A stretch of 64,000 nucleotides of DNA from Desulforamulus hydrothermalis Lam5 = DSM 18033 (GTDB lineage Bacteria > Bacillota > Desulfotomaculia > Desulfotomaculales > Desulfotomaculaceae). The position numbers were made by a program, and so were the translations under genes. The notes under the pieces are model-generated. The model saw nothing but the letters and a program-made list of their open reading frames with translations. It was not told the origin of the DNA and did not search any database. The stretch lies in NCBI RefSeq assembly GCF_000315365.1, contig NZ_CAOS01000012.1, positions 62,001 to 126,000 on the forward strand, given 5' to 3'. Shown one piece after another: positions 1 through 64,000 of the stretch (positions within the stretch are counted from its first letter, which is position 1; each line of letters begins with the position of its first letter).

Positions 1-818
1 ACCGGGTCGGCACCCAGGTTGGTCATGCATTTGGTCTGGGCAAAACCCACCTCGGAAAAGGCGCCGCCGGGAAACAGTCCCAGTTTCCGCCACAGCTCTT
101 TACGGCGGGCCGGGGCAAAGGCTTCCACCAATTTGGATGCTTGGTAATGGGGCCGGTGGATATCTTCAATAAAGAAGTCAGCAAATTCAACTGCCAGCTG
201 CTCAATGGGTTTATTGGCATCCATGCCCAGGAACTCAGCATATTTTTTGAGCTTTTCCGGTTCCCGGATTTTCAAACCGCTGTCCGGTTGTGCTGCGGCG
301 GCACGCAGGGTGCGGGCTGCCTGTAAGGCGTGGTAGCAGTTAGCTGCAGTACCGATGGTGGTGTGGCGGTAGGTAAAGTTGCGGGCCACCATCACATGGG
401 CATCTACGCCGCAAACGCCCCGTTGAGACTTTTTGCTAATCCGGCAGGGGCCGTTGGCACAGAGTTGGCAAGACAGGCCGGGTGCACAAAAATTACATTG
501 GGGCTGTTGCTCGGCGAAACGGTCAAAAACGTTGGTTAAACCTTGATTGTGCACTACCTGATACATTTCCCGCATAGCCGGGTCAACAATAACGTTCAGC
601 GGATAACCTTCTTTTGATTGGTCATCTTTTTTAATGTGTTCCCGCTGCCAGCGGTACAGTTCTTCGCCCCGGGGCGACGGTTCAAATTGCCGGTAATCAT
701 ATGGTACGTCTGTCTTGTTGCGATCCTGGTGGGCACCGGGGTCATTGGTATCAGCCAGGTGGGTGGGATCGCTGTTGTGAATCAGGGTATCATAGTTTTT
801 ATTGTTTTGATCCGACAT
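1..818 (-). CDS. cooS: Carbon monoxide dehydrogenase catalytic subunit (5' part of gene, runs off the window)
   Basis: This is the first 272 codons of a nickel-iron-sulfur CO dehydrogenase, which oxidises CO to CO2 in the cytoplasm. It starts at ATG 816-818 behind a strong GGAAGGAGGG site. Residues 108-136 hold the cysteine-rich block of the family (CNFCAPGLSCQLC, then NGPCR and GVCG), which carries the intersubunit cluster and the B cluster. The block is followed by a region with many conserved histidines and arginines (ARNFTYRHT). About 100 residues precede the first cysteine, longer than in the short CooS proteins I remember, and this leader is Asp/Asn-rich. The nickel C-cluster part lies outside the window. 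A Crp/Fnr regulator gene lies just upstream on the same strand and is the obvious candidate regulator. Confidence 0.93.
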   Translation of the reverse strand, partial: MSDQNNKNYDTLIHNSDPTHLADTNDPGAHQDRNKTDVPYDYRQFEPSPRGEELYRWQREHIKKDDQSKEGYPLNVIVDPAMREMYQVVHNQGLTNVFDRFAEQQPQCNFCAPGLSCQLCANGPCRISKKSQRGVCGVDAHVMVARNFTYRHTTIGTAANCYHALQAARTLRAAAAQPDSGLKIREPEKLKKYAEFLGMDANKPIEQLAVEFADFFIEDIHRPHYQASKLVEAFAPARRKELWRKLGLFPGGAFSEVGFAQTKCMTNLGADP

Positions 819-839
819 AAGGTCCCTCCTTCCAATATC

Positions 840-862
840 TGTTCAGGATTATTTCCCGAACA
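840..862. promoter_or_regulatory. Inverted repeat upstream of cooS, possible operator
   Basis: The sequence TGTTCAGG, seven bases, CCCGAACA forms an imperfect 8-bp inverted repeat ending about 22 bp before the cooS start codon. It lies between the crp terminator and the cooS ribosome binding site, where a regulator would bind. It is not a clean match to the CRP (TGTGA-N6-TCACA) or FNR (TTGAT-N4-ATCAA) consensus, so assigning it to the neighbouring Crp/Fnr protein is inference. Confidence 0.35.
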
Positions 863-876
863 AAAACATTTATGTA

Positions 877-910
877 TAAAAATAAAAAACATCGTGAATT
901 GATCACGATG
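877..910 (-). terminator. Rho-independent terminator of the crp transcript
   Basis: Read on the minus strand, CATCGTGA-TCAAT-TCACGATG forms an 8-bp stem followed by TTTTTTATTTTTAT. It separates the Crp/Fnr gene from cooS. On its upstream side it abuts the CAGAGTGTCGACAAA-type end of fold-back element remnant A. Confidence 0.75.
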
Positions 911-911
911 C

Positions 912-1040
912 CAGAGTGTCGACAAAACCTTATCGGTGGTTTATGACCCCCTTTGGCTCCGGTCTACGCACCGACAGCAATATGATTCGCTGCGGTCGCC
1001 CTTGGGGTCGCCTAAACGGGCCAGCCTGGGCTCCGGGCTA
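912..1040 (+). repeat. Fold-back element remnant A (left half)
   Basis: The left end CAGAGTGTCGACAAA and the following roughly 110 bp (GGTGGTTTATGA, CTTTGGCTCCGGTCTACGCA, CCCTTGGGGTCGCC) match the intact copies at 18202 and 35926. The right half is missing; similarity fades near 1035-1060, just before the crp stop codon at 1074. The left end touches the crp terminator hairpin, as in the other copies. A short stretch near 1047-1060 may be a scrambled piece of the right half, but this is weak. Confidence 0.8.
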
Positions 1041-1073
1041 TATGCACCGAAGCACCACCGGTTGGATGCCTGG

Positions 1074-1754
1074 TTATCTTAGTAAGTCCTCCAGCTTTTT
1101 TTTGTCCACAATAACAATTCGCTGCCGGTCCACCTCAATGGCGCCGCTTCGCTTAAAACTGCTTAACATGCGGTTGACGGTTTCCCGGGTGCTGCCGGTG
1201 AGATTGGCCAGTTCTTGATTGGTAAGGTTAAAGTTAATGTAAATACCGCCGGGTTTGGTTATGCCATGGTCTTCCGCCATTTTGATCAGGGTAAAGGCAA
1301 GACGCCGGGCTGTATCGTGCAGAGCCAGGTGCATCACTTTTTCCTGAGCTGCCCGCAGGCGTCTTGACATGATGCGCAGCATGGCTACAGCCATACCGGG
1401 GTTTTGGCTGATTAATCGCTCAATATCCTGGTTGCGCAGTATACCGACAACGCAATCTTCTTGTACTTCGGCAGTGGCAGGATAATCGCCGCCGTCAAAC
1501 AATACCACCTCGGCAAAGACCTCGCCGGGGTTGACAAAATGCAAGATATGTTCCCGACCGTCTTCTGACCGCCTGGTCAGTTTAATTAAGCCTGATTTTA
1601 AAATATAGAGAGCTTCCCCCGGTTCGCCTTCCATGAAAATAATGCGCCCTTTTTGATAGCTGCGTTCCAGCAGCAGGCGGGAGATTTCCAGCAACTGATT
1701 GTCCGGCAAACCATAAAATAACGGTATCCGTAATAAATACTTAATGTTTTCCAA
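1074..1754 (-). CDS. Crp/Fnr family transcriptional regulator
   Basis: This is a 226-residue regulator with the usual layout. A cyclic-nucleotide-binding-type beta barrel covers about residues 12-125 (GRIIFMEGEPGEALYILKSG), followed by a dimer helix and a winged helix-turn-helix at about 176-212 (LTNQELANLTGSTRETVNRM). It starts at TTG with an AGGGGAT site upstream. It has one cysteine (101), so it cannot carry an FNR-type iron-sulfur cluster. It also lacks the Cys-x-His heme ligand pair of CooA. Its position just upstream of cooS suggests control of CO metabolism, but the ligand is unknown. It follows the methyltransferase gene by 14 bp, so the two are probably cotranscribed. Confidence 0.9.
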   Translation of the reverse strand: MENIKYLLRIPLFYGLPDNQLLEISRLLLERSYQKGRIIFMEGEPGEALYILKSGLIKLTRRSEDGREHILHFVNPGEVFAEVVLFDGGDYPATAEVQEDCVVGILRNQDIERLISQNPGMAVAMLRIMSRRLRAAQEKVMHLALHDTARRLAFTLIKMAEDHGITKPGGIYINFNLTNQELANLTGSTRETVNRMLSSFKRSGAIEVDRQRIVIVDKKKLEDLLR

Positions 1755-1768
1755 CTATCCATCCCCTG

Positions 1769-2524
1769 TCAGTATAAATTGCAGTATCTTTTGCGGCAGG
1801 CTTGGATAACTGTGGCTTGGCTGTCCCAGCTATGAGGTTTGCGGTTAAACCCGCCATATACATGTACATCTTCAAAGCCGGCGTCACGCAAAAAGCCTTC
1901 CAACTGTTCCCTGGTTAAAGGACGCAGGGGAACCTGGCCGCTCCCTAAACTGTGGCTGTTGCCGTTGTTGCCGTTTTGCAACAGGGTGGTTGTGAAATCC
2001 AGCAAACCATCCGGCCGGAAATCATACCGGCGGGTAAAAACAATACCTGCCTGTTTGTTGATAATATCCGGTAATTGTGTAACATTGCCTTTAAGTATAC
2101 GGTCGTAGTTTACTGTTTGTAAAATTAAAGTGCCGCCGTGATAAAGGCGTTCTTTCATCTGCAACAGGGCCGTCAGAATATCGTGGTCGTTAAGCAAGTG
2201 AACTATTGAATTACCGATGCAAATAACGGCATCAAACTTGCCCTCGATATCTTCCAGGTTCCTCATATCACCGGTGCGAAAATCAACAGTCAGACCTTCC
2301 TTGCGAGCTTTTTCACGGGCCAGTTTGACCATGTCAGGCTCATAATCCACGCCCACCACACTGATCCCCCATTTGGCAAATGCCAGTGCGTAATTACCTG
2401 AACCACAGGCTACGTCAAGCACCCGGTTAACCCCCAAATCACTGAAAAGCTGGCGAAAAAAATTTAACTGTGCTTCTCCCGCCGGAAAAATATAATCATA
2501 GTATTGGCTCAGTTCTTTATACAT
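1769..2524 (-). CDS. Class I SAM-dependent methyltransferase
   Basis: The 251-residue protein has the Rossmann-type SAM fold. Motif I is VLDVACGSGNYALAFA (residues 35-50), the acidic residue that binds the ribose is Asp60 (VVGVDYEPDM), and GDMR and FDAVICIGNSIVHL follow. The substrate cannot be read from the sequence; small-molecule or protein methylation are both possible. It starts at ATG 2522-2524 and ends 14 bp before the crp start, so both are likely one transcript running towards cooS. Confidence 0.88.
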   Translation of the reverse strand: MYKELSQYYDYIFPAGEAQLNFFRQLFSDLGVNRVLDVACGSGNYALAFAKWGISVVGVDYEPDMVKLAREKARKEGLTVDFRTGDMRNLEDIEGKFDAVICIGNSIVHLLNDHDILTALLQMKERLYHGGTLILQTVNYDRILKGNVTQLPDIINKQAGIVFTRRYDFRPDGLLDFTTTLLQNGNNGNSHSLGSGQVPLRPLTREQLEGFLRDAGFEDVHVYGGFNRKPHSWDSQATVIQACRKRYCNLY

Positions 2525-2681
2525 TTTTCACCTCTCCGCTGCTTCCTACCGGTTGTTTTTATTGTAATTGAAGGAGAAAAATATCGCAATGCGGAGCAAG
2601 ACAAATAAATAAAAAGTTAACCTACCTGTTCCTTCCTTCATAAAATGACACAAAGGATTTTTTGAAAGGAAGGGACAAAGA

Positions 2682-3872
2682 ATGGCGGTATATATTGTTC
2701 AACCAGGGGATACCCTTGCTCAAATAGCTGCCAGATTCAACACTACCGTGGCAGAACTGCAGCGCTTAAATAATCTGGCTAACCCTAACTTGATTTTGGT
2801 TGGCCAGCAATTAACCGTACCGGACACTGCAACACCGGCTGGGACACCTGCCCCGACACCGTCGGAAACCGACCAGGAAACCATCCGGGTTACCCGTCAA
2901 TACAGCGGCATTATTCGTACGCTGGTAGGAGGAAGGCCTTATACTGCCAGACTGGTGGATGGGCTTCTTTATATTTTGTTACTGGATCAGCAGGTTTATC
3001 GTCCGGGACAGGAGGTAAGAATTACCTTAAACAAAGTTAACGTCAGCAACCGGACCATCACGCTGCGCTATAATACTGGGCAACGATTTGAACTGGTGGT
3101 GCGCCGGGCAGCGGATAATGCAGAGGTTTGGCGTTACTCCCGGGGGCGCTTGTTTATTCAGCAAAGTGCCGTCGTTACAATCAGGCCAAACCAAACTGCC
3201 ATCTACCGTTATGTCTGGGATCAAAGAGATGACGCAGGCAGACAGGTTAGACCCGGGGATTATGTTTTAGAGGCTTTCAATGTGGCCCGTGGCTTGCAAA
3301 ACACAGCCATAAGAATCAGGTTAAGGATCCGGGAAGGTGATGTAATGCCTACCCCAACCCCTACACCGCCCTTTGAGTGCACCGGAGCAAACCTGCTGCA
3401 AAATGCAAATTTTGAAAGCTGGCTCAGCGCTACCCGGCCCCGAAACTGGAATGCCGCCAATGTACGCCGTTCGGAAGTTGCTTTTACCGGCCGGTTTGCG
3501 GTGGAAATGGGCAATCTGCCGGACGAACCGGCCACCTTAGCACAGGTAATCCCCATTGTTGGCGGCAGCAACAACCGGGTTAGCTTCCGGGTGGCGGAAG
3601 ATGTGGAAGGTTCCCGGATGGGCAACTTTAGTTTCGGTGTGCAGGTGTTTTTCCGCAACCGAAGCGGCACGGTGGTTGGGGTAGCACCTCAAGGCCCCTT
3701 TTCGCCGGCCTTGATAGAAGATGAAGTTTATGAATTATTCAGCTTTACCACCGGGCGGGTACCTGCCACAGCGGTAACGGCCGAGTTGCGCTTTACCTTT
3801 AACCCCCGCACCGGCAACCAAAGCCGTATCCGGATTGACAGTGCCGAGTTCCGCTGTTTGAGTTTGTCTTAA
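2682..3872 (+). CDS. LysM domain protein with BsuPI (proteinase-inhibitor-like) domain
   Basis: The 396-residue protein starts with one LysM peptidoglycan-binding domain (residues 3-47, YIVQPGDTLAQIA to GQQLTVP). A Thr/Pro-rich linker follows, then a BsuPI-type beta-sandwich (about 85-215: RPGQEVRITLNKVN, YNTGQRFELVV, YRYVWDQRDDAGRQV), a second TPTPTP linker and a C-terminal domain (about 235-396) resembling carbohydrate-binding jelly rolls (LLQNANFESW). There is no signal peptide: LysM begins at residue 3. It may therefore act on the mother-cell side of a spore coat or be exported by another route, which is inference. The start ATG 2682 follows a GGAAGGGA site. Confidence 0.85.
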   Translation: MAVYIVQPGDTLAQIAARFNTTVAELQRLNNLANPNLILVGQQLTVPDTATPAGTPAPTPSETDQETIRVTRQYSGIIRTLVGGRPYTARLVDGLLYILLLDQQVYRPGQEVRITLNKVNVSNRTITLRYNTGQRFELVVRRAADNAEVWRYSRGRLFIQQSAVVTIRPNQTAIYRYVWDQRDDAGRQVRPGDYVLEAFNVARGLQNTAIRIRLRIREGDVMPTPTPTPPFECTGANLLQNANFESWLSATRPRNWNAANVRRSEVAFTGRFAVEMGNLPDEPATLAQVIPIVGGSNNRVSFRVAEDVEGSRMGNFSFGVQVFFRNRSGTVVGVAPQGPFSPALIEDEVYELFSFTTGRVPATAVTAELRFTFNPRTGNQSRIRIDSAEFRCLSLS

Positions 3873-3900
3873 ACAGCCCGCTTTATCAACAATAATATAA

Positions 3901-3929
3901 ATGCAACCCGTATCAGTTACGGGTTGCAT
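3901..3929 (+). terminator. Terminator-type hairpin without T-tract, next to fold-back remnant B
   Basis: ATGCAACCCGTA-TCAGT-TACGGGTTGCAT forms a 12-bp stem 28 bp after the LysM gene. The T-tract expected after it is absent, because the left end of fold-back remnant B (CAGAG at 3930) begins directly after the stem. This matches the left-hand, T-less hairpin copy of the complete insertions. Confidence 0.6.
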
Positions 3930-3992
3930 CAGAGTGTCGACAAACATTACCGGTGGTTTATGATCCCCTTTGGCTCCGGTCTACCGGTACCT
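3930..3992 (+). repeat. Fold-back element remnant B (left end only)
   Basis: CAGAGTGTCGACAAACATTACCGGTGGTTTATGATCCCCTTTGGCTCCGGTCTA (in pieces, 3930-3983) matches the first 55-60 bp of the complete elements. It then breaks off into unrelated sequence and a second terminator hairpin. The right half and right hairpin copy are gone. Confidence 0.8.
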
Positions 3993-4005
3993 TTATCCTT
4001 AAGCC

Positions 4006-4038
4006 AAGGCGGCCCCTGTCCGGACGGGGCCGCCTTTT
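4006..4038 (+). terminator. Rho-independent terminator between convergent genes
   Basis: AAGGCGGCCCC-TGTCCGGA-GGGGCCGCCTT followed by TTAA forms a strong 11-bp stem between the LysM gene (plus) and the FmdB gene (minus). It directly abuts the FmdB stop codon and probably serves as a terminator in both directions, although the T-tract is short. Confidence 0.6.
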
Positions 4039-4261
4039 AATGCCGGCAGGCGCTGCAGTTACTGGAAGTACAGCTTTTGCAGCTATCGCCCCGGCTGCCA
4101 TACAGGGCACCGGGGTTGTTAACCGTAAAACCTGACATTACCCGGACGGGAGAGGGGGACTGGCAGACAGGGCATATTAGGTTTTGGCCGGTTTCCCCCA
4201 GACGGCAAAGTTTTTGAAACTTATGCCGGCATTTACTGCAGCGGAATTCGTATATAGGCAT
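4037..4261 (-). CDS. FmdB family zinc ribbon protein
   Basis: The 74-residue protein begins MPIYEFRCSKCRHKF, the FmdB start, and has two CxxC pairs (CSKC at 8-11, CPVC at about 31-34) that bind zinc. The C-terminal tail has four more cysteines (CKSCTSSNCSAC). The family is regarded as putative regulatory or redox-related, with no firm role. A GGAGGTG site precedes ATG 4261 on the minus strand. Confidence 0.88.
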   Translation of the reverse strand: MPIYEFRCSKCRHKFQKLCRLGETGQNLICPVCQSPSPVRVMSGFTVNNPGALYGSRGDSCKSCTSSNCSACRH

Positions 4262-4406
4262 TAACCGCTACACCTCCATTAGTTAAAAGTTTTACCCGTT
4301 ATTAGTTAAAACCACCCTTTGGGAATTGTCAAGGTCTGTTAGACAAGACGAAGAATCGGGTTATATTATTGTTAAAGGTTAATCGGCAGTTGCAAGGTAA
4401 AGAATT

Positions 4407-4435
4407 TTGTTGAAAATAAAGGTTTTTAGTACAAT
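4407..4435 (+). promoter_or_regulatory. Sigma-A promoter of the beta-CASP nuclease gene
   Basis: TTGTTG (4407-4412), a 17-bp spacer and TACAAT (4430-4435) form a good sigma-A promoter. Transcription would begin near 4442, so the TTG codon at 4435 cannot be the start of the gene. This supports the ATG at 4480. Confidence 0.6.
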
Positions 4436-4479
4436 TGCAAGAAATAGTAATGCAAATGCTTGAACGGGGAGGGAGTATA

Positions 4480-6063
4480 ATGTACATACAATTTTTGGGG
4501 GCTGCTGAAACCGTTACCGGCTCTTGTTTTTTGGTGGATACCGGATTAACCCGGTTGCTGGTAGATTGCGGGCTGTTTCAGGGCAGCAAGGAAATAAAAG
4601 AGCGAAATTACCGTAATTTCCCTATTGCTCCGTCCAGTGTGGATTATGTGCTGTTAACGCATGCTCATATTGACCATAGCGGGCTGTTGCCCAAGCTTAT
4701 TAAGCATGGGTTTAAGGGGCGGGTAATTGCCACCTCAGCCACGGTAGATTTGTGTGAGATACTATTGCCCGATTGCGGTCACATACAAGAAATGGAAGTA
4801 GAAAGAAAGAACCGTAAATACCGCCGCCAGGGGCGTAAGCTGATTGAGCCCATATATACCGCAGAGGACGGTGCCAATGCTTTAAAGTATTTTGAACGGG
4901 TAAATTACAACGGCCTTATTCCGATCAGCCCTGATGTAAAAGTCTGCTTTCGCGATGCCGGGCATATCCTGGGCTCCTCCATGATTGAAATGTGGGTAAA
5001 AGAGGCCGACGGCAAAGAAACCAAACTGGTTTTTTCCGGCGACATTGGCAATACCGATCAGCCCTTTATCAAAGATCCTACATTCATTGCCGAGGCTGAT
5101 TATGTCATCATGGAAGCCACCTATGGCAACCGTCTGCACCGGCATGCGGATAACAAACTGGAACTGTTGCAGCAGGCAATCGTTGACACTTATAGCAAAG
5201 GCGGTAAGCTGATTATCCCGGCTTTTGCCGCCGGCCGCACGCAAGATATTCTTTACAGCATTAACGAATTGCGCATGCAAGGGGCTATCCCGGAAATGCC
5301 TATTTATATTGACAGCCCTATGGCCATCAAAGCCACCGAGATTTTTCGCAATAACTGTGATATTTGTGATCAAGAAACCCAGGAACTAATTGCGCAGGGT
5401 TGCAACCCGCTGGAAATGGCTAATATCAGAACCACATTATCCATGGAAGAGTCCAGAGAATTAAACTTTCTGAAAGGCTCGGCCATCATAATATCGGCCA
5501 GTGGCATGTGTGACGCCGGAAGGATTAAACACCACCTGCGCCACAACCTGTGGCGCCCGGAATGCACTGTTTTGTTTGTCGGGTACCAGGCGGAAGGAAC
5601 CCTGGGGCGGCGTATTCTGTCGGGAGAAAAAACCGTCCGCATTCACGGGGAAGAAGTGGCTGTCCGGGCAGAAATTCGCAGTATTGACGGTTTTTCAGCC
5701 CATGCTGACCAACCGGCCCTGCTCAACTGGATTAAAAACTTTAATAATATAAAACAGGTATTTATTGTGCACGGGGAAGCCAAGGCAGCCGGTGCTCTGG
5801 AAAACTTAATTAAAGAATCGGGCATTAATGCGGTTGTGCCCCGCTGGTTAGAAAAGGTGGATTTAACTCCTCCCGTGCCTCAGCAGGCACCGCAAATTTT
5901 GGTGGACACCTGGCAGGGTATTGCCGAGAAAATGCAGCGTGTGCTGCAAGGACAATTACCCGTTGCAAAATACTCTGTCTTGCTGCGGCAATTGGCTGAG
6001 TTGGAGGTACAAATGCATGAAATACTCCAGGATGAGACAGCCGAGTCCCAACAACTGGCCTAA
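4480..6063 (+). CDS. MBL-fold beta-CASP RNA-processing exonuclease/endonuclease (CPSF/Ysh1-like)
   Basis: The 527-residue metallo-beta-lactamase protein has the HAHIDHSG zinc motif at 61-68, a distal histidine (GHILGSSM), Asp in FSGDIGN, the beta-CASP insert (PAFAAGRTQDIL, YIDSPMA, IISASGMCDAGRI) and the C-terminal DGFSAHADQ and IVHGE motifs. These place it with the CPSF-like beta-CASP nucleases that act on RNA, distinct from RNase J because it has no C-terminal dimer domain. The start is ATG 4480 behind GGGGAGGG. The pgeF gene follows 14 bp after its stop, so the two are probably one operon. Confidence 0.9.
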   Translation: MYIQFLGAAETVTGSCFLVDTGLTRLLVDCGLFQGSKEIKERNYRNFPIAPSSVDYVLLTHAHIDHSGLLPKLIKHGFKGRVIATSATVDLCEILLPDCGHIQEMEVERKNRKYRRQGRKLIEPIYTAEDGANALKYFERVNYNGLIPISPDVKVCFRDAGHILGSSMIEMWVKEADGKETKLVFSGDIGNTDQPFIKDPTFIAEADYVIMEATYGNRLHRHADNKLELLQQAIVDTYSKGGKLIIPAFAAGRTQDILYSINELRMQGAIPEMPIYIDSPMAIKATEIFRNNCDICDQETQELIAQGCNPLEMANIRTTLSMEESRELNFLKGSAIIISASGMCDAGRIKHHLRHNLWRPECTVLFVGYQAEGTLGRRILSGEKTVRIHGEEVAVRAEIRSIDGFSAHADQPALLNWIKNFNNIKQVFIVHGEAKAAGALENLIKESGINAVVPRWLEKVDLTPPVPQQAPQILVDTWQGIAEKMQRVLQGQLPVAKYSVLLRQLAELEVQMHEILQDETAESQQLA

Positions 6064-6077
6064 GCCGGAGGTGTTGT

Positions 6078-6899
6078 ATGCCGGGGATATGTATTCAACA
6101 TAAAGGGGATTTAACATTTGTTACCTTTGCTGCCTTTAACCGCAGCGGCCGGATTACCCACGGTTTTACCACCCGCCGGGGCGGCTTCAGTGCTCCTCCT
6201 TATGACAGTTTAAATATGGCCCTGCATGTGGGAGACCGGCCGGACCTGGCGCGGGCAAACCGTGCGGCGGCCTGTACCGCCATTGGCATCAACCCGTTAC
6301 ATCTGGTGGCGGCAGAACAGGTTCATGGCAGCAGGGTGGAGGTGGTGGATCTAAAGCACCGGGGCAGAGGTGCCCTGGACTATGCCACGTCCATCCCGGC
6401 CACGGATGCCCTGATTACCAATATTGCCGGTTTGCCGTTAGCCAGTTTTTACGCTGATTGTGTACCCATTTTGTTGTACGACCCGGTGCGCACCTGTATC
6501 GGCTTAGCCCACGCCGGATGGCGGGGTACCGTACAGAGGATTGCTTCTGCAACGGTTGCTAAAATGACAGCCGTATACGGCTGTCGACCGGTTGATATTT
6601 TAGCTGCTATCGGTCCCTCCATCGGGCCCTGTTGCTATCAGGTTGACCTTCCGGTGCAGCAGGCTCTGGCCAAAGAATTTTCTTACTGGCCCGAACTGCT
6701 TAAACCGCTGGGGCCGCATCACTGGCTGCTGGATTTATGGGAAACCAACCGGCGAGTTTTATTGGACGCAGGGGTACCGGCGGAACATATAACCGTGGCC
6801 GGTTTATGCACAGCCTGCCGCACGGATTGTTTTTTTTCCTATCGCCGGGAGCAAGGGAAAACCGGCCGTATGGCGTCTTTAATCATGATAAAGGAATGA
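6078..6899 (+). CDS. pgeF: Peptidoglycan editing factor PgeF (YlmD/YfiH, multicopper-oxidase-like fold)
   Basis: The 273-residue protein carries the family motifs THGFTTRRGGFS, EQVHGSRV, YADCVPILLYDP, GLAHAGWRGTV and IGPSIGPCCYQV. The conserved His and Cys form its zinc/copper site. In the family it removes misincorporated amino acids from peptidoglycan precursors or acts as a purine nucleoside phosphorylase. In many Firmicutes it is next to yggS and sepF; here the pho genes and the HlyD-like gene lie between it and that cluster (11807 onwards). The start is ATG 6078 behind GGAGGTG. Confidence 0.92.
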   Translation: MPGICIQHKGDLTFVTFAAFNRSGRITHGFTTRRGGFSAPPYDSLNMALHVGDRPDLARANRAAACTAIGINPLHLVAAEQVHGSRVEVVDLKHRGRGALDYATSIPATDALITNIAGLPLASFYADCVPILLYDPVRTCIGLAHAGWRGTVQRIASATVAKMTAVYGCRPVDILAAIGPSIGPCCYQVDLPVQQALAKEFSYWPELLKPLGPHHWLLDLWETNRRVLLDAGVPAEHITVAGLCTACRTDCFFSYRREQGKTGRMASLIMIKE

Positions 6900-6923
6900 G
6901 CAAACCAAAGGAGTGCAAAGTCC

Positions 6924-7622
6924 TTGCCCAAAATACTGATTGTTGACGACGAACAGCCCATTCGGGAACTGGTAAAATTTAATTTGGAGCGAGAGGGTTT
7001 TCAAGTGCTGCAGGCCGGGGATGGCAACGCCGCCGTGGCTCTGGCCCGGAGTGAAAGCCCGGATCTGATTGTTCTTGATGTTATGTTGCCGGGACAGGAT
7101 GGATTAGCTGTTTGCCGCAGTTTGCACCAGGATCCCGCCACCCGCTCTATCCCCATCATTATGCTCAGTGCGCGAGGGGAGGAATTAGATAAAGTGCTGG
7201 GGCTGGAAATGGGAGCGGACGACTATATAACCAAGCCGTTCAGCCCCCGGGAACTGGTGGCCAGGGTGAAAGCCCGGCTGCGCCGTCAGACTGCGGAAAA
7301 CCAGATTAACGAAGATGCCGGCAGGATTACAGCGGGAAAACTGATAATTGATCAAGAACGCTTTATTGTTTCTTATAACGGCATCAAACAGGATCTTACA
7401 CCCAAGGAATTTGAATTGCTGCGTTATCTGGCCCGCAATCCGGGCAAGGTATTTACCCGGGACTTTTTGCTGGAACAAATTTGGGGGTATGATTTTGCCG
7501 GCGACTCAAGGACGGTGGATGTCCACATTCGTCATATTCGCCAGAAGTTGGAACAAATTTCCGGGGCTCCTCAATTTATTGAAACCGTACGGGGAGTAGG
7601 TTACCGCTTTAAGGAGGCCTGA
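6924..7622 (+). CDS. phoP: OmpR/PhoB-family response regulator (PhoP-like)
   Basis: The 232-residue regulator has a receiver domain (residues 3-118) with the acidic pair DDE at 8-10, phosphoacceptor Asp52 (VLDVML) and the conserved Lys in ITKPFSPRE. A winged-helix DNA-binding domain follows at about 135-230 (LTPKEFELLRYLARNPG, VDVHIRHIRQKL, TVRGVGYRF). The start is TTG 6924, supported by AAAGGAG with a 10-bp spacing. The histidine kinase starts 2 bp after the stop. With pstB and phoU next downstream, it is very probably the phosphate-starvation regulator. Confidence 0.9.
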   Translation: MPKILIVDDEQPIRELVKFNLEREGFQVLQAGDGNAAVALARSESPDLIVLDVMLPGQDGLAVCRSLHQDPATRSIPIIMLSARGEELDKVLGLEMGADDYITKPFSPRELVARVKARLRRQTAENQINEDAGRITAGKLIIDQERFIVSYNGIKQDLTPKEFELLRYLARNPGKVFTRDFLLEQIWGYDFAGDSRTVDVHIRHIRQKLEQISGAPQFIETVRGVGYRFKEA

Positions 7623-7624
7623 GG

Positions 7625-8986
7625 ATGCTAAAGGGCATTCGGCAGCGGGCAATTGGCAGCTATGTTTTCCTGTTTAGTGTTTTTATGGTGTTAACTTTTC
7701 TCAGATCTCTGGGCGTTGTGGATTTGCTGACGGTGCTGCTGGGGTCCTTCTGGGCTACAGTGGTGATGGCCTGGCTTACCAACCGGCGCCTGATTTCCCC
7801 GGTGGAACAAATTACTTCTGTGGCTCAGGAAATGGCCGGCGGTTTTTTAGATGCTGAAATCCGGGTTAAAGGAGAAGAGGAACTGGACGACCTGGCCTGG
7901 AGCATTAACTACATGGCCCGGGAACTGAGAAAAAATCTAACCGTTATCACTGAAGAACGAAACCGCGCCCGGGCAATTTTAAACAGTATGGCTGACGGTG
8001 TAATTGCCCTGGACAAGGATGGCCGAGTGATTCTGGTCAACCCGGTGGTAGAAAGTATTTTTAATGTAAAAGAAGAAGAATGGATAGGCAATCAATTAAT
8101 AAAGGTAATTCGCAACCATGAATTGGAACAACTTTTTATCCGGGCCCTCAACAGTATGCAGCCGGTGTTGAATAACGAATTGCAGGTGCTGACGCCCGAA
8201 CCGCGACTGTTCCGAGTAGAAATTTCGCCGCTGAAAGGTAACCAGGAGGAAAAAATGGGCGTGGTTGGCCTGTTGACAGATGTTACTGAGCGGCGAAAAT
8301 TAGAAAGAATGCGATCTGAGTTTGTCGCCAATGTTTCCCATGAATTAAGAACCCCCCTGACTTCAATTAACGGTTTTGTGGAAACTCTGCTGGATGGAGC
8401 CGTGGAAGACCCCGCTACCGCTAAAAACTTCCTGTCTATTATTAATGCTGAGGGCAAGCGCCTGGCTAATTTGATTGATGATTTACTAAAATTGTCCCGT
8501 CTGGAAGACCGGCGCAGCAAGCTTAATAAGCAACCGGTGGATCTGACTGAAGTGATTGACAATACGGTAAAAATGTTTGCGCCCAGGGCCTGGGAAAAGA
8601 ATATCGAATTGACCGGGGAACTGCCGCAGGAGATGCCGCCGGTGCCTGGCGATCAGGGATTTTTATCACAGGTAATGATTAACCTGGTGGATAACGCCAT
8701 TAAATATACCTTGCCGGGCGGCAAGGTTAAGATAAAAGTAAACTTTAGCCGGGATGAAGTGACCGTATCCGTTGCCGATACAGGCATCGGCATCCCGCCG
8801 GAAAGCCTGCCCCGGGTGTTTGAAAGGTTTTACCGGGTGGATAAGGCCAGGAGCAGGGAAATGGGCGGTACCGGGTTGGGTCTGTCTATTTCAAAACATA
8901 TTGTGGAGGCCCACGGCGGGAAGATATGGGCAACAAGCGATGAAGCGGGAAGTATTTTCAGCTTCTCCCTGCCCTTGCAAGAATAA
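7625..8986 (+). CDS. phoR: Sensor histidine kinase (PhoR-like)
   Basis: The 453-residue membrane kinase has two closely spaced membrane segments at about residues 8-50 with almost no outer loop. Then come a HAMP domain (about 52-105), a PAS domain (about 115-215, ILNSMADGVIALDKDG), the dimerisation/phosphoacceptor domain with His239 (ANVSHELRTPLTS) and an ATPase domain (DNAIKY, VADTGIGIPPE, GGTGLGLSISKHIVEAHGG). The short extracytoplasmic loop suggests it senses an internal or transporter-derived signal, as PhoR is thought to sense through PstB/PhoU. The gene is translationally close to phoP. Confidence 0.9.
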   Translation: MLKGIRQRAIGSYVFLFSVFMVLTFLRSLGVVDLLTVLLGSFWATVVMAWLTNRRLISPVEQITSVAQEMAGGFLDAEIRVKGEEELDDLAWSINYMARELRKNLTVITEERNRARAILNSMADGVIALDKDGRVILVNPVVESIFNVKEEEWIGNQLIKVIRNHELEQLFIRALNSMQPVLNNELQVLTPEPRLFRVEISPLKGNQEEKMGVVGLLTDVTERRKLERMRSEFVANVSHELRTPLTSINGFVETLLDGAVEDPATAKNFLSIINAEGKRLANLIDDLLKLSRLEDRRSKLNKQPVDLTEVIDNTVKMFAPRAWEKNIELTGELPQEMPPVPGDQGFLSQVMINLVDNAIKYTLPGGKVKIKVNFSRDEVTVSVADTGIGIPPESLPRVFERFYRVDKARSREMGGTGLGLSISKHIVEAHGGKIWATSDEAGSIFSFSLPLQE

Positions 8987-9115
8987 TTAAAGCATGCAAA
9001 CTCTAAATAAAGGTTGCAAAAAACAAGTTGAGGCGGTTTTATAATTCCCTGCCGGCCACTGGCCAAAGCAACGGCTACAACAATGTGTTTAGGGACACTC
9101 TGGCATTTTAATTAA

Positions 9116-9154
9116 TTAACATTATTTTAACATTGCAGCAATAGATGCATAACA
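9116..9154 (+). promoter_or_regulatory. Probable Pho box upstream of pstB
   Basis: TTAACA (9116-9121), 5 bp and TTAACA (9127-9132) match the Firmicute PhoP box, which is direct repeats of TT(A/T/C)ACA about 11 bp apart. A weaker ATAACA at 9149 stays on the 11-bp register. About 10 bp further downstream is an inverted repeat, ACACTT-TGAT-AAGTGT. The rest of the 8987-9263 gap shows no gene. Confidence 0.6.
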
Positions 9155-9263
9155 TGAGGTTGATACACTTTGATAAGTGTGTATGGGGTGAGAAATGAGA
9201 TGTTTTTCATTATTCTCACCTTTAAACTTTCCCTTTACCATTTTTAAAGCGGGAGGTAACGCT

Positions 9264-10019
9264 GTGGCGTACAAGATAACAGTCAGAGATCTTAACCTGT
9301 TTTACCGTGACTTGCAGGCATTATCCAATATTAACCTTGATATAGAAGAAAAAAAAGTAACAGCGCTGATTGGTCCTTCGGGATGCGGCAAGTCTACTTT
9401 TCTCAGAACCTTAAACCGCATGAACGATCTCATTGAAGGAGTACGGGTAGAGGGAAAGGTGATGCTGGACGGGCAGGACCTCTATGGCCCGGATATAGAT
9501 GTGGTGGCGCTGCGCAAAAGAGTTGGCATGGTTTTTCAGCGTCCTAACCCTTTTCCCATGACAGTATATGATAATATAGCTTATGGTCCCCGGATTCACG
9601 GTCAAAAGGATCGTCGTATCCTGGATCAAATTGTAGAAAAAAGTCTTAAGGCCGCTGCCCTTTGGGATGAGGTGAAAGACCGGTTGCACAAGACGGCTTT
9701 GGGATTATCCGGCGGCCAGCAGCAGCGTCTTTGTATTGCCAGGCTGTTAGCGGTGGAACCCGAAGTGCTGTTAATGGATGAACCCACCTCTGCCCTGGAC
9801 CCCATTTCCACCCTCAAGGTGGAAGAGTTGATTCGGGAGTTAAAAAACCAGTACACCATTGTAATTGTTACTCACAATATGCAGCAGGCGGCCCGGGTTT
9901 CCGACAGCACAGCATTCTTCCTAAACGGTGAGTTGATTGAATTTGGCAATACCGAACTTATTTTCACCGGTCCCCGAGACAAGCGAACGGAGGATTACAT
10001 TACCGGGCGTTTTGGATAA
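9264..10019 (+). CDS. pstB: Phosphate ABC transporter ATP-binding protein PstB
   Basis: The 251-residue ATPase has Walker [10 protein letters not shown], the PstB-typical [12 protein letters not shown]-loop [14 protein letters not shown], signature [16 protein letters not shown], Walker [14 protein letters not shown] and switch His (VTHNMQQA). It powers high-affinity phosphate uptake at the inner face of the membrane and helps PhoU signal to PhoR. The chosen start is GTG 9264 behind GGGAGGTAAC, not the upstream ATG at 9195, because of the ribosome site and the conserved start [12 protein letters not shown]. The expected pstS, pstC and pstA genes are absent between phoR and pstB. Confidence 0.94.
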
Positions 10020-10047
10020 AAAACTACTTTAAGGGGGTACTTCAGCC

Positions 10048-10704
10048 TTGACCACCCGACAGTCCTTTGACAAAGCATTGGCAGAATTACAACAGGATGT
10101 CTTGCGTATGGCCAGTGTGGTGGAGAAATCCATTTATAACGCTGTTAAATCCCTGGCCACCCAGGATCCGGTTTTAGCCGGGGAAGTCATTGAAGGGGAC
10201 GATATTGTTGATGAGCAGCGTTATCAGATTGAAGATAAAATCATTAAAATTATAGCTACCCAGCAACCTATGGCGAAGGATTTACGAATTCTCATTACAG
10301 GCCTTCGTATTGTTATGAGCTTAGAGCGAATGGCAGATCATTCGGTGGATATTGCCAGAGTGACCATGTGCCTGGCCGATCAAAAGCTGATTAAGCCCCT
10401 GGTGGGCATTACCGCTATGGCCAAACTGGCTCAGCAGATGGTTAAGGACGGCTTGGATGCCTATGTTCACAATGATCCGGACAAAGCAAGAGAAATGTGT
10501 CAAGCTGATGACGAGGTTGACCATATTTATCACCAAACTTTTAAACACCTGGTTGCTTATATGAAGCGGGATCCCTCAACCATTGGCCAGGCGACTTACC
10601 TGTTGTTTGTGGCCAGGTTTTTGGAACGTATTGCGGATCATGCCACCAATATCGGAGAAGCAGTAGTTTACCAGGTAACCGGCGAACGGCTGGAACTGAA
10701 TTAG
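10048..10704 (+). CDS. phoU: Phosphate signalling protein PhoU
   Basis: The 218-residue all-helical protein has two PhoU repeats with the metal-binding motifs ERMADHSVDIAR (about residues 92-103) and ERIADHATNIGEAV (about 193-206). PhoU links the Pst transporter to the PhoR kinase and shuts down the Pho response when phosphate is plentiful. It starts at TTG 10048 behind AAGGGGG, 28 bp after pstB, and ends just before a strong terminator. Confidence 0.94.
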   Translation: MTTRQSFDKALAELQQDVLRMASVVEKSIYNAVKSLATQDPVLAGEVIEGDDIVDEQRYQIEDKIIKIIATQQPMAKDLRILITGLRIVMSLERMADHSVDIARVTMCLADQKLIKPLVGITAMAKLAQQMVKDGLDAYVHNDPDKAREMCQADDEVDHIYHQTFKHLVAYMKRDPSTIGQATYLLFVARFLERIADHATNIGEAVVYQVTGERLELN

Positions 10705-10719
10705 CACAGGCAGAAAAAA

Positions 10720-10742
10720 ACGCCCTAAAGGGCGTTTTTTTT
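10720..10742 (+). terminator. Rho-independent terminator after phoU
   Basis: AACGCCCTAAAGGGCGTT followed by six more T residues closes the pho transcript. It is preceded by an A-tract, so it may also work on the other strand. Confidence 0.88.
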
Positions 10743-10794
10743 ACGAAGGAATTTAACAATTGACTGTCGAAAACCTTTTACTGGAAGAACAAGG

Positions 10795-11790
10795 GTGGTG
10801 GTGAAGACGGAAGGATCAGGCATCAAGCATAAAGCTGGACGCCACCGCAAGGTAAGGGTGGTTAACGGGAATCGTTTCCTCTGTTTTGTGTTAATTTGTT
10901 TTATAATTGCAGCCATGGGTTGGTTGTTTGCCAGCAGCGCAAAGTCTTTTATCTATAAACAATTGATTACGGTTGATGTACTGCAACCGGGGGTTGTGGA
11001 GCAAGATTATGCCGCTGAGGGAATTTTAATAAAACAGGAATATTTAGTAAAGGCTCCCCTTAAAGGAAATATGAAATTTTTGGTGGCTGATGGCGAACGG
11101 GTGAAAGCAGGGACGAGCTTTGGCGAGCTGGCGGCTTCTGATATCGATGCTGTCTCGGGTGTCAAACGCTATGCGGTTAAAGCGCCGGTCAGCGGGGTGG
11201 TGTGCCGTCATGTGGATGGCTGGGAAACGGTTTTGCTGCCGGGTAATCTTGATGTTGTGGAAATACCCGCACTGGATAAAATAAAAAGTGACCTGCCTGA
11301 AGAAACCAAGTCCCTGGTTGAGCACGGACAACCTGTGGCAAAAGTTATTGATAACCTGGCACCGATATATGTTTACGCTTTGTTTTCCCTAAATGATGTA
11401 AAGCAAATCCAGCAGCAAAAGGATACGGTCCTGAAGCTGAAATGGGCCGGTCAGGTTGTTGAGGCCCGGGTTGATAAAGTTTTTTTAGGGGAACAACCGG
11501 CTGTTTTATTTATTGTCAAGAACTACCCGGATGAAATTCTCCATTATCGCAAAATTAAATTCCACATTACCACAGCCATACTGAAGGGTATTTTGATTGA
11601 TGAAAAGTCCCTGGTGCAAAGGGATAACCGGTACGGTATTTACCTGGCTTGGAAAGGATTTGTTCGCTGGCTGCCGGTGGAAGTAACCGGGCGCCTTGAG
11701 GGGCGGGTGGCAATCCGGGGAACAGATATTCAACCCGGCATCAGATATGTGGTAAATCCTGCCTTTGCCAGGGAAGGAGACAAGCTTTAG
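10795..11790 (+). CDS. HlyD-like membrane-anchored adaptor protein at the head of the ylm/sepF cluster
   Basis: The 331-residue protein has a basic N-terminus, one membrane segment at about residues 24-46 (FLCFVLICFIIAAMGWLFA) and an outer part resembling membrane-fusion adaptors. A biotinyl-lipoyl-like hairpin is seen at about 85-140 (VKAPLKGNMKFLVADGERVKAG, YAVKAPVSGVVC), followed by beta-rich sequence. No exporter gene is adjacent. Position upstream of yggS-sepF suggests a cell-envelope or division role, but this is inference. Three overlapping in-frame GTG codons (10795, 10798, 10801) could each be the start. Confidence 0.7.
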   Translation: MVVKTEGSGIKHKAGRHRKVRVVNGNRFLCFVLICFIIAAMGWLFASSAKSFIYKQLITVDVLQPGVVEQDYAAEGILIKQEYLVKAPLKGNMKFLVADGERVKAGTSFGELAASDIDAVSGVKRYAVKAPVSGVVCRHVDGWETVLLPGNLDVVEIPALDKIKSDLPEETKSLVEHGQPVAKVIDNLAPIYVYALFSLNDVKQIQQQKDTVLKLKWAGQVVEARVDKVFLGEQPAVLFIVKNYPDEILHYRKIKFHITTAILKGILIDEKSLVQRDNRYGIYLAWKGFVRWLPVEVTGRLEGRVAIRGTDIQPGIRYVVNPAFAREGDKL

Positions 11791-11806
11791 ATAAGGCGGG
11801 GATAGC

Positions 11807-12484
11807 ATGAGTATTGCAACAAACCTGGCTGTTATTCAAAAACAAATTATGGCAAGTGCTTTAAAAGTAAATAGAGATCCTGCCTCTGTAAAACTTATTG
11901 CCGTAACTAAAAATGTGCCGGCTGCCGGTGCCATAGCAGCGGTTGCGGCCGGTGTGGCAGACCTGGGTGAAAACCGAGTTCAGGAGTTATGCCGGAAATA
12001 TCCGGCGGTAGCCGGAGCCCGCTGGCATATGATTGGCCACTTGCAAAGCAACAAAGTTAAATCTGTTGTTGGCAAGGTTGCCCTGGTGCATTCATTGGAT
12101 CGCTGGTCGCTGGCGCTGGAATTGAATCGCCGGTCTCAGGAAGCCGGCCTGGTAACACCTGTTTTAGTTCAGGTAAACGTAGCCGGGGAAGCCACCAAGT
12201 ATGGTTTGCCGGTTGACGAGGTGGCTGATTTTGTAGCAGAGGCAGCTGCTCTGCCGGGAATTGCCATCCAGGGATTGATGACCGTTGCTCCCCTGGTGGA
12301 GGATCCGGAGGAAGTAAGGCCGGTGTTCCGTCAATTAAGACAAATGGCTGCTCAGTTAAAAGCTGTACCAGGGGTAAAAATGGAACAGCTGTCAATGGGA
12401 ATGACCAATGACTTTCCGGTGGCTATAGAAGAGGGTTCCACCATGGTAAGAATCGGTACCGCTATTTTTGGCAGCCGGCAATAA
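11807..12484 (+). CDS. YggS/PLPBP family pyridoxal-phosphate-binding protein
   Basis: The 225-residue protein folds as an alanine-racemase-like TIM barrel without the racemase C-terminal domain. Visible motifs are KLIAVTKNV (the lysine that binds PLP), GENRVQELCRKY, WHMIGHLQSNK, GLMTVAP and LSMGMTNDFPVAIEEGSTMVRIGTAIFG. The family keeps PLP and amino acid pools in balance. It starts at ATG 11807, 16 bp after the HlyD-like gene, and ends 14 bp before sepF. Confidence 0.94.
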   Translation: MSIATNLAVIQKQIMASALKVNRDPASVKLIAVTKNVPAAGAIAAVAAGVADLGENRVQELCRKYPAVAGARWHMIGHLQSNKVKSVVGKVALVHSLDRWSLALELNRRSQEAGLVTPVLVQVNVAGEATKYGLPVDEVADFVAEAAALPGIAIQGLMTVAPLVEDPEEVRPVFRQLRQMAAQLKAVPGVKMEQLSMGMTNDFPVAIEEGSTMVRIGTAIFGSRQ

Positions 12485-12498
12485 AAGGAGGGATTTAG

Positions 12499-12936
12499 GT
12501 GGCCATAGGTATGTTTGATAAAATACTTGGTTTCATGGGTTTTGATGAAACAGAGGAGCAGGGCCGGGAAGAAACAACAGACAGAAATGAAGGACTGCCG
12601 CAAGCCAAACGAAAAAACGCTCCGGTGGTAAGCCTGCATACCGGGCGACAGCTGCGGGTGGTGGTTTGCGAACCTGCTTCCTTTGATGAGGCTCAAAACA
12701 TTGCCGATAACCTGAAAAACAGACGGGCGGTTGTAGTTAATTTAGAACGGGCCGGCGCTGAACAAGCCAGGCGCATTGTTGATTTTATCAGCGGTACTAC
12801 CTTTGCATTAAGCGGCGACATGCAAAAGGTGGGGCAAAACATTTTTCTTTTTGTACCCAGCCATATTGATATTGCCAACGATACAGGCAGAGAGACCAGG
12901 GAGAAAAGTATTTTCTCCTGGGCCAGATCCCAGTAA
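12499..12936 (+). CDS. sepF: Cell division protein SepF
   Basis: The 145-residue protein has an amphipathic N-terminal helix (MFDKILGFMGF) that binds membrane, a charged linker and the SepF core (about 50-135: RQLRVVVCEPASFDEAQ, AVVVNLERAG, ARRIVDFISGTTFALSG, QKVGQNIFLFVPS). SepF ties FtsZ filaments to the membrane and organises the division septum. The start is GTG 12499 behind AAAGGAGGG. Confidence 0.95.
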   Translation: MAIGMFDKILGFMGFDETEEQGREETTDRNEGLPQAKRKNAPVVSLHTGRQLRVVVCEPASFDEAQNIADNLKNRRAVVVNLERAGAEQARRIVDFISGTTFALSGDMQKVGQNIFLFVPSHIDIANDTGRETREKSIFSWARSQ

Positions 12937-12967
12937 AATACCAAGTATATATTTGACGGGGTGAATC

Positions 12968-13222
12968 ATGAATAATATAACGTCTTTTCTGCATGTGGCC
13001 TTTTGGGTCTATGAAATGATGCTGTTAATCAGAATTTTGTTGTCCTGGATTCCGCACAATCCCTATAATCCCATTACACGCTTTCTGTATGAAACCACCG
13101 ATCCCTATTTAAACATTTTCCGGCGGTTTATCCCGCCCATCGGCATGATCGATATTTCCCCGATTATTGCTTTTCTGGTGCTGCGCATGATTCAACAATT
13201 TATCTTTGGTTTGGTGAGATAA
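12968..13222 (+). CDS. YggT family membrane protein
   Basis: The 84-residue protein has two hydrophobic segments around a conserved core (LLIRILLSWIPHNPYNPITRFLYETTDPYL and FRRFIPPIGMIDISPIIAFLVL, given here in parts: LLSWIP, PYNPITRFLYETTDPYL, IDISPIIAF). YggT proteins are small membrane proteins of the division cluster with no settled biochemical function. The start is ATG 12968, and the next gene starts directly after its stop codon. Confidence 0.92.
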   Translation: MNNITSFLHVAFWVYEMMLLIRILLSWIPHNPYNPITRFLYETTDPYLNIFRRFIPPIGMIDISPIIAFLVLRMIQQFIFGLVR

Positions 13223-14014
13223 ATGAAACTGGATCGGCAATCTTTGCTGGGCAGCATACGAGATCAGGAAGAAAAGGTGGTTATTGCCAAAGTATTGGAT
13301 GATGCGGAAAAGGTTTTGAAAAACCACCGGCCGTTGCTTACCAACTTTTATGACCCGTACCACACGGGTCTCATCATTTCTGTATTAGAGCGCATTCCCG
13401 ATCTTGAGTTTGGCACCAATGGCGGGTACCCTGCCGCTGAGAGGGTGCGAATTGCCATTTTTCCTGATTATTTGGACGAAAATGAGATTGACTATGATAC
13501 CGTTGTATTAGCGGTGGAAGGCAATTTTAAAATGGTTCAGGTAACCCACCGGGATTTTTTAGGTTCTGTTTTAGGGTTAGGTATCAAGCGGGAAATGGTG
13601 GGGGATTTGCTTGTTACGAATAACGGCTGTCAGGTGGTGGCGACGCGAGAGGTAGCATCTTACCTAAGTACTCATTTAACCAGGGTACACCGGGTTCGGG
13701 TGACGGTTAGGGAGATACTGCCCGCAGAGCTGGTGCTGCCGGAAGTAAGGGTAAAGGAAATCAAGACCACGGTGGCTTCGCTGCGCATCGATGCAGTGGC
13801 GGCGGCCGGCTTTGGCACCTCTAGGACACGCCTGGTAAGGGAAATACTGGCTGAAAAACTAAGTTTAAACTGGCATACTTGTGCCAATGCGGCGGCTCCC
13901 GTACGGCAGGGGGATATTATCTCCCTGCGCGGCCGGGGCAGGCTTGAATTGGCAGAAGTAAGGGGAAATACCAAAAGCGGCCGCATAGGGATAGTCATTA
14001 AGCGTTTTTTATAA
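13223..14014 (+). CDS. RNA-binding protein YlmH (S4 domain)
   Basis: The 263-residue protein has an N-terminal YlmH-type region (RVRIAIFPDYL, HRDFLGSVLGLGIKREMVGDL) and a C-terminal S4 RNA-binding domain at about 185-245 (SLRIDAVAAAGFGTSRTRLVREI, RQGDIISLRGRGR). In the family it binds ribosomal RNA, and in Bacillus it takes part in ribosome rescue or quality control. Its start codon abuts the yggT stop codon, so the two are translationally coupled. Confidence 0.92.
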   Translation: MKLDRQSLLGSIRDQEEKVVIAKVLDDAEKVLKNHRPLLTNFYDPYHTGLIISVLERIPDLEFGTNGGYPAAERVRIAIFPDYLDENEIDYDTVVLAVEGNFKMVQVTHRDFLGSVLGLGIKREMVGDLLVTNNGCQVVATREVASYLSTHLTRVHRVRVTVREILPAELVLPEVRVKEIKTTVASLRIDAVAAAGFGTSRTRLVREILAEKLSLNWHTCANAAAPVRQGDIISLRGRGRLELAEVRGNTKSGRIGIVIKRFL

Positions 14015-14055
14015 AGGATTCTACATCATAAAGGCAGCAGACGGGGGTGCAGCAA

Positions 14056-14598
14056 ATGACAGTATTAACGCCCATGGAAATTCAAACCAAAGAGTTTGCC
14101 AGAACTCTGCGCGGGTACGATGTAAAACAGGTGGATGCGTGGGTACAAAAAATTAAAGATCATTATGAAAGACTGTTTGTGGAAAACCATGAATTAAGAG
14201 AGAAATTAGCCCGGGCGGAAGAAAGCATGGTGCATTACCGGGAATTGGAAGATGCCTTACAGCGTACCCTGGTGATGGCCCAAAAAAATGCGGAAGACAT
14301 GCGCAACAACGCCGAAAAGGAAGCCAGAGTTATGCTGGAACAGGCGGAGGTGGCTGCCAGAACCGTTAAGCAAAAGGCGGAAGAAGAAGCGGAACGGATG
14401 CTGCACGAGGCTTCACAAAAGGCGGAGGAAATGATTAAACTGGCTGACCGGAGGGTTGGCGCCATTTTGGAGGAATACCGCCGCTTGGAGAAACAGGCTA
14501 ATATCTTTAAAGTTAAATTTAAAGCTTTGCTGGAAGCCCAGCTGGCTATGGTGGAAGGCAAACTGGCCGCTGTGGAGGAGGCAGAAGAAAGTGCTTAA
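14056..14598 (+). CDS. divIVA: DivIVA family cell division/polarity protein
   Basis: The 180-residue protein starts with the DivIVA membrane-binding domain (LTPMEIQTKEFARTLRGYDVKQVDAW) and continues as a long coiled coil rich in Glu, Ala and Lys. DivIVA recognises curved membrane at poles and septa. ATG 14056 is chosen because GGGGGTG lies 6 bp upstream; the GTG at 14047 is within that ribosome site. Confidence 0.93.
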   Translation: MTVLTPMEIQTKEFARTLRGYDVKQVDAWVQKIKDHYERLFVENHELREKLARAEESMVHYRELEDALQRTLVMAQKNAEDMRNNAEKEARVMLEQAEVAARTVKQKAEEEAERMLHEASQKAEEMIKLADRRVGAILEEYRRLEKQANIFKVKFKALLEAQLAMVEGKLAAVEEAEESA

Positions 14599-14689
14599 TT
14601 AGATAAATATTTGGCACTGAACTACACCGGCCGGTGGCTGCCCGGGCTTGGTTTCTCTTTTACCGATAAGCTGGTTGGGGAGTGATTAT

Positions 14690-14989
14690 GTGCTGGATAT
14701 CAGACAGGATGGAACAGGAGTTGTTATTAAAGTGCGGGTGCAGCCCAGAGCTTCCCAAAACGGTCTGGCCGGCCAATTGGCCGGTGCTGTCAAAATTCGT
14801 TTAACCGCGCCGCCGGTAGATGGTGCGGCTAACGAAGCCTGCTGCAAATTTCTTGCTCAGTTGTTTGGGGTGGCCAAAAACAATGTTACAATCATAGCAG
14901 GCCATACCGGCCGCAATAAGACCGTTCGCATCGAAGGAATTAATCAGGCCCAGGCTCTGGCGGCAATTCAAGGCAGGGACTGTTCTTAA
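14690..14989 (+). CDS. DUF167 (YggU) family protein
   Basis: The 99-residue protein has the family motifs VRVQPRASQNGLAG, KIRLTAPPVDGAANEACCKFLA and IIAGHTGRNKTVRIEG. The family has a small alpha/beta fold of unknown function. GTG 14690 with GGGGAG 7 bp upstream fits the family length better than the in-frame TTG at 14648. Confidence 0.88.
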   Translation: MLDIRQDGTGVVIKVRVQPRASQNGLAGQLAGAVKIRLTAPPVDGAANEACCKFLAQLFGVAKNNVTIIAGHTGRNKTVRIEGINQAQALAAIQGRDCS

Positions 14990-15036
14990 CTTGAATCCCG
15001 GCAAGCGCCTTCCTCGAATTGATTTACGGCCTGCGG

Positions 15037-15065
15037 TTGACCTGAGTGTCGCATTTGGTTATAAT
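15037..15065 (+). promoter_or_regulatory. Sigma-A promoter of the ileS T-box transcript
   Basis: TTGACC (15037-15042), a 17-bp spacer and TATAAT (15060-15065) stand just upstream of the T-box leader. This gives a clear sigma-A promoter with its start site near 15072. Confidence 0.8.
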
Positions 15066-15084
15066 ATTGCTGTTATTTAAATAT

Positions 15085-15335
15085 TGGCAACGCCAATGAG
15101 CGGGAAAGTAAAATGATGGGAGCTGGACAGAGAGCCCGGGCTTGGTGGAATCCGGGTCAGAGCCATCCTTTGAAAATCACCCGGGAGGTACCTGCTGAAA
15201 CCTTTTGACACAGGGAGTAGGTTGGGTCGGTGCGCCGCCGTTAAAGGTGTTCGGAGTGTTCAGGCGTGGTCCTGTTCATGAGGGTGGTACCGCGGGTAAT
15301 CAGCTCGTCCCTTTGGGGCGGGCTTTTATTTTTAC
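15085..15335 (+). ncRNA. T-box leader (isoleucine-specific) of ileS
   Basis: The leader carries the T-box sequence AGGGTGGTACCGCGG at 15281-15295, the AGTA and CAGAGAG features of stem I, and a specifier-loop codon ATC (15176-15178, in GAAAATCACC), which is an isoleucine codon. A terminator hairpin follows (CTCGTCCC-TTT-GGGGCGGGCTTTT). Uncharged tRNA-Ile would pair with the leader, open the terminator and turn on ileS. Confidence 0.92.
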
Positions 15336-15365
15336 ACAAAGTGCAAAAAGGCAGGAGTGGTTTCA

Positions 15366-18172
15366 GTGGACTACAGCAAAACCCTTAATTTACCACAAAC
15401 AGATTTTCCCATGCGGGGCAATTTACCGCAAAAAGAACCGGAAATCTTGAAGTATTGGCAGGAGATTGACCTGTACAACAAAGTACAGGCCAAAAACCGG
15501 GGTAAGACCAAGTACATTTTGCATGACGGCCCCCCCTATGCCAACGGGCATATCCACCTGGGACATACTTTAAATAAGGTGTTAAAGGATATGGTGGTAA
15601 AATATCGATCAATGGCCGGTTATGATGCTCCCTATGTACCGGGGTGGGATACCCATGGGCTGCCCATCGAGCAACAGGCCATTAAGCAACTGGGCATTAA
15701 CCGCCACCAGGTCAGTCCGGTTGAGTTTCGGGCTAAGTGCCGTGATTATGCGCTGCAGTGGGCGAAAATTCAAAGTGAGGAATTTCAACGCTTAGGGGTA
15801 CGGGGTGATTGGCAGCGGCCCTACTATACCCTGTTGCCTCAATATGAGGCCACACAAATTCGTGTATTTGGGGAAATGGCCAAAAAGGGTTATATTTACA
15901 AGGGTCTTAAGCCGGTGTACTGGTGCGCCTGCTGTGAAACAGCACTGGCTGAAGCAGAAGTTGAGTATGCCGATAAAACCTCTCCCTCAATTTATGTTAA
16001 ATTTCCGGTTAAGGACGGCCGGGGGATTCTGCCTGAGGATGCGGCTGTGGTAATCTGGACCACCACTCCCTGGACCCTGCCGGCTAACGTGGCCATTGCG
16101 GTTCATCCGGAATTTGAATATGTATTGGCCTTGGTTAACGGTCATAAAGTTGTGGTGGCCAAAGGTTTGCTGGATGCTTTCCGGCAAGCGGTGGAGGCTG
16201 CCGAGGCAGCAATCCTGGATACTTATAAAGGAGAACAACTGGAACGGGTGGTCTGCCGGCATCCCTTTATGGAGCGTGATTCTCTGGTTATTTTAGGAGA
16301 GCACGTTACCCTGGAGGCCGGTACCGGAGCTGTACACACGGCGCCGGGGCATGGCGAAGAAGATTTCCAGGTGGGCAAGCAATACGGCTTACCTGTTTTA
16401 GCGCCGTTGGATAACCGGGGCAGGTTTACGGCAGAAGGCGGCAAGTTTGAGGGGCAGTTTATCCTGGATGCCAATAAAACTATTATTGAAGAATTAAAAG
16501 AAAAAAATGTCCTGCTGGGGCATGGTCAGATAAAACACCAGTACCCCCACTGCTGGCGTTGCAAACAACCCATTTTCTTCCGGGCCACTGAACAATGGTT
16601 TGCTTCGGTGGACGGTTTTCGCCAGAAAGCTCTTCAGGCTATTCGCAATGTTAACTGGGTGCCGGCCTGGGGTGAAGACCGTATTTACAATATGGTGGAA
16701 GGACGGGGTGACTGGTGCGTATCCCGCCAGCGAACCTGGGGTGTGCCAATTCCCATTTTCTACTGCAATGACTGCGGTAAAGAAATTATTACGGAAGAAA
16801 CCATTGCCCATATTGAAAAATTGTTTAAGGAACACGGGTCAGATATTTGGTTTGCCAAAGAAGCCAATGAGCTGGTGCCGCCTGGGTTAACCTGTCACCA
16901 CTGCGGTAAGGGCAAAGATTTCCGCAAGGAAACTGATACCATGGATGTTTGGTTTGATTCCGGCTCCAGCCACCTGGCGGTACTGAACCAGCCTGCATTG
17001 TGGCCGGAACTGCAGTGGCCGGCTGACTTGTACCTGGAAGGCAGTGACCAGCACCGGGGTTGGTTTAACTCCTCCTTATCCACCGCTGTGGCAGTAACCG
17101 GCCAACCACCCTATAAAACTGTACTAACCCACGGTTTTACAGTGGATGAAAAGGGACGCAAGATGTCCAAATCCCTGGGCAATGTGGTGGATCCCCTGAA
17201 AATTTGTGACCAGATGGGTGCAGACATTCTGCGTCTTTGGGTGTCTTCGGCGGATTACCGTTCAGACCTGGCGCTGTCCCCCAATATTTTAAAACAGATT
17301 GCCGAAGCATATCGTAAGATTCGCAACACCGCCCGCTTCCTGCTGGGCAACCTGTATGACTACAACCCGGTGCAGGACGAAGTGGCCTATGAACAGTTGC
17401 CTGAGTTAGACCGGGTAGCCCTGCTGGAACTGCACAAATTAATCAACCAGGTGCTGGCGGCCTATGAAAATTATGAATTCCACCTTGGTTTACCCTGCGG
17501 GTACACAATTATTTCCGGGGGTAAACCTGAGCGCCTTTTTACTTGGATGTCATTAAAAACCCCCCCGTATAACTGCCCCCCCCGGCACTCCCTTGGAACC
17601 CCCCCCCGGCCCCAAACGGTTCCTCTACCGGGGGCCGGGATGCACTGGTTCGTCTGCTGACGCCGGTCTTAGCCTTTACCACCGAAGAAATTTATAAGCA
17701 TATGCCGGTAGTGGGTGAGCGTCCGGCCAGTGTACAGCTGCTGGATATGCCGCAGGTAAATGAGCGCTACCTGGACGATGAACTGGAGAAAAAGTGGGAG
17801 AAAATTCACGCTGTTCGCAAAGAGGTATTAAAGGCGCTGGAAAACGCCCGCCAACAAAAAGTGATTGGTAATGCTTTGGAGGCGGCCGTTGACCTTTATG
17901 CAGCCGGCGAGGTGGCAGAACTGCTGCAGCCAATGGCCGAAGAACTGGCTACCCTGTTTATTGTTTCTCAGGTAAATTTGCAGCCCCTGTCTGCTGCTCC
18001 GGCAGATGCCGTCAAAGGTGAGGAATTGGAGCTGGCTGTTAAAGTAACCGCCGCATCGGGCCAAAAGTGCGAGCGCTGCTGGATGTACCACCAGGATGTG
18101 GGCAAAGATACCGAACATGCTTCCCTGTGCCCCCGCTGTGCCGGTGTGGTAAAACAATATCATACAGTATGA
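15366..18172 (+). CDS. ileS: Isoleucyl-tRNA synthetase, reading frame disrupted between about 17488 and 17655
   Basis: IleRS charges tRNA-Ile. The 5' part (15366 to about 17488) is intact: HIGH motif in [12 protein letters not shown], editing domain with [11 protein letters not shown] and the KMSKS motif in [11 protein letters not shown]. The 3' part (from about 17655 to 18172) is also intact in another frame: [18 protein letters not shown], then the C-terminal zinc finger CERCW...CPRC. In between, the expected anticodon-domain sequence is recognisable only as fragments across frames, with several C and G runs. Translation from the start would end at 17660 after 764 residues. Since ileS is essential, sequencing error is the likeliest reason. 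The start is GTG 15366 behind GGAG; GTG 15357 is an alternative. Confidence 0.9.
17488..17655 (+). other. Low-complexity, indel-rich segment inside ileS (probable sequence error)
   Basis: This segment contains runs of seven to nine C residues at 17570, 17576 and 17599 and several doubled G/C positions. Reading it in one frame gives no IleRS-like protein. Pieces such as CTGAGCGCCTTTT, ACTTGGATGTCATTAAA, CCCAAACGGTTC and GATGCACTGGTTCGTCTGC are each in the expected order but in different frames. Coding is normal on both sides. Confidence 0.8.
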
Positions 18173-18201
18173 AATATGCGGGAGCTGCTTACGGCAGCTC
18201 T

Positions 18202-18467
18202 CAGAGTGTTAACAAACATTAGCGGTGGTTTATGATCCCCTTTGGCTCCGGTCTACGCACCGACAGCACTATGATTCGCTGCGGGGGCCCTTGGGGTCGC
18301 CTCAAACGGGCCATCCTGGCCCGGTTCGGCTGGCACCCACGTCCTGTGGGCGCCCCACCCAATGGCTCCTTTCGCTCATCAAGTGCTGTGACCGGTGCTT
18401 CGACAAGTCGCCGACAGGGGATCATCAAACCACCTCACTTTGTTTTACAACCTTTGTCTACAGTCTG
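18202..18467 (+). mobile_element. Fold-back terminator-targeting element, complete copy C
   Basis: This element of about 266 bp begins with CAGAGTGTTAACAAA and ends with TTTGTCTACAGTCTG, imperfect inverted repeats of 15 bp. Its two halves are roughly complementary along their whole length (GGTGGTTTATGATCCCC pairs with GGGGATCATCAAACCACC; GCACCGACAGCACT with AGTGCTGTGACCGGTGC). It sits at the ileS terminator. The hairpin GGAGCTGC-TTAC-GGCAGCTC is present as an exact direct repeat on both sides (18181-18200 and 18468-18487); only the right copy keeps the T-tract. It encodes no credible protein. Confidence 0.85.
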
Positions 18468-18497
18468 GGAGCTGCTTACGGCAGCTCCCTATTTTTT
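18468..18497 (+). terminator. Original ileS terminator (right hairpin copy)
   Basis: GGAGCTGC-TTAC-GGCAGCTCC followed by CTATTTTTTG is a full Rho-independent terminator. The hairpin part is duplicated on the left side of the fold-back element (18181-18200), separating the ileS stop from its T-tract by about 270 bp. Confidence 0.85.
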
Positions 18498-18743
18498 GTC
18501 TGACCGCAGAGCATCTAAATCGATCAGGCCCTTTTTGGCCCGCTGGGTAATGATGCCGCCGATACGTCCTGATTCAATGGAAGTTAAAGCACCCCAGCCT
18601 TCTTTTTTTACCTTATCAGCCAGACCCAGCTCGGCGGCTATCTCCAGTTTTAACAAATCCATGGCTGTGGGCTGTTTTTCTCGGTTGTTCTTATTATGCA
18701 CCTTGCGGCTTTCCGGATTGGTTGTTTTTATCTTTGCTGTCAT
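18489..18743 (-). CDS. Small acid-soluble spore protein, alpha/beta type
   Basis: The 84-residue protein has the SASP alpha/beta signatures KLEIAAELGLADKVKKEGWGALTSIESGRIGG (in parts: LEIAAELGL, GWGALTSIESGRIGG) followed by a basic tail. These proteins coat DNA in the dormant spore and protect it from UV and heat; the Glu in SIES matches the germination-protease cleavage region. The start is ATG 18743 with GGGGGT upstream. The N-terminal 25 residues are unusually long and basic. It indicates a spore-former. Confidence 0.9.
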   Translation of the reverse strand: MTAKIKTTNPESRKVHNKNNREKQPTAMDLLKLEIAAELGLADKVKKEGWGALTSIESGRIGGIITQRAKKGLIDLDALRSDKK

Positions 18744-18764
18744 CTGGCAATACCCCCTGAACAA

Positions 18765-18796
18765 GAAACCCTCCTGCGGCGGAGGGTTTCTCTTTG
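18765..18796. terminator. Terminator-like hairpin upstream of the spore protein gene
   Basis: GAAACCCTCC-TGCGGC-GGAGGGTTTC with TCTTT on the plus side forms a 10-bp stem. It lies in the spore gene's leader on the minus strand. No plus gene ends here, so its role is unclear. Confidence 0.4.
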
Positions 18797-18888
18797 CCGG
18801 GCTAGTGCGGCCGGCGCCGGTTTTGCTTAGCTATCATGCCAGACCCACGGGGAATGACAGCGGGCAAAACCTGACGGTGTACGGAGAG

Positions 18889-18929
18889 CTAAATAATAAA
18901 GCCCCCCGGTTTGCCGGACAAACCCGGGC
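18889..18929 (-). terminator. Minus-strand terminator with no visible gene before it
   Basis: Read on the minus strand, GCCCGGGTTTG-TCCGG-CAAACCGGGGGGC is followed by TTTATTATTTAG. It would end a minus-strand transcript coming from the right, yet no minus-strand gene lies between 18930 and 19328. It may end an antisense RNA to the riboswitch region or protect the spore gene from read-through. Confidence 0.5.
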
Positions 18930-19014
18930 AATATCATTATGCCCGGCCAATCTTGCCTTTATGATATTAATTTGTTCTCAACTGCCATAAAAAATATTTT
19001 TCACGAAAAGGGTT

Positions 19015-19043
19015 TTGAAATTATAGAAAGAAAATAAAATTAT
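19015..19043 (+). promoter_or_regulatory. Probable sigma-A promoter of the gcv transcript
   Basis: TTGAAA (19015-19020), 17 bp and AATTAT (19038-19043) precede the glycine riboswitch by about 13 bp. The -10 box is weak, but position and spacing fit. Confidence 0.45.
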
Positions 19044-19055
19044 GGAAAAAGCATA

Positions 19056-19287
19056 GGAGCGGATGAAGGCTGTGGGAGAGACCCTAAAGGGCGCCGAAGG
19101 AGCAAAACCGGTTAGCCGGCTGTGGGCAACGGTTAAACTCTCAGGCAAAAGGACTGCAGCCGGACGAAACTCTGGAGAGTTCCTGCCCTCGGGGCAGGAC
19201 ACCCAAGGGGAAGCTTTCCGCAGGGAAGTCATCTCTCAGGTTAAAAGGACAGGGTATGCCAGCAGTGGTATAACTCTGTCCTTTTCT
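19056..19287 (+). ncRNA. Tandem glycine riboswitch with terminator, upstream of gcvT
   Basis: Two glycine aptamers lie back to back. Aptamer 1 (about 19056-19163) has GGATGAAGGCTGTGGGAGAG, GGCGCCGAAGGAGCAA and AAACTCTCAGGCAAAAGGAC. Aptamer 2 (about 19164-19255) has CTCTGGAGAGT, ACACCCAAGGGGAAG and TCTCTCAGGTTAAAAGGACAG. The last P1 strand overlaps a hairpin, AGGACAGGGTA to TAACTCTGTCCTTTTC (19246-19287), that looks like the expression-platform terminator. Glycine binding should free the downstream glycine-cleavage genes. Confidence 0.93.
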
Positions 19288-19328
19288 TGTGCCCGGCCGG
19301 ATCATAACAGTTGGAAGGAGGGGACGGT

Positions 19329-20423
19329 GTGACGGAAATAAAACGTACACCTCTGTACCACGCCCACCTGGCAGCGGGGGGCAAGATGGTGGAATTTGGC
19401 GGTTGGTTAATGCCGGTGCAGTATGAAGGGATTATCAAAGAACACCAGGTTGTACGGTCGGCTGCCGGTCTGTTTGATGTATCCCATATGGGCGAGATAA
19501 AAATTTCCGGCAAGGGTGCCGGTGAATTTGTGCAGAAAGTGATTACCAACGACGTGTTTCGTCTGCGACCGGGCTGTGCCATGTATGCACTGCTTTGCAA
19601 TCCTCAGGGCGGTACCATAGATGACTTATTGGTGTATCAACTGGCCCCGGAACAGTACCTGCTGGTGGTCAATGCCGCCAACACAGATAAGGATTATCAA
19701 TGGCTGGCGAATCTGGCGCCGGCTGGCGTGGAGGTAGACAACGTATCTGAAACAATCTGCCAACTGGCCTTGCAGGGACCGGCAGCGCAGGCCATTTTAC
19801 AGAAAATTACTGCCGCCGAGCTTGGTGCAATAAGGTACTTCTGTTTTATTAACGGACAGGTGGCCGGGGTGGAGTGCATGATCTCCCGCACGGGCTATAC
19901 CGGCGAAGACGGTTTTGAGTTGTATTTTGCGGCTGCTAAGGCGACGACCGTGTGGCAAACCATTTTGGAAGCCGGCCGGGAGGCCGGAATAAAACCGGCC
20001 GGCCTGGGGGCAAGAGATACCCTGCGCCTGGAAGCCTGCCTGGCCCTTTACGGACATGAACTGACCGAAGAGATTTCCCCGCTGATGGCAGAGCTGGGCT
20101 GGACGGTAAAGTTTTATAAACCGGAGTTTATTGGCAGAGAGGCATTGTTGCAAGAAAAGCAGGCCGGTGCCACGCATCGGCTGGTGGGATTGGAAATGAT
20201 TGACCGGGGCATACCGCGTCAAGGTTATCAAATCTGTAAGGATGGTTTGCCGGTAGGGTGGGTTACCTCCGGCAGCTTTGCTCCAACCTTGAATAAAAAT
20301 TTGGCTTTGGGCTATGTGGCTGCTCAATGGACCGACACCGGCAGCGAACTGGAGGTTATGGTGCGCAATAAACCACTCAAAGCCCGTGTTGTACAAAAAC
20401 CATTTTATAAACGGGAGGTTTAA
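19329..20423 (+). CDS. gcvT: Glycine cleavage system T protein (aminomethyltransferase)
   Basis: The 364-residue protein transfers the aminomethyl carbon from the H protein to tetrahydrofolate, releasing ammonia. Visible motifs are TPLYHAHLAAGGKMVEFGGW, FDVSHMGEI, ISRTGYTGEDGFELYF, GLGARDTLRLEACLALYGHEL and GWVTSGSFAPTLNKNLALGYV. GTG 19329 with AAGGAGG 7 bp upstream is chosen over the TTG at 19311. It is the first gene of the four-gene gcv operon under the riboswitch. Confidence 0.96.
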   Translation: MTEIKRTPLYHAHLAAGGKMVEFGGWLMPVQYEGIIKEHQVVRSAAGLFDVSHMGEIKISGKGAGEFVQKVITNDVFRLRPGCAMYALLCNPQGGTIDDLLVYQLAPEQYLLVVNAANTDKDYQWLANLAPAGVEVDNVSETICQLALQGPAAQAILQKITAAELGAIRYFCFINGQVAGVECMISRTGYTGEDGFELYFAAAKATTVWQTILEAGREAGIKPAGLGARDTLRLEACLALYGHELTEEISPLMAELGWTVKFYKPEFIGREALLQEKQAGATHRLVGLEMIDRGIPRQGYQICKDGLPVGWVTSGSFAPTLNKNLALGYVAAQWTDTGSELEVMVRNKPLKARVVQKPFYKREV

Positions 20424-20427
20424 GCAA

Positions 20428-20814
20428 ATGAAAGTACCGGTTGATTTGAAGTACAGCAGAGAACATGAATGGGTGAGGGTTGACGGGAACCGTGTGACAG
20501 TCGGTATTACCGACTATGCCCAGGAATCCATGGGGGATATTGTGTTTGTGGAGTTGCCTGCTATAGGTGACGCCGTGGTGGCGGAAGAACCCTTTGGGGT
20601 GGTGGAATCGGTCAAGACAGCCAGTGATTTGTATGCGCCGGTTAGCGGCCAGGTGGTGGAAATAAACAATCAGCCGTTGGATGAACCGGCTGTGATTAAC
20701 CAGGAACCTTATGGCAGGGGCTGGTTGATTGTGGTTGAAATGTCTGACCCGGCTCAGTTGGAGAACTTGCTTAGCCCCGAGGAATACCGGGCTATGGTGG
20801 AAGAACAAGCATAA
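20428..20814 (+). CDS. gcvH: Glycine cleavage system H protein
   Basis: The 128-residue lipoyl carrier has the HEWVRVDGNRVTVGITDYAQ start and the lipoyl lysine in VESVKTASDLYAPVSG. It shuttles the aminomethyl group between the P and T proteins. It begins 4 bp after gcvT with GGGAGGT upstream. Confidence 0.97.
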   Translation: MKVPVDLKYSREHEWVRVDGNRVTVGITDYAQESMGDIVFVELPAIGDAVVAEEPFGVVESVKTASDLYAPVSGQVVEINNQPLDEPAVINQEPYGRGWLIVVEMSDPAQLENLLSPEEYRAMVEEQA

Positions 20815-20835
20815 CTGGGAAAGAGGGTAGGTATT

Positions 20836-22176
20836 TTGAAATTTATACCTCATACGGCAGAAGAACTTCGGCAAATGCTGGAGACCCTGGGTATTGAAGG
20901 GACCGACCGGTTATTTGAAGAAATTCCTCCGGCCATACGCCTGCGGCGGGAGCTGCAAGTGGCAGGCGGCTTATCTGAACCGGAATTGGCCCGCCACATG
21001 TCCGACTTGGCCCTCCTTAACACCGGGGTGGATCAATTTATTTGTTTTTTAGGGGCGGGCGCCTATGACCATTATGTACCCAGCGCGGTCAAACATATTT
21101 TAGCCAGGTCTGAGTTTTATACTGCTTATACCCCATACCAGCCGGAAATCAGCCAGGGTATATTGCAAACAATTTTTGAATATCAAAGTATGATCTGCCT
21201 GCTGACCGGCATGGATGTGGCCAACGCGTCCATGTATGACGGCGCCAGCGCCCTGGCAGAAGCAGCCCTGATGGCCTGTGCCGTCACCCGGCGGTCAGAG
21301 GTGCTGGTGGCACGGGCGGTTCACCCGGCGTACCGGCAAGTACTGAGAACATATCTGAACGGTCCCGGCATAAAAGTTAACGAAGTGCCCTTTCAAGAAG
21401 GACTTACCTTGGCTGATGCGGCTGCCGACATGCTAAACCCAAAAACCGCTGCCCTGCTGGTACAGTATCCCAACTTTTTCGGTTGTGTTGAAGAACTGGC
21501 CAAACTGGCGGAGGCAGCCCATGCGGCGGGCGCTTTGCTGGTGGTGTGCGCCGATCCGGTGGCCCTGGCCTTGTTAAAGTCACCGGGGCAGTGCGGGGCA
21601 GATATTGTGGTGGGAGAAGGGCAACCGTTGGGCATACCCCTGTCTTACGGCGGCCCCTACCTGGGTTTTCTGGCCTGCCGGGACAAATATATGAGAAAAA
21701 TGCCCGGACGCCTGGTGGGCCAAACCACGGATGCGGAGGGGCGCCGGGCTTATGTGTTGACTCTGCAGGCACGGGAACAGCATATCCGCCGGGAAAAGGC
21801 CACTTCAAATATTTGTTCTAACCAGGCTCTGTGTGCCCTGGCGGCTACCGTGTATTTAAGCCTGGTGGGCCGGCACGGACTGCGCCGGGTGGCTGAATTA
21901 TGCTTGCAAAAAACTGCGTATGCAAGACAACTGCTGTCCCGGCTGCCCGGTTACCGGTTGCCCTGGGCATCGCCTGTATTTAAAGAATTTGTCATACAAA
22001 CAAAGATTGCCCCTGAGTCAATTAACCGTGAGCTGTTAAAACATAAAATCCTGGGCGGGCTGGATTTAGGCCGCTATTATCCGGAACTGAGCGGGCACAT
22101 GCTGTTCTGCGTCACAGAGCAAAGAAGCCGGCAGGAAATCCATTTGCTGGCAGATCGATTGGGGGCCATATCATGA
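20836..22176 (+). CDS. gcvPA: Glycine dehydrogenase (decarboxylating) subunit 1
   Basis: The 446-residue N-terminal half of the split P protein begins with [18 protein letters not shown] and has the family motifs [39 protein letters not shown] and [17 protein letters not shown]. Together with GcvPB it decarboxylates glycine using PLP. The start is TTG 20836 behind GAGGGTAGG. It overlaps gcvPB by 4 bp (ATGA). Confidence 0.96.
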
Positions 22177-23627
22177 CGGAAAAACTAATCTTTGAATTGA
22201 GTTCGCCCGGCCGACATGGCATTGAATTTCCTGCCTGTGATGTGCCGGCAGCAGATTTAGCTGATTTGTTGCCCCAAGAGTGCTTAAGGGAAAGTGATCC
22301 ACCGCTGCCGGAAGTGAGCGAACCGGATGCGGTGCGGCACTTTGTAAGACTTTCCCGCTTGAATTTTGGGGTGGATGTTGGCTTTTACCCCCTGGGGTCG
22401 TGTACCATGAAATATAACCCCAAGGTGGCGGAGGATGCAGCAGCTCTCAACGGCTTTACCCGGCTGCATCCTTATCAACCGGCAGAGCTGTGCCAGGGCG
22501 CCCTTCGATTAATGTATGAAACCCAGCAGGATTTGGCAGAAATCACCGGCATGGACGCTTTTACTTTGCAGCCCGCTGCAGGCGCCCAGGGGGAACTGAC
22601 CGGTATGCTCATAATTAAGGCCTACCTGGCCGGTAAGGGAGAAACCGGTCGAACTAAAGTAATTGTGCCGGATGCTGCCCATGGCACTAACCCGGCCACC
22701 GCGGCCCTGTGTGGTTTTCAGGTGGTGGAAGTGAAGTCAGACCGGCGGGGTGGTGTGGATCCGGAGGCTTTAAAGCAGGTTTTAGGGCCTGACGTAGCGG
22801 CCTTGATGCTTACCAATCCCAGCACCCTGGGTTTGTTTGAAGATCAAATTTTAGAAATTGCTGATTTGGTTCACCAGGCCGGGGGTCTTTTGTATTACGA
22901 CGGAGCCAACCTGAATGCCATTATGGGGTATGCCCGTCCCGGTGATATGGGTTTCGATGTGGTTCACCTGAATTTGCACAAGACTTTCGGCACGCCCCAT
23001 GGCGGCGGCGGACCGGGGGCCGGACCGGTGGGAGTAAAGGCAGAGCTGATACCCTTTTTGCCCCAACCGGTGATTATTAAACAGGGCGACAAGTATTTAC
23101 TTGATGATGACCGTCCGCTGTCTATCGGCAAGGTGAACGCCTTTTACGGTAATTTTGGCGTGGTGGTAAAGGCATATACATACCTGCGGGCGCTGGGCGG
23201 CCGGGGTTTAAAACAGGTGTCAGAATTTGCCGTACTCAATGCCAATTACTTAATGAAACGATTGGCCGATCATTTGCGAATCCCTTATCAACGGACCTGT
23301 ATGCATGAATTTGTGGCCTCGCTGCCCAAAGAGTGCAAAGACCGGGGGATTAAAACCTTGGATATTGCTAAAAGGTTATTGGATTACGGATATCACCCGC
23401 CTACCGTTTACTTTCCGTTGATTGTTGAAGAAGCCATCATGATTGAACCAACCGAAACAGAAAGCAAAACTACCCTGGATTTGTTTGCGGACAGCCTAAT
23501 TAAGGTTTTGGCAGAAGCCCGGGAAAACCCCGGTTTGTTAAAAAACGCGCCTTATACCACGCCGGTGCGCAGACTGGATGAAGTGACTGCCGCCCGCAAG
23601 CCGGTATTAAGCTGGTTCCCGGCATAA
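22173..23627 (+). CDS. gcvPB: Glycine dehydrogenase (decarboxylating) subunit 2
   Basis: The 484-residue subunit carries the PLP lysine in [20 protein letters not shown] and the family blocks [29 protein letters not shown] and [13 protein letters not shown]. It forms the active P protein with GcvPA. Its ATG overlaps the gcvPA stop (ATGA), which points to translational coupling. Confidence 0.97.
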
Positions 23628-23645
23628 TTTGAGACAGGCTGCAGG

Positions 23646-23778
23646 TTGCATTTGATATTTAGGCTGTGCTATACTTTGACCGTCAGGCCGTATTAACAAG
23701 GCCGGGCCTGTTTGGGCAGCGGATACACCCGCGGGACTTCATCTGACCCTCAAAAAGATGAGGTCCGCGGTTTTTTTA
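23646..23778 (+). promoter_or_regulatory. Extended -10 promoter and structured leader with terminator (possible metal riboswitch) before the efflux gene
   Basis: TTGCAT (23646-23651), 18 bp and TGCTATACT (TATACT at 23670-23675, extended -10) should start an RNA near 23682. The leader contains CAGGCC, GGCCGGGCC, the hairpin GCGG-ATACAC-CCGC and GGGAC, then a strong terminator CCGCGGGACTTCATCT ... AGATGAGGTCCGCGG with seven T. The 5' arm of the terminator reuses the CCGCGGGAC that closes the upstream structure, so two folds exclude each other. The pieces resemble the NiCo (czcD) riboswitch, but I cannot confirm the four-way junction. Confidence 0.5.
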
Positions 23779-23789
23779 TTAGTGGGGTG

Positions 23790-24788
23790 ATGCCGGTGGT
23801 TAAGACACAGGTACAGGAAAAAAAATTAAAAATGGCGCGGCTGTCCATTCTCTCCAATACCTGTTTAACCCTTGGTAAACTGCTGGTGGGGTTGCGCATG
23901 GGATCGGTGGGAGTTATCTCCGAAGCGGTTCATTCGGGAATAGATTTAATTGCCTCTCTGATAGCCTTTATGGCTGTGCGGCAATCAGGCAAACCGGCCG
24001 ATCAAAGCCATCCTTACGGTCATGGAAAATTTGAGAACCTGGCCGGGATTATCGAGGCCCTTCTCATTATTGCAGCCGCCATCGGCATTTTTGTTCAGGC
24101 GGTACCCCGGCTTTGGCAAGGGGGCGGCCACCTTGAGTCGCTGGGCTGGGGGGCGGCGGTCATGGGTATTTCGGCGGGCGTTAACTTTTTAATATCCCGC
24201 CGCTTGATAAAAGTGGGACAGGAAACTGATTCAGCGGCCCTGGTGGCGGACGGCTGGCACCTGCGGACGGACGTATACACATCTTTAGGAGTTTTTATCG
24301 GCCTGGGGGCGATCCACCTGACGGGTTATACCATCCTGGATCCCCTGATAGGTATTGCTGTTGGCTTGCTCATCGTAAAGGCGGGCTTTGATTTAATCCG
24401 GGAGTCCATGGGAGTGATGTTGGATGTGAGCCTGCCGGCTGAGGAAGAGTCAGCTATTAAAAGTGTACTGCTGCGGCATGCGGATCAATTTTTGGAGTAC
24501 CATGGCCTGCGAACCCGTAAATCGGGTCCCTATCGTTATGTTGATCTGCACCTGGTGGTGCCCAGGTTTATGCCGGTGGGAGCCGCCCACAGGTTGTGCG
24601 ACCGCATCGAACAGGAGATAGCAGAAGCGTTGCCGCAGGTGCATGTGCTAATTCACTGCGAACCCTGTGAGGAAGCCGAAGAACCACGGGAAACCGGCTG
24701 TCCCAAAGCAACCTGCAGCAGCGGGGAAAACTGCCCGGCTGACAGCTGCCATAAAAAAGACAGCTGCCCCCGGGGGCGCTGCCCATAA
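23790..24788 (+). CDS. Cation diffusion facilitator family metal efflux transporter with Cys-rich tail
   Basis: The 332-residue protein is a CDF exporter with about six membrane segments, the metal-site motifs SEAVHSGIDLIASLIAF and DGWHLRTDVYTS, and a cytoplasmic beta-alpha domain (HGLRTRKSGPYRYVDLHLVV, HVLIHCEPCEE). It exports divalent cations in exchange for protons. The final 40 residues carry eight cysteines (TGCPKATCSSGENCPADSC, then DSCPRGRCP), an unusual metal-binding tail. ATG 23790 is proposed; GTG 23796 has slightly better spacing from GGGGTG. Regulation probably works through the leader at 23682-23778. Confidence 0.9.
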   Translation: MPVVKTQVQEKKLKMARLSILSNTCLTLGKLLVGLRMGSVGVISEAVHSGIDLIASLIAFMAVRQSGKPADQSHPYGHGKFENLAGIIEALLIIAAAIGIFVQAVPRLWQGGGHLESLGWGAAVMGISAGVNFLISRRLIKVGQETDSAALVADGWHLRTDVYTSLGVFIGLGAIHLTGYTILDPLIGIAVGLLIVKAGFDLIRESMGVMLDVSLPAEEESAIKSVLLRHADQFLEYHGLRTRKSGPYRYVDLHLVVPRFMPVGAAHRLCDRIEQEIAEALPQVHVLIHCEPCEEAEEPRETGCPKATCSSGENCPADSCHKKDSCPRGRCP

Positions 24789-24819
24789 CCCGTAAAGAAC
24801 AGTAAGGCTTACTACGCGC

Positions 24820-25194
24820 TTAGCGAACCATTCTTTTATACGACTGCTTGCTGCGGCTCCCTATATCAAAAAGGGCTAAAGGCGACAGAGTGCCGGCAAC
24901 TCGTACCAACCTGGGGGCGTTAAAGTCAATTTTTAACAGCAGCACCTCTGATACCATGGGTAAAAAATTGCTCAGTACCGCAATGGCGTTGTCATTTTGC
25001 TGCAGCAGTTTTGCGTTGCTTGGCTTCTCCACAACCAGGACGGCCGGTCGGAAACGCCGGTTTAACCCGACGGCGTTGCGGGCATCCAGCATGGCATCTA
25101 ATAAATTATGACGCAGGATTTGTCCCGGCTGCAAACCTGTGGTAACGGCATCTTTAATGGCATTGAGGGGTCCGCCCAAGAATAACTTGCCCAT
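24820..25194 (-). CDS. Conserved-looking protein of unknown function
   Basis: The 124-residue protein starts at ATG 25194 behind AAGGGAG. It has no signal peptide, membrane segment or motif that I recognise. The middle (AMLDARNAVGLNRRFRPAVLVVEKPSNAKLLQQND) is followed by a hydrophobic strand pattern (AIAVLSNFLPMVSEVLLLKID) and a basic tail. Base composition and ribosome site support a real gene. It is convergent with the metal efflux gene. Confidence 0.65.
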   Translation of the reverse strand: MGKLFLGGPLNAIKDAVTTGLQPGQILRHNLLDAMLDARNAVGLNRRFRPAVLVVEKPSNAKLLQQNDNAIAVLSNFLPMVSEVLLLKIDFNAPRLVRVAGTLSPLALFDIGSRSKQSYKRMVR

Positions 25195-25364
25195 GATTAA
25201 TTGCTCCCTTCGTGACTCGGCATTGTGATTTGTTGAACAAATATTCAAGCAAAAAACATGCCAGCCTACCCAAAGGAGCAGGACTGCCAAGAAAGACAAA
25301 TTAAACCGAAATAATGTTTCAAAAAAGAACAAGTGTAATTAAAAAAATAACAAACGAGGATAAA

Positions 25365-26261
25365 TCAAGTTTCCCTGGCCTGTTTTATTTTGGTTACGTT
25401 AAATAAATAATCTTTTAGTTCTGCCACCAGCATGCCGGCTAAAATCAATAAACAGCCTACCCACTGACGGGTTGTCAGTACTTCTCCCGCCACCAGCCAG
25501 GCAGTGGCAGCCGCAAAAACCGGCTCGGTGATAAAAATGATGGCGGCATGGGTAGGCGAAGTATACCTTTGAACGGAGTTTTGAATTAAAAAAGCCAGGG
25601 CAGTGGCAGGGATGGCGGTAATGATCAGACCCTGCCAAACGGGCTTGCTGAATTGGGCAGGCAGAGTTTCCAGGCACAGGCCAAATAGCAGGCTGATGAC
25701 AGCGACCGTACCGATTTGCAGGATTGCCAGCAACACCGGATCATGCCGGGGCGCATAGCGGCCCACCAGGAGAATGTGTCCGGCATATGATACAGCGCAA
25801 AAAAAAGTCAATACATCGCCGTAATTTACGGACAGGTTGTCACCCAGGGAGAGCAGGGCCAAACCCAGGGTGGCGCCGGTTACTCCCAGCAGAACCGCCG
25901 GCGCAGGCAGTTGTTTGGTAATCAGCGAAGTAAAAACGGGCACCAGCACCACCGCTAATCCGGTGATAAAGCCGGCGTTAGAAGCGGTGGTGTATTTTAA
26001 ACCCACTGTTTGAAAGGCGTATCCGGCAAACAAAATGACACCGATTAAGCAGCCGGCTCGCAAGGTGGCTCTGTCCAGGTTGGCCAACCGACGGAAATAA
26101 ATCAGCCCCAGCAAGGCAAAAGCGATGGCAAAACGAATACCGGTAAAAAAGTAAGGTCCGATGCCGGACAGGGCATCCTGCACCACCACGAAGGTGGCGC
26201 CCCAAACAACGGTAACCGCCAGTAAGGCAAGATCAGCCTGCAGTTGCTTCATTTTTGTCAT
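25365..26261 (-). CDS. EamA/DMT family transporter
   Basis: The 298-residue membrane protein has ten predicted helices in two EamA repeats (first from LALLAVTVVWGATFVVVQDAL, second from YGDVLTFFCAVSYAGHILLVGRYA). The second half ends with PTHAAIIFITEPVFAAATAWLVAGEVLT, typical of the family. Such proteins export or import small metabolites; the substrate is unknown. ATG 26261 is chosen, with ATG 26252 as an alternative. Confidence 0.9.
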   Translation of the reverse strand: MTKMKQLQADLALLAVTVVWGATFVVVQDALSGIGPYFFTGIRFAIAFALLGLIYFRRLANLDRATLRAGCLIGVILFAGYAFQTVGLKYTTASNAGFITGLAVVLVPVFTSLITKQLPAPAVLLGVTGATLGLALLSLGDNLSVNYGDVLTFFCAVSYAGHILLVGRYAPRHDPVLLAILQIGTVAVISLLFGLCLETLPAQFSKPVWQGLIITAIPATALAFLIQNSVQRYTSPTHAAIIFITEPVFAAATAWLVAGEVLTTRQWVGCLLILAGMLVAELKDYLFNVTKIKQARET

Positions 26262-26506
26262 TGCTTGTTCACCCCTGCATTTCCACAATGAGCATCCTGT
26301 ATATTTTCTCACCGAAGAACGGAACTGTCAATCTAACCGTTTTTTCTTGCCATATTTGTGGAATTTTAATTTTTTTCTTTTGAGCAGGAATTTGTAAAAA
26401 AAACGAGAATTAATATTTATAACTGGCAGTTATTATTTATTCGTTTGCGAAACTTTCGCACCGGAGGTGCGGCATTATATTTTTTATTCAGTAAGGAGGA
26501 ATTTTA

Positions 26507-27310
26507 GTGAAAAAGATGATCAAATTTGCCCTGCTGGCAGTGCTGGCTTTAACACTGGCAGTCAGCGCTGTGGGTTGCGGGGGCAGCCAGTCGCAAGAGC
26601 AACCCAAGGAACCGGCCAAAGCTGAAGCTAAGCCGAAACTGGTGGTGGGTGCGGATGCTACCTTTGCTCCTTTTGAGTTTACCGATCCCAAGACAGGCAA
26701 ATATGTTGGTTTTGATATTGAGCTGATGCAGGCCATCGCTGAAGAAGCCGGTTATGAGATGGATCTGCAAGTAATGGCTTTTGACGGTTTAATTGCCGCC
26801 CTGCAAGCTAAACAAATTGATGCTGCTATTTCTGCTATGACTATTACCCCGGAACGGGCCAAAGTGGTAGACTTCAGCGAACCCTATTACAAGTCCGGTC
26901 TGATTGTGGCCGTACAAGCCAAAAACAATGATATTAAAAGCTTTGAAGATTTGAAAGGCAAAAAGATTGCTGTGCAAAGCGGCACCACCGGTGCTATGCA
27001 TGCAGAAAAAATTACCGACAAAGATAAAATCACTTATTTTACCAACAGCGACCAGGCATTGTTGGAGTTGAAAAACGGCGGTGTCGATGCGGTGGTTAAC
27101 GACTATCCGGTAAGCGCCTATTTTATTCAGCAGGGTAATAATGATGTGAAACTGGTGGGCGAAATTCTCTCGGCGGAAGAATACGGCATTGCGATACCCA
27201 AAGGCAAAACCGAAACCCTGGAAAAAATTAATGCCGCCCTTAAAAAGTTAAAAGAGAACGGCAAATATGCTGAAATTTATCAGAAGTGGTTTGGCGAACA
27301 GCCAAAATAA
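26507..27310 (+). CDS. Polar amino acid ABC transporter substrate-binding lipoprotein
   Basis: The 267-residue protein has a lipoprotein signal (basic start, hydrophobic core ALLAVLALTLAVSAV, then GCGG as lipobox) and a family 3 solute-binding domain (VVGADATFAPFEFTDPKTGKYVGFDIEL in part, AAISAMTITPERAKVVDFSEPYY, VQSGTTGAMHAEK, IPKGKTETLEKINAAL). It catches amino acids of the glutamine/glutamate/arginine type outside the membrane. The start is GTG 26507 behind AAGGAGG. The permease and ATPase follow. Confidence 0.93.
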   Translation: MKKMIKFALLAVLALTLAVSAVGCGGSQSQEQPKEPAKAEAKPKLVVGADATFAPFEFTDPKTGKYVGFDIELMQAIAEEAGYEMDLQVMAFDGLIAALQAKQIDAAISAMTITPERAKVVDFSEPYYKSGLIVAVQAKNNDIKSFEDLKGKKIAVQSGTTGAMHAEKITDKDKITYFTNSDQALLELKNGGVDAVVNDYPVSAYFIQQGNNDVKLVGEILSAEEYGIAIPKGKTETLEKINAALKKLKENGKYAEIYQKWFGEQPK

Positions 27311-27404
27311 TAGTGACTGACAATAAGATATCCTGTACAATATAGTATGCGTAACTTCAATGTTACGCATATTTTATGTAAGAAGTTTTTAGGTAGGTGA
27401 ACAT

Positions 27405-28070
27405 ATGGATCTGTTGCAAGTATGGCAGGATGCTTTACCGGTATTGCTGGTTGGCGCAAAACTGACCATTCAGCTTACCGTTTTGGCCGTATTTTTCGGT
27501 TCTATCATCGGGCTGTTCTTAGGCTTGGGTAAATTAAGCCGCAACCCCGTGATTAAAATGATTTCAGTTATTTATGTAGAATTCTTTCGGGGTTCTCCGC
27601 TGCTGGTGCAAATTTTCTTGTTTTATTTCGGACTTTCCCAGGTTTTGGGGCATCCGGTGGACAAGTTTTGGTCTTCGGTAGCGGTGCTAAGCCTGAACAG
27701 CGGTGCCTATTGTGCCGAGATTTTCCGGGCCGGCATTCAATCTATTGAGCGGGGCCAAATGGAAGCCGCCCGCTCCTTGGGGATGACCCATAGCCAGGCC
27801 ATGCGTTATGTTATTTTACCGCAGGCTTTTAAACGGGTTATTCCACCCCTGGGCAATGAATTTATTGCTATGTTAAAGGATACCTCGCTGGTATCCATCA
27901 TTGGCTTGGTGGAACTGGCACGCTCCGGCCAGCTGATTGTCTCAACCACATACAAGGCCTTTGAAGTTTGGTTCCTGGTAGCTATTGTCTACATCATTAT
28001 GACGGTGCTGATATCCCAGTGCTTTGTTAACCGGATGGAAAGGAGGTTGCAGGCAGGTGATCACAGCTAA
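27405..28070 (+). CDS. Polar amino acid ABC transporter permease
   Basis: The 221-residue permease has several membrane helices and the family motifs [18 protein letters not shown] and the EAA loop [35 protein letters not shown] (in part [20 protein letters not shown]). It is the channel of the uptake system. Its end overlaps the ATPase start by 14 bp. Confidence 0.93.
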
Positions 28071-28779
28071 AAATATATATAAGAACTTTGGTCAGCTCCA
28101 GGTTCTGCGAGGTATAGATTTGCAAGTAAAGGAACAGGAAGTGGTGGTTATTATCGGCCCCTCCGGTTCCGGCAAAAGTACCTTTTTGCGCTGTTTAAAC
28201 CTGCTGGAAGAACCTACCTCCGGTGAAATAATTATTGACGGCATGTGTTTAACGGACAAAAGTTCTGATATTAATAAAATCCGCCAGAATGTAGGGATGG
28301 TGTTCCAGCGTTTTAATCTTTTCCCACATAAAACTGCCCTGGAAAACATCACGTTGGCACCCGTTAAAGTGAAGGGGCTGACCACAGAGGCTGCGGCTGA
28401 GGTGGCCAGGGACTTACTGGCCAAGGTGGGGCTGCAGGACAAAGAGTCAGCGTACCCGGACCAGTTATCCGGCGGCCAGCAGCAGCGGGTGGCCATTGCC
28501 CGGGCCCTGGCCATGAAGCCCAAGGTGATGCTGTTTGATGAGCCAACTTCTGCCTTGGACCCGGAGATGGTGGGGGAGGTGCTGGCTGTCATGAAAGACC
28601 TGGCCCGGGATGGCATGACCATGGTGGTGGTGACCCACGAAATGGGCTTTGCCCGTGAAGTGGGCGACCGGGTGCTGTTTATGGACGAAGGCAGAATTAT
28701 TGAACAAGGCACCCCGGAGCAGATTTTTGGCAACCCGCAAAACGAGCGCACTAAATCCTTCTTAAATAAAATTCTGTAA
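28057..28779 (+). CDS. Polar amino acid ABC transporter ATP-binding protein
   Basis: The 240-residue ATPase has Walker [11 protein letters not shown]-loop [16 protein letters not shown], signature [16 protein letters not shown], Walker [14 protein letters not shown] and switch His VTHEMGFA. It is GlnQ-like. GTG 28057, inside the permease gene, follows AAGGAGG, so translation is coupled. Confidence 0.95.
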
Positions 28780-28842
28780 CAAAATATACCCGCCGTCAGC
28801 GGGTCAGAGTATCTATAAAGCCGTCCTATCTGTCATAACAGG

Positions 28843-28866
28843 CAACCCCACCATGCGGTGGGGTTG
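28843..28866. terminator. Bidirectional terminator between glnQ-like gene and minus-strand gene
   Basis: CAACCCCACC-ATGC-GGTGGGGTTG forms a 10-bp stem between convergent genes; TTTT follows on the plus side after TACA. A weaker hairpin ACCCGC-CGTCA-GCGGGT lies at 28788-28804. Confidence 0.6.
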
Positions 28867-28872
28867 TACATT

Positions 28873-29148
28873 TTAAATGGCTTCTTTCATTAATTGCAGA
28901 TAATCTTCTCCTAATTTGGTTAAAGAACAAATTTTGCTCTTGCCTTCAGAAGTGACTTCCACCAACCCCAGGGCAAACAGCTGCATGACGACATGGTCCA
29001 GGACAGCACGCTTAACCTTGGCGGTTAAGGATAATTCTTCCTTGTTCATTTTCCCCTCATCAATGAGGGCCCGGAGAACTCTTTCCGCTTCGACAGGCAG
29101 CCGGTTATTCACTTCCTTAAAGTATTGCTTCATTGTAAGATCTGTCAT
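28873..29148 (-). CDS. Small winged-helix-like protein of unknown function
   Basis: The 91-residue protein starts at ATG 29148 behind AAGGAGGT. Its pattern of helices (PVEAERVLRALIDEGKMNKEELS, AVLDHVVMQLFALGLVEVTSEGKS) and the short beta pair near the end resemble a winged helix, suggesting DNA binding. I do not recognise the family. It is a single gene facing away from recJ. Confidence 0.6.
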   Translation of the reverse strand: MTDLTMKQYFKEVNNRLPVEAERVLRALIDEGKMNKEELSLTAKVKRAVLDHVVMQLFALGLVEVTSEGKSKICSLTKLGEDYLQLMKEAI

Positions 29149-29346
29149 GTCTTGCAACCTCCTTGCTAAAAAGCTAGTTAATATTCTTCTAAAAAAGATT
29201 ATTGACAATTTTTTGCTGATTTATTCGTTAGTTTAGAAAAAGTTTGTATTTAAGGATTAAAGCCATGCCCAAGGTGTTTTTCTTTACCAGATGGATGGTC
29301 TGATTTATAATTTATACATACTTTACTGAAATTGTCGGGGGACAGC

Positions 29347-32001
29347 ATGAGAAGACAAAAAAAATGGCGCGTTAAAGCGCCCTATGTCGCCTTGCGGCAA
29401 ATCCTTGCCAAAGAACTGGGTATTTCTGAAATTCTGGCTCAGTTATTAGTTAACCGGGGTATATATACGGCGGATCAAGGCCGGACCTTTTTAGGCAGCG
29501 AACTGGACAGGCTGTTTAGTCCCTGGTTGTTAAAAGATATGGAAAAAGCAGTGGAACGCATTAACCTGGCCAGGCAAAATGGCGAAAGCATTCTGGTTTT
29601 TGGTGATTATGACGTAGACGGCATTACCGGAACCGTTGTACTGGTTTTGGCCCTGCGCAAACTGGGCTGCCGGGTTGATTATTTTATTCCGCACCGACTG
29701 GAAGAGGGTTATGGTCTTAACACGGAAGCATTGACAAGGGCAGTGGAGCAAGGGTTTAAACTGCTGGTGACGGTAGATTGCGGCATCAGCGGTGCTGCTG
29801 AGGTGGCCGCCGCCAAACAATCAGGGTTGGATGTGATCATCACCGACCATCACGAGCCGCCCGCCCGATTACCTGCCGCCACGGCGGTGATTGATCCCAA
29901 ACGGCCGGATTGCACCTACCCCTTTAAGGAATTGGCCGGGGTGGGTGTGGCCCTTAAACTGGTGCAGGGGCTATATGAACGGGTTGGCTTAGCGGCGGGG
30001 GAATGGGAAGAATATTTGGATTTGGTCTGCCTGGGTACGGTGGCGGATATTGTTCCTTTACAGGGGGAAAACCGGATTTTAGTTAAGCACGGTTTAGATA
30101 AAATTGCCCACAGCCAACGGCCCGGCCTGCAGGCGCTCATCAAGGTGAGCGGTGTCAAAAGCGAAAGCATGGGTACCCGTGAACTGGGCTTTGCTCTGGC
30201 ACCCAGGTTAAATGCGGCCGGCAGAATGGGTGATGCCGCTTTAGGGGTGGAGCTGCTGCTGGCTGACGATCCCTTGCAGGCAGCCCATATGGCCGAGGCA
30301 TTAAACCGGGGCAACCAGGAAAGGCAACAAGTTGAGGCCAAGGTTTTGGCAGAGGCGCTGGCAATGGTGGAAGCGGAGCCGGCCATGGCGGATGAAAAGG
30401 TGTTGGTACTGGCATCCGCCAACTGGCATCCCGGGGTGATCGGCATTGTGGCTTCCCGGTTGGTGGATCGTTTTTACCGCCCGGTTTTTATGATCAGCCT
30501 GGAAGACGGTAAAGGAAAAGGTTCAGCCAGAAGTATACCGGGCTTTCATTTGTATCAGGCTATGGTTAGCTGCCAGGAACATTTAGAACAATTTGGCGGT
30601 CATGCCATGGCTGCCGGCTTCAGCATTCCGGCAGATAAAATTATGGATTTCCGCCGGGCCGTAAATAAATTGGCAGACGAGATATTAACCGATGAACATT
30701 TAACTCCCAACCTGGACCTGGATGCTCTGGTAGACCTTAACGAGTTATCGTTGGCTACTGTCCGGGAGCTGGCTCAACTGTTGCCCTTTGGGCACTGCAA
30801 TCCCGGTCCCGTTTTAGGTTGCCGCCAGGCTAAGGTGCTGCACTGCCGGGAGGTAGGTAAAAACGGCAGCCATTTAAAGCTGAAGGTTAAATCAGACCAA
30901 GTGGTGCTGGACGGTATTGGCTTTAACCTGGCTTCTTACAGCGAAATGCTGGCTACCGGTGACAGTGTGGATATGGCCTTTGTCCCTTCAATTAACTGCT
31001 GGAACGGACGCCTTTCAGTGCAGCTGGAAGTAAAGGAATTTAAAGAGACAGGCGAGGTCTGTGTGGCAGCGCCGGGAGAGAGAACGGAGTTACTGCGGCA
31101 GGCGCTGCACCTGCCGGAAGAAAAAATATACGAAAGCATGCTGCCGCTGGGAATCCTGCAGTGGTGTTGGAACCATACCGGCCGGGGGCCGGGCCTTGGC
31201 AATACCTGCTGCGATTTTGAGCTGACAGATTACAGGGACTGCCCTGATCGGTTGGCCAGGCTGCTGCAAGTCATTAACCAGGGATCCTGCAGTTTGGTTT
31301 TGGTGGAGAGTGCAGCCCAGGCCATCCAGGTGGCAGTTTTTTTGAGTAACGGGGAATCTGCCTGGCGGCAGCAAGTACTGGCATATCACCCGTTGATGGG
31401 GGAAACAGCAGTCCAACAAATGATTAATCAATTGCGGGCCAACGGAGCAAAAGTGCTGGTGGCCACTGCCCTGGCGCCTGTGGGGGGTATTTGTTTTGAC
31501 CAGGTAATATTCTTTCATTTGCCCTACCATCCGGAAGAGTGTCAAATAAATCACTGGCAGGCCAAGCGAGTATTTTTGCTGGGCGGCCAATCTCATGCGC
31601 CGGAGGGGCGGGAGTATATCCGGGCTATGGCGCCCGAACGGGAAACCTTGGCGGCCCTTTACAGGTTGTTAAGGCTAAAGATTAATTCCCAGGGGCAGGG
31701 ACAGGTCAGCAAACGCGAGCTGCAGCAGTGCCTGCAGGAATTTTATCCGCGGGCGGCGGGGCTTGCGACAGAGATAGGACTGACTGTTTTCCGGGAACTT
31801 GGCTTGTTAGAATACAGCCGACAGGCTGATCAATATATATTTAAAATTAACCGCCAGGTTCGTTCTGATTTGCAAAATTCACCTACTTATCATCGAGCCT
31901 TACATATTAAAGAGGCATGCCAGCGTTTTCAGCAGCGCTTTCTGGCGGCTGCCGGGGATAAATTACAGCAAATGTTTTGCAGCAACTTTAAGGAGGAGTA
32001 G
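29347..32001 (+). CDS. recJ: Single-stranded-DNA-specific exonuclease RecJ
   Basis: The 884-residue nuclease degrades single-stranded DNA 5' to 3' in repair and recombination. The DHH domain shows VFGDYDVDGITGTV, TVDCGIS, TDHHEPP and ELAGVGVALKL; the DHHA1 domain shows GSARSIPGFHLYQAM and QFGGHAMAAGFSI. The last 300 residues form the Firmicute C-terminal extension. ATG 29347 follows GGGGGA. The apt and relA genes follow closely, a common Firmicute order. Confidence 0.95.
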   Translation: MRRQKKWRVKAPYVALRQILAKELGISEILAQLLVNRGIYTADQGRTFLGSELDRLFSPWLLKDMEKAVERINLARQNGESILVFGDYDVDGITGTVVLVLALRKLGCRVDYFIPHRLEEGYGLNTEALTRAVEQGFKLLVTVDCGISGAAEVAAAKQSGLDVIITDHHEPPARLPAATAVIDPKRPDCTYPFKELAGVGVALKLVQGLYERVGLAAGEWEEYLDLVCLGTVADIVPLQGENRILVKHGLDKIAHSQRPGLQALIKVSGVKSESMGTRELGFALAPRLNAAGRMGDAALGVELLLADDPLQAAHMAEALNRGNQERQQVEAKVLAEALAMVEAEPAMADEKVLVLASANWHPGVIGIVASRLVDRFYRPVFMISLEDGKGKGSARSIPGFHLYQAMVSCQEHLEQFGGHAMAAGFSIPADKIMDFRRAVNKLADEILTDEHLTPNLDLDALVDLNELSLATVRELAQLLPFGHCNPGPVLGCRQAKVLHCREVGKNGSHLKLKVKSDQVVLDGIGFNLASYSEMLATGDSVDMAFVPSINCWNGRLSVQLEVKEFKETGEVCVAAPGERTELLRQALHLPEEKIYESMLPLGILQWCWNHTGRGPGLGNTCCDFELTDYRDCPDRLARLLQVINQGSCSLVLVESAAQAIQVAVFLSNGESAWRQQVLAYHPLMGETAVQQMINQLRANGAKVLVATALAPVGGICFDQVIFFHLPYHPEECQINHWQAKRVFLLGGQSHAPEGREYIRAMAPERETLAALYRLLRLKINSQGQGQVSKRELQQCLQEFYPRAAGLATEIGLTVFRELGLLEYSRQADQYIFKINRQVRSDLQNSPTYHRALHIKEACQRFQQRFLAAAGDKLQQMFCSNFKEE

Positions 32002-32003
32002 CT

Positions 32004-32522
32004 ATGGATTTAGCCGGTAAAATCAGATTAATTAAGGATTTTCCTAAACCCGGGATAAATTTCAGAGATATTACTACCCTGTTGCAGGATGCCGCAGCCT
32101 TTCGTCAGACGGTGGATAAGCTGTCAGAGCTGTGCCGGCAGTTTGAGGCGGATGTTGTTGCCTGTCCGGAGGCCAGAGGGTTTGTACTGGGGGCACCGCT
32201 GGCATACGCTATGGGCAAAGGCGTGGTGCTGCTTAGAAAACCAGGTAAACTGCCGGGTCAAACCCTTTGTCACAGCTACGACCTGGAATACGGTACAGAT
32301 GCTCTGGAAGTCCATGCCGGGGCAATTTTGCCAGGGCAGAAGGTGCTCTTGGTGGATGATGTACTGGCCACCGGCGGTACGGTTGCTGCAGCAGTGGAAC
32401 TGGTTAAAAAATGCGGCGGCGAGATTGCCGGCGTGGCTTTCCTGATAGAACTGCTGGGGCTGGCGGGCAGAGAAAAGCTGAAGGGTTTGCCCTTAATCAC
32501 CTTGCTGCAGTTGGAGGCATAG
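32004..32522 (+). CDS. apt: Adenine phosphoribosyltransferase
   Basis: The 172-residue enzyme converts adenine and PRPP to AMP. It has the PRPP motif VLLVDDVLATGGT, the CPEARGFVLGAPLAYAMG loop and FPKPGINFRDITTLL near the start. It begins 2 bp after the recJ stop with AAGGAGGAG upstream. Confidence 0.96.
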   Translation: MDLAGKIRLIKDFPKPGINFRDITTLLQDAAAFRQTVDKLSELCRQFEADVVACPEARGFVLGAPLAYAMGKGVVLLRKPGKLPGQTLCHSYDLEYGTDALEVHAGAILPGQKVLLVDDVLATGGTVAAAVELVKKCGGEIAGVAFLIELLGLAGREKLKGLPLITLLQLEA

Positions 32523-32555
32523 ATTATTTTAATAAAGGTGAGGGGAGGTGAAAGC

Positions 32556-34727
32556 ATGTCTTCACTGTTTGAACTGGAACAAAAAGTATTGCTTTATAAT
32601 CCTGCGGCGGACATTGCTTTCCTCCGTAAGGCCTATAACTTTGCGGAACATGCCCACCGGGGCCAAAAACGGATTTCCGGTGAGGATTACATTGTTCATC
32701 CGCTGGCCATCTCAATTATTTTAGCGGAACTGCAGTTGGACGTGCAGACGGTGGCAGCCGGCCTGCTGCACGATGTGGTGGAAGATACCGGTATTACCCT
32801 GGCGGATATAGAAAACAACTTTGGTGCAGAAGTGGCAAACATGGTAGACGGGGTTACCAAACTGGGCAAGCTTCAATACCAAACCAAAGAAGAGCGCCAG
32901 GCGGAAAACTTGCGTAAAATGTTTTTGGCGATGGCCAAAGATATTCGGGTTATTTTAATTAAGCTGGCCGACCGGCTGCATAATTTGCGCACCTTGCAAT
33001 TTCAGTCAGAGCGCAAGCAAAAAGAAGTGGCGGAGGAAACCCTGCACTTTTTTGCACCGATGGCCCACCGGTTGGGTATTTACAAGATAAAATGGGAATT
33101 GGAAGATTTATCCTTCCGCTACCTGGAACCGGAGCAATACCAGCGCATGAAGGCACAAATAGCAAAGTCGAGGGCCAAACGTGAGGAATACATTCAGGGT
33201 GTGATAAAAGAACTGGCGGAAAAGCTGGCTGCTGTTAACATCAAAGCTGAAATACAGGGCAGGCCCAAAAACCTGTATTCAATTTATCAAAAAATGATTG
33301 AGCAGCAAAAAGAATTAAAGGATATTTTTGATGTACAGGCTGTGCGGGTACTGGTTAATTCGGTCAAAGACTGCTATGGCGCGCTGGGTATTGCTCATAC
33401 CCTTTGGAAACCTATTCCCGGTCGTTTTAAAGACTATATTGCCATGCCCAAGTCTAATATGTACCAATCTCTGCATACAACGGTGATTGGGCCTAACGGT
33501 GAGCCGGTGGAAATTCAAATTCGGACCTGGGAGATGCACCGGGTGGCAGAATACGGTATTGCCGCTCACTGGCGGTATAAAGAAGGCGCCCAAGGGGAAA
33601 AAGATTTTGATAAAAAACTGGCCTGGATTCGCCAAATGCTGGATGCCCAGCATGAGGCCAGAGACGCCCGGGAATTTATGGAGAACCTGAAAATTGATTT
33701 GTTCTCCCAGTCGGTATTTGTCTTTACTCCCAAAGGCGATGTTATGGAACTGCCTGCCGGGGCTGTGCCGTTGGATTTTGCTTACCGCATTCACACCGAT
33801 GTAGGGCACCGTACAGTGGGGGCCAAAGTTAACGGACGTATTGTGCCCCTGGATTATAAACTTAAAAACGGTGACATTGTTGAAATTATAACCTCAAAAG
33901 CCAGTAACGGTCCCAGCCGGGATTGGCTAAACATTGTCAAGACCTCCCAGGCCAAAAACCGTATTCGCCAGTGGTTTAAGAAAGAAAGACGGGAAGAAAA
34001 CATTAACCGGGGCCGTGATGCCCTGGAACGGGAAGCCCGCAAACAGGGTCTGGATTTAGAGCTGGTACGGGGCGAAAAATTACAGGAATACGCCAGGAAA
34101 CTGGTTCAGTCAGCGGTGGATGACTTATATGCTGCCATCGGGGATGGGCAGCTGCTGCCCAGTCAGATTGTCAACAAAATCCGGGAGGATTACCGCACCG
34201 ATAAGGAACGCCGTCCTCTGGCCGAAGAAATGATGAAAAAAGCTGAGAGTAAGGCAGCTGAATGGGGCAAGCCTACCCAGGGCATTCGGGTTAAAGGGAT
34301 TGACAATTTACTGATTCGGTTAGCCCACTGCTGCAACCCGGTACCCGGTGATCCTATTGTAGGCTATATCACCAGAGGCAGGGGAGTTTCTATCCACCGG
34401 GCGGATTGCTTTAATTTACGGCCTATTCAGGCGGATGAACCGGAAAGGATTGTGGAAGTGGCCTGGGACAAAGATTTTCAGTCACCCTTTCAGGTTAAAC
34501 TGGAAATTACCGGATTGGATCGGGCCGGTTTCCTCAACGAGATTTTAAATGTCCTGCTTGATTTAAAAATAAATGCCAGCCGGGTTAATGCCCGCACCCG
34601 CAAGGATCGGGTGGCTACCGTGGAATTGGCCCTGCAGGTACGCAATACCGAGCAGTTGGAATTTTTGATCAACAAAATAAAGAAGGTTAAGGATACTTAC
34701 GGTGTCAGGCGGGTATCTACCGGTTAG
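32556..34727 (+). CDS. relA: Bifunctional (p)ppGpp synthetase/hydrolase RelA/SpoT
   Basis: The 723-residue stringent-response enzyme has an intact HD hydrolase domain ([29 protein letters not shown]), the synthetase domain ([21 protein letters not shown] in part, [21 protein letters not shown]), a TGS domain ([23 protein letters not shown] in part) and a C-terminal ACT domain ([20 protein letters not shown]). Both activities look preserved. The start is ATG 32556 behind GAGGGGAGGTG. Confidence 0.96.
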
Positions 34728-34800
34728 CGCCTGTATCTACCTGTCGGTTGTGGTTATAATAAGAAGCTTACGACGGGTTTTATATAACGGAGGTGTCATT

Positions 34801-35250
34801 TTGCGAGCAGTTGTTCAGCGTGTGCAAAGAGGATCTGTAACAGTCAACAACCAGATGGTGGGTGAAATTGGCCGCGGCTTGGTAGTGCTGCTGGGTGTGG
34901 GGCAGGGCGATACGCCTGACGATGCCCGTTATCTGGCGGATAAAATATGCCGGCTGCGCATTTTTGATGACGATCAGGGAAAGTTGAATCTTTCTGTACA
35001 AGATATCGGCGGCGCCGTACTGGCGGTATCCCAGTTTACCCTGTACGGCGACTGCCGCAAGGGACGCCGGCCCAGTTACTCCGAAGCGGCCCCCCCGGCA
35101 GCCGCCCGGGAATTATACCAGACCTTTGTGCAAAGATTGATTTGTCATGGCCTGCCCACTGCCACAGGGGTTTTTCAAGAACATATGGTGGTGGAAATAA
35201 TTAACGACGGTCCGGTTACGCTATTGTTGGACAGCCAAAAAACTTTTTAA
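34801..35250 (+). CDS. dtd: D-aminoacyl-tRNA deacylase
   Basis: The 149-residue enzyme removes D-amino acids from tRNA. It shows [15 protein letters not shown], the [16 protein letters not shown] motif and the GP motif region [11 protein letters not shown]. The start is TTG 34801 behind GGAGGTG. A TATAAT sequence at about 34755 may be a promoter of its own. Confidence 0.95.
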
Positions 35251-35273
35251 AAATTGACTGGGAGATGGTTCCT

Positions 35274-35891
35274 GTGATCATTGAAACAATAGTAGTGGGT
35301 CAATTAGAGGCAAACTGCTATATCATCGGCTGCCCGAAAACCCGCCGGGCGGCTGTGGTGGATCCCGGTGAAGAAGCCGAGCGCATTTTAAACAAGTTGG
35401 CCCAGGGGGGATGGCAGCCGGTGGCTATAGTTCTTACCCATGGCCATGCCGATCATATCGGTGCGGTGGGAGAAATAAACAAGGCCACCGGGGCACCGGT
35501 GCTGATTCACAGCCAGGACGGCGAAATGTTAACTGACCCGGCCCGCAATTTATCGGCCTGGCTGGGGACACAGCTGTCATTTAAGCCTGCCGACCGCCTG
35601 TTGGCGGACGGCGATACCATTGAGGTGGGAACCATTACCTTGTCTGTGCTCCACACACCCGGCCATACACCGGGCGGCATCTGTCTTAAAGCCGGCCAGG
35701 TCCTGTTTACCGGTGACACCTTGTTTGCCGGCTCTGTCGGACGCAGTGACTTCCCCGGGGGCAGTCACGACACACTGATTAAGTCTATTCAAAGTAAATT
35801 GCTGACGTTGCCGGAAGATACCGGAATTTACCCCGGTCATGGCCCCGCTTCTACCATCGGGGCAGAAAAAAGACATAATCCATTTTTATAA
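35274..35891 (+). CDS. MBL-fold hydrolase (glyoxalase II-like)
   Basis: The 205-residue metallo-beta-lactamase protein begins IIETIVVGQLEANCYIIGC and carries the metal motif THGHADHIG, HTPGHTPGGIC, LFTGDTLFAGSVGRSDFPGG and PGHGPASTIGAEK. It is like the persulfide dioxygenase/glyoxalase II-type hydrolases; the substrate is not certain. GTG 35274 is chosen by homology of the start and spacing from GGGAG; ATG 35265 is possible. Confidence 0.9.
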   Translation: MIIETIVVGQLEANCYIIGCPKTRRAAVVDPGEEAERILNKLAQGGWQPVAIVLTHGHADHIGAVGEINKATGAPVLIHSQDGEMLTDPARNLSAWLGTQLSFKPADRLLADGDTIEVGTITLSVLHTPGHTPGGICLKAGQVLFTGDTLFAGSVGRSDFPGGSHDTLIKSIQSKLLTLPEDTGIYPGHGPASTIGAEKRHNPFL

Positions 35892-35925
35892 ACATTAAAC
35901 GCCACCAGCCGAAGCGGTGGCGTTT

Positions 35926-36190
35926 CAAAGTGTCGACAAACCTTATCGGTGGTTTATGATCCCCTTTGGCTCCGGTCTGCGCACCGACAGCACTATGATT
36001 CGCTCCGGTCGCCCTTGGGGTCGCCTCAAACGGGCCATCCTGGTCCGGTTCGGCTGGCGCCCACGTCCTGTGGGCGCCACCCCAAGGGCTCCTTTCGCTC
36101 ATCAAGTGCTGTTACCGGTGCTTCGACAAGTCGCCGACAGGGGATCATAAAACCGCCTCTCTTTGTATTACAACCTTTGTCTACAGTCTG
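35926..36190 (+). mobile_element. Fold-back terminator-targeting element, complete copy D
   Basis: This 265-bp copy shows the boundaries best. It runs from CAAAGTGTCGACAAA to TTTGTCTACAGTCTG and is flanked by a perfect 29-bp direct repeat (35897-35925 and 36191-36219). That repeat is exactly the terminator hairpin AAACGCCACC-AGCCGAAGC-GGTGGCGTTT. Only the right copy is followed by the T-tract. Inside, the halves pair along their length, with the loop near GGCGCCCACGTCCTGTGGGCGCC. No plausible protein is encoded. Confidence 0.88.
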
Positions 36191-36230
36191 AAACGCCACC
36201 AGCCGAAGCGGTGGCGTTTAAAATTTTTTG
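36191..36230 (+). terminator. Terminator of the MBL hydrolase gene (right hairpin copy)
   Basis: The stem AAACGCCACC / GGTGGCGTTT is followed by AAAATTTTTTG. The same hairpin stands at 35897-35925, before the fold-back element and 6 bp after the MBL stop codon. Confidence 0.8.
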
Positions 36231-36239
36231 ACGGTTTTC

Positions 36240-36788
36240 TTACTCAGCCAGAGATAACTCCTGCAGCACCTCACAGCTGTCAATATTAATCAGCTTAACA
36301 ACATGATCATCAATTATCGCTGCGGAATGAGTGCCGTCTTTAGGTAAAGCAGTACTGCCGGGATTTAAGATAATTAAATTTTCGTCTCGCACCAGCTCTT
36401 TAACATGGGTATGACCGCAAATCAACAAATCTGCCTGAAAATCTTTGGCCATTTGTAAATACTGTTGTTTTTCCCGGGTATAGCCGTGGACAGCCAGGAT
36501 TTTGCGATTACCCAATTGCATAACAACATAGGGGCTTTGCAAGGGATGCCGGATCATCATTTGATCTACATCAGCATCACAGTTGCCCCTGACGAAAATC
36601 AGGTTGCTTAAAGAATTGATTTTTTCCGCCAGATCCTTGGGTGCATAACCTGGCGGCAGGGGATTCCTGGGACCGTGATATAAAACGTCTCCCCCATGAA
36701 TGATTAAATCCACACTGCCCAGGGCTTGCAAAGCTTTCTCAAAATATAACAAGCTGCCGTGGGTATCACTGATAACCCCAATTTTCAA
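36240..36788 (-). CDS. YfcE/MJ0936-type phosphodiesterase (metallophosphoesterase)
   Basis: The 182-residue enzyme has the calcineurin-type metal motifs VISDTHGS, IHGGDV, VRGNCDADV and ICGHTHVKEL. Such proteins hydrolyse phosphodiesters in vitro; the physiological substrate is unknown. The start is ATG 36788. It is convergent with the MBL gene and the fold-back element. Confidence 0.92.
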   Translation of the reverse strand: MKIGVISDTHGSLLYFEKALQALGSVDLIIHGGDVLYHGPRNPLPPGYAPKDLAEKINSLSNLIFVRGNCDADVDQMMIRHPLQSPYVVMQLGNRKILAVHGYTREKQQYLQMAKDFQADLLICGHTHVKELVRDENLIILNPGSTALPKDGTHSAAIIDDHVVKLINIDSCEVLQELSLAE

Positions 36789-36906
36789 AACAAATCACTC
36801 CCGGTTAACATGTGTACTCTATTAAAATCCTAAATAGCTAATTCCCGCAGGCAAAAAAAAATCCTTTAAACATTAATATAGTTTGAAATGCATAAAAATT
36901 GTTAAT

Positions 36907-37056
36907 TTAATGAGTTTCATCGTAGGAAAGGGTAGTCACCCTGGTAAACTGACCTCTTTTAATATCTTCCGGGCCGGCCTTCTCTGCCAGAAAATCACGC
37001 ATGCCGGGGGCTGCTTGAGGTTTGCTTGGCCCGGCCTTTTTTTTGCTGCCAGACAT
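36907..37056 (-). CDS. Small basic protein of unknown function (49 residues)
   Basis: A short open frame starts at ATG 37056 behind AGAAAGGATG and reads SGSKKKAGPSKPQAAPGM, then RDFLAEKAGPEDIKRGQFTR and VTTLSYDETH, ending at TAA 36907. It has a Lys/Pro-rich head and a compact acidic/basic tail. The ribosome site, coding-like composition and position between genes on the same strand support it. I do not know its function. Confidence 0.55.
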   Translation of the reverse strand: MSGSKKKAGPSKPQAAPGMRDFLAEKAGPEDIKRGQFTRVTTLSYDETH

Positions 37057-37138
37057 ACGGTTCATCCTTTCTGCAGTGTTTTGCCAGTATCATTTCCTGA
37101 CCGGCATCTGTTTATGTTGTTTGGTCACTGAATAAAAG

Positions 37139-38392
37139 TTATTGTCGGGGGATGATACAGGTTCTCAGGGAAAACCACATATCCTGGTTTAACAAGCCCA
37201 ACCGCCAAAGAGAAATACCTTTAAGCTGATGCCGTTTGGCGATACCCACTTTGCTGACCAGGCTGGCGGCTGTTTCGCTGGGGACAGAAACAGCCAGGAT
37301 AATTTTCTCCGGCGGCACTGCTTGGCAGGCCAAACTGACGGCCTGGTTAACCAGATCAAGCGGTTCCGGTTTGCTTCCGTAATCATGGGCCATAATAATT
37401 ATTTCATCCGCTAATTGGCCCAATTTCTGATAATCGTATCCCCGGTAAACGCTGTTGGGTGCATGCAGGGTGAGGGTTAAGGTGCGATTTGCTGCCTGCA
37501 GGCGCTGCGACAACAGCGTGACAAAGTTGGTAAAATTGTTTCTGGTCTCAGTTAAAGAGGTATCCTGCCAGCCCAATCCTTCAAAGTCTATATTTACACC
37601 CTGGTAGATGCCGGCTTCCTCAACGATAGAGGCAACAGCCTTTTCCACGGCATGCCGGTCAGTTAACAAGCCGGTGAGGGAACCATCGGCATCAGTCATA
37701 TGAATCACCATTTGTGTTCTTAACTTGTAAGCGGCTGCTTTATCCAATACCAGCCGGAAATCCGCGGGTTGCTGCCAGCCGCCGGCGCTTTTGGTAAGCA
37801 GGTTGCCTGCCCGGTCTAAACTGTACCAACCCAGGGCCAGGGTACTGACAATATCGGTATTGCCGGTAGCGGCGGCGGGAAAAGGTTGGCCAAAAAGATT
37901 GGTCCAACTGCTGGTTTGCCGGTCACCCAGCGCATAAAAGCCAATTACCTCCATAGCCTGGGGCGGCGAAAAAATTTGGATTAAATTTTCAGAGGGCTGC
38001 CAGGCAACCCGACAGCTAAAAGCCTCACTAAAAAAACGCAAGGGGACGAGGGTTCTGCCGTTGACGATTTGCGGTGGCACGTCCATTGAAAGGGGTATGC
38101 CGTTGCGCACAGCTGTTCTGTTGCCTATTTGTAAGGTTATGGTATTATTGGCGTCGGCTGCCCGGATGGTTTGCGTTTGCTTGTCCCAGCTTAGCTGTAC
38201 GTTAATAGCCTCGGCCAGGGCTCGCAAGGGTACCAGGCTGCGGTTGTTGTGGAGCACCGGCTTGCAATCAGAATTTATCGGTAAACCGTCAACGGTAACT
38301 GCCGGTTCAGTGGCTGTGGTCGGCTGAGCAAAAGCCGGCCAAGGCCAGGACAGCATCAGCCAGGCCGAGATTACCCATAACAAACGTATCAT
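37139..38392 (-). CDS. Secreted glycosyl hydrolase family 18 protein with stalk domains
   Basis: The 417-residue protein has a signal peptide (LLWVISAWLMLSWPWPAFA), two copper-amine-oxidase-N-type stalk repeats at about 30-140 (VTVDGLPINSDCKPVLHNNRSLVPLRALAEA in part NRSLVPLRALAEA, then NGRTLVPLRFFSEAF) and a GH18 TIM barrel. The active-site strand is GVNIDFEGL, a variant of DxxDxDxE with its catalytic Glu. It probably cuts GlcNAc bonds in peptidoglycan, as the spore-germination relatives (YaaH/SleL) do. The start is ATG 38392. Confidence 0.88.
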   Translation of the reverse strand: MIRLLWVISAWLMLSWPWPAFAQPTTATEPAVTVDGLPINSDCKPVLHNNRSLVPLRALAEAINVQLSWDKQTQTIRAADANNTITLQIGNRTAVRNGIPLSMDVPPQIVNGRTLVPLRFFSEAFSCRVAWQPSENLIQIFSPPQAMEVIGFYALGDRQTSSWTNLFGQPFPAAATGNTDIVSTLALGWYSLDRAGNLLTKSAGGWQQPADFRLVLDKAAAYKLRTQMVIHMTDADGSLTGLLTDRHAVEKAVASIVEEAGIYQGVNIDFEGLGWQDTSLTETRNNFTNFVTLLSQRLQAANRTLTLTLHAPNSVYRGYDYQKLGQLADEIIIMAHDYGSKPEPLDLVNQAVSLACQAVPPEKIILAVSVPSETAASLVSKVGIAKRHQLKGISLWRLGLLNQDMWFSLRTCIIPRQ

Positions 38393-38399
38393 AGTTACC

Positions 38400-38436
38400 T
38401 CCTAAAATACAACGCCGCAGCAAAGACTGCGGCGTT
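38400..38436 (-). terminator. Hairpin between the Cys-rich protein gene and the GH18 gene
   Basis: On the minus strand AACGCCGCAGT-CTTTG-CTGCGGCGTT is followed by GTATTTT. It probably ends the transcript of the gene at 38501-38959. Confidence 0.55.
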
Positions 38437-38500
38437 AGTTGTAGTCAAAGGTTAAACCGCCGACCAGAACGGTTGACAGTTTGAAACACAACAACAAATA

Positions 38501-38959
38501 CTACGGCGTTTTTTTACCGGTTAAGTGGTTGGCAATCTGGCCGGAAAGTTCATCGTTTTGTTGTTTTACTTTAGCTAAATACATAAATACGCTGCCGGGG
38601 TAATCAATTTGTTCTTGCAGCACGGCGCTCTCCAGGGAGGTGCGAACCAGGGATACGACACAATCAGAGGAATGATTGTCCCGGCATTCCCGGCAAAGTT
38701 TGCAGCTGGCCGCAATGGCCCGGGAGATTTGGTCTTGATAGTACGGTTTGAAGTCGTTTTTAGGGATCAGGTTGCTGGCGCCCGGGATATCCAGAACACC
38801 TTTCTGCTCCGCAAAATTTATAACTTTTTTAGCAAAACCGATCAGGCAGGTGGCCTCTTTGCATTGGCCGGTGTTAAAAAGATCACAGTCCCGGCAAAAA
38901 TCATTCAGCAAATTCCTTAATTCATGAAAATCAATGTCTGAGGTACGGCTAACAGTCAC
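38501..38959 (-). CDS. Cysteine-rich protein of unknown function next to a siroheme-type reductase protein
   Basis: The 152-residue protein has two cysteine groups: CRDCDLFNTGQCKEATC (about residues 22-38) and CKLCRECRDNHSSDC (about 86-100). The spacing suggests zinc or iron-sulfur binding. There is no signal peptide. It lies 20 bp after the siroheme-type protein gene on the same strand, so it may be a partner or maturation factor, which is inference. I do not recognise the family. Confidence 0.65.
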   Translation of the reverse strand: MTVSRTSDIDFHELRNLLNDFCRDCDLFNTGQCKEATCLIGFAKKVINFAEQKGVLDIPGASNLIPKNDFKPYYQDQISRAIAASCKLCRECRDNHSSDCVVSLVRTSLESAVLQEQIDYPGSVFMYLAKVKQQNDELSGQIANHLTGKKTP

Positions 38960-38978
38960 AGCTTTTACTCCTTTCTAA

Positions 38979-39689
38979 TTAACCAAAAAGAAAAGCGGCA
39001 AACTCGTCCGGCTGGGCATTGTTGGTGAAATACAATTCCCGGGGCGGCGTAAAGGGTTGGCTGCCCAGCCGTTCAATGGTTTTGCACAGCCGTTCATGGG
39101 GTTGGGCCAGGCGGCGGTAATTTTCCAAAACAAAATCAACCACCGCAAAAACTTTAGACTTGGCTACATCGTTTGCTATGATCACACCATGTATAGGCTT
39201 GCCGGTGGCACCCCGACCGCCGATCACAATATCAAACCTGTCCGAACCTTTGGCGATTAAGCCCAGATCAGCGCAATATGGTTCGGTGCATCCCCGCTGG
39301 CAGCCGGCGGTGGAAATTTTAAAATCCTTGGGAACATCCTGTCCCAGATAACGCTCCTGCAACTCCATGCCCAGCTCGAGAGCCGGGCCCAGTGTCCTGG
39401 GGCAGAGTTCAGCACCTCCCGGACAGGCTTTAACACTGCGCACTTTGTTGCCGAAAGGAGCCACCTGCAACCCAAGGGCCTCAATTTTCTTAACTAATTG
39501 AGGAATTTTATCTTGTTCTAAAACAGCAATCAAAGTTTGTCGAACGCCGCATTTAAGCCGCCACACACCGCAGTCCCGGGCCGCTTCGGCCAGTCCCATA
39601 AATTGTTCCGGCGTCAGGATGCCGCCGGGGAAAACAATGTTTACGGCATACAAGCCGTTGCGCTGTTGACGAAAAATTGCCTCTCCCAT
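38979..39689 (-). CDS. Single-domain nitrite/sulfite reductase-like siroheme iron-sulfur protein
   Basis: The 236-residue protein matches one module of siroheme reductases. It has an N-terminal ferredoxin-like half domain (VNIVFPGGILTPEQF, VWRLKCGVRQTLIAVL) and the four-cysteine block for siroheme and a [4Fe-4S] cluster (VKACPGGAELCPRT at about 115-125, then STAGCQRGCTEPYCADLG). It is about half the size of a full sulfite reductase subunit, so it resembles the small anaerobic reductases and heme d1/siroheme-pathway relatives. ATG 39689 follows AAGGAG. Confidence 0.8.
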   Translation of the reverse strand: MGEAIFRQQRNGLYAVNIVFPGGILTPEQFMGLAEAARDCGVWRLKCGVRQTLIAVLEQDKIPQLVKKIEALGLQVAPFGNKVRSVKACPGGAELCPRTLGPALELGMELQERYLGQDVPKDFKISTAGCQRGCTEPYCADLGLIAKGSDRFDIVIGGRGATGKPIHGVIIANDVAKSKVFAVVDFVLENYRRLAQPHERLCKTIERLGSQPFTPPRELYFTNNAQPDEFAAFLFG

Positions 39690-39782
39690 GGTAACCACTC
39701 CTTGGAAAAATAGTATCTCAAGTTGCTATCTTACCAGGCATTGTTTAAAAAAACATAAAAAAGAAATGACAAAATCATATCA

Positions 39783-40502
39783 TTAGCTTGTTGCCGGAGG
39801 CAGTTTTTTGGCAAATTCCATGAAATCTTCCAGACGTCCGGTGAAGTCCGCCCGGTAGTCGGGATCACCATGATCGATCAAATAATCAGTTACCAGGTAG
39901 GTTTTAATACCCAATTTGGCTGCCGCTAAATCTTCTCTTGTATCGTTGCCTACCATCAGGGTTTCGGACGGCCGGGCGCCCACCTTTTCTAAAACTTCCC
40001 GGTAGTACTCGGGGTTGGGTTTGCAATAGTGACAGTGTTCATAGGTGGTGACCAAAGCCCAGGGCAGATCAGCAATACCGGCCCATTGCATCCGTTGGGC
40101 GGTGGCCACACGGGGGAAAATAGGGTTGGTGGCCAGCACCAGCCGGTAGCCTTTATCCAGCAGATGCAGGCAAATTTGCCTGGCTAAAGGAGTGGGAGCG
40201 GTACAGTGAATCAAGTTTTTAAAATCACCCTGATAGTAGTTATCAAATAAAGCCATCAATTCCTCGGCAGGCAGGTTAAAACGGGGGGTAAAATCCTCCA
40301 GGAAAACCTCTTGATTGGTTTTGTGCGGGCGGGTATCCCGTATCATAGCCGCAGTGGCAGCCATGATATGTTTATGCAACACCGGGGGCTCCGCAATGTG
40401 AGAACATATCCTGGCCAGGCCGTTAAAATAACTTGTCAGAAAGCTGGACAAGTCCATTGGCAGTAATGTGCCGTCTAAATCAAACAGAATGGTTTTCAGC
40501 AT
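39783..40502 (-). CDS. HAD family hydrolase
   Basis: The 239-residue phosphatase-like protein has the nucleophile motif FDLDGTLLP (residues 7-15), LATNP as motif II, Lys in CKPNPEYY and the acidic motif VGNDTREDLAAA. The helical cap lies at about 20-110. The substrate is unknown. The start is ATG 40502, right at the end of the DUF896 gene's downstream region. Confidence 0.9.
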   Translation of the reverse strand: MLKTILFDLDGTLLPMDLSSFLTSYFNGLARICSHIAEPPVLHKHIMAATAAMIRDTRPHKTNQEVFLEDFTPRFNLPAEELMALFDNYYQGDFKNLIHCTAPTPLARQICLHLLDKGYRLVLATNPIFPRVATAQRMQWAGIADLPWALVTTYEHCHYCKPNPEYYREVLEKVGARPSETLMVGNDTREDLAAAKLGIKTYLVTDYLIDHGDPDYRADFTGRLEDFMEFAKKLPPATS

Positions 40503-40522
40503 GTTTGCCTCCGTTCTTTATA

Positions 40523-40813
40523 CTAATGTATGGGATCCTTTGGCTCATGCTGATGGCAGTTGCAACCGCAACTGCCTTGCTTGCCCCGGGGCAGCCGGTG
40601 TGTATGCTGCCGGTGGGATTGACCGCAACTGCAAGAGCCCTCATCTTCAACAAATTTAATATTGTTTAAAGCGTTGATTACCTGACCGCGAATACCTTTA
40701 AGATACTGCCGGCGCAGCCGGTGCTGTTCTTCCTTTTCCTCCGGGGTCAGCCCGGCGGTTCGCTGCTTACGGGCCAGCGCGTTGATTCTTTCTACCAGTT
40801 CTTTTGTGATCAT
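40523..40813 (-). CDS. DUF896 (YnzC-like) protein with Cys/His-rich tail
   Basis: The 96-residue protein begins with the DUF896 helical hairpin (ITKELVERINALARKQRTAGLTPEEKEEQHRLRRQYL in part: ERINALARKQRTAGLTPEE, RLRRQYLKGIR). After it comes an unusual tail with CSCGQSHRQHTH and CGCNCHQH, which could bind metal. YnzC in Bacillus is SOS-linked, with no known activity. ATG 40813 with AGAGGTGA upstream is chosen. Confidence 0.85.
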   Translation of the reverse strand: MITKELVERINALARKQRTAGLTPEEKEEQHRLRRQYLKGIRGQVINALNNIKFVEDEGSCSCGQSHRQHTHRLPRGKQGSCGCNCHQHEPKDPIH

Positions 40814-40930
40814 AAAAGTCACCTCTTTTTATTTCCCAGTATCCGGGGCCAAAGGCGCCGCTGATACTTTTATATTATAGCACCCGCCACCATTTTTTAA
40901 CAGTTGAAAAAGCAGGGTAAACCTGCCACA

Positions 40931-40959
40931 TTGACAAATTTCGTTCTATTGCATACAAT
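40931..40959 (+). promoter_or_regulatory. Sigma-A promoter of the hisS T-box transcript
   Basis: TTGACA (40931-40936), 17 bp and TACAAT (40954-40959) form a near-consensus promoter just upstream of the T-box leader. Confidence 0.8.
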
Positions 40960-40984
40960 AATGTTCAGGTTTATAAGGATAAAT

Positions 40985-41250
40985 CTATGATCGGGAGAGT
41001 AGGCTTGAGAAACCTTGCCCAGGGAGGAGAAGCCCCGGACTGTAAGCTTCTCTGCAAGAACTTTAGCTGAAGAACACCCGAGAGTTACCCCCGAAAGGAT
41101 AATGTCCCGGTAGGCCGGTACGGAACAACGCCGTTATCGTTGACTTGAGAGGAACTATGAAGTTCAATCAGGGTGGCACCACGGGAAAATCCTCCCGTCC
41201 CTGGCGATGCTGCGGCATGCCCGGGGGCGGGAGTTTGTTTTTGGAAAACA
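40985..41250 (+). ncRNA. T-box leader (histidine-specific) of hisS
   Basis: The leader contains the T-box sequence AGGGTGGCACCACGG at about 41169-41183, stem I features (GAGAGTAGGC near 40994) and a specifier codon CAC (41075-41077, in GAACACCCG), a histidine codon. A terminator-type stem CCTCCCGTCCC ... CGGGGGCGGGAG followed by TTTGTTTTT lies at about 41191-41242. Uncharged tRNA-His should switch on hisS. Confidence 0.9.
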
Positions 41251-41290
41251 GTGCTATTGGCAAATGGCACAATGGCAAGGAGGTTTCTTT

Positions 41291-42556
41291 GTGTTAACAA
41301 CCAGGCCGCGAGGTACTAACGATATTTTGCCGGGCGAAGTCGAAAAGTGGCAGTACCTGGAGGAACTAGTCCGGCAAGTATGCCGGGAATATGGCTACGG
41401 CGAGATCAGGACACCCCTATTTGAACATACCGAACTGTTTGCCCGGGGTGTGGGAGAAACTACCGACATTGTAGAAAAGGAAATGTATACCTTTACCGAC
41501 CGGGGCCACCGCAGCCTGACACTGCGGCCGGAGGGAACGGCCGCTACCGTACGGGCCTATGTGGAAAATAAGCTGTACGCACTGCCGCAACCCATTAAAT
41601 TATTTTATATTGGCCCGATGTTTCGCTATGATCGGCCCCAGGCCGGGCGCTATCGCCAGTTTCACCAGTTTGGCGTGGAAGTGTTTGGTTCTGACAGCCC
41701 GGCGATAGACGCAGAAGTTATTGCTATGGCGATGGATATTTACAGCCGAGTGGGTCTTCAGGATCTCGAGCTGCACCTTAACAGTGTCGGCTGTCCGGAC
41801 TGCCGGCCGGTTTTAAGAGAACAGCTGCGGCAGTATTTCCGCCCTCAGCTGGCCAATTTATGCCCCAACTGTCAGGGCCGCTTCGAGAAAAATCCGCTGC
41901 GCATATTGGATTGTAAAAATGAAAAATGCCAGGTCATCGGCCGCCAGGCTCCCACGCCGCTGGATGCCCTTTGTGATCCCTGTGCGGCTCATTTTGAGCA
42001 GGTTAAATCTTACCTGGATGCGGCCGGGGTTAAATATGTCTTAAATAACCGGCTGGTCAGGGGATTGGACTATTATACCCGTACTGCCTTTGAAATTATG
42101 GCCCGGGATATTGGCGCCCAGAGTTCGGTTGGGGGTGGCGGCCGCTACAACGGGTTAATTGAAGAATGCGGCGGGCCGCCAACGCCGGGCATTGGTTTTG
42201 CGCTGGGCTTGGAGCGTATTTTGCTGACGGCAGCCAACCAGGGCATTGACTTTCCTGTTAACATAAGACCGGCGGTGTTTATTGCTACGGTAGGCCGTGA
42301 GGTTGACAAACAGGCTTTTGAACTGTTGCAGCAGCTGCGCCGCCAGGGGATTGCTGCTGAAAAAGATTATCTGAACCGCAGCTTGAAAGCACAAATGAAG
42401 TACGCCGGCAAGCTGGAGGCCAGGCTGGTGGTTATCCTGGGCGACGAGGAAGCGGCCCGGGGAGTTGTAGTGATCCGGGATATGCAGGCCGGGACACAAC
42501 AAGAGGTGGCCCTGGGCGAAACGGTAGCATATATAAAAGCCAGGACGGCCTCCTGA
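41291..42556 (+). CDS. hisS: Histidyl-tRNA synthetase
   Basis: The 421-residue class II synthetase shows [12 protein letters not shown], motif 2 in [24 protein letters not shown] (in part), the histidine loop [12 protein letters not shown] and the C-terminal anticodon domain. GTG 41291 with AAGGAGG 6 bp upstream is chosen; it gives the family length. It is controlled by the T-box leader and followed by a fold-back remnant before aspS. Confidence 0.96.
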
Positions 42557-42566
42557 GTTTTTGGCA

Positions 42567-42652
42567 TAAGGCGGTTTTACTAGCTCTGCCGGTGACTTGT
42601 CGAAGCCGGCAGCAGTACTTGATGAGCGAAGGCATAGACAATCTGCAATATT
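42567..42652 (-). repeat. Fold-back element remnant G (degenerate, right half) between hisS and aspS
   Basis: AAGGCGGTTTTA (42569), GGTGACTTGTCGAAGCCGG (42591) and GTACTTGATGAGCGAA (42615) align in order with the reverse complement of the right half of copy D. ATAGACAATCTG at 42641 resembles a terminal repeat. It starts about 12 bp after the hisS stop, like the other copies at gene ends. No intact terminator hairpin remains beside it. Confidence 0.65.
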
Positions 42653-42715
42653 TTTCTTAATGCTTTAAGATAATTTATACTTATACTGCAGTTTTAGCAA
42701 TGGGGGTAATAAAAG

Positions 42716-44521
42716 ATGTCTGAATCGATGCATGGATTACATCGCACCTGTTATTGCGGTGACCTGAGGAAACAGCATGAGGGTCAAGAAGTAGTACTGA
42801 TGGGGTGGGTGCAAAGACGCCGGGACCACGGCGGGTTGATTTTTGTAGACTTACGGGACCGTGCCGGCATTGTCCAGGTGGTTTTCAGCCCGGAAGTGAA
42901 TGAAGAGGCTTTTAAAAAGGCGGAAGGCGTCAGAAATGAGTACGTCCTGGCGGTGGCAGGCAAAGTAACAGCCCGTCCGGCAGGCACGGCCAACCCCAAT
43001 ATGGCCACCGGGGATGTAGAGGTTTATGCCCACACCCTGCGGGTGCTTAACCGGGCCAAAACACCACCTTTTTATATTGAGGATAACATAGATGTAGACG
43101 AGAACCTGCGCTTGCGTTACCGTTATCTTGATTTGCGGCGGCCGGAAATGCAGCGGGCCATGATGCTGCGTCACCGGGCGGCTAAAAGCGTGCGGGATTT
43201 CCTGGACCAGCATGGTTTTTGGGAAATTGAGACGCCCATGCTGACTAAAAGCACCCCGGAAGGGGCCCGTGATTATCTGGTGCCCAGCCGGGTTAATCCC
43301 GGCAAGTTTTATGCGCTGCCTCAGTCCCCCCAGCTGTTTAAGCAAATTTTAATGCTGGCCGGTATGGAACGTTATTTTCAAATTGTCCGGTGTTTTCGGG
43401 ATGAGGATCTGCGGGCGGATCGCCAGCCGGAATTTACCCAGATTGACCTGGAAATGTCTTTTGTGGACACCGAGGATGTTATGGGGCTGATGGAACAAAT
43501 GATTGCCCGGGTTTGCCGGGATACCGTCGGCTTGACAATTACTACCCCTTTCCCGCGTCTTTCTTACCGGGAAGCCATGGAACGCTTTGGTTCTGATAAG
43601 CCGGACACCCGTTTTGGCCTGGAGCTGAAGGATATTACACCCATTGCCGCCGGGTGCGGGTTTAAGGTCTTCCACAGCGTTGCTGCCGGCGGCGGTCAGA
43701 TAAAAGGTATCAACGCCAAAGGCTGCGGCGGTTTTTCCCGCAAGGATATCGACGATTTGACCGCCTTTGCGGCCGTTTATAAAGCTAAAGGCTTAGCCTA
43801 TTTTATTATAAATGAAGACGGATCGGTGAAATCGCCCATTGCCAAGTTTTTTACGCCGGAAGAAACAGCGGCTATTATGGATAAGCTGGAGGCACAACCG
43901 GGTGACCTGCTGCTGTTTGTGGCCGACCGGCCGTCGGTTGTGGCAGCTTCCCTGGGGGCCCTGCGGGTACACCTGGCGGAACGCCTAAACCTGATTCCCC
44001 AGGGTGTGTGGAATTTCCTCTGGGTTACTGATTTTCCGCTGTTGGAATACGATCCGGCCGAGGGGCGCTATTTTGCCATGCACCATCCCTTTACCTCACC
44101 GGTAGAGGAGGATCTGCCGCTGCTGGAGAGTGATCCGGGAAAAGTGCGGGCCAAAGCCTATGATATGGTCTTGAACGGAGTGGAGGTAGGCGGCGGCAGT
44201 ATTCGCATACACCGCCGGGATGTCCAGGAATTAATGTTTAAAGCACTGGGCCTCAGTGCCGAGGAGGCCAGGGAAAAATTTGGTTTTATGCTGGAAGCCT
44301 TTGAATACGGGGCGCCTCCCCATGGCGGCATAGCTTTCGGTTTTGACCGCTTGGTGATGCTGCTGGCCGGTAAAGAAAGCATTCGTGACGTGATTGCTTT
44401 CCCCAAAACAGCCAGTGCCACCTGCTTGATGACGCAGGCACCTGATCTGGTAGACCCGGCTCAACTGGCCGAACTGCATATTCGCAGTACCGCAGTAACG
44501 AAAAACAGCACGGCCCAATAA
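42716..44521 (+). CDS. aspS: Aspartyl-tRNA synthetase
   Basis: The 601-residue class II synthetase has the N-terminal OB-fold ([23 protein letters not shown] in part), motif 2 [24 protein letters not shown] (in part), the bacterial GAD insertion domain at about 300-420 and motif 3 [15 protein letters not shown]. It starts at ATG 42716. It directly precedes a probable 6S RNA gene. Confidence 0.96.
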
Positions 44522-44587
44522 GATGTAGCGAGGATACTGTGGGAAAATCAGGTTGGATCAGGGAATGCGGCAGGACTTGCGAATTTA

Positions 44588-44616
44588 TTGACGCTATGTT
44601 AACATAATGATTAAAT
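44588..44616 (+). promoter_or_regulatory. Sigma-A promoter of the probable 6S RNA
   Basis: TTGACG (44588-44593), 17 bp and TTAAAT (44611-44616; or 18 bp and TAAATA) lie 67 bp after the aspS stop and would start an RNA near 44622. Confidence 0.6.
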
Positions 44617-44621
44617 ATAAC

Positions 44622-44826
44622 CACTTGCACATTGCCCTGCTTTGTGCGTGTGTAACCTGAAGTTTTGAGCCAACATTGAAGAAATAGGGAGCCCGGTTTC
44701 ACGCAAGGGAATGTAGACCTTACCGGCATAAGGAAACAGGAAATTGCGGAAGGGCACCCACCTGTTGGAGAACAGGTTCAAAAAACTTTGGGTATAAACA
44801 CGGCATGGTGGGGTTTCCTTTTTATT
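44622..44826 (+). ncRNA. ssrS: Probable 6S RNA
   Basis: This protein-free stretch of about 200 bp folds as a long rod with an open centre. Lower stem: CGTGTGTAACCTGAAGTTTT (44647-44666) with AAAAACTTTGGGTATAAACACG (44781-44802). Upper stem: GGGAGCCC (44687-44694) with GGGCACCC (44752-44759), CGCAA with TTGCG, and an apical CCTTA/TAAGG. The 3' side of the bubble carries a small hairpin ACCTGTT-GGAG-AACAGGT, as in many 6S RNAs. It ends at TTTCCTTTTTATTT. A promoter precedes it, and the aspS-yrvM neighbourhood is also where Bacillus keeps a 6S gene. 6S RNA mimics an open promoter and sequesters the sigma-A polymerase. Confidence 0.75.
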
Positions 44827-44835
44827 TGCATAAAT

Positions 44836-44994
44836 CCCGCCGGCCCCCACAGGACGTGGGAGCCGGCCGAACCGGGCCAGGATGGCCCGGTTGAGGCGAC
44901 CCCAAGGGCGACCGTAGCGAATCATAGTGCTGTCGGTGCGCAGACCGGAGCTAAGGAAATCATAAACCGCAGTTAATGTTTTGTCGACACTCAG
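44836..44994 (-). repeat. Fold-back element remnant E (left half, inverted)
   Basis: Read on the minus strand, CTGAGTGTCGACAAAA (ending at 44994 on the plus strand) and the following 150 bp match the left half and loop of copies C and D (CTCCGGTCTGCGCACCGACA, CCCTTGGGGTCGCCTC, CCACGTCCTGTGGG). The right half is missing. Its left end abuts the terminator hairpin at 44996, as in the other copies. Confidence 0.82.
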
Positions 44995-44995
44995 G

Positions 44996-45021
44996 AACAT
45001 CTCTTTTGAGATGTTTTTTTT
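44996..45021 (+). terminator. Rho-independent terminator after the 6S RNA region
   Basis: AACATCTC-TTTT-GAGATGTT plus six further T residues. The fold-back remnant E sits directly on its upstream side. Confidence 0.8.
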
Positions 45022-45084
45022 GTTTTTAAGGTTCCTTTAAGCTTTACCTTTTATAATCACCGGTAAAAACATACGGGAGGAGAG

Positions 45085-46209
45085 ATGCTTATGAAAGCAC
45101 CGGCTGAAAGATTAGCCAAGCCATTCATTATTTTACTGGTCAAAAGCCTATTGATGATTTTACTGGTGGTTGTGGGATTGCACTGGTCCAGCAACCGGCA
45201 ACATTTAATAGCGCTGGGCAACAAGCCGGCTCTGGCGGAACAGGGTTATATCAGACCCGCCAATATTTCGGCAGTGGTGAAGCAAACCGCACCGGCAGTA
45301 GTAAAAATTGAAACAGTAGTTCAGTCGCAGGTTCAGCTGACCCCATTTCTCAATGATCCCTTTTTCAGACAGTTTTTCGGTATGCAAGGGATACCTCGAA
45401 CACAGGTGCAAACCGGCCTGGGTTCCGGCTTTATTGTTTCCGAAGACGGATATATTGTAACTAATTACCATGTTATTGAAGGAGCCAGCCAGATTCAGGT
45501 AACACTGGCCACCAACAAACAGTATCAAGCCAAAGTAGTGGGGTTTGACCAAGAGTCAGATTTAGCGGTGCTAAAGATTAACCCGGCCGGCCCATTGCCA
45601 ACCTTGAAGTTTGGCAGTTCAGAAAGCATTGAGGCAGGTGACTGGGTGATTGCCATTGGCAATCCTTACGGCCTGGACCATACAGTAACGGTGGGGGTTA
45701 TCAGTGCCAAGGGCAGGCCGGTAAACGTTGGCGACCGGCGTTTCCGCAACCTCTTGCAGACCGATGCCTCCATTAACCCGGGCAACTCCGGCGGGCCGCT
45801 GCTCAACCTAAACGGTGAAGTGGTGGGAGTAAACACAGCGGTTAATGCCGGTGCCCAGGGCATTGGTTTTGCCATTCCTTCATCAACAGTCAAGTCAGTT
45901 TACAACCAGCTGATTACCAAAGGCACGGTGGCCCATCCTTATCTCGGGGTTAATATTCAACCTGCTGCGGATCAGCGGGGTGTGACGGTGGTAGGGGTGG
46001 TGCCGGACAGCCCTGCCATGGCAGCCGGTTTAAAACCCGGCGACATTATTTTACAATTTAACGGCAAACTTTTAACCACCCCTCAGGAGCTAATTGATTC
46101 AGTGGACCAAAGCCGGCCGGGACAAAAAGTAACCCTGCTGGTTGTTCGGTCTGGACAAAGCAGAGAAGTGCAGGTGATAATAGGAGATAAAAGCAGCAAA
46201 AAAATTTAA
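45085..46209 (+). CDS. HtrA/DegP-type trypsin-like serine protease with PDZ domain
   Basis: The 374-residue protease has one N-terminal membrane anchor (FIILLVKSLLMILLVVVGL). The catalytic triad is His in YIVTNYHVIEG, Asp in ESDLAVLKI and Ser in INPGNSGGPL, and a PDZ domain follows (HPYLGVNIQP, AAGLKPGDIILQFNG). It degrades misfolded proteins outside the membrane. A two-component system follows 29 bp later, a common pairing for envelope-stress control. The start is ATG 45085 behind GGGAGGAGAG; ATG 45091 is possible. Confidence 0.94.
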   Translation: MLMKAPAERLAKPFIILLVKSLLMILLVVVGLHWSSNRQHLIALGNKPALAEQGYIRPANISAVVKQTAPAVVKIETVVQSQVQLTPFLNDPFFRQFFGMQGIPRTQVQTGLGSGFIVSEDGYIVTNYHVIEGASQIQVTLATNKQYQAKVVGFDQESDLAVLKINPAGPLPTLKFGSSESIEAGDWVIAIGNPYGLDHTVTVGVISAKGRPVNVGDRRFRNLLQTDASINPGNSGGPLLNLNGEVVGVNTAVNAGAQGIGFAIPSSTVKSVYNQLITKGTVAHPYLGVNIQPAADQRGVTVVGVVPDSPAMAAGLKPGDIILQFNGKLLTTPQELIDSVDQSRPGQKVTLLVVRSGQSREVQVIIGDKSSKKI

Positions 46210-46238
46210 CGGTTTTCTAAATAAAGCGGGGGAAAAAT

Positions 46239-46913
46239 ATGGGCGCCAGGATTTTGGTTATTGATGATGACCCAAAAATTACAGCCATGCTGCAACGGGC
46301 GCTGACTTACGAAGGATACCGGGTTGAGGTGGCCAACGACGGCTATACCGGGCTGGCGATGGCTAAAGACAATCCGCCGGATTTGTTGATACTGGACATC
46401 ATGCTGCCAGGGCCGGACGGTTGGGAAATCTGTCAACGATTTCGCCAAGAAAACGTCATACCGATCCTCATTCTCAGCGCCAGGGATGAGGTGGAAAGCA
46501 AAGTAAAGGGTCTTAACCTGGGGGCTGACGATTACCTGGGCAAGCCCTTTGCTCTGGCAGAGCTGCTGGCCCGTATCCAGGCACTGCTGCGCCGGCAGGG
46601 CAATCAGGGCAGAGTTATACAGTTTTCTGGCCTGAAACTGGACCCGGAAACCAGGGAGGTGCGGCGGGCCGGCCGCCCTTTATGCCTCACCGCCAGGGAA
46701 TTTGACCTGTTATACTTATTATTAAGCCACGCTAACCAGGTATTAACCAGAGATCAGATCATTGACAAGGTGTGGGGATTGGACTATACCGGCAATTCCA
46801 ACCTGGTGGAAGTTTACATAAATATGCTGCGCCAAAAGTTGGAAGAGTACGGACCCAGGCTCATCCACACGGTGCGGGGAGTGGGTTATGTGCTAAGGGA
46901 GCAGGCCACATGA
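46239..46913 (+). CDS. OmpR-family response regulator
   Basis: The 224-residue regulator has a receiver domain with phosphoacceptor Asp53 (LILDIMLPGPDG) and the conserved Lys in LGKPFALAE, followed by a winged helix (LTAREFDLLYLLLSHANQVLTRDQI in part, VEVYINMLRQKLEE, IHTVRGVGYVL). It overlaps the kinase gene by 4 bp (ATGA), so both are made together. Control of htrA is a reasonable guess. Confidence 0.94.
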   Translation: MGARILVIDDDPKITAMLQRALTYEGYRVEVANDGYTGLAMAKDNPPDLLILDIMLPGPDGWEICQRFRQENVIPILILSARDEVESKVKGLNLGADDYLGKPFALAELLARIQALLRRQGNQGRVIQFSGLKLDPETREVRRAGRPLCLTAREFDLLYLLLSHANQVLTRDQIIDKVWGLDYTGNSNLVEVYINMLRQKLEEYGPRLIHTVRGVGYVLREQAT

Positions 46914-48343
46914 CTATCCGGCTTAAACTAACTTTATGGTACAGTGCGGTAGTGAGCTTAACCCTGATTGCCTTCTCTTTGATTCTGTATACATTTCTTT
47001 CTTACAGCATGGTGCAGGAAATTGACAGGGAACTGGCGGGACGGGCTGTGGCGGTGGTGCGTTCCGTCAAAGTGGTGGGGCCCAACTGGTTTAGCCGGCA
47101 GCAGATTGTACTGCCGGATGTGGATGTGTTTGGCTACCCTAATACCTACCTGCAAGTGGTGGATTCTTACGGGCGCCTGGTGGCCAAGTCCAGCAACCTG
47201 TCCCAGCAGGTGTTGCCTTTAAGTGAAGATACTCTACAGCTGGCCGCCGGGGGACAAAGTTTTTACGAGTGGCTGCAGGTGGACGGCCAGAGGATTCGCA
47301 CCTACAACTATCCGTTAATGGCAGAACAACGTGTGGTGGGCCTGCTTCAGGTGGGGCAGCCTTTTTCCGGCATCCAGGCTGCTCTTAACAGGCTAAAATG
47401 GTTGCTGTGGCTGTTGAGCGGCCTGATGATTGGCGCAGCCGGTTCACTGGGCTGGTGGTTAGCCCGCACAGCCTTGCGCCCGGTGGAAGAAATTACAAAA
47501 ACAGCCGATCTGATTCGTCAGGAATTAAATCTCCAACAGCGCATTAATTGGGAAGGACCGGCTGATGAACTGGGGCGGTTGGCGGCTACTCTGAACGGCA
47601 TGCTGGACAGTTTGGCAACCGCTTACCGGGAACTGGAAGCATCCCATGCTGCCCAGCGCCGCTTTGTAGCAGATGTGTCCCATGAATTAAAAACCCCTTT
47701 AACAACGATCCGGGGAAATGTTGATTTACTAAGGAAGATGGGTGATGACCAGCCGGCTGTCCGGCAGGAGGCCTTGGCGGATATTGCTTCCGAAGCAGAG
47801 CGAATGAGCCGGCTGGTTTCGGACATGCTGGTATTGGCCCGGGCGGATGCAGGTTTTACCCTGTCATTAAAGCCTTTGCCGGTACAGCAAATAATTGAGC
47901 AGGTGGGCAGGCAGGCCAAAATTCTGGCCGGTTCCCTCAACTTTAAAATAAGCTGCCGGCCGTCTTGTGAAAATATCCGTATCCTGGCTGACCCTGATTA
48001 TGTTAAGCAAATGTTACTTATACTATTGGATAACGCCATTAAATTCACCCCCCCCACGGGTGTGGTGGAACTGTCGGCTGAATGCAGCGGTGACGTTGTA
48101 AAGGTGGCGGTTAAAGACACCGGTATCGGCATTGGGCCGGACGAACTGGACCGCATTTTTGAGCGATTCTATCGTGCTGATCAGTCCAGATCGGTGGGCG
48201 GTACCGGATTAGGCTTATCCATTGCCAAATGGATTGCGCATCAACATAAAGCAGAAATTACGGTTACCAGTGAATTGCACAAAGGCAGTGTTTTTTGGGT
48301 TACATTTCCTGTGTTTAGCCGGCCGGATCAGTCGTTCCCATAA
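46910..48343 (+). CDS. Sensor histidine kinase
   Basis: The 477-residue kinase has two membrane helices (about 8-32 and 160-185) around an extracytoplasmic sensor of about 125 residues. A HAMP domain, the phosphoacceptor His258 (ADVSHELKTPLTT) and the ATPase motifs DNAIKF, VKDTGIGIGPDEL and GGTGLGLSIAKWI follow. It starts at ATG 46910 inside the response-regulator stop. Confidence 0.94.
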   Translation: MTIRLKLTLWYSAVVSLTLIAFSLILYTFLSYSMVQEIDRELAGRAVAVVRSVKVVGPNWFSRQQIVLPDVDVFGYPNTYLQVVDSYGRLVAKSSNLSQQVLPLSEDTLQLAAGGQSFYEWLQVDGQRIRTYNYPLMAEQRVVGLLQVGQPFSGIQAALNRLKWLLWLLSGLMIGAAGSLGWWLARTALRPVEEITKTADLIRQELNLQQRINWEGPADELGRLAATLNGMLDSLATAYRELEASHAAQRRFVADVSHELKTPLTTIRGNVDLLRKMGDDQPAVRQEALADIASEAERMSRLVSDMLVLARADAGFTLSLKPLPVQQIIEQVGRQAKILAGSLNFKISCRPSCENIRILADPDYVKQMLLILLDNAIKFTPPTGVVELSAECSGDVVKVAVKDTGIGIGPDELDRIFERFYRADQSRSVGGTGLGLSIAKWIAHQHKAEITVTSELHKGSVFWVTFPVFSRPDQSFP

Positions 48344-48399
48344 AAGCCGCCGGCAGATTTGACAACAGTTTGCTAATATTTAATTTTTGGGAGGTTAGC

Positions 48400-49155
48400 G
48401 TGCAACAGCACAGATTTTCCAGAACAGCTATGTTGATCGGTGAAGCGGGGGTAGCTAAACTGGCAGCTGCCCGGGTGCTTGTTTTCGGGGTCGGAGGTGT
48501 AGGTTCTTACGCGGTGGAAGCTCTGGCCAGGGCGGGCGTAGGTGAGTTGACACTGGTGGATTATGATACGGTAGATATTACCAACATTAACCGCCAACTG
48601 CATGCGCTGGACAATACCATTGGCCGGTACAAGGTAGACCTCATGGCGGCCAGGGTTCAACTGATTAATCCCCAAGCCACCGTTATTCCCCTGCGGCAAT
48701 TTTACACACCGGAGGCAGGAGAAGGTTTGATCAGCTCCCGGTATTCTTATGTGGTGGATGCCATAGACAATATTACAGGCAAATTAGATATTATCAGGCG
48801 ATGTTACAGGCACAATATTCCGGTTATCTCCAGCATGGGAGCGGGCAACAAACTTGATCCGGCTGCTTTCCGGGTGGCGGATATCTCGCAAACTTCGGTG
48901 GATCCTCTGGCCAGAGTGATCCGCCGGGAGCTGCGCAAATGGGACATTACCGGTGGGGTTAAGGTGGTATACTCGCCGGAGCAGCCGGTGCCACCCAGGG
49001 TTAAAGTGACCAAGTCTGCTGCCGGTTCGCCGGATGAACCAGGCGGCGGACATTCACTGGCGCCGGGCAGTATTTCTTTTGTTCCGGCAGCTGCCGGCCT
49101 GGTGCTGGCCGGTGCTGTGGTACGGGATATACTGGGAATGGACAACAGGGCATAA
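48400..49155 (+). CDS. tcdA: tRNA threonylcarbamoyladenosine dehydratase (TcdA/YrvM, ThiF-like)
   Basis: The 251-residue E1-like enzyme has the nucleotide motif VFGVGGVGSYAVEALARAG and the family blocks VDYDTVDITNINRQLHAL, VVDAIDNITGKLDII and ISSMGAGNKLDPAAF. It cyclises t6A in tRNA to ct6A with ATP. GTG 48400 with GGGAGGT upstream is chosen over the TTG at 48370. In Bacillus yrvM is also close to aspS and the Rrf2-nifS-mnmA genes. Confidence 0.93.
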   Translation: MQQHRFSRTAMLIGEAGVAKLAAARVLVFGVGGVGSYAVEALARAGVGELTLVDYDTVDITNINRQLHALDNTIGRYKVDLMAARVQLINPQATVIPLRQFYTPEAGEGLISSRYSYVVDAIDNITGKLDIIRRCYRHNIPVISSMGAGNKLDPAAFRVADISQTSVDPLARVIRRELRKWDITGGVKVVYSPEQPVPPRVKVTKSAAGSPDEPGGGHSLAPGSISFVPAAAGLVLAGAVVRDILGMDNRA

Positions 49156-49187
49156 GCTAAACAAAATATTATAGCATTTCTGCATAG

Positions 49188-49215
49188 TACCACCCTAGCG
49201 GTGGTATTTATTCTT
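49188..49215 (+). terminator. Rho-independent terminator after tcdA
   Basis: TACCACC-CTAGC-GGTGGTA is followed by TTTATTCTTA. Confidence 0.7.
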
Positions 49216-49266
49216 ATGTTAGGCTTTCTCTGTTTTAATCTTGAGTAATTCAGTCGGATTTAACAA

Positions 49267-49325
49267 TTGACAGCCACCTTGTTAGCATGGTAACATATCA
49301 CCAAAACCCGAGTAATTTACTTGGG
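49267..49325 (+). promoter_or_regulatory. Promoter and IscR-like operator of the Rrf2-nifS-nifU-mnmA operon
   Basis: TTGACA (49267-49272) and TAACAT (49291-49296; 18-bp spacing) form the promoter. Just downstream, CCCGAGT-AATTT-ACTTGGG (49307-49325) is a near-perfect palindrome of the kind bound by IscR-type Rrf2 regulators. Its place at about +5 to +23 fits a repressor site for self-control by the next gene. Confidence 0.6.
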
Positions 49326-49346
49326 ATTAGCAAGGGGGGATGTTGT

Positions 49347-49775
49347 TTGCGGCTGTCCACCAAGGGACACTATGGACTTAAGGCGATGTTTGATTTGGCC
49401 ATGCATTACGGGTCCGAGCCAATCCCCTTAAAAACAGTGGCCGAGCGGCAAGGCATATCCGAGAATTATTTAGAGCAGCTGATAGCTGTGTTGCGCAAGG
49501 TTGGCCTGGTCAAAAGTGTCCGGGGCGCCCAGGGGGGATATATCCTGGCGAAACCTCCTTCAGCAATAAAAGTAGGAGATGTGGTGCGGGCCCTGGAGGG
49601 TCCCATTGCCCCGCTGGAGTGCGTCAGCGAGCATGAACCGGCGTCCTGCGATAAAATCGACTGCTGTATTTCAAGAGTTATCTGGGCCAGGGTTCGCGAC
49701 AGCATCGCGGAAGTATTGGACTCCATTACCCTGGAAGACATGTGCCGGGATGCGCAGAAAAAATTGGATTCATAA
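49347..49775 (+). CDS. Rrf2 family transcriptional regulator (IscR/CymR-like)
   Basis: The 142-residue regulator has the Rrf2 winged helix (RLSTKGHYGLKAMFDLAMHYG, AERQGISENYLEQLIAVLRKVGLVKSVRGAQGGY in part). A cysteine cluster follows, CVSEHEPASCDKIDCC (about residues 91-107), which could hold a [2Fe-2S] cluster, as in IscR, unlike CymR of Bacillus. It probably senses iron-sulfur status and controls the operon with nifS and nifU. TTG 49347 with AAGGGGGGA upstream is the start. Confidence 0.9.
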   Translation: MRLSTKGHYGLKAMFDLAMHYGSEPIPLKTVAERQGISENYLEQLIAVLRKVGLVKSVRGAQGGYILAKPPSAIKVGDVVRALEGPIAPLECVSEHEPASCDKIDCCISRVIWARVRDSIAEVLDSITLEDMCRDAQKKLDS

Positions 49776-49812
49776 CCAGCAATGCTTACCACAAACATTA
49801 AGGAGGAAGCTT

Positions 49813-51054
49813 ATGAGGAAAGTTTACTTTGATCACTCGGCCACAACCCCGGTGGATCCGGCTGTGGCAGAAGTAATGATGCACTACCTGACAGAACATT
49901 TTGGCAATCCCTCCAGCATCCATGCCTTTGGCCGAGAGGCACGCAAAGCGGTTGAAAAAGCCAGGCAGCAGGTAGCGGAAGCCATTGGCGCTGCCAGTGT
50001 GGGGGAAATTGCTTTTACCGGTTCGGGCACTGAGGCGGACAATATGGCTATCCGCGGGGTGGCTTATGCTAATCGTCATAAGGGAAACCATATTATTACC
50101 TCTGCCGTGGAACACAGTGCGGTACTTAATTGCTGTAAGCAGTTAGAAAGGGAAGGTTTTTCGGTTACTGTATTACCGCCCGATGAATATGGCAGGGTAA
50201 CCGCCCGACAAGTGGCGGAGGCCATTACTGATAAAACCATCTTGATCACTGTTATGCATGCAAATAATGAGATTGGCACGATTATGCCAATTAAAGAAAT
50301 AAGTGAAGTAGCCCGGGCCAAAAAGATTATTTTCCATACCGATGCGGTGCAAAGTTTTGGCAAAATACCTGTAAATGTAGATGAGCTGGGGGTGGACTTG
50401 CTTACTTTATCCGCCCATAAAATTTACGGCCCCAAGGGTATTGGAGCCATGTATATCCGTAAAGGTACCTTCTGGCATCCCATCATGTTCGGGGGCGGTC
50501 AGGAACGCCGCCGGCGACCCGGCACAGAAAACGTGGCCGGCATTGTGGGCTTTGGCAAGGCCGTTGAATTAGCCATGCAGCGCATGTACGCTGATGCCGA
50601 GCGTTTATCCAAATACCGTGACCGTTTAATTGCAGAAGTGCTGGAGAAAATTCCTCATACAATCTTAACAGGCCATCCCAAGGAGCGCCTGCCCAATCAT
50701 GTCAGCTTTTGCTTCCGTTTTATTGAGGGCGAGTCTATGCTTTTAATGCTGGATATGAAAGGTATTGCCATTTCAAGCGGTTCTGCCTGCACATCGGGTT
50801 CCCTTGAGCCATCCCATGTACTGACAGCCATCGGTCTCTCCAAGGAGGTAGCTCACGGTTCATTGCGCCTGACCATGGGTAAAGACAACAGCGAAGAAGA
50901 TGTGGATTACTTCCTGGAGGCACTGCCACCCATCATTGAAAGGCTGAGGGCCATGTCACCCCTGGGTGAAGGCTGCAACCCCTGTGCCTGCAGTACCTGC
51001 ACGGTGCATGAGGAAGACCATCATCATGATCACGGGGATACAGATGAATTTTAG
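49813..51054 (+). CDS. nifS: Cysteine desulfurase NifS
   Basis: The 413-residue PLP enzyme takes sulfur from cysteine for iron-sulfur clusters and tRNA thiolation. It has YFDHSATTPVDPAV, the PLP lysine in LSAHKIYGPKGIG, RPGTENV and the active-site cysteine loop SSGSACTSGSLEPSHVL. The last 30 residues add CNPCACSTCTVHEEDHHHDHG, a Cys/His-rich tail. ATG 49813 is chosen with AGGAGG upstream. Confidence 0.95.
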   Translation: MRKVYFDHSATTPVDPAVAEVMMHYLTEHFGNPSSIHAFGREARKAVEKARQQVAEAIGAASVGEIAFTGSGTEADNMAIRGVAYANRHKGNHIITSAVEHSAVLNCCKQLEREGFSVTVLPPDEYGRVTARQVAEAITDKTILITVMHANNEIGTIMPIKEISEVARAKKIIFHTDAVQSFGKIPVNVDELGVDLLTLSAHKIYGPKGIGAMYIRKGTFWHPIMFGGGQERRRRPGTENVAGIVGFGKAVELAMQRMYADAERLSKYRDRLIAEVLEKIPHTILTGHPKERLPNHVSFCFRFIEGESMLLMLDMKGIAISSGSACTSGSLEPSHVLTAIGLSKEVAHGSLRLTMGKDNSEEDVDYFLEALPPIIERLRAMSPLGEGCNPCACSTCTVHEEDHHHDHGDTDEF

Positions 51055-51087
51055 TTTTTTTAGAAAGGGAATGAGGAGGTTTCATTA

Positions 51088-51459
51088 ATGTACAGCGAAA
51101 AAGTGATGGATCATTTTACTAATCCCCGCAATGTAGGAGAGATTGAGAATCCGGACGGGGTCGGCCAGGTTGGCAATCCCAGCTGCGGCGACATTATGAA
51201 AATTACTCTGCGGGTTGAAAATAATATTATTAAAGATATAAAATTTAAAACCTTCGGCTGTGGTGCGGCGGTGGCCACCAGCAGTATGGTAACCGAAATG
51301 GCTATGGGCAAGACTCTTGACGAAGCGCTGCAAATTACCAATAAGAGCGTGGCAGAAGCCCTGGAAGGGCTGCCGCCGGCCAAGATGCACTGTTCCAACC
51401 TGGCTGCGGATGCTTTAAAGGCAGCCATTGAAGACTACCTCAAAAAACAAAATGCGTAG
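51088..51459 (+). CDS. nifU: Iron-sulfur cluster scaffold NifU/IscU
   Basis: The 123-residue scaffold has the three conserved cysteines in NPSCGDIMKI, KTFGCGAAVATSSM and AKMHCSNLA. It builds clusters with sulfur delivered by NifS, encoded 33 bp upstream. The stop TAG touches the mnmA start. Confidence 0.95.
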   Translation: MYSEKVMDHFTNPRNVGEIENPDGVGQVGNPSCGDIMKITLRVENNIIKDIKFKTFGCGAAVATSSMVTEMAMGKTLDEALQITNKSVAEALEGLPPAKMHCSNLAADALKAAIEDYLKKQNA

Positions 51460-52569
51460 GTGAAGCCTTTGGCAACCAAAAAAAGAGTTATGGCAGCCAT
51501 GAGCGGCGGGGTTGACAGTTCTGTCACCGCCGCCCTTTTAAAGCAACAGGGTTATGAGGTTGTCGGAGTAACCATGCAAATCTGGGATCCTGCAGTGGAA
51601 GTGGTGGACGGCGACTATGTGGGTTGCTGCTCCTTAACTGCCGTGGATGATGCCCGGCGGGTGGCGGATATCCTGGGGATTCCCTATTATGTTTTGAACT
51701 TCAGGGATTTGTTTACCGAAAAGGTGATCCGGTACTTTGTGGACGAATACCTGCGGGGGCGTACCCCTAACCCCTGTATTGCCTGTAACCGTTTTATTAA
51801 ATTTGAAGCCCTGCTGCATAAAGCCCGCCAAATGGGGTTTGACTATATTGCCACCGGTCATTATGCCAGGCTGGGTTACAGCGAAGCATACGGACGCTAC
51901 ACTGTCCGCAAGGCGCGGGATGACAAAAAGGATCAAACCTATGTGCTGTATGGTTTTACCCAGGATCAAATTGCCCATACCCTGATGCCGCTGGCAGATT
52001 ACAGCAAAGAGCAGGTGCGGCAAATGGCCCGGCAGTGGGGACTGCCCACCTATGCCAAGCCGGAAAGCCAGGAAATTTGTTTTGTACATGATAACAACTA
52101 TCGCAACTTCCTGGACGAACGGGCCAAACACGCTATAGAACCGGGTCCTTTCCTTGATTTGCAGGGCCGGGTAATTGGCCGGCATAAAGGAATTCCCTTT
52201 TATACCATCGGCCAGCGGCGGGGCTTGGGTCTGGCCACCGGAGAACGGGTTTATGTGGTAGACATTGATGCGGAACAAAATACTATTACCGTAGGCCCCG
52301 AACATGCCATCTGGGGCAGTGAGCTGCTTGCTGCAGACAATAATTTTATTTTATTTGATAAACTAACCGGTCCCCGGGAAGTGGCTGCCCAGGTTCGCTA
52401 CAACAGCCGGCCTTCGCCGGCGATAATCCAGCCGGCAGAAGAAGGGCTGGTAAAAGTAACCTTTAAATATCCCCAGCGATCTATTACTCCCGGTCAGGCT
52501 GTGGTTTACTATCAGGATGATTATCTGGTGGGCGGCGGGACCATTGAAAAAGTATTAAAAACAAGCTGA
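51460..52569 (+). CDS. mnmA: tRNA 2-thiouridylase MnmA
   Basis: The 369-residue enzyme adds sulfur to U34 of Lys, Glu and Gln tRNAs. It shows the P-loop SGGVDSSVTAALL, the catalytic cysteines in TPNPCIACNRFIKFE and PESQEICFV, and the family motif GQRRGLGLATGERVYVVDID. GTG 51460 directly follows the nifU stop codon. NifS is its likely sulfur donor. Confidence 0.96.
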   Translation: MKPLATKKRVMAAMSGGVDSSVTAALLKQQGYEVVGVTMQIWDPAVEVVDGDYVGCCSLTAVDDARRVADILGIPYYVLNFRDLFTEKVIRYFVDEYLRGRTPNPCIACNRFIKFEALLHKARQMGFDYIATGHYARLGYSEAYGRYTVRKARDDKKDQTYVLYGFTQDQIAHTLMPLADYSKEQVRQMARQWGLPTYAKPESQEICFVHDNNYRNFLDERAKHAIEPGPFLDLQGRVIGRHKGIPFYTIGQRRGLGLATGERVYVVDIDAEQNTITVGPEHAIWGSELLAADNNFILFDKLTGPREVAAQVRYNSRPSPAIIQPAEEGLVKVTFKYPQRSITPGQAVVYYQDDYLVGGGTIEKVLKTS

Positions 52570-52579
52570 TTTTTCTCCC

Positions 52580-52608
52580 AACCCCTTGTGATTGCACAAG
52601 GGGTTTTT
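52580..52608 (+). terminator. Rho-independent terminator after mnmA
   Basis: AACCCCTTGTG-ATTG-CACAAGGGGTT followed by TTT closes the Rrf2-nifS-nifU-mnmA operon. Confidence 0.85.
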
Positions 52609-52628
52609 GCATGGCCTTTCCTGCAGGT

Positions 52629-53318
52629 TTATATCTGGTTGTAGAAATGCAATAAAAACCCGGCAGTGGTTTGCTGGGCTCTGGGTAACAGGACGTCGGT
52701 TGCCCGGTGATAATCTTCCGTATTGCCCCTGCTAACCAGGTGGAAGTATTGTTTAGCTAATTTGGCATTCTCGGCGATCCATTCCTGCGGATGGCGGGAA
52801 ATATGGTAAATACCGCCATTTTCAGCCGGATAATGAGATTTTCTGTTTTCCACCCAGTTTTCATATGCCATATGACCGTTAAAGAGGTGGCAGGTGGCAT
52901 GATGTGGCACACAAACATCTTGGATCAAATGCAAGGCTGCCCCAAGATAAAACATGGCCCGGGCGTGTTTTTGGCTGTGCCAAAGTTTTAATGCTTTGCG
53001 ATAAAATTCACTGCATTTTTCTGCCGCACTGGGCCAGTGCCACATACCGGACCGGCTGTCCGGATCGTAAAGGTGACAGGCGCTCTGCAAACCGTAATCT
53101 ACCCATACCACGCCGTTGTCTAACTGGTGGGCAAACATATCAAAAAAATGGGCAGCCTGTTTATAACCGTCGTTCAATAAGATGATGCGGGCTTGTTCAT
53201 TGATAAAAGGGTGTGTGCTGCCGGTCCCTCTGACCCACTCTACAGGAAGCGGCAAGGACGAAATGCACTTTGCGGCAACGGAAACCGACCAATCAAACAT
53301 CGCTGAAACGTTTAACAT
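52629..53318 (-). CDS. Zinc-dependent phospholipase C-like protein
   Basis: The 229-residue protein has the metal ligands of the family in order: His in GTGSTHPFINE, Asp and His in WVDYGLQSACHLYDP, His/Asp/His in YLGAALHLIQDVCVPHHA and His/Glu in HMAYENWVE. A tryptophan in VEWVRGTG stands about where the N-terminal Trp1 zinc ligand of mature enzymes is found, so a 28-residue leader may be removed. That leader has no clear hydrophobic signal core. It also lacks the C-terminal C2 domain of alpha-toxin. It may act inside the cell or in the spore. Confidence 0.85.
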   Translation of the reverse strand: MLNVSAMFDWSVSVAAKCISSLPLPVEWVRGTGSTHPFINEQARIILLNDGYKQAAHFFDMFAHQLDNGVVWVDYGLQSACHLYDPDSRSGMWHWPSAAEKCSEFYRKALKLWHSQKHARAMFYLGAALHLIQDVCVPHHATCHLFNGHMAYENWVENRKSHYPAENGGIYHISRHPQEWIAENAKLAKQYFHLVSRGNTEDYHRATDVLLPRAQQTTAGFLLHFYNQI

Positions 53319-53523
53319 GTCACACCCCGCAAGTGTTGTTTACCCTATTATAAATTGCCCCTGTAAAGAGGATACTAAGGTTATATTAAAGGTGGCACGC
53401 CATTGCTAATTCTTTGTAAAAAGATTTTAAGAACGGCGAGGTTTTAATGCCAGACGCATTTTTACCGGGCATTCGGGTAATAATATGGAACAGTTAAATC
53501 CCAAGTACAAGGAGGAACCGGTT

Positions 53524-53697
53524 GTGAATTGTCCGGTTTGTGGCGGGAAAGCCACCGGCAAAGTGGGCATTGACCAATTTTATTGCTGGGATTGCTGTGT
53601 GGAATTCCGCATGAATAAGGAAGGCGTCGATATATTTGAAGTGGCTGAGGACGGTAGTTTGGTTGCCTTTGACCCGCATAACACAGCTTTATATTAA
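53524..53697 (+). CDS. Small zinc-ribbon protein
   Basis: The 57-residue protein has CPVCGG and CWDCC about 20 residues apart, a zinc ribbon, then an acidic C-terminal half. The start GTG 53524 is backed by AAGGAGGA 7 bp upstream; the ATG at 53485 has no ribosome site. The function is unknown. It sits in a run of small genes on the plus strand. Confidence 0.7.
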   Translation: MNCPVCGGKATGKVGIDQFYCWDCCVEFRMNKEGVDIFEVAEDGSLVAFDPHNTALY

Positions 53698-53717
53698 AAA
53701 TTTGGGGGTGAAAGCAG

Positions 53718-53894
53718 ATGAAGTTTTGGAGGGGTGTGATTACCGGCAGCCTATTGGGAGCAGCCCTTGGCATGGTTTTAAGACCACAAAGAAAGCCTGA
53801 ACGTATGTTTTTGGCTTCTACTCAAAAAGCCGGGCGGCGGGCTCAAAAAATGATGAAGGGTATGTCAAAGAGAGTAAGCGATATGATTAAGTAA
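53718..53894 (+). CDS. Small membrane-anchored protein (58 residues, YtxH-like)
   Basis: The protein reads KFWRGVITGSLLGAALGMVL (a short glycine-rich hydrophobic segment) followed by a basic, amphipathic tail (KPERMFLASTQKAGRRAQKMM...). This resembles the YtxH class of small proteins. ATG 53718 is preceded by GGGGGTGAAAG. A terminator follows at once. The function is unknown. Confidence 0.65.
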   Translation: MKFWRGVITGSLLGAALGMVLRPQRKPERMFLASTQKAGRRAQKMMKGMSKRVSDMIK

Positions 53895-53900
53895 AACATG

Positions 53901-53927
53901 AGTGGGGACACAGGTCCTCACTTTTTT
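53901..53927 (+). terminator. Rho-independent terminator after the small proteins
   Basis: AGTGGGGAC-ACAG-GTCCTCACT followed by TTTTT. Confidence 0.8.
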
Positions 53928-53944
53928 GGTATGGGGAGGCAGTT

Positions 53945-54976
53945 ATGACTTGGTGGAAGGAAAAACGCACCTATCGCTATGTTTTTCTCGCTTTATTGGG
54001 AGGGCTGTTAGTTTATTTCTTATATTTGGTGCGTAAGCTTTGTTTACCCTTCATTCTGGCGGTAGTTTTGGTCTATCTGTTAAATCCTGTAGTAGGCCGT
54101 ATGGAAAAAAGAGGCGCTTCCAGGGTAGCAGCTATTCTTATCCTATACCTGGGGGTTATTATTGTAGTAACCGGCCTGTTTATGTACGGAGTGCCAAGGA
54201 TGGTTAACCAATTAGAAGTTTTTGTGGAAAATATTCCCGCATATACCGACCAGGTGGAAGGCATGGTGCAGCATTTCCAGCAAAGATTTGATAACAGTAC
54301 TGTGCCGCCCGGGGTACACCAGGTTGTGGACGAACGGATTCGCTGGGCAGAATTAAAACTGGTGGGTGTGGTCCGCCAAGCTATGGACTTTTTAATGGCC
54401 CTGTTGGGAAACTTGCTTAATTTTGCCCTGGCGCCTGTATTGGCATTTTACATTATGAAAGACTTGGAAATGATTAAGAAATGGGCTGTGGCCCAGGTGC
54501 CGGGCGAGTGGAAAGGGGATGTTCTCTGTCTGGCTAAACAAGTTGACCTTGTTTTTGCTAATTTTATCCGGGGGCACTTGACGGTGGTGCTGCTGGTAGG
54601 AGTATTAACCAGCCTGGCTTTTCTGTTTATTGGCTTGCCCTTTGCTACCATGCTGGGAATTATCGCCGGCCTGGCTGAGTTAATACCTTACTTCGGTCCG
54701 CTGATCGGGGCTATACCGGCCTTAGCCATAGCTCTGCTGCAGTCCAAGTGGCTGGCCTTAAAGGTGGTAATAACAGTTACAGTCATTCAACAGTTGGAAG
54801 GCAATGTTATTTCACCGAGAATTTTAGGCGACAGTGTCGGGTTGCATCCCCTGGCCATTATTGTTGCCCTTTTGGCGGGTGGCCACCTGTTTGGTATTGC
54901 GGGTATGCTGCTGGCGGTACCTTTGGCGGCCATTGCCCGTATCCTGGTTTCGTTTGCCTGGGCAAAACTTAATTAA
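53945..54976 (+). CDS. AI-2E family (PerM-like) membrane protein
   Basis: The 343-residue protein has about seven or eight membrane helices and the family core (LPFATMLGIIAGLAELIPYFGPLIGAIPA in part: GLAELIPYFGPLIGAIPA; QQLEGNVISPRILGDSVGLHP). Members export various small molecules or ions; the substrate here is unknown. It precedes alaS, as often in Firmicutes. The start is ATG 53945. Confidence 0.92.
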   Translation: MTWWKEKRTYRYVFLALLGGLLVYFLYLVRKLCLPFILAVVLVYLLNPVVGRMEKRGASRVAAILILYLGVIIVVTGLFMYGVPRMVNQLEVFVENIPAYTDQVEGMVQHFQQRFDNSTVPPGVHQVVDERIRWAELKLVGVVRQAMDFLMALLGNLLNFALAPVLAFYIMKDLEMIKKWAVAQVPGEWKGDVLCLAKQVDLVFANFIRGHLTVVLLVGVLTSLAFLFIGLPFATMLGIIAGLAELIPYFGPLIGAIPALAIALLQSKWLALKVVITVTVIQQLEGNVISPRILGDSVGLHPLAIIVALLAGGHLFGIAGMLLAVPLAAIARILVSFAWAKLN

Positions 54977-55087
54977 CCGGCATTTCGCGGCGGCCAAAGG
55001 CTGGCTTGACCGCCTGTAATTTATGCATTAAGATATAAATATTTGAAGAATTTGTAGCCTTATGCAATTAGGAGGCAGATAAAATTG

Positions 55088-57721
55088 ATGACCGGCAAAG
55101 AAATAAGAGAAAAGTACCTTAAGTTTTTTCAAGAGCGTGGGCACCAAATCTTACCCAGCGCTTCATTGATTCCCCATAACGATCCCAGTATTTTGTGGAC
55201 GGCAGCAGGCATGGTTCCCTTTAAACCTTTTTTTACCGGACAAGCGGTACCTGAATACAAAAGAGTTACTACCTGCCAGAAGTGTATTCGGACGCCGGAC
55301 ATTGAATCGGTGGGACGCACAGCCCGGCACCATACCTTTTTTGAAATGTTAGGTAATTTCTCCTTTGGCGATTATTTTAAAGAAAGCGCCATTCCCTGGG
55401 CCTGGGAATTTGTTACCGAACACTTAAAATTGCCCAAAGAAAAACTTTGGATCACCATCTACTTAGATGATGATGAGGCCTTTGAAATCTGGCATAAGGT
55501 GGTAGGTGTGCCGGCGGAACGTATTGTCCGCATGGGTAAGGATACCAACTTCTGGGAAATTGGTGTGGGACCCTGTGGCCCCTGTTCGGAAATTTATGTG
55601 GATTTAGGCGAGGCCAGGGGATGTGGTTCACCCGACTGTGGGGTAGGCTGTGATTGCGACCGTTTCTTAGAAATTTGGAACCTTGTGTTTATCCAATTTT
55701 TCCGGGATGAGGAGGGCAACTATACTCCCCTGAAAAACAAAGGAATTGATACCGGCATGGGCTTGGAGCGGGTTGCTTCGGTGCTGCAAGGCGTGTTATC
55801 AAACTTTGACACTGATCTGTTCCGGGAAATCATGGATTACACCGCCGACCTGGCAGGGCAAAAATACGGTCAGGATCCCAAAATTGACCTGGCCTTAAAA
55901 GTAATTGCCGATCACTGCCGGGCTGTTACCTTTGCGGTGAGCGATGGTGCGCTGCCGGGCAATGAGGGGCGGGGTTATGTGATTCGCCGCCTGTTGCGCC
56001 GGGCGGTTCGGTTTGGCCGGGTGCTGGGAGTACACGAGCCTTTCCTGTATAAAGTTGCCCGGGCGGTAATAAATCAAATGAAAGATGCTTACCCGGAGCT
56101 GCAGCCAAAAAGCGAGCACGTTTTGCGGGTTATCCGTACCGAGGAAGAGCGCTTTTTGGAAACCTTGGCTGCCGGCAGCGATATTTTGTCTGCCCTGATC
56201 CAGGAAGCCAAAGCTGCCGGGGTTAGTGAAATTACCGGCGAGGATGCCTTTAAATTGTATGATACCTTTGGTTTCCCGCTGGAATTAACCCAGGAAATTG
56301 CTGCCGAGCAAGGCCTGACCGTGGATACAGACGGCTTTGCCGCCGCTATGGAGGAACAGCGGCAGCGGGCCCGCAGCGCCCGTCAGGAAACAGAATATTT
56401 ATCCGAGCGGGGGGTTTTGTATAAGGCACTGCGGGAAGAGTTGGGGGAAACCCGGTTTATCGGCTACAGCACCTTGGAAGCGGCTACCAATGTGCTGGCT
56501 CTGTTAAAAGACGGCCTGCAAGAAATTTCGGCGGACGCCGGCGAAGAAGTGGAGATTGTTTTGGATGTAACCCCCTGTTACGCCGAGTCGGGCGGCCAGG
56601 TGGCGGATTACGCCGTATTAAAGGGGCCCCAGGTGGAGGTTGCCATTACTTCGGTGAGTAAGCCGGTAGAAGGGTTGTTTATCCACCGTGGTAAAGTGCT
56701 TGCCGGCACCCTGCGACGTCACGATTCCCTAAAAGTTTTTGTTGATCGTACCCGGCGTCAGGATACCGCCCGTAACCACTCTGCCACTCACCTGCTGCAT
56801 AAGGCCTTAAAAGAGGTGCTGGGTGACCATGTCAACCAGGCCGGATCACTGGTCGAGCCAGACCGCCTGCGCTTTGACTTTACCCATTATGCGGCAGTGA
56901 CTCCGGAGGAGCTGCAGCGCATTGAAAACTTGGTTAACGATGCGGTATTAGCCAACCTGTCTGTTGAAGTTTTTGAAACCTCTTTAGCCAAAGCCAAAGA
57001 AATGGGAGCGGCCGCTCTCTTCGGCGAAAAGTACGGCAGGCAGGTAAGGGTAGTTAAAATGGGGGATTTCAGCCTGGAACTCTGCGGCGGTACTCACTTA
57101 ACTTGCACGGCTGAAATAGGGTTGTTTAAAATTGTTAATGAAACCAGTGTGGGAGCCGGATTGCGGCGTATTGAGGCGGTTACCGGTTGGGGTGTTTTAA
57201 AATACCTGGCCGCCAAAGAAGAACAATTGCAAGAGATCGCAGCTGTGATAAAGAGCCCTGCCCACGAGCTGGTACGCAGGGTTGAAGGGCTGGTACAACA
57301 AAATAAAGCCCTTGAGCAGGAAATTAACAACCTCAGAAGCCAACTGGCCAAGTCTGAAGTGCAGGAGATTCTTGGCAAAGTAAAACAAATTAAGGGTGTA
57401 CCTGTACTGGCTGCGGTGGTGGCCGCCCCGGATATGGATAATTTACGCAGTATGGTGGATATGCTGCGGGATAAACTGGGCACCGGTGTTATCTTGTTGG
57501 GCAGTGTTGCCGGGGAAAAAGTTAACCTGGTAGCAGCAGTAACCAAAGATCTGCTGGGCCGGGGCCTGCATGCCGGCAACCTGGTTAAAGAGATTGCCCA
57601 AGCAGTAGGCGGTGGCGGCGGCGGCAGACCGGATATGGCTCAAGCCGGCGGCAAAGAGCCGGCCAAGCTGCAGGCGGCCATTGATAAGGTGCCTTCTGTG
57701 GTGGAAAGACAACTTAAATAA
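55088..57721 (+). CDS. alaS: Alanyl-tRNA synthetase
   Basis: The 877-residue enzyme has the class II catalytic domain (TCQKCIRTPDIESVGRTARHHTFFEMLGNFSFGDYFK in part: HHTFFEMLGNFSFGDYF), the editing domain with HSATHLLHKALKEVLG and the zinc site CGGTHL, and the C-terminal DHHA1 domain (GGGGGGRPDMAQAGG). ATG 55088 is chosen; TTG 55085 has a slightly better distance from AGGAGG. Fold-back copy F lies at its 3' end. Confidence 0.96.
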   Translation: MTGKEIREKYLKFFQERGHQILPSASLIPHNDPSILWTAAGMVPFKPFFTGQAVPEYKRVTTCQKCIRTPDIESVGRTARHHTFFEMLGNFSFGDYFKESAIPWAWEFVTEHLKLPKEKLWITIYLDDDEAFEIWHKVVGVPAERIVRMGKDTNFWEIGVGPCGPCSEIYVDLGEARGCGSPDCGVGCDCDRFLEIWNLVFIQFFRDEEGNYTPLKNKGIDTGMGLERVASVLQGVLSNFDTDLFREIMDYTADLAGQKYGQDPKIDLALKVIADHCRAVTFAVSDGALPGNEGRGYVIRRLLRRAVRFGRVLGVHEPFLYKVARAVINQMKDAYPELQPKSEHVLRVIRTEEERFLETLAAGSDILSALIQEAKAAGVSEITGEDAFKLYDTFGFPLELTQEIAAEQGLTVDTDGFAAAMEEQRQRARSARQETEYLSERGVLYKALREELGETRFIGYSTLEAATNVLALLKDGLQEISADAGEEVEIVLDVTPCYAESGGQVADYAVLKGPQVEVAITSVSKPVEGLFIHRGKVLAGTLRRHDSLKVFVDRTRRQDTARNHSATHLLHKALKEVLGDHVNQAGSLVEPDRLRFDFTHYAAVTPEELQRIENLVNDAVLANLSVEVFETSLAKAKEMGAAALFGEKYGRQVRVVKMGDFSLELCGGTHLTCTAEIGLFKIVNETSVGAGLRRIEAVTGWGVLKYLAAKEEQLQEIAAVIKSPAHELVRRVEGLVQQNKALEQEINNLRSQLAKSEVQEILGKVKQIKGVPVLAAVVAAPDMDNLRSMVDMLRDKLGTGVILLGSVAGEKVNLVAAVTKDLLGRGLHAGNLVKEIAQAVGGGGGGRPDMAQAGGKEPAKLQAAIDKVPSVVERQLK

Positions 57722-57753
57722 GTATTGTTCATCCCAAGAGAGACGCATTGCCG

Positions 57754-57959
57754 TGTCGACAAACATTAGCGGTGGTTTATGATCCCCTTTGGCTCCGGTC
57801 TGCGCGCACCGACAGCACTATGATTCGCTCCGGTCGCCCTTGGGGTCGCCTCAAGGGCTCCTTTCGCTCATCAAGTGCTGTTACCGGTGCTTCGACAAGT
57901 CGCCGGCAGGGGATCATAAAACCACCTCATTTTGTTTTACAACCTTTGTCTACAGTCTG
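57754..57959 (+). mobile_element. Fold-back terminator-targeting element, copy F with apical deletion
   Basis: This 206-bp copy runs from TGTCGACAAA to TTTGTCTACAGTCTG. It lacks the 57-60 bp at the loop end of the hairpin (CTCAA is joined to GGGCTCC), leaving a shorter but still complementary structure. It lies in the alaS terminator: GAGAGACGCATTGCCGT (57738-57754 and 57960-57976) occurs on both sides, so here the repeat covers the 5' arm and loop only. The usual CAGAG before TGTCGAC is replaced by terminator sequence. Confidence 0.85.
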
Positions 57960-57988
57960 GAGAGACGCATTGCCGTCTCTCTTTTGTT
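57960..57988 (+). terminator. alaS terminator (right copy)
   Basis: GAGAGACG-CATTGC-CGTCTCTC followed by TTTTGTTGTT. Its first 16-17 bp are repeated on the left side of the fold-back element, 30 bp after the alaS stop codon. Confidence 0.8.
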
Positions 57989-58081
57989 GTTGAGGCAGGT
58001 TTTTGGAACCTTACACCTTAATCCTTAATATGATAAATAATCAAAAGATCTTTCTCCTGTTATCGGAAGGGGGTTATATCA

Positions 58082-58453
58082 ATGCTGTTTCCTTTCGGGA
58101 GGCCCGGACCGCCTCCCAAGGGTATGCCTGTAATACCCGGGCTGCCCGGTTTGCGTTTAAACCTAACGATAGATCATTTTCAGTTGCTGGGCACCTTGCT
58201 GATGATGGGCTTAAGCCAACGCCCCGGTTTTAAGAATCAGTTGGAAGAGTTAGTGGTTTTTATTCAAAAAATGCAGGAAGCGGCGGAAGCTATTTCTGTC
58301 CAGATGGAGGCGGTGCATAAGGAATTTTCAAGAGTAAAAGCCCGGATGGCGGAGTATCAAAACATTCAACCGGACGAACAGGCAGCAGCCAAACCGCCCA
58401 GGAGCTACTATGCTAATCCCCTGCTGCACCACTTGCTGAGGATGCTGTCTTAA
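58082..58453 (+). CDS. Protein of unknown function with proline-rich start and coiled coil
   Basis: The 123-residue protein begins with a Pro/Gly-rich segment (FPFGRPGPPPKGMPVIPGLP), then a short hydrophobic helix (FQLLGTLLMMGLS) and a helical coiled-coil region (LEELVVFIQKMQEAAEAISVQMEAVHKE in part). The end is basic. ATG 58082 follows GGAAGGGGG. I do not recognise the family; it is a plausible lineage-specific gene. Confidence 0.7.
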   Translation: MLFPFGRPGPPPKGMPVIPGLPGLRLNLTIDHFQLLGTLLMMGLSQRPGFKNQLEELVVFIQKMQEAAEAISVQMEAVHKEFSRVKARMAEYQNIQPDEQAAAKPPRSYYANPLLHHLLRMLS

Positions 58454-58472
58454 TTTGAAATTTAACTGTCTA

Positions 58473-58497
58473 AGCACCGTTATAAGGTGCTCTTTTT
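58473..58497 (+). terminator. Rho-independent terminator
   Basis: AGCACC-GTTATA-AGGTGCT followed by CTTTTTG. Confidence 0.75.
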
Positions 58498-58612
58498 GTG
58501 AAAAATTAAAGCCAATAATTTAATATTTTATTTTAACAATAGAGGGAAAAACAGCATTTTGTTGAATTAATATTACAAGTACAGGTAATATTAGGACTGG
58601 GAGGTCTTTGCC

Positions 58613-58873
58613 ATGGCTAATGATTTTTCACAAGAAACAGTAATGTTTAAAGTCCAGGCGGAAGAAATTAACCAGGCCCGAGAAATTTTGCTGGCTGTTT
58701 ATGCTGCCTTGAAGGAAAAGGGTTATAATCCGATCAACCAGCTGGTGGGGTACCTCTTGTCCGGTGATCCGGCCTACATCACAAGTCATGGGAATGCCCG
58801 CAGTTTGATTCGCCGTTTAGAGAGGGATGAATTGCTGGAAGAACTTGTAAAGAATTACCTGGAAAGAATCTAA
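58613..58873 (+). CDS. ireB: IreB family regulatory phosphoprotein
   Basis: The 86-residue protein matches IreB/YrzL throughout ([56 protein letters not shown]). In enterococci it is a substrate of the Ser/Thr kinase IreK and affects cephalosporin tolerance. It typically lies between alaS and ruvX, as here. ATG 58613 follows GGGAGG. Confidence 0.95.
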
Positions 58874-58944
58874 CCCTTACGCATATTTTTTGAAGCAAAT
58901 ATTAACTGCCCGTACAGGTTGGCAGATTCACCATAAAGTAACTC

Positions 58945-58982
58945 AAGGCGCGACGGGAAACCGGTGACGGGCGCCTTTTTTG
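58945..58982 (+). terminator. Terminator-like hairpin just before the aldo/keto reductase gene
   Basis: AAGGCGC ... GCGCCTT enclosing GACGGGAAACCGGTGACGG is followed by TTTTTT. The next ribosome binding site begins only a few bases later, leaving no room for a promoter. The hairpin may be an attenuator in the ireB-reductase transcript. Confidence 0.65.
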
Positions 58983-58999
58983 TTGTCGGGGGTGGTGCG

Positions 59000-59947
59000 G
59001 TGGACTATCGAATGCTTGGCAACACCGGGATTAAAGTATCACGTTTATGTTTTGGAGCTCTTACGATCGGCCCCTTGCAGGCCAATCTGCCCCTAAAGCA
59101 GGGGGCGGCGGTGATTGACCGGGCCATTGAACAGGGGGTCAATTTTATTGATACAGCTGAACTTTACCGCACCTACCCGTATATCCGCCAGGCCATTAAG
59201 GGAAGAAAAGATCAGGTGGTTATCTGCAGCAAGAGCTACGCTTATACCAGGGATGGCATGCAAAAAAGTTTGACAGACGCACTCAGGGGAATTGAGCGAG
59301 ATTATATTGATATTTTTATGCTGCACGAACAGGAATCCCTGCTTACCGTTAAAGGACACCGGGAAGCGCTGGAAGTGCTGTTGGAAGCCAAAAACAAAGG
59401 GATTGTCAGGGCGGTGGGCCTTTCTACGCACCACGTGGCAGCAGTTTTGGCGGCAGCTGAGCTGCCGGAAATTGAAGTAATCCATCCCATTATCAATATG
59501 TCCGGGGTTGGCATTGCAGACGGCTCGGTGGATGATATGCTGTCAGCCGTCCGCCGGGCTTACCGGGCCGGCAAAGGCATTTACGGTATGAAGGCACTGG
59601 GTGGCGGCAATCTGCTGGCCAATGCGGCCGCAGCCCTGTCCTTTGTCCTGGAGATACCGGAACTGTCGGCTGTAGCTGTTGGCATGCAGAATTTTGCCGA
59701 GGTGGATTATAATGTGCGGTTTTTCAGTCAAAGTTATATACCTGAGGAGTTAAAGCAACAGGTGATACGCCAGCCCAGGCGGCTGCATTTTGAGGAGTGG
59801 TGCCAGGGCTGCGGGGCCTGTGTGGCTGTGTGCAGTGCCAAAGCCCTTTACTTGGCCGGCGAGCAAGCCAGGGTAAAAACAGACTTATGCCGCCTGTGCG
59901 GCTATTGCGGTGCTGCTTGTCCGATGTTTGCCATTAAAGTAATTTAG
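59000..59947 (+). CDS. Aldo/keto reductase with C-terminal double [4Fe-4S] ferredoxin domain
   Basis: The 315-residue protein has the AKR barrel ([20 protein letters not shown], catalytic Asp/Tyr in FIDTAELY, Lys in ICSKSY, His in FMLHEQE). A bacterial ferredoxin tail follows with two motifs, [11 protein letters not shown] and [12 protein letters not shown], each able to hold one [4Fe-4S] cluster. This links NAD(P)H-type carbonyl reduction with iron-sulfur electron transfer, a pattern common in anaerobes. The start is GTG 59000. The substrate is unknown. Confidence 0.92.
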
Positions 59948-59963
59948 GACAGGAGTTAATAAT

Positions 59964-60377
59964 ATGAGAATTATGGGTTTGGATGTGGGAGAAAAAAATA
60001 TCGGTGTAGCTTTAAGTGATCCTATGGGTTGGACGGCGCAGGGGTTGGAAGTTATCCGCCGGCAGCATAATGATAAGGATTTTGCCCGCCTGCAGGAGAT
60101 TATCAAGGAGTACGGAGTGGAAAAAATACTGGTGGGGTTGCCCAAAAACATGAATGACACGCTGGGGCCCCAGGGGGAAAAGGTGCTGGCTTTTATTGAA
60201 GAGCTAAAGGCCAGAGTTGATTTGCCTATTCAAACCTGGGACGAACGGTTAAGCAGTGTTGCTGCCGAAAAGCTGTTGATTCAAGCGGATGTCAGCCGGA
60301 AAAAACGCAAACAAGTGATTGATAAACTGGCTGCGGCAGTAATACTGCAGTGTTACCTGGATGCGCGAGCCAAATAG
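59964..60377 (+). CDS. ruvX: Putative pre-16S rRNA nuclease / Holliday junction resolvase-like (YqgF)
   Basis: The 137-residue RNase H-fold protein begins [19 protein letters not shown] and shows [12 protein letters not shown] and [14 protein letters not shown]. The family trims the 5' end of pre-16S rRNA in E. coli. It lies 16 bp after the reductase gene. Confidence 0.95.
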
Positions 60378-60425
60378 CAAAAAAAATAAATTAACGGTAA
60401 TAACCCGGCTTTAACCTGGATTTCC

Positions 60426-60454
60426 TTGACATTGCATGTTTTTTTGGTTACAAT
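60426..60454 (+). promoter_or_regulatory. Sigma-A promoter of the DUF1292 gene
   Basis: TTGACA (60426-60431), 17 bp and TACAAT (60449-60454) nearly match the consensus. Confidence 0.75.
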
Positions 60455-60485
60455 ACAGACAATCTTTGGAAAAGAGGTGCACATG

Positions 60486-60752
60486 ATGGCAGAACAAGAT
60501 GAAGTAATCACTTTAATTGATGAGGACGGAGCGGAGCACGACTTCAATGTAATTGACGTTATTGAAGTGGACGGTTCCGAATATGCCATTTTACTTCCGG
60601 TAGAAGATAATTCCGATGAGGCTGTCATTCTTAAATTTGCCACTGACGAAGACGGTAATGAAATTCTGGTGGACATTGAAAGTGACGAAGAATGGGAAAA
60701 AGTGGCAGATGCCTGGGAGGAAATGGTCTTAGCTGAAGAAGGAGAAGAATAA
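60486..60752 (+). CDS. DUF1292 (YrzB) family acidic protein
   Basis: The 88-residue protein is very acidic and follows the DUF1292 pattern (ITLIDEDGAEHDFNVIDVIEV, YAILLPVEDNSDEAVILKF in part, ESDEEWEKVADAWEEM). The function is unknown. It typically follows ruvX in Firmicutes. ATG 60486 is favoured over ATG 60483 by spacing from AAGAGGTG. Confidence 0.93.
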   Translation: MAEQDEVITLIDEDGAEHDFNVIDVIEVDGSEYAILLPVEDNSDEAVILKFATDEDGNEILVDIESDEEWEKVADAWEEMVLAEEGEE

Positions 60753-60768
60753 TTTAATTTAGTTTTCA

Positions 60769-60797
60769 GGCCGAACGGAAGAACCGTTCGGCTTTTG
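60769..60797 (+). terminator. Rho-independent terminator after the DUF1292 gene
   Basis: GCCGAACGG-AAGAA-CCGTTCGGC followed by TTTTG. Confidence 0.85.
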
Positions 60798-60876
60798 TTT
60801 GATTTCTGGAATAGCCAAGGCCTGCCCCTAGTAAGATATACCTAGATAATAAAGGTTGCTGAGAGGGGGCCTTGGG

Positions 60877-62301
60877 TTGGCTGAACAAATCCTGAAAAGG
60901 GTTGTACCGGTTGTCCTGCCGCTGCTGTTTTTAATCAGCCTGGCCGTATTCCTGGCTACACAGATGAGTTTTGCCCCGGCCGACAGGATTTTGCCGGGAG
61001 TTTATATGTTAAGTATAAATTTGTCCCTGCTGGATTACCCCCAGGCTGTGTCAGCTTTAAAAAAGCTGGAACAAGATATGCAAAAACCCCTTACCGTCAA
61101 ATACCAGGGAAAATCCTGGCTGCTGCCCATGGATCGGGTGGGTTTGAAATTAAACTGTCAGCAGGAAGCCCGGCGGGCAATTAATATCGGCCGGAGCGGT
61201 CCTTTATGGCAGCGTTTTTGCGAGCGGCGCCAGGCTTACCGGGGGATACGTCTGGAGCCGGAGATTATTATTGACACCGGTCTGCTGCAACAGCAGGTCA
61301 GCCAAACGGCCAAGGATATTATCTTGCCGCCCAGAGATGCCGGCTTAATTATCAACAATGACGACACAGTGGAAATTTCTCCGGCGCAAAGCGGCCGGGA
61401 GATAGACATACAGCAGTTGCGGCAAGACATCCGTGAACGACTGCTGCAGCAGGATACTTCGCCGATTGAATTAAAGCCGGTGGAGATACCGCCTGCCCGG
61501 ACTACAGAAGAAGTGCAAGCTATGGGAGTGGATACGCTCTTGGGAATGTTCTCGACACAATTCGACCCTAATAATGTCAATCGTGCTTATAACATCAGTG
61601 TAGCGGCCGCGGCTCTGGACGGCCTGAGTATCCGGCCCCAGGAAATTGTGTCCTTTAATGAGGTGGTGGGGCCCCGCAGTACGGAAGCAGGCTATAAAAA
61701 CGCCCCCATTATCATTAATAACGAACTGGTGGACGGCTTGGGCGGCGGGGTGTGTCAGGTATCCTCCACTTTATATAATGCCGTTCTGCTGGCCAATCTG
61801 GAAGTAACCGAACGAGCCAATCATTCCCTGCCCGTTCCCTATGTGCCCATTGGCAGGGACGCCACGGTTGTTTTTGATGCTGTGGATTTAAAATTTAAAA
61901 ACAACACTGATTACTGGCTGTACCTGCAGTCCTTTGTAACCGGCGGCAGGCTCACCGTTAAGATTTTTGGCAACCATCGGTTCAAAAGGGATGTGGTGAT
62001 TCGCAGCTGGGTGGAAGAAACCTATCCGCCCCGGACGGTGGTAGAAAAAGACTACAGCCTGCGCTTGGGTGACCGGGTGGTTAAGCAAAAGGGGGCCCAG
62101 GGTTACCGGGCGGCTTCCGAAAGAATTGTCATGCAGGATGGCAAGGTTATTAAGGTAGAAAAACTTCCTTACAGCGTTTATAAGGCCCGCCATCAAATTA
62201 TTTCCCAGGGCATGGCGCCGCCTGCTTCTTTGGTGAAAAACCCTGATCCGCCAGGGGAAGCAGTTGAGCAAGACCGGGGCAACCCGGATGTATTGCCCTG
62301 A
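60877..62301 (+). CDS. VanW family protein with peptidoglycan-binding-4 and G5-like domains
   Basis: The 474-residue protein has an N-terminal membrane anchor (VVPVVLPLLFLISLAVFLAT), a PG-binding-4-type region at about 45-230 and the VanW core at about 235-370 (FNEVVGPRSTEAGYKNAPII in part, GGGVCQVSSTLYNAVLLANLEV in part, ERANHSLPVPYVPIGRDATV). A G5-like end follows (YPPRTVVEKDYSLRLG). VanW is linked to vancomycin-resistance and cell-wall loci but has no proven activity. TTG 60877 with AGAGGGGG upstream is chosen over TTG 60856. Confidence 0.9.
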   Translation: MAEQILKRVVPVVLPLLFLISLAVFLATQMSFAPADRILPGVYMLSINLSLLDYPQAVSALKKLEQDMQKPLTVKYQGKSWLLPMDRVGLKLNCQQEARRAINIGRSGPLWQRFCERRQAYRGIRLEPEIIIDTGLLQQQVSQTAKDIILPPRDAGLIINNDDTVEISPAQSGREIDIQQLRQDIRERLLQQDTSPIELKPVEIPPARTTEEVQAMGVDTLLGMFSTQFDPNNVNRAYNISVAAAALDGLSIRPQEIVSFNEVVGPRSTEAGYKNAPIIINNELVDGLGGGVCQVSSTLYNAVLLANLEVTERANHSLPVPYVPIGRDATVVFDAVDLKFKNNTDYWLYLQSFVTGGRLTVKIFGNHRFKRDVVIRSWVEETYPPRTVVEKDYSLRLGDRVVKQKGAQGYRAASERIVMQDGKVIKVEKLPYSVYKARHQIISQGMAPPASLVKNPDPPGEAVEQDRGNPDVLP

Positions 62302-62304
62302 CAA

Positions 62305-62332
62305 AAGCGGCCGGCACAGGCCGCCCGTTTTT
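62305..62332 (+). terminator. Rho-independent terminator after the VanW gene
   Basis: AGCGGCC-GGCACA-GGCCGCC followed by CGTTTTT. Confidence 0.75.
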
Positions 62333-62425
62333 ACGAGGAAATATCAGTAAAAAGATAAAAATAAAGGAATACTGACATTTATGCTGAATTATATATAAAA
62401 TTACTCCACAGGCGGAGGTGGGCGC

Positions 62426-63996
62426 ATGGGTTTCTTCAACAAATCAATAAAAATTCAACTGGGTGCTTTGGTGGTGGGGTCGCTGGTTTTGCTGTCGGCT
62501 GTTCTCATGTTGATTTCTTACGTGCATATGAAAGAGCAACTGACCAGGGCAGCTGAAAGCAAAGTAAAAAGCGACTTATTAACGGGCGAGGCGGTTATCA
62601 ATGCCATGTACCCGGGGCCCTGGCAAATTAAAGACGGCAAGTTATATAAAGGTGATCTACTGATAAATGAAAACTACCGGCTGGTAGATTATATTGCCGG
62701 CTTAACCAATGATACCTGTACAATTTTTATGGGCGACACGCGGGTTGCCACAACTGTTTTAAAAGACGGCAAGCGGGCGGTAGGTACCCGGGTATCTGAA
62801 AACGTAAAAAAGGTTGTGTTGGATCAGGGTGAGATATATGTGGGGTCTGCCATTGTGGTAGACAAGCCCTACCAGACAGCCTATAAACCTATTAAAGACG
62901 AAACCGGTAAAAACATTGGCATTTTTTATGTAGGTGTTTCCCAGGCAGAATTTGACCAGGCATTAAAAAAGAAGTTTACTTATATGATCTTGCTTAGCTT
63001 GGCTGTGCTGTTGTGTGTGGCCCTGGCGCTAAGATTTATTACCGGCCGCATGATTCTCCGGCCGGTGGAAGAATTGCTAAAGGGAGTGCAATTGCTGCAA
63101 ACCGGCAGCCTTAATCACCGTGTGGCAGTGACGGGCAATAACGAGCTGGCCAGGCTGGGCGAAGGTTTTAATCAGATGGCCCAAACCATGCACCGGCTGA
63201 TTGACCAACTGACCCAATACAGCTCCACGCTGGCTTCCCAAAGCCAGGAAATGGCTGCCGCCGCCCAGCAGATCGGTGCCATGGTTGAGGAAATTACCAG
63301 CAACACCACCCAGGTGGCTGCCACTGCTGAGCAAGGTTCAGCCGCTGCCGGGATGGCTGTGGAACAGGTGGGACAAGTGGAAGATAATGCCCGGCTGGGC
63401 AACAATGCGGTGCGCCAGGCAGTGGATAAAATGGCTGTTATCCAGCAGTCGGTGCAAGGAACGGCGGACTCCATCGGGATATTAAACCAGCGCTGTCAAA
63501 GCATTGGACAAATTATAGAGGTAATTAAGAATATTGCTGAGCAAACTAACCTGTTGGCACTTAATGCTGCCATTGAGGCTGCCCGGGCTGGCGAGAGCGG
63601 CAGGGGATTTGCGGTGGTGGCTGAAGAGGTGCGCAAGCTGGCTGAACAATCAGCCAAGGCTGCTGAAGATATTACCAATCTTATTCAGCGGGTGCAGAGG
63701 CGGGCCACTGAAGCGGTGCAGGAGATGGGTGCCAGTGCCCGTGAGGTGAACGAAGGAGTGGAAATTGTTAATCAGGCCGGGACCGCCCTCACAGTTATCA
63801 GTGAACAGTTCGGAGATCGTCCCGCATGATTAAAGAGATTGCCAATGGCACTGATATTACATCGCAAAACACACAGCAGCTGGCGGCCAGCAGTGATCAA
63901 ATTAATACTTCTGTCCAACACCTGGCTTCCTCCAGCCAGAATCTGGCTCAACTGGCCCAGGATATGCAGCAAACTGTAGCGACCTTTAAGTTATAA
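62426..63996 (+). CDS. Methyl-accepting chemotaxis protein, frame broken near the 3' end
   Basis: The receptor has an N-terminal membrane helix, an extracytoplasmic single-Cache sensor at about 35-185 ([31 protein letters not shown]), a second helix, a HAMP domain and a methyl-accepting signalling domain with the hairpin core [21 protein letters not shown]. The frame from ATG 62426 ends at 63829 after QFGDRPA. Starting at 63826 in another frame, [15 protein letters not shown] to [10 protein letters not shown] continues a normal receptor tail to TAA 63994-63996. One added base near 63806-63826 would join them. It may be a sequence error or a recent mutation. Confidence 0.88.
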
Positions 63997-64000
63997 TTAT

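Follow-up and report, generated by a model that had tools for sequence, protein, structure and literature searches.

Whole-hairpin duplication at the insertion sites of Desulforamulus MITEs very probably moved by an IS1182-family transposase

Introduction

Behind a gene for a metallo-beta-lactamase-fold hydrolase in Desulforamulus hydrothermalis, a 265-bp sequence, hereafter element D, stands between two copies of the hairpin that forms the terminator of that gene. This raises the question of how an insertion can duplicate an entire stem-loop and which enzyme would carry it out, as the target duplications of DDE transposases are mostly short and of fixed length. To address this question, we analyzed the 64,000-nucleotide stretch of DNA around the locus (the window), the D. 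hydrothermalis genome from which it comes (2.69 Mb in 16 contigs, a draft assembly), and the genomes of relatives. Judged from the sequences, element D is very probably a non-autonomous element (MITE) that depends for its movement on a trans-acting DDE transposase of the IS1182 family, which would choose its targets by hairpin structure and duplicate the whole hairpin.

Results

Structure of element D and its insertion site

The two 29-bp repeats flanking element D are palindromic and identical, and they abut the 265-bp element with no leftover bases (Table 1). This agrees with a preliminary description of the locus, which also rightly saw that only the right hairpin still has the T-tract beside it. 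The same description placed the insertion between the stem and the T-tract; the insertion itself is upheld, while its exact position needs a small correction. The flanking repeat takes in the first three Ts beyond the G+C-rich stem, and the orthologous terminators, GGTGGCGTTTTTTTA and GTGGCGTTTTTTAGG, indicate a junction just within the T-tract and not strictly at the stem/T-tract boundary. Since one hairpin copy stays ahead of the T-tract, the host probably keeps its terminator. The terminal inverted repeat of the element is imperfect (CAAAGTGTCGACAAA / CAGACTGTAGACAAA). No plausible gene was found in element D, where the overlapping frames in the ORF list of the window are all short and mechanical. 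Promoter-like sequences, which are weak consensus matches, lie in both subterminal arms and face inward (35933-35960 on the plus strand and 36144-36173 on the minus strand); the minus-strand match sits ahead of the start of an RNA motif, TwoAYGGAY, that makes up the core of the element.

Table 1 Features of element D, its site and related copies in the window.
Feature	Position	Strand	Description
Element D	35926..36190		265-bp non-autonomous element (MITE), no protein of its own
Left hairpin copy	35897..35925		29 bp, perfect; T-tract no longer adjoining
Right hairpin copy	36191..36219		T-tract still downstream at 36224-36229
Left terminal inverted repeat	35926..35940	+	CAAAGTGTCGACAAA; consensus CAGA.TGT.GACAAA; ends common to IS1182 elements of D. 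putei and G003
Right terminal inverted repeat	36176..36190	-	CAGACTGTAGACAAA
Subterminal inverted repeat, left arm	35953..35965		13 bp, perfect; partner 36139-36151
Subterminal inverted repeat, right arm	36139..36151		13 bp
TwoAYGGAY RNA (RF01731), core of element D	35974..36128	-	Rfam, 53.1 bits (gathering score 43)
Upstream gene, metallo-beta-lactamase-fold hydrolase	35265..35891	+	Its own terminator is the target; orthologues in G004 and G005
Second complete element	18202..18467		93% identity; TwoAYGGAY at 18250-18405 (-), Rfam
Left hairpin copy of second element	18181..18200		GGAGCTGCTTACGGCAGCTC
Right hairpin copy of second element	18468..18487		Same hairpin as left, GGAGCTGCTTACGGCAGCTC
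Left-end-truncated copy	57754..57959		Remains of duplicated hairpin on both sides
Truncated copy	912..1037 (right limit approximate)		Behind hairpin 890-911; second hairpin lost
Truncated copy	3930..3993 (right limit approximate)		Behind hairpin; second hairpin lost
Truncated copy	44850..44994 (left limit approximate)		Right end kept; just downstream of 6S RNA

Duplicated hairpins flank copies across the genome

At least 40 copies with 91-96% identity to element D were found in the D. hydrothermalis genome, and the MITE copies number more than 50 overall, a total that is a lower bound drawn from the sequence around matches. A search of this genome with the end pattern CAGANTGTNGACAAA (at most one mismatch) gave 168 matches, compared with five for the reversed control. 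Copy length varies between 42 and 266 bp, with internal deletions accounting for the short copies. All of the first 30 copies examined adjoin a hairpin that is repeated across the element and is specific to its site. The preliminary description had named copies lacking duplicated hairpins as the counter-case to its proposal; the flanks of the other copies checked proved to be duplicated hairpins too, and the counter-case was not found. Moreover, the left and right flanks of 57 paired-end copies were compared, with flank pairs taken across different elements as the control. The flanks were duplicated, that is, more alike than 99.9% of these cross-element pairs, in 54 copies, and three failed this likeness test. 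With no transposase, many copies and ends common to an autonomous element (see below), element D has the features of a MITE.

Some sites show other arrangements. A 77-bp element at L059:973-1049 has a right hairpin that looks like an inverted, not a direct, copy of the left one, which suggests an inversion at the element. The hairpin copies flanking L016 differ at both sides of one stem pair (GGCC..GGCC versus GGTC..GACC), with the pairing kept. In the genome G002 (a draft assembly, 72% complete), related elements at eight loci lie between two different hairpins, and the same was seen at L118 and L120. Two of these eight loci (L168 and L176) have one hairpin in common, as expected from recombination between copies or from assembly misjoins.

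Cuts are symmetric about the dyad of the target hairpin

The geometry of the target was examined in 32 different duplications that are exact, measure 14 bp or more and adjoin an end pair; they were picked regardless of palindromes. Each of them includes a hairpin whose stem scores eight or higher; a comparable palindrome was present near 81 of 20,000 random points of the window (0.4%). The duplications are 15-34 bp long (median 24), mostly 19-34 bp. Their centre coincides exactly with the dyad in 27 of the 32 cases and lies within 0.5 bp of it in 30, and the 27 dyad-centred cases point to structure, not sequence, as what sets both cut sites. In 20 of the 32, the stem can be extended outward past the duplication by one to seven pairs. 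Because the duplication is thus often short of the longest stem, the cut is best described as dyad-symmetric near the foot and not strictly at the base.

An alternative is that what singles out the target is its role in ending transcription, sensed via RNA polymerase, the T-tract or the hairpin of the nascent RNA, and not its palindromic DNA structure. The target hairpins do mostly resemble intrinsic terminators located downstream of genes. However, the dyad symmetry of the duplications argues against terminator recognition, as does the orientation of the elements relative to the T-tract, which is near even (21 versus 17). The target palindrome at L085, TGGTATACTTTTAGTATACCA, has no T-tract, a point in favour of DNA structure, rather than termination, being the target signal. 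We therefore regard recognition of the terminator as unlikely, albeit with some weight left to it.

An IS1182-family transposase as the putative partner

Autonomous elements with the same ends were found in two congeners. In the genome G003, five copies 1607 bp in length are flanked by hairpin duplications of 21-27 bp that are perfect or nearly so, and two contigs of D. putei (G005) start inside a 1.6-kb element (about 1604 bp). The single ORF of these elements encodes a DDE transposase of the IS1182 family: the curated model of the family, with a cut-off of 270 bits, gave scores of 456 and 447, and the domains DDE_Tnp_1_6 and DUF772 are present. The single ORF, the length of ~1.6 kb and the terminal inverted repeats match the IS1182 form. 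A transposase gene bounded by element-type ends, which the preliminary description had proposed to look for, is thus present in G003 and D. putei. The assignment of the MITE to this insertion sequence is a putative one, based on shared ends and a shared target habit. No close transposase homologue was found in the D. hydrothermalis genome itself (best E 3e-4), a draft assembly from which such a gene may have been lost, and the MITE copies consequently look stranded. This is in line with the earlier view that element D, having no protein, depends on a transposase acting in trans.

Elements with the same ends and whole-hairpin duplications also occur in Alkalithermobacter, a many-copy Tenericutes strain, Acholeplasmatales, G007, a Peribacillus plasmid and a Providencia plasmid; the hairpin-duplicating relatives come from Clostridia and Mollicutes as well as from the two plasmids. 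No duplication is seen at one Enterococcus copy. In a tree of 19 transposases, built without that of IS1272, the hairpin-associated rows cluster but do not form one clean clade; the duplication-less Enterococcus copy falls among them, and the Providencia row is unplaced. With the partner transposase as the query, no relative was found in viral contigs, nor was one found among PDB sequences.

IS1202-type and IS1634-type elements also make long, variable duplications, with transposases of other families, and the preliminary description had suggested an IS1202-type partner. That suggestion does not hold. It is very improbable that a transposase of either type (ISNCY or IS1634) moves the element: although an IS1634-type transposase (L039) resides in the D. 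hydrothermalis genome, the ends of L039 differ from those of element D, and the elements with matching ends encode IS1182 transposases. The latter score far under the cut-offs of the ISNCY model (71 and 74 bits versus 325) and the IS1634 model (23 bits versus 100).

The predicted RNA core of the element

The core of element D exceeds the Rfam gathering score for TwoAYGGAY (Table 1), which was placed at 55 positions in the D. hydrothermalis genome and 36 in G002. When 36 diverse cores were aligned, both GGA loops proved almost invariant across the phylum, at a mean identity of 45%, and compensatory changes were seen in 23 of the 25 predicted pairs. Both loops are of the CA(n)GGA type, those of the Desulforamulus elements being one base short of AYGGAY (CAGGAYG). 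TwoAYGGAY has been presented as an orphan candidate RNA (PMC2864571, PMC4333381), for which binding of CsrA was proposed (PMC4333381). The element core resembles it in its score, its two conserved GGA loops and its covarying stems; unlike the element core, TwoAYGGAY is known as an orphan RNA, and a place in mobile elements is not described in the sections of these two papers cited here (PMC2864571, PMC4333381). A csrA gene is present in the D. hydrothermalis genome.

Related cores were also found between different ends in G001, G003 and G008, and a core from another genus (L197) has IS1182-type ends on its two sides and a duplicated hairpin of 20 bp around these. At five loci of other Desulforamulus species, cores lie between inverted ends of the GGGTATGGTGTTATCC type. 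The RNA core thus appears to have been joined to ends of more than one type. Across the phylum, TwoAYGGAY was detected in 51 of 398 genomes, with two or more copies in about two thirds of the 51, and in multicopy genomes it often lies between inverted repeats (four loci being examples). The whole Rfam family may therefore be the core of mobile repeats.

A structured RNA as the core, together with a preference for terminator hairpins, could also indicate an RNA route as in group IIC introns, which sit behind terminator hairpins; the hairpin repeat would then come from target-primed copying. This route is highly improbable in view of three observations: the terminal inverted repeats are common to a DDE insertion sequence, hairpin duplications also flank derivatives that, at 42-146 bp, have no room for the RNA core, and the orientation of the elements is near random.

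Orthologous sites without the element have a single hairpin

The locus of element D was compared with the orthologous sites of two congeners. In both G004 and D. putei, a single hairpin with a T-tract (AACGCCACggtcgtacGGTGGCGTTTTTT and CAACGCCACggaaaactGTGGCGTTTTTT, respectively) is located directly 3' of the orthologue of the upstream gene, and the element is absent. Two tandem hairpins in relatives without the element, the other counter-case named beforehand, were not found. A recent full-length IS copy in G003 (L085) gives the same picture, as the corresponding G004 site is uninterrupted, 98% identical and contains one palindrome. The single hairpin in relatives and the duplicated hairpins at other copies confirm the earlier statement that the duplicated target is the whole stem-loop. 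The notion that the hairpins are themselves part of the mobile unit (hairpin-element-hairpin), with no target duplication, would suit the first-examined copies, which are all hairpin-bounded, and the identity of the two hairpins at element D, but the hairpin varies by copy while the element is 91-96% identical, and the empty sites, which already have the hairpin once, refute this notion and leave it next to no probability.

Discussion

The element finding is real and is well supported by empty sites and autonomous partners. Under the proposed IS1182-family mechanism, the transposase would recognise an extruded hairpin or cruciform and not a sequence, and would link each 3' end of the element to one of the two target strands, at positions that are symmetric about the dyad and near the 5' foot of each stem. 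Through gap repair, the hairpin in between would then end up on both sides of the element, as a target duplication of roughly 19-34 bp. What goes past the DNA footprint in this scheme, including recognition of a cruciform by the transposase, we infer from the sequences. D. hydrothermalis appears either to have lost the transposase or never to have had it as a resident, which would leave more than 50 stranded copies.

Hairpin targeting in the IS1182 family is not new, since the statement that some members target palindromes, credited to Siguier et al. 2015, is made in both Furi et al. and Wan et al. (PMC4923244, PMC5678879). According to the passages of these papers considered here, IS1272 / TnSha1 of Staphylococcus, a member of this family, inserts at hairpins, in many cases those of terminators, that show no consensus in primary sequence, and removes or replaces the stem-loop, leaving no duplication (PMC4923244, PMC5678879). 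Compared by description, IS1272 shares the transposase family and the hairpin targeting with our elements; in contrast to its deletion of the stem-loop, insertions of the element D type keep and duplicate the whole of it, and IS1272-type replacement of the hairpin was not seen. Pathway b in Fig. 13 of Wan et al. 2017, drawn as hypothetical and with no example in the passage considered, has joining at the 5' feet of the stem-loop, which would duplicate the whole stem-loop (PMC5678879). The Desulforamulus elements fit this pathway. In the literature searched, which does not include Siguier et al. 2015, this hypothetical pathway was the only account found of whole-hairpin duplication by IS1182 elements, and the duplication mode, the dyad symmetry and the MITE expansion were not found described.

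Other IS1182-family elements resemble the partner at the level of the transposase family. ISPse1 is described with a 4-bp duplication (PMC3281130); the examined copy of ISCfr1, a distant member, as well as an alphaproteobacterial IS1182 copy, has no hairpin duplication and has different terminal repeats. IS1182-derived MITEs of Methanosarcina, the partners of ISMac2, are 160-169 bp long and are tabulated with duplications of at most a few bp (PMC3852290). Like element D, they are non-autonomous and moved by an IS1182 transposase; unlike for element D, neither hairpin targeting nor an RNA core is mentioned in that table (PMC3852290).

These elements provide natural examples of a pathway drawn only as a possibility, with the opposite outcome, loss of the hairpin, in IS1272 of the same family. 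As the duplication follows the target hairpin in length and is centred on its dyad, structure-guided target choice becomes directly testable. An insertion that leaves the terminator in place would do almost no harm, and the high copy number could be due to this. Furthermore, the link to TwoAYGGAY provides a specific way in which this orphan RNA family could spread. A wider reading, which we put forward tentatively as possible though not the more probable outcome, is that a branch of IS1182 reads DNA shape, with an extruded cruciform, dyad-symmetric cuts, whole-hairpin duplication and a working terminator kept, and that TwoAYGGAY is a mobile RNA core, a MITE cargo possibly binding CsrA via its GGA loops, and not an ordinary cis-regulatory RNA.

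Several other structured RNAs were matched by Rfam in the window. T-box leaders are located at 15087-15315 and 40978-41205, and a tandem glycine riboswitch at 19063-19255. A 6S RNA lies at 44631-44818, and the truncated element with a partial TwoAYGGAY core at 44850-44994 directly follows it.
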